From contig JAKQPS010000033.1 in the NCBI GenBank assembly GCA_029564595.1, positions 1-6,478 of the forward strand: a DNA stretch of 6,478 nucleotides, in the 5' to 3' direction. Shown in pieces: positions 1-6,478 of the stretch. The DNA is from a bacterium (GTDB lineage Bacteria > UBP15 > UBA6099). The translations under genes and the position numbers were made by a program. The number at the start of each line of letters is the position of its first letter. Within the stretch, counting starts at the first letter, position 1. The notes under the pieces are model-generated. The model made no database searches. It was given only the letters and a program-made list of their open reading frames with translations, and had not been told where the DNA came from.

Positions 1-1059
1 GTGATCCGCGCCGAAGTTGACGCTGCCGCCCATTTCGAGGACATGCTGGCGGAACTGCGCGCCCGCGTTGCTCTCGCCGACGCGGCGGACGACGAGGAAG
101 GATACCGGGAAGCCGTCGAGGAATTGCGGCACGGCACTCGCTCCGCGTTCACCGAGATGTCCCGCCTGCGTCACGAAACCGCCGTCGCCAAGATCCCCTA
201 CGTTATCGAGCACGTCAAAGAGTCCGTAGAGAGCACGGGCAAGGTGATCGTGTTCGCGCACCATATCGACGTATTGAACGCCTTGACGGAAGCGTTCGGC
301 GCTGAAGCGGTTTGCCTTCAGGGTAGTACGCCGCAGAAGGAACGTCAGGAAGCCGTTGACCGCTTCCAAAACGATCCGAACGTCAAGGTTTTCGTCGGCT
401 CGATCACGGCGGCGGGAGTTGGAATCACGTTGACCGCGTCGAGTCACGTGATTTTCGCGGAATTGGATTGGGTTCCGGGAAACGTGACCCAGGCCGAGGA
501 TCGCGCCCACCGGATCGGACAAACCAATAGCGTTTTGATTCAGCACCTGGTCCTGGAAGGTTCCCTGGACGCGACGATGGCCCGGACCATTGTCCGGAAG
601 CAGGAAGTGATTGACGGGGCGTTGAACGCTGAATATAACCCGGCGGACCTGGAAACGGACAATCTGGAAGCGATCCGGGCGGCGGCGGAACAGGCGGCGG
701 CGGCGGCCTATAACGCGGAACATCCGGATAACCGGGAACCGAAGGCGGAAAAACCCACTGACAGGCCGAAGGCGGAACCGAAACGGAAGGCGCGGGAAGT
801 ATTCACGGACCAGCAGATTGACGCCTTGGAAGCGGCCCTGGCGACCTTGGCGGGGCTTTGTGATGGGGCGGTGAGCCGGGACGGTTTCGGATTTAACAAG
901 TGTGATGCCTACATTGGGAAATCCTTGGCGATGAGCGGAATCTACACCGAGAAACAAGCCGAACTCGCCAAGTCAATCCTGAAGAAATACCACCGTCAGA
1001 TCGGTGACGGTTTGATGTGCGCCATCTATGGCGAAAACTGGAACAAAAGAAAGGGATAA
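1..1059 (+). CDS. SNF2/RapA-family DNA helicase, C-terminal half (5' truncated by window edge)
   Basis: This is the second RecA-like domain (Helicase_C) of an SNF2-type ATP-dependent DNA translocase. Motif IV is KVIVFAHH (residues 81-88), motif V is SITAAGVGITLT (134-145), and motif VI is QAEDRAHRIGQ (164-174) with the two arginines that contact ATP. The first RecA-like domain, with Walker A and DExH box, is missing. The frame is open at base 1, so the initial GTG is probably an internal valine and the gene starts upstream. Residues 215-270 are an Ala- and Lys/Glu-rich linker. Residues 270-352 form a separate small domain containing FNKCDAYIGKSLA and a helix rich in Lys and Gln; from memory, similar tails occur on phage SNF2 helicases. 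The stop lies 3 nt before the clamp gene, so the two are co-transcribed. The family call is secure; a role in phage replication or recombination is inferred from context. Confidence 0.93.
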   Translation: MIRAEVDAAAHFEDMLAELRARVALADAADDEEGYREAVEELRHGTRSAFTEMSRLRHETAVAKIPYVIEHVKESVESTGKVIVFAHHIDVLNALTEAFGAEAVCLQGSTPQKERQEAVDRFQNDPNVKVFVGSITAAGVGITLTASSHVIFAELDWVPGNVTQAEDRAHRIGQTNSVLIQHLVLEGSLDATMARTIVRKQEVIDGALNAEYNPADLETDNLEAIRAAAEQAAAAAYNAEHPDNREPKAEKPTDRPKAEPKRKAREVFTDQQIDALEAALATLAGLCDGAVSRDGFGFNKCDAYIGKSLAMSGIYTEKQAELAKSILKKYHRQIGDGLMCAIYGENWNKRKG

Positions 1060-1062
1060 GGC

Positions 1063-2181
1063 ATGGAATTTACGATCAACTCGAAAGAACTTAAGCAGGC
1101 AATCACCAAGGTGCGCGGGGTGACGGGATCGCCGATCTCGCATCCCGCCATCGAGTACATCCACGCCAAGGCCGACGCGGAGCGCGTCGCGTTCATGGCG
1201 ACGAATCTCAACCTCACGGCGATCTGCAAAGTTGAGGCTGACGTGCAGGCGGGCGGCGAGATCCTCTTCCCGCCGCTATGCGTGGAGGTATTCCCCGACC
1301 TGCCGGACGGCGACGTGTCGATCCGGTGCAACGCGGAGAAGATCGCTGTCAGTGTTGGCCGGTTCAAATCCAAACTAACCGGCCTATCGGCTGAACTCTA
1401 CCCGGTAATCGAGCGCCTGGAGACATACGACCAGATCACCATGGAGGCAGATCAACTCGCCAGCGCAATCCGGTTCCTCCTGCCGTTCACATCCACGGAC
1501 AAGTCCCGTTTCGAGTTGGATGGCATTTTCTGGGTGCTGGAGAAACACCGCATGGAGTTGGTATCCACCGACGGGCGGCGTCTCGGTATCGTCTGGAACG
1601 GGTATCCCGAGGACTCGTTCACGGACAAGCATGAGGCGCTGGTCTCCACGCACACGTGCGAGACGCTCCTCAAGACGCTGCCGAAGTCTGGCGTAGTGAT
1701 CGTGCGCTTCGCGCCGCGCCGGATCGAATTTGACATGCCCGGCCAGGTTATCCAAGCGAATTTGCTCACGCCGAATTTCCCGCAGTACCACCGCATCATC
1801 CCGGATGAGCAGTTTCCCGAGTTCACGGTCGAGCGCAAGCCGATGATCGAGGCGCTGCGCCGCGTCGCCAAGGTGACGGACACGGAACTCTGCAAAGTCA
1901 GGATGAAATTCAACGGCGACACCATAACGCTCGACGGCGAGTACAGCGACAAGGGCGCGGAGGGCGAAGAGCAGTTGGAATATCGTCCACTCTCAGACGA
2001 GACGCTTCCCGAGATGCTCTTCAACGTCCATTACATGCTTGATCACTTGACGACGTTTAAGGGCGACATACTCAAATTCGGCGTCTGTAAGCGCAAGCCG
2101 ATCATCATCACGTGTGACGAGGAGCCGGACCGCAAAGCGCTAGTCCAGCCGATCAGGCCGCCGGAGGAGGACGAATCATGA
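1063..2181 (+). CDS. dnaN: DNA polymerase III beta subunit (sliding clamp), phage-type
   Basis: This is a ring-forming processivity clamp that encircles DNA and tethers polymerases and repair proteins. Its 372 aa are close to the 366 aa of the E. coli clamp. The N-terminus (FTINSKELKQAITKV, from residue 3) is typical of the first domain. The peptide-binding pocket is recognisable: STDGRRL at 168-174 matches E. coli TDGHRL around 172-177, and FPQYHRIIP at 239-247 matches FPDYRRVLP. The C-terminus ALVQPIR (359-365) aligns with YVVMPMR, so the pocket methionine M362 is replaced by Gln, and an acidic tail of 7 residues (PPEEDES) follows. The start is ATG 1063, preceded by a purine-rich AAGAAAGGG in the end of the helicase gene. 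The stop overlaps the next start (ATGA). Host-like clamps occur in some phages but are uncommon. No clamp loader or polymerase is visible. Confidence 0.95.
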   Translation: MEFTINSKELKQAITKVRGVTGSPISHPAIEYIHAKADAERVAFMATNLNLTAICKVEADVQAGGEILFPPLCVEVFPDLPDGDVSIRCNAEKIAVSVGRFKSKLTGLSAELYPVIERLETYDQITMEADQLASAIRFLLPFTSTDKSRFELDGIFWVLEKHRMELVSTDGRRLGIVWNGYPEDSFTDKHEALVSTHTCETLLKTLPKSGVVIVRFAPRRIEFDMPGQVIQANLLTPNFPQYHRIIPDEQFPEFTVERKPMIEALRRVAKVTDTELCKVRMKFNGDTITLDGEYSDKGAEGEEQLEYRPLSDETLPEMLFNVHYMLDHLTTFKGDILKFGVCKRKPIIITCDEEPDRKALVQPIRPPEEDES

Positions 2182-2429
2182 GCCAATACGTAACTCGCTG
2201 TGGTATCTGTTCGCGGACGCTCTTATTCGACACGCCGGATTACCCTAGCCCGACTCTTTGCCAGCCGTGCGTTGTGCAGGCCGTGGAAAAGCACAATGAC
2301 GGCGAAGAGAAGAAGGACAGCCTCTACGCCGAACTGGAAGAAATCAAGGATTCGGCGAATGAGGCAATCAACGCGGCGGAAGCCATGCTTTGCAAGATCA
2401 ATGAAATCCAAGGACGATTGGAAGAATGA
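2178..2429 (+). CDS. Small zinc-ribbon / coiled-coil protein, function unknown
   Basis: The 83-aa protein has two parts. The N-terminal 35 residues contain two CxxC pairs (C8/C11 and C28/C31), the pattern of a four-cysteine zinc ribbon. Residues 36-83 are highly charged with heptad-like hydrophobics (LYAELEEIKDSANEAI), predicting a helix or coiled coil. The start ATG overlaps the clamp stop codon (ATGA at 2178-2181) and is preceded by GGAGGA, so translation is probably coupled to the clamp. The stop in turn overlaps the next gene. I do not recognise a named family. A protein-interaction or DNA-binding adaptor fits the fold, but this is inference from the cysteines and the operon position only. 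Confidence 0.8.
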   Translation: MSQYVTRCGICSRTLLFDTPDYPSPTLCQPCVVQAVEKHNDGEEKKDSLYAELEEIKDSANEAINAAEAMLCKINEIQGRLEE

Positions 2430-3052
2430 GGGTGATCCACGACAAGAAGCGCGGCTGCGGATGGCGCAAGAAAGGCGGTCTTTATCTCGTCGCCGAGACG
2501 CTCCTGAACACGTGCGGCAAACTCCCGCTCCCGCTCGCCGTCTGCCCGTGCTGTGGCGCGGGAATCAAACCGGCGCGGGGATGGACGTGGGTTGACGGCG
2601 ACAAACTGTTCGCCCACGTTCCTTGTCCATACGACGAGAAGGGCAACGATAGTTGCCGATGCTTGCTGGCGTGGCCCGTGGGCAAGTGCGGCCTGCTGTG
2701 GGTAGGGGAGTCGTTCTATCCGACTCCCCAAGGCTTCTGCCGGGAAGTCGAGCGCCAGGGTGTTTCACGGCGCGTCTACCGCCTGCCCGAGAAGTTCATT
2801 CCCGGACACACGCCCGTTCTGCTCGCCCACCGGCGCGCCGTGCGCGAGACCGATCCGGCGACGGGTGAAGTCACGTTCAAGCCGGGCATCTTCGCGGCGT
2901 TCCGGCCCAGCGAAGTGCAATACCTGACTCGTGGCAACGAGACACCCGAGCAACTGGCGCGCATGGAGGCGCGTGGCATCACGCCCGTGCGCATCGTGCG
3001 GGAAAACGCCGATTTACTACAATGCAATCTTTTCTCGGACGTAGCCTATTGA
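2426..3052 (+). CDS. Cysteine-rich phage protein with C-terminal clamp-binding-like motif
   Basis: This 208-aa protein is of unknown function. Cysteines are concentrated in the first half: C11, C30, the CPCC cluster at 40-43, then C67, C77, C79 and C88, suggesting one or two zinc sites. The middle (93-165) carries VGESFYPTP, GVSRRV, LPEKFIPG, VLLAHRRAV and GIFAAFRPSEVQYL, spaced like a compact conserved domain; I have an impression of similar phage hypotheticals but cannot name a family. The last ten residues begin QCNLF (199-203), matching the beta-clamp-binding consensus QxxLF and differing from UmuC's QLNLF at one position. Translation starts at ATG 2426 inside the previous stop (ATGA), with GGAAGA just upstream. 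This is the last gene of the helicase-clamp run; its TGA lies inside the -35 box of the next promoter. A clamp-associated DNA-processing factor is a reasonable hypothesis, not shown. Confidence 0.85.
   Translation: MRVIHDKKRGCGWRKKGGLYLVAETLLNTCGKLPLPLAVCPCCGAGIKPARGWTWVDGDKLFAHVPCPYDEKGNDSCRCLLAWPVGKCGLLWVGESFYPTPQGFCREVERQGVSRRVYRLPEKFIPGHTPVLLAHRRAVRETDPATGEVTFKPGIFAAFRPSEVQYLTRGNETPEQLARMEARGITPVRIVRENADLLQCNLFSDVAY
2705..2729 (+). other. Perfect 9-bp hairpin inside a coding region
   Basis: GGGGAGTCG (2705-2713) is followed by a 7-nt loop TTCTATC and the exact complement CGACTCCCC (2721-2729). It lies within the codons for GESFYPTP of the cysteine-rich protein. No T-tract follows, so it is not an intrinsic terminator. 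It could be a coincidence of codon choice or an mRNA structure that slows ribosomes or RNase. Confidence 0.5.
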
Positions 3053-3077
3053 CAATGCGCAAGAAAGTGCATACATT
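3049..3077 (+). promoter_or_regulatory. Sigma70-like promoter for the HTH gene block
   Basis: A consensus -35 hexamer TTGACA (3049-3054) is separated by exactly 17 nt from a -10-like TACATT (3072-3077, 4 of 6 consensus matches). The spacing is optimal and the ATG of the XRE gene is about 40 nt downstream. The -35 box overlaps the TGA stop (3050-3052) of the preceding gene, so the intergenic space is almost entirely regulatory. This is the best promoter seen in the window. Confidence 0.7.
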
Positions 3078-3100
3078 ACGCAAAAGAAATCGCAAAAAGG
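3055..3100 (+). promoter_or_regulatory. Candidate operator: imperfect dyad plus CGCAA direct repeats
   Basis: Between the -35 and -10 boxes lies the imperfect dyad ATGCGC-AAGAAA-GTGCAT (3055-3072, 5 of 6 arm positions complementary). CGCAAGA/CGCAAAA elements recur at 3058, 3079 and 3091; the first two are 21 bp apart, about two helical turns. A related ACGCATAAAA lies at 3356-3365 just before the next gene. The position in the promoter of an XRE-type gene suggests autoregulation, as for Cro-like proteins. Assignment to that protein is inference. Confidence 0.4.
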
Positions 3101-3115
3101 AGAAAATTCAGTGCA

Positions 3116-3352
3116 ATGAACGACCAAAATCTATTGCAAGAGTTCGGGCGGCTGGTCCGGCAAACCCGCAAGAGCCGGAAAGTCTCCGCCGCGAAACTCG
3201 GGAACGAATTGAATCTGTCTGTTGCGACCATATACAAGGTTGAACATGGGCAATACACCCACTTCTTCACGCGGCGGCGCATCGCCAACTGGCTCAGTAC
3301 TCTCTCTGACGAATTATCCGTCGTTAGGGAGAAATTTGCAAGTATTTTGTGA
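3116..3352 (+). CDS. XRE-family helix-turn-helix DNA-binding protein
   Basis: This 78-aa single-domain protein has a lambda-repressor-like fold: helix 1 at about residues 6-20, HTH helices at 24-33 (SAAKLGNELN) and 35-46 (SVATIYKVEHGQ), then a helical tail. The length suits a Cro-like regulator with no separate dimerisation or peptidase domain. ATG 3116 is preceded by AAGGAG (3097-3102) with a 13-nt gap, longer than usual, which may lower its expression; the nearby GTG at 3111 runs straight into TGA and cannot be the start. It sits directly behind the promoter at 3049-3077 and probably controls it, and perhaps also the downstream genes. It might also be the HTH protein of a small toxin-antitoxin pair, but no toxin partner is seen. 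Confidence 0.85.
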   Translation: MNDQNLLQEFGRLVRQTRKSRKVSAAKLGNELNLSVATIYKVEHGQYTHFFTRRRIANWLSTLSDELSVVREKFASIL

Positions 3353-3366
3353 AAAACGCATAAAAA

Positions 3367-3630
3367 ATGAAATTTTTAACTCCAAACGAGGTCGCGCTTG
3401 TGCTTCAGGTGACAATCCGGCGCGTCAATCGCCTGCTCCGGGCGAATCAAATACGTCACCTGCGTGTCGGCGACGACCCCGCCACCTGGCGAATCCGGGA
3501 ATCAGACCTCCAAGCGTACATCGAGAGCCGCACGGTGGATGCGGCACAGCCAAGGGCGGCGAGAAAACAACGGCAACACCAGGACCAGCCGGTCCTGAAA
3601 CTCAAAGACCTTCTCAAGGAGGTAGCGTGA
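3367..3630 (+). CDS. Excisionase/HTH_17-family (MerR-like) DNA-binding protein
   Basis: This 87-aa protein has an N-terminal winged HTH of the excisionase/HTH_17 type: LTPNEVALVLQVTIRRVNRL (4-23) is the recognition module, followed by the wing with RVGDDPATWRIRESDLQAYIES (33-54), close to the usual RVG-WRI-SDLEAYL pattern. Residues 60-87 are a basic Gln-rich tail ending in a short amphipathic helix. Such proteins act as recombination directionality factors (Xis) or transcription regulators; no integrase is in the window, so the specific role is open. An in-frame TAA at 3361-3363 rules out an earlier start. There is no clear Shine-Dalgarno in the 14-nt A-rich gap after the XRE stop, so translation may depend on coupling to that gene. 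Confidence 0.85.
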   Translation: MKFLTPNEVALVLQVTIRRVNRLLRANQIRHLRVGDDPATWRIRESDLQAYIESRTVDAAQPRAARKQRQHQDQPVLKLKDLLKEVA

Positions 3631-3631
3631 A

Positions 3632-3961
3632 ATGAACGGGCAAAACGGAAACGAACGGGCACGCGGGATCGAGGTACTGCTGAACGGGCCGTCGGTCCAC
3701 AAGGAAAACAAGAGCGAAGAGTTATTGACCGCCGACGCGATCCGCAAGGTGTTGGAGGCAATCAGCACGATTCCCGAGCGTCAGGTTAGCAACGTGTTTG
3801 CGGCGGTGCAGGCGATTCGCCGGACCGCCCAGGGCGAGACCGTCGCGGAAATCAAGGCGCAAATCGACGAGCGCGATTGGCAAAAGCGGGAACGGGCGCG
3901 GGAATCGAAGCGCCGCGTGTGGGGCATGATCCGGCGGTTCGGACCCGTCGGCATCGAATAA
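3632..3961 (+). CDS. Conserved-looking small charged protein, function unknown
   Basis: The 109-aa protein starts at ATG 3632 behind a near-perfect AAGGAGGT (3616-3623) with 8 nt spacing, which strongly supports expression. It begins immediately after the stop of the HTH_17 gene. Residues 1-30 are polar and probably disordered. Residues 31-68 look helical (LLTADAIRKVLEAISTIPERQVSNVFAAVQAI), and residues 70-109 are rich in Arg, Lys and Glu, ending in RRVWGMIRRFGPVG. There is no signal peptide, membrane segment or recognised motif. Its position beside two DNA-binding proteins, and its basic C-terminus, would fit a nucleic-acid-associated role, but this is only inference. Confidence 0.75.
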   Translation: MNGQNGNERARGIEVLLNGPSVHKENKSEELLTADAIRKVLEAISTIPERQVSNVFAAVQAIRRTAQGETVAEIKAQIDERDWQKRERARESKRRVWGMIRRFGPVGIE

Positions 3962-4092
3962 CCGGGAACAGGAATCCGGGCGGTCTCCTCACGGGCGGCC
4001 GCCCGGCATAACCAAACAACCGCCCGCGAGTAGTGCTGCAAGACACCAATTACAGGCTACTCCGCAGGGCGAAAAAAACAAGGAGAAACGCT
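3962..4092 (+). promoter_or_regulatory. Structured 131-nt leader with competing inverted repeats
   Basis: No gene is seen here. CGGGCGG occurs at 3977-3983 and 3992-3998; its complement CCGCCCG occurs at 3999-4005 and 4020-4026. CCGGGCGG (3976-3983) can form an 8-bp stem with CCGCCCGG (3999-4006), or the second copies can pair instead; 3992-4005 is a 14-bp perfect palindrome. A further stem GAGTAG (4028-4033)/CTACTC (4057-4062) lies just before an A-run and the Shine-Dalgarno AAGGAG (4080-4085). There is no T-tract, so no classical terminator. I find no convincing promoter. Alternative pairing could give attenuation or translation control of the recombination genes. Confidence 0.45.
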
Positions 4093-4629
4093 ATGCCTAC
4101 GTTGTACGAAATCACCGAAGAGTATCGGGAGATATTCGCCCTGCTGGAGGAGTCAGAGGGCGAATGGACGCCGGAAATCGCATCCCGCGTCGAAGCCCTG
4201 GACGGCGAGTATGACCAGAAAATCCAAAACATCGCGCTGTTCATCCTCGACCTGGAGGGTGAGCAGAAAAAGATCAAGGACGAAATCTCCCGCCTCAACG
4301 CCCGCATGATTACGGCCAAAAAGAAGGCTGAATCACTCTCCAAGTATCTCCTCAGCAGCCTGGAATTTTCCGGGCGCAAGGTCAAAACCACTCTCGTATC
4401 CGTATGGGCGCAGAACTCCCCGCCTGCCGTGGTAGTCGATGACCTGGCGGCGTTGCCCGACTTCTTCAAGACCGCCACGGTCAAAACCTCTCTCGAACGT
4501 ATCCCCGAATCGTTGCGCGCTCTCGCCACGATCGAGCCGTGCAAGACGGCCATCAAGGAGGCGATCGACAACGGCGAGGAAGTGCCTGGCGTCCATTTCG
4601 AGTGGCGCAAGCACCTGCGGATCAAGTAA
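4093..4629 (+). CDS. Siphovirus Gp157-family protein
   Basis: The 178-aa product matches the Gp157 family seen next to phage recombinases. The N-terminal part (1-90) is helical with a long coiled coil (about 40-90; GEQKKIKDEISRLNARM is typical). It is followed by a beta-rich C-terminal part with KVKTTLVSVWAQNSPPAVVVDD (97-118), ALPDFFKT (120-127), and an ending CKTAIKEAIDNGEEVPGVHF and LRIK that are hallmarks of the family. The first characterised member was linked to phage resistance in Streptococcus thermophilus; the molecular function remains unclear, though genomic association with annealing proteins suggests a recombination accessory. ATG 4093 was chosen because AAGGAG (4080-4085) lies 7 nt upstream and the family homology starts there. 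An in-frame GTG at 4033 would add 20 basic residues and lacks a ribosome site. Confidence 0.9.
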   Translation: MPTLYEITEEYREIFALLEESEGEWTPEIASRVEALDGEYDQKIQNIALFILDLEGEQKKIKDEISRLNARMITAKKKAESLSKYLLSSLEFSGRKVKTTLVSVWAQNSPPAVVVDDLAALPDFFKTATVKTSLERIPESLRALATIEPCKTAIKEAIDNGEEVPGVHFEWRKHLRIK

Positions 4630-4641
4630 GGAGGAACGGTC

Positions 4642-4818
4642 ATGAATGGTATCCCAATTTACAAAATCACCATCTACGACGTGTACGAGGACGATACCGC
4701 CCGTGTGGCGGACATGCTGCGCGATATGGCGGACCGGATCAAGGAGCACGACCCGGAAGAGCGTGTCGAATGCAAGATCAAGCGCGGTCACGTCACGCTC
4801 GAAATGCAGACCGTCTAG
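4642..4818 (+). CDS. Small 58-aa protein between Gp157 and ERF genes, function unknown
   Basis: A complete short frame runs from ATG 4642 to TAG 4816-4818, encoding MNGIPIYKITIYDVYEDDTA at its start and ending HVTLEMQTV. It has an excellent Shine-Dalgarno, AAGGAGG (4628-4634), with 7 nt spacing, itself overlapping the Gp157 stop codon. Its own stop TAG forms part of the ERF Shine-Dalgarno TAGGAGG. The tight packing argues that it is a real gene. The predicted layout is a beta strand (6-14), an acidic helix (17-36) and two beta strands (42-57), a compact alpha/beta fold. No family recognised. It may act with the annealing protein, by position only. Confidence 0.8.
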   Translation: MNGIPIYKITIYDVYEDDTARVADMLRDMADRIKEHDPEERVECKIKRGHVTLEMQTV

Positions 4819-4827
4819 GAGGCGGCC

Positions 4828-5580
4828 ATGAGCGAAACCAACGGCAAACCCAATATCTACCAGCGGATAAACGCGATCATGCAGGAGATCGGCTACGTCC
4901 AGAAGGATAAAAAGAACTCCTTCATGAACTTCAAGTACGTCTCCCATGACGCGGTTACGTCGGCCTTGCGCCCGTTCCTGGTCACTCACGGAGTGGTGGT
5001 TACCTGTGACATCGTCCATCACGACGTCAAGGAGATCGCCACGGGCAAATCGGACAGGCCGGACCGTGCGTACATGACTTCAGTAACCGCCCAGGTGTCA
5101 TTCATCAATATCGACAACCCGGACGACCGGATCGTTGTCCATTCCATCGGACAGGGCATCGACAAAAACGATCTCGGACCCGGCAAGGCGGTTTCCTACG
5201 CCTACAAGTACGCCCTCCTCAAAACCCTGGCCTTGGAGACGGGCGACGATCCAGAGAACGATGGCAACGATAAACCAAAGCCACCGCAACCGCAATCACA
5301 ACAACCCAGTAAAAACAACGGTGGCAACCAGGCTGCCGCGCCGGACAACGACGTTGAAAGGGAACTCAATAAACTCGCGGTTGAGTTGTTTAGCGACGTC
5401 AACAAGGCACGGCGCGTTGCCAACAAAAAAGGCTTCGTGGTGTTTGAGGACTTCGCCAAAGCCTTCCGCAAGCACTGCGTCGAAGCGAAGACGCCCGGCA
5501 TCACGCTGAAAAAACTGTCCGCGATCCGTTCGCACAAGGAAGCGGCTGTCAACGTGATGGTTCAACTGAATCTGGAATAG
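4828..5580 (+). CDS. erf: ERF-family single-strand annealing protein (phage recombinase)
   Basis: ERF proteins bind single-stranded DNA, form rings and anneal complementary strands; in phage P22 this supports genome circularisation and recombination. The family core is clear: IYQRINAIMQEIGYVQKDKK (10-29), FKYVSHDAVTSALRPFLVTHGVVV (35-58), and the signature GQGIDKNDLGPGKAVSYAYKYALLKTLALETGDDPE (108-143). Residues 146-175 are a Pro/Gln/Asn-rich linker, followed by a separate C-terminal helical region (176-250) of unknown role, ending QLNLE. ATG 4828 is preceded by TAGGAGG (4816-4822) with 5 nt spacing. No exonuclease partner is seen in the window; the Gp157 and 58-aa genes immediately upstream form the usual recombination cassette. 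Call secure; interaction partners inferred. Confidence 0.94.
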   Translation: MSETNGKPNIYQRINAIMQEIGYVQKDKKNSFMNFKYVSHDAVTSALRPFLVTHGVVVTCDIVHHDVKEIATGKSDRPDRAYMTSVTAQVSFINIDNPDDRIVVHSIGQGIDKNDLGPGKAVSYAYKYALLKTLALETGDDPENDGNDKPKPPQPQSQQPSKNNGGNQAAAPDNDVERELNKLAVELFSDVNKARRVANKKGFVVFEDFAKAFRKHCVEAKTPGITLKKLSAIRSHKEAAVNVMVQLNLE

Positions 5581-5588
5581 GCAATATA

Positions 5589-5624
5589 GGGGCGCGCTTG
5601 CCATCGTGCGGGCGCGCCCCGCAC
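5589..5624 (+). terminator. G+C-rich hairpin after erf (possible attenuator, no T-tract)
   Basis: GGGGCGCGC (5589-5597) is exactly complementary to GCGCGCCCC (5612-5620), giving a 9-bp stem with a 14-nt loop. A second stem uses the same sequence: GTGCGGG (5606-5612) with CCCGCAC (5618-5624) and a 5-nt loop, so the two forms exclude each other. A run of T is absent after it, so intrinsic termination would be weak. It separates the erf cassette from the initiator gene and may limit read-through or shape expression of the next gene. Confidence 0.4.
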
Positions 5625-5644
5625 CGTTCTAAGAGGGCAAATGT

Positions 5645-6478
5645 ATGAAATGGTTTCGCCACATGTCCAACTCTCACGATGACGAAAAACTATGTCTATT
5701 AATCGACAAGATGGGTTTTGAAGGATACGGATATTGGTGGCTTTTATTGGAGTTGATAGCCACACAAATGAATGAAGATAAGCCTCCGATTCTGTTGACT
5801 TCACTAGGTACTTTGAGCCGACATTTCAGGAAGATGCACCATCAATCTACCCTCAAAGTACTAGAGTATCTCGCCTCAATCTCTCTTATATCTCTACGAA
5901 ATCTAGGCGAGAACTTAGTTGAGATAGAAATACCTAACTTAAGTAAATTCAAAGACGAGTGGACAAGAAAGAAATCCAAAAACTCCGGAGTCGCTCCGGA
6001 GTCGCTCCGGAGCTATACAGAACAGAACAGAACAGAACATAGCATAACAGAAGAGATAAATACCCCCCCTACCCCCCCAGCGGGGGGAGATGGGATGAAG
6101 AAGAAAAAGTCCAAGTCGCCCAAAGCCGAAGAAAAGAACCAACTCGTCGAGCAGGAACTCTTCGGCACGGACGAAAACCCAAACGGCATCTGGCAACTCT
6201 GGACGCCAGCGAGACGCGGAACCAAGAGCGACGTTCTCAAGGCGTACAAATCCGTCCGCAAGGAATCCAACGTCGCGGCGATCCGCGCTGGCGCGGAAGA
6301 GTACATGCGTTCCGCCTACGTCACCAGCCGGGTGGAGACGCAGAACACAACCTACATCAAAACCCTTGCCGCTTGGCTTCGAGAACAGCGGTGGGAGTTG
6401 GCCGGAACCGGCGCGTGGGATGAACCTTGCCAAGAATGGAAACGAATCCACGCATCGGAGCAACCCGGATTTAACTAC
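5645..6478 (+). CDS. Replisome-organiser/initiator-like protein (Lin1244/Lin1753, DUF4373-like N-terminus), 3' end beyond window
   Basis: The frame runs from ATG 5645 without a stop to the last base (278 codons). GAGGG (5633-5637) lies 7 nt upstream. Residues 1-105 match the N-terminal domain of phage replisome-organiser-like proteins: MKWFRHMSNSHDDEKLCLLI, then MGFEGYGYWWLLLELIA and a winged-helix-like remainder. Residues 106-165 are a low-complexity basic linker. Residues 181-255 (IWQLWTPARRGTKSDVLKAYKSV, then YIKTLAAWLREQRWE) resemble the C-terminal segment found at the end of many phage replication proteins. Members are thought to bind the origin and help recruit helicase. Codons up to about residue 140 use ATA, CTA, TTA and AGA often, while the rest is G+C-rich, suggesting mosaic origin. 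Family call good; precise role inferred. Confidence 0.85.
   Translation, partial: MKWFRHMSNSHDDEKLCLLIDKMGFEGYGYWWLLLELIATQMNEDKPPILLTSLGTLSRHFRKMHHQSTLKVLEYLASISLISLRNLGENLVEIEIPNLSKFKDEWTRKKSKNSGVAPESLRSYTEQNRTEHSITEEINTPPTPPAGGDGMKKKKSKSPKAEEKNQLVEQELFGTDENPNGIWQLWTPARRGTKSDVLKAYKSVRKESNVAAIRAGAEEYMRSAYVTSRVETQNTTYIKTLAAWLREQRWELAGTGAWDEPCQEWKRIHASEQPGFNY
5983..6012 (+). repeat. Three CTCCGGAG palindromes at 11-bp spacing (iteron-like)
   Basis: The 8-bp palindrome CTCCGGAG occurs at 5983-5990, 5994-6001 and 6005-6012, separated each time by TCG, so the period is 11 bp, one helical turn. It lies in the linker codons of the initiator-like gene. Such repeats within an initiator gene are a known origin layout (lambda O). 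Use as an origin is inference. Confidence 0.8.
6018..6037 (+). repeat. CAGAA pentanucleotide repeat, four units
   Basis: Four perfect CAGAA units run from 6018 to 6037, followed by an A-rich, purine-rich stretch (to about 6062). The unit is not a multiple of three, so gain or loss of one unit would shift the frame of the initiator gene. It encodes TEQNRTE in the linker. Confidence 0.9.
6063..6097 (+). promoter_or_regulatory. Internal ribosome-binding site and ATG, possibly hidden in a C6/G6 hairpin
   Basis: Two C7 runs (6063-6069 and 6072-6078) are followed by G6 (6082-6087). C 6073-6078 can pair with G 6082-6087 across a 3-nt loop (AGC). GGAG (6086-6089) lies 5 nt before the in-frame ATG 6095-6097 (residue 151 of the initiator), giving a plausible internal start for a free C-terminal domain beginning MKKKKSKSPKAEEK. 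The hairpin would mask the ribosome site. The sequence pattern is seen directly; internal initiation is inference. Confidence 0.45.

Follow-up and report, generated by a model that had tools for sequence, protein, structure and literature searches.

Does a phage protein whose C-terminus resembles a clamp-binding motif use that motif to dock on a sliding clamp, and if so on which one, the clamp encoded beside it or that of the host? The question is raised by the early phage region that occupies the window analyzed here, the entire 6,478-base contig G000:C191. On it, part of an SNF2-type helicase gene is followed by a clamp gene, a gene for an 83-aa protein, a gene for a cysteine-rich protein of the family described below, and several downstream genes (Table 1). 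The downstream genes encode two small helix-turn-helix proteins, a Gp157-like protein, an ERF annealing protein and a replication-initiation-like protein.

The cysteine-rich gene and the clamp gene upstream

The cysteine-rich gene is joined to the clamp gene through the small gene between them, as an earlier note on this DNA had stated, and ATGA overlaps are present both between the clamp gene and the 83-aa gene (2178-2181) and between the 83-aa gene and the family gene (2426-2429). The CxxC protein encoded by the small gene has no family match above noise. The product of the family gene ends in ...VRENADLLQCNLFSDVAY, and the stretch on which the earlier note had focused, 3005-3052, corresponds to residues 194-208 and the stop codon. 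The C-tail peptide, DLLQCNLFSDVAY, includes the pentapeptide QCNLF, which, just as that note had it, lies near the C-terminus and differs from the UmuC motif QLNLF at position 2 alone. The canonical clamp-binding motif reads Q-aliphatic-x-[LM]-[FL], or the same with one extra residue before the last, and is tolerant at position 2 (PMC11139829). QCNLF fits the Q-x-x-[LM]-[FL] form, but with a cysteine at position 2, where an aliphatic residue is preferred. In the AlphaFold model of the window protein (pLDDT 89.4, pTM 0.84), the two final blocks have mean pLDDT values of 69 and 50, as against more than 90 for most of the core, which would place the motif in an accessible tail.

The window clamp matches the Pfam clamp domains PF00712, PF02767 and PF02768 above cut-off and phrog_947 at 7e-54. 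The peptide pocket that had been recognized in it is indeed the canonical one: R149, L152, T169, G171 and R173 are equivalent to E. coli R152, L155, T172, G174 and R176, and L174, P240, R244, P363 and R365 are equivalent to E. coli DnaN L177, P242, R246, P363 and R365. A second clamp, a chromosomal-type DnaN with a similar pocket, is encoded on another contig of the window's genome.

The sole close relative of the window gene, L004, is 96% identical to it and lies in the same gene order in a Hydrogenedentota metagenome bin. It also bears QCNLF; its DNA is identical to that of the window gene from codon 177 on, so the pair does not count as independent evidence of conservation. The two near-identical phage contigs have been binned into seemingly two phyla, that of the window into one with 7 genomes and that of L004 into Hydrogenedentota, and at least one of the bins may therefore hold a foreign contig. 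A promoter-like TTGACA-17-TACATT (10/12; 3049-3077, plus strand) precedes the small helix-turn-helix gene at 3116, with the stop codon of the family gene falling inside its -35 box.

Table 1. Features of the window discussed in the text, with the basis on which each was assigned
Feature	Position	Strand	Basis and remarks
SNF2-type helicase, C-terminal part	1-1059		
Beta sliding clamp, phage-encoded, 372 aa	1063..2181	+	Pfam clamp domains, PHROG, pocket residues
Small 83-aa protein	2178..2429	+	CxxC...CxxC, probable helical C-terminal half; ATGA overlap with both neighbors; kept in L004
Cysteine-rich family gene, 208 aa	2426..3052	+	ORF, alignments A1 (49 rows) and A3 (97 rows), AlphaFold; conserved core 1-190, variable C-tail 191-208
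R-G-C-G-x-R-K motif, N-terminal, plus Y20 (residues 9-20)	2450..2485	+	Columns without variation in both A1 and A3
Putative zinc-binding cysteines C40, C43, C67, C79 (CPCCG...C...C)	2543..2662	+	Conservation in A1; zinc binding predicted
QCNLF, clamp-binding-like, residues 199-203, in the C-tail	3020..3034	+	Sequence, low pLDDT, motif enrichment among homologs

The family and its conserved core

The window protein has no match above noise in Pfam or PHROGs, and neither a first tblastn search against 50,697 phage records nor an initial peptide scan of virus contigs returned a match for it. Weak matches in relatives (L002 and L003) were set aside as chance, with an internal stop codon and unrelated genes. 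The family was opened by degenerate DNA patterns for two likely conserved motifs, CPxCGxGIKxxR and WxGE(16)GxSRRx, and scans with profiles and additional patterns then raised the number of distinct complete members to 125, nearly all of them from uncultivated virus contigs (IMG/VR). Five members used as tblastn queries found none in the cultured phages of the 50,697 records, and one member used as query found none in plasmids. None of the 49 members of alignment A1 is convincingly matched in Pfam, PHROGs, NCBIfam, PADLOC or the sequences of the PDB; no library model matches more than one of the 49, and those single matches are weak. The protein had been put forward as being of a kind not recognized as described, and the family is indeed absent from all the family libraries searched.

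The core is conserved across the family and the C-terminal tail is highly variable. The core ends in ...RGITPVxV, and the tail that follows it has a median length of 18 residues, as measured on the first 87 members; in many members an alternative conserved tail, PDxDxDH(Q/R)G(S/T)VYD, stands directly after the core (for example in L018:1459-2106). Residues R9, C11, G12, R14, Y20, C30, C40, C43, W55, C67, C79, W92, G94, Y98, E107, G112, R116 and H135 are invariant or nearly so in A1 and A3. The cysteines to which the earlier note had drawn attention are thus a property of the family, with C11, C30, C40, C43 and C79 invariant and C67 kept in at least 90% of the 49 rows of A1. Within the core, conservation is highest at R-G-C-G-x-R-K, Y20, Y98, E107, G112 and H135. 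Some members (L027, L086 and L059) have an additional zinc knuckle of the CxxCxG (DnaJ-like) type, inserted after the conserved H and before the PGIF strand.

A second AlphaFold model of the family reached a pLDDT of 93.7. A PDB search with this model and that of the window protein found no analog, the lowest Foldseek E being 0.57 and VIA-align Z never exceeding 2.2; this is no proof that the fold is new. Similarity to a DNA-binding pseudobarrel (MspJI and CglI H, with Z about 2.1) was at noise level and did not recur with the better model, and the PDB matches of the second model were likewise noise (prob at most 0.06, TM about 0.1). An abasic-site-sensing SRAP/HMCES enzyme was considered on account of C, E and H residues and a C-terminal clamp motif; it was dropped as less probable, since it was absent from the fold matches and the cysteine is not N-terminal.

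Foldseek against viral models gave one clear match, gp52 of Haloarcula hispanica tailed virus 1 (HHTV-1; UniProt R4TGE3; prob 1.00, E 8.8e-9), which by this comparison has the same fold as the family. The HHTV-1 protein keeps RGCGY.K.G..Y, YY..P.DFI.E...G and the H motif, recognizable by eye, but it lacks the CPxCG zinc module, has a large C-terminal extension, and shows no evident PCNA-box at its C-terminus. Its relative in Halorubrum tailed virus 25 (HRTV-25), gp77, is also without the CPxCG zinc module. These two haloarchaeal tailed viruses hold the only relatives found in cultured viruses, distant ones, and both proteins, like the family, are uncharacterized.

Recurrence of the motif in family tails

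The published consensus in its relaxed form, Qxx[LM][FL] or Qxx[LM]x[FL] with position 2 left free, is matched by 19 of 122 tails (15.6%) when 1.21 are expected from shuffled tails, and 0 of 3000 shuffles reach 19. The regular expression of an initial test was written after the tails had been seen, and the fair tests are this published consensus and a replication set. For the replication set, a pattern was fixed on the first 87 members, and 38 new members, all less than 80% identical in the core, yielded 5 matches against 0.18 expected. When the aliphatic residue at position 2 was required, 4 of 122 tails had the motif, against 0.37 expected. Among the C-tails of the remaining ORFs on contigs that carry the family, for which the gene calls were mechanical, 1.67% contain the motif, and the enrichment is about 15-fold over shuffled tails and about 9-fold over the tails of other proteins. 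An unguided scan of residue pairs, run on the tails of members less than 60% identical, ranked LF second and Q..L third, behind H....Y, a pair that belongs to the alternative conserved tail.

Freely drifting tails might produce Q..L-type strings from composition or shared ancestry, and several properties of the family would fit such an incidental origin: the variability of the tails, the lack of the motif in most members, and the presence in many of the different conserved tail PDxDxDHQGSVYD (DxDH in 49 of 125). The size of the enrichment over both controls, its replication and the scatter of the motif over the tree all speak against this explanation, which we regard as very improbable. Since the motif is enriched beyond chance and the enrichment was replicated, it is very probably functional. 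Furthermore, the 24 motif-bearing members among the 125 on the tree need at least 18 changes, and the motif has therefore been gained or lost repeatedly; one 13-member clade has kept Q..[LM] in 9 of its 13 members. Judged from its distribution, the motif acts like a short linear motif that is optional and evolves fast, and the core must work without it, because most members lack it. The earlier note had asked whether QxxLF is conserved at the C-terminus of homologs; clamp-binding-like motifs there are strongly over-represented but not generally conserved, and the homologs lacking the motif, which it had named as counting against its proposal, do so in part.

The motifs found include QAELF, QQALF (at the very end of the protein), QTSLFD, QPDLFE, QTELGL, QVSLPI and QHNLPM. 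The form QVSLPI resembles the QLSLPL of Hda. Other known forms have counterparts as well, QTELGL resembling the QLVLGL of DinB/Pol IV in the same way that QCNLF resembles the UmuC motif (PMC11139829). The short Q-x-x-L-(x)-F/L motif of bacterial clamp-binding proteins, including UmuC, DinB/Pol IV, Pol II, DnaE (QADMF) and Hda, is the same as that of the family, where it sits in a flexible C-terminal tail. Unlike these known clients, the family has the motif in only part of its members and often with a position 2 that is not aliphatic, and its core is no library-recognized polymerase, AAA+ or repair protein.

Gene neighborhood and the choice of clamp

Genes within three positions of the family include those for SNF2, UvrD and other helicases, SSB, RecT, ERF, exonuclease VIII, SbcC, topoisomerase, RadC and ArdC. 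The 25 most frequent neighbor PHROGs include no named virion protein, and neighborhood clustering gave no constant partner gene. This DNA-metabolism company places the protein in replication and recombination, and the best reading is that of an early DNA-metabolism protein which some phages would tether to the replication clamp. We think, as a guess, that the family core binds or processes nucleic acid, possibly as an enzyme.

Clamp genes were searched for over whole contigs in 50 records with the family, namely 49 virus contigs, among them 29 with a Q..[LMIF]-type tail, and the genome bin of L004. Two Pfam clamp models were used, in place of a profile built from two sequences that proved too narrow. 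A clamp-like gene was present in 2 of the 49 virus contigs, which may be fragments, and neither adjoins the family gene: that on the L132 contig is far from it, and that on the L134 contig is a 391-aa form near the contig end. In the L004 bin the match was its own window-like clamp, and two further matches were below cut-off. The motifs QAELF, QTELGL, QVSLPI and QQALF all occur on contigs where no phage clamp was found. The possibility that the motif is kept only beside a clamp gene, which the earlier note had raised as a check, is not borne out by this survey, and a link between the motif and the phage clamp is not supported; on the simplest reading, the motif works with any ring at hand, in most cases that of the host.

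These results bear directly on the proposal of the earlier note, that the protein is a dedicated client of the phage clamp. Under this proposal the clamp, the 83-aa protein and the family protein would form one coupled module, with QCNLF recruiting to the phage ring only. The ATGA coupling of the three genes and their identical order in L004 favor such a module, as do the pocket positions at which the phage clamp differs from the host DnaN (R172, Q362 and R365) and the location of HHTV-1 gp52 two genes upstream of a viral PCNA gene (L168:37802-40285). However, equally good motifs are borne by members on contigs without a clamp found, the pocket residues that the motif would contact are alike in the host and phage clamps, no annotated PCNA lies near the HRTV-25 relative, and gp52 shows no evident C-terminal PCNA-box. 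A dedicated client therefore appears unlikely.

We consider it probable, if well short of certain, that this is a phage early-region family in part of which, the window's member included, the tail motif docks the core on a sliding clamp, mostly the host DnaN. Each such protein would have a compact core, predicted with confidence, that contains an invariant R/C/Y/E/H set and in most cases cysteines resembling a zinc knuckle; the motif in the short, disordered tail behind this core would bind the clamp at its canonical peptide pocket. Docking would keep the core at DNA that is being replicated or recombined, much as Pol II and Pol IV are retained by their C-terminal motifs. The ring in most phages would necessarily be the DnaN of the host; the window's phage could also use its own clamp, whose gene lies two genes upstream.

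A different use of the host ring can be envisioned, in which the tail fills the clamp pocket and thereby blocks or redirects host replication and repair, while the core blocks or modifies some part of the host replisome. In favor of this, the motif is found mostly in phages for which no clamp was found on the contig, and another phage protein, Gp168 of Staphylococcus phage Twort, is known to attack the bacterial clamp (PMC11139829). Gp168, however, occupies the DNA channel and not the peptide pocket (PMC11139829), a distinction drawn from the published description of Gp168. The conserved polar and cysteine core also argues for an activity beyond competition, and the neighbors include phage replication and recombination genes. 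Such a takeover factor seems to us distinctly unlikely.

Returning to docking of the core for DNA metabolism, we raise as a tentative extension the possibility that the core represents a fold or enzyme, not described before, that belongs to the replication/recombination program of largely uncultivated phages, with haloarchaeal-virus relatives, and that phages have repeatedly attached it to the available clamp by means of evolving tail motifs. Clamp tethering by a short motif is already known; here it marks a family missing from the annotation libraries searched and provides a handle on function, in that the protein should sit at replicating DNA. The fast-changing tails are a natural set for studying the gain and loss of a binding motif, and the invariant R/C/Y/E/H set makes the activity of the core directly testable. 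One further C-terminus in the window deserves mention, that of the ERF protein: it reads QLPIE in the L004 counterpart, where the window form is thus not conserved, and QLNLE in the window itself (5563-5577, plus strand), one residue from the UmuC motif.
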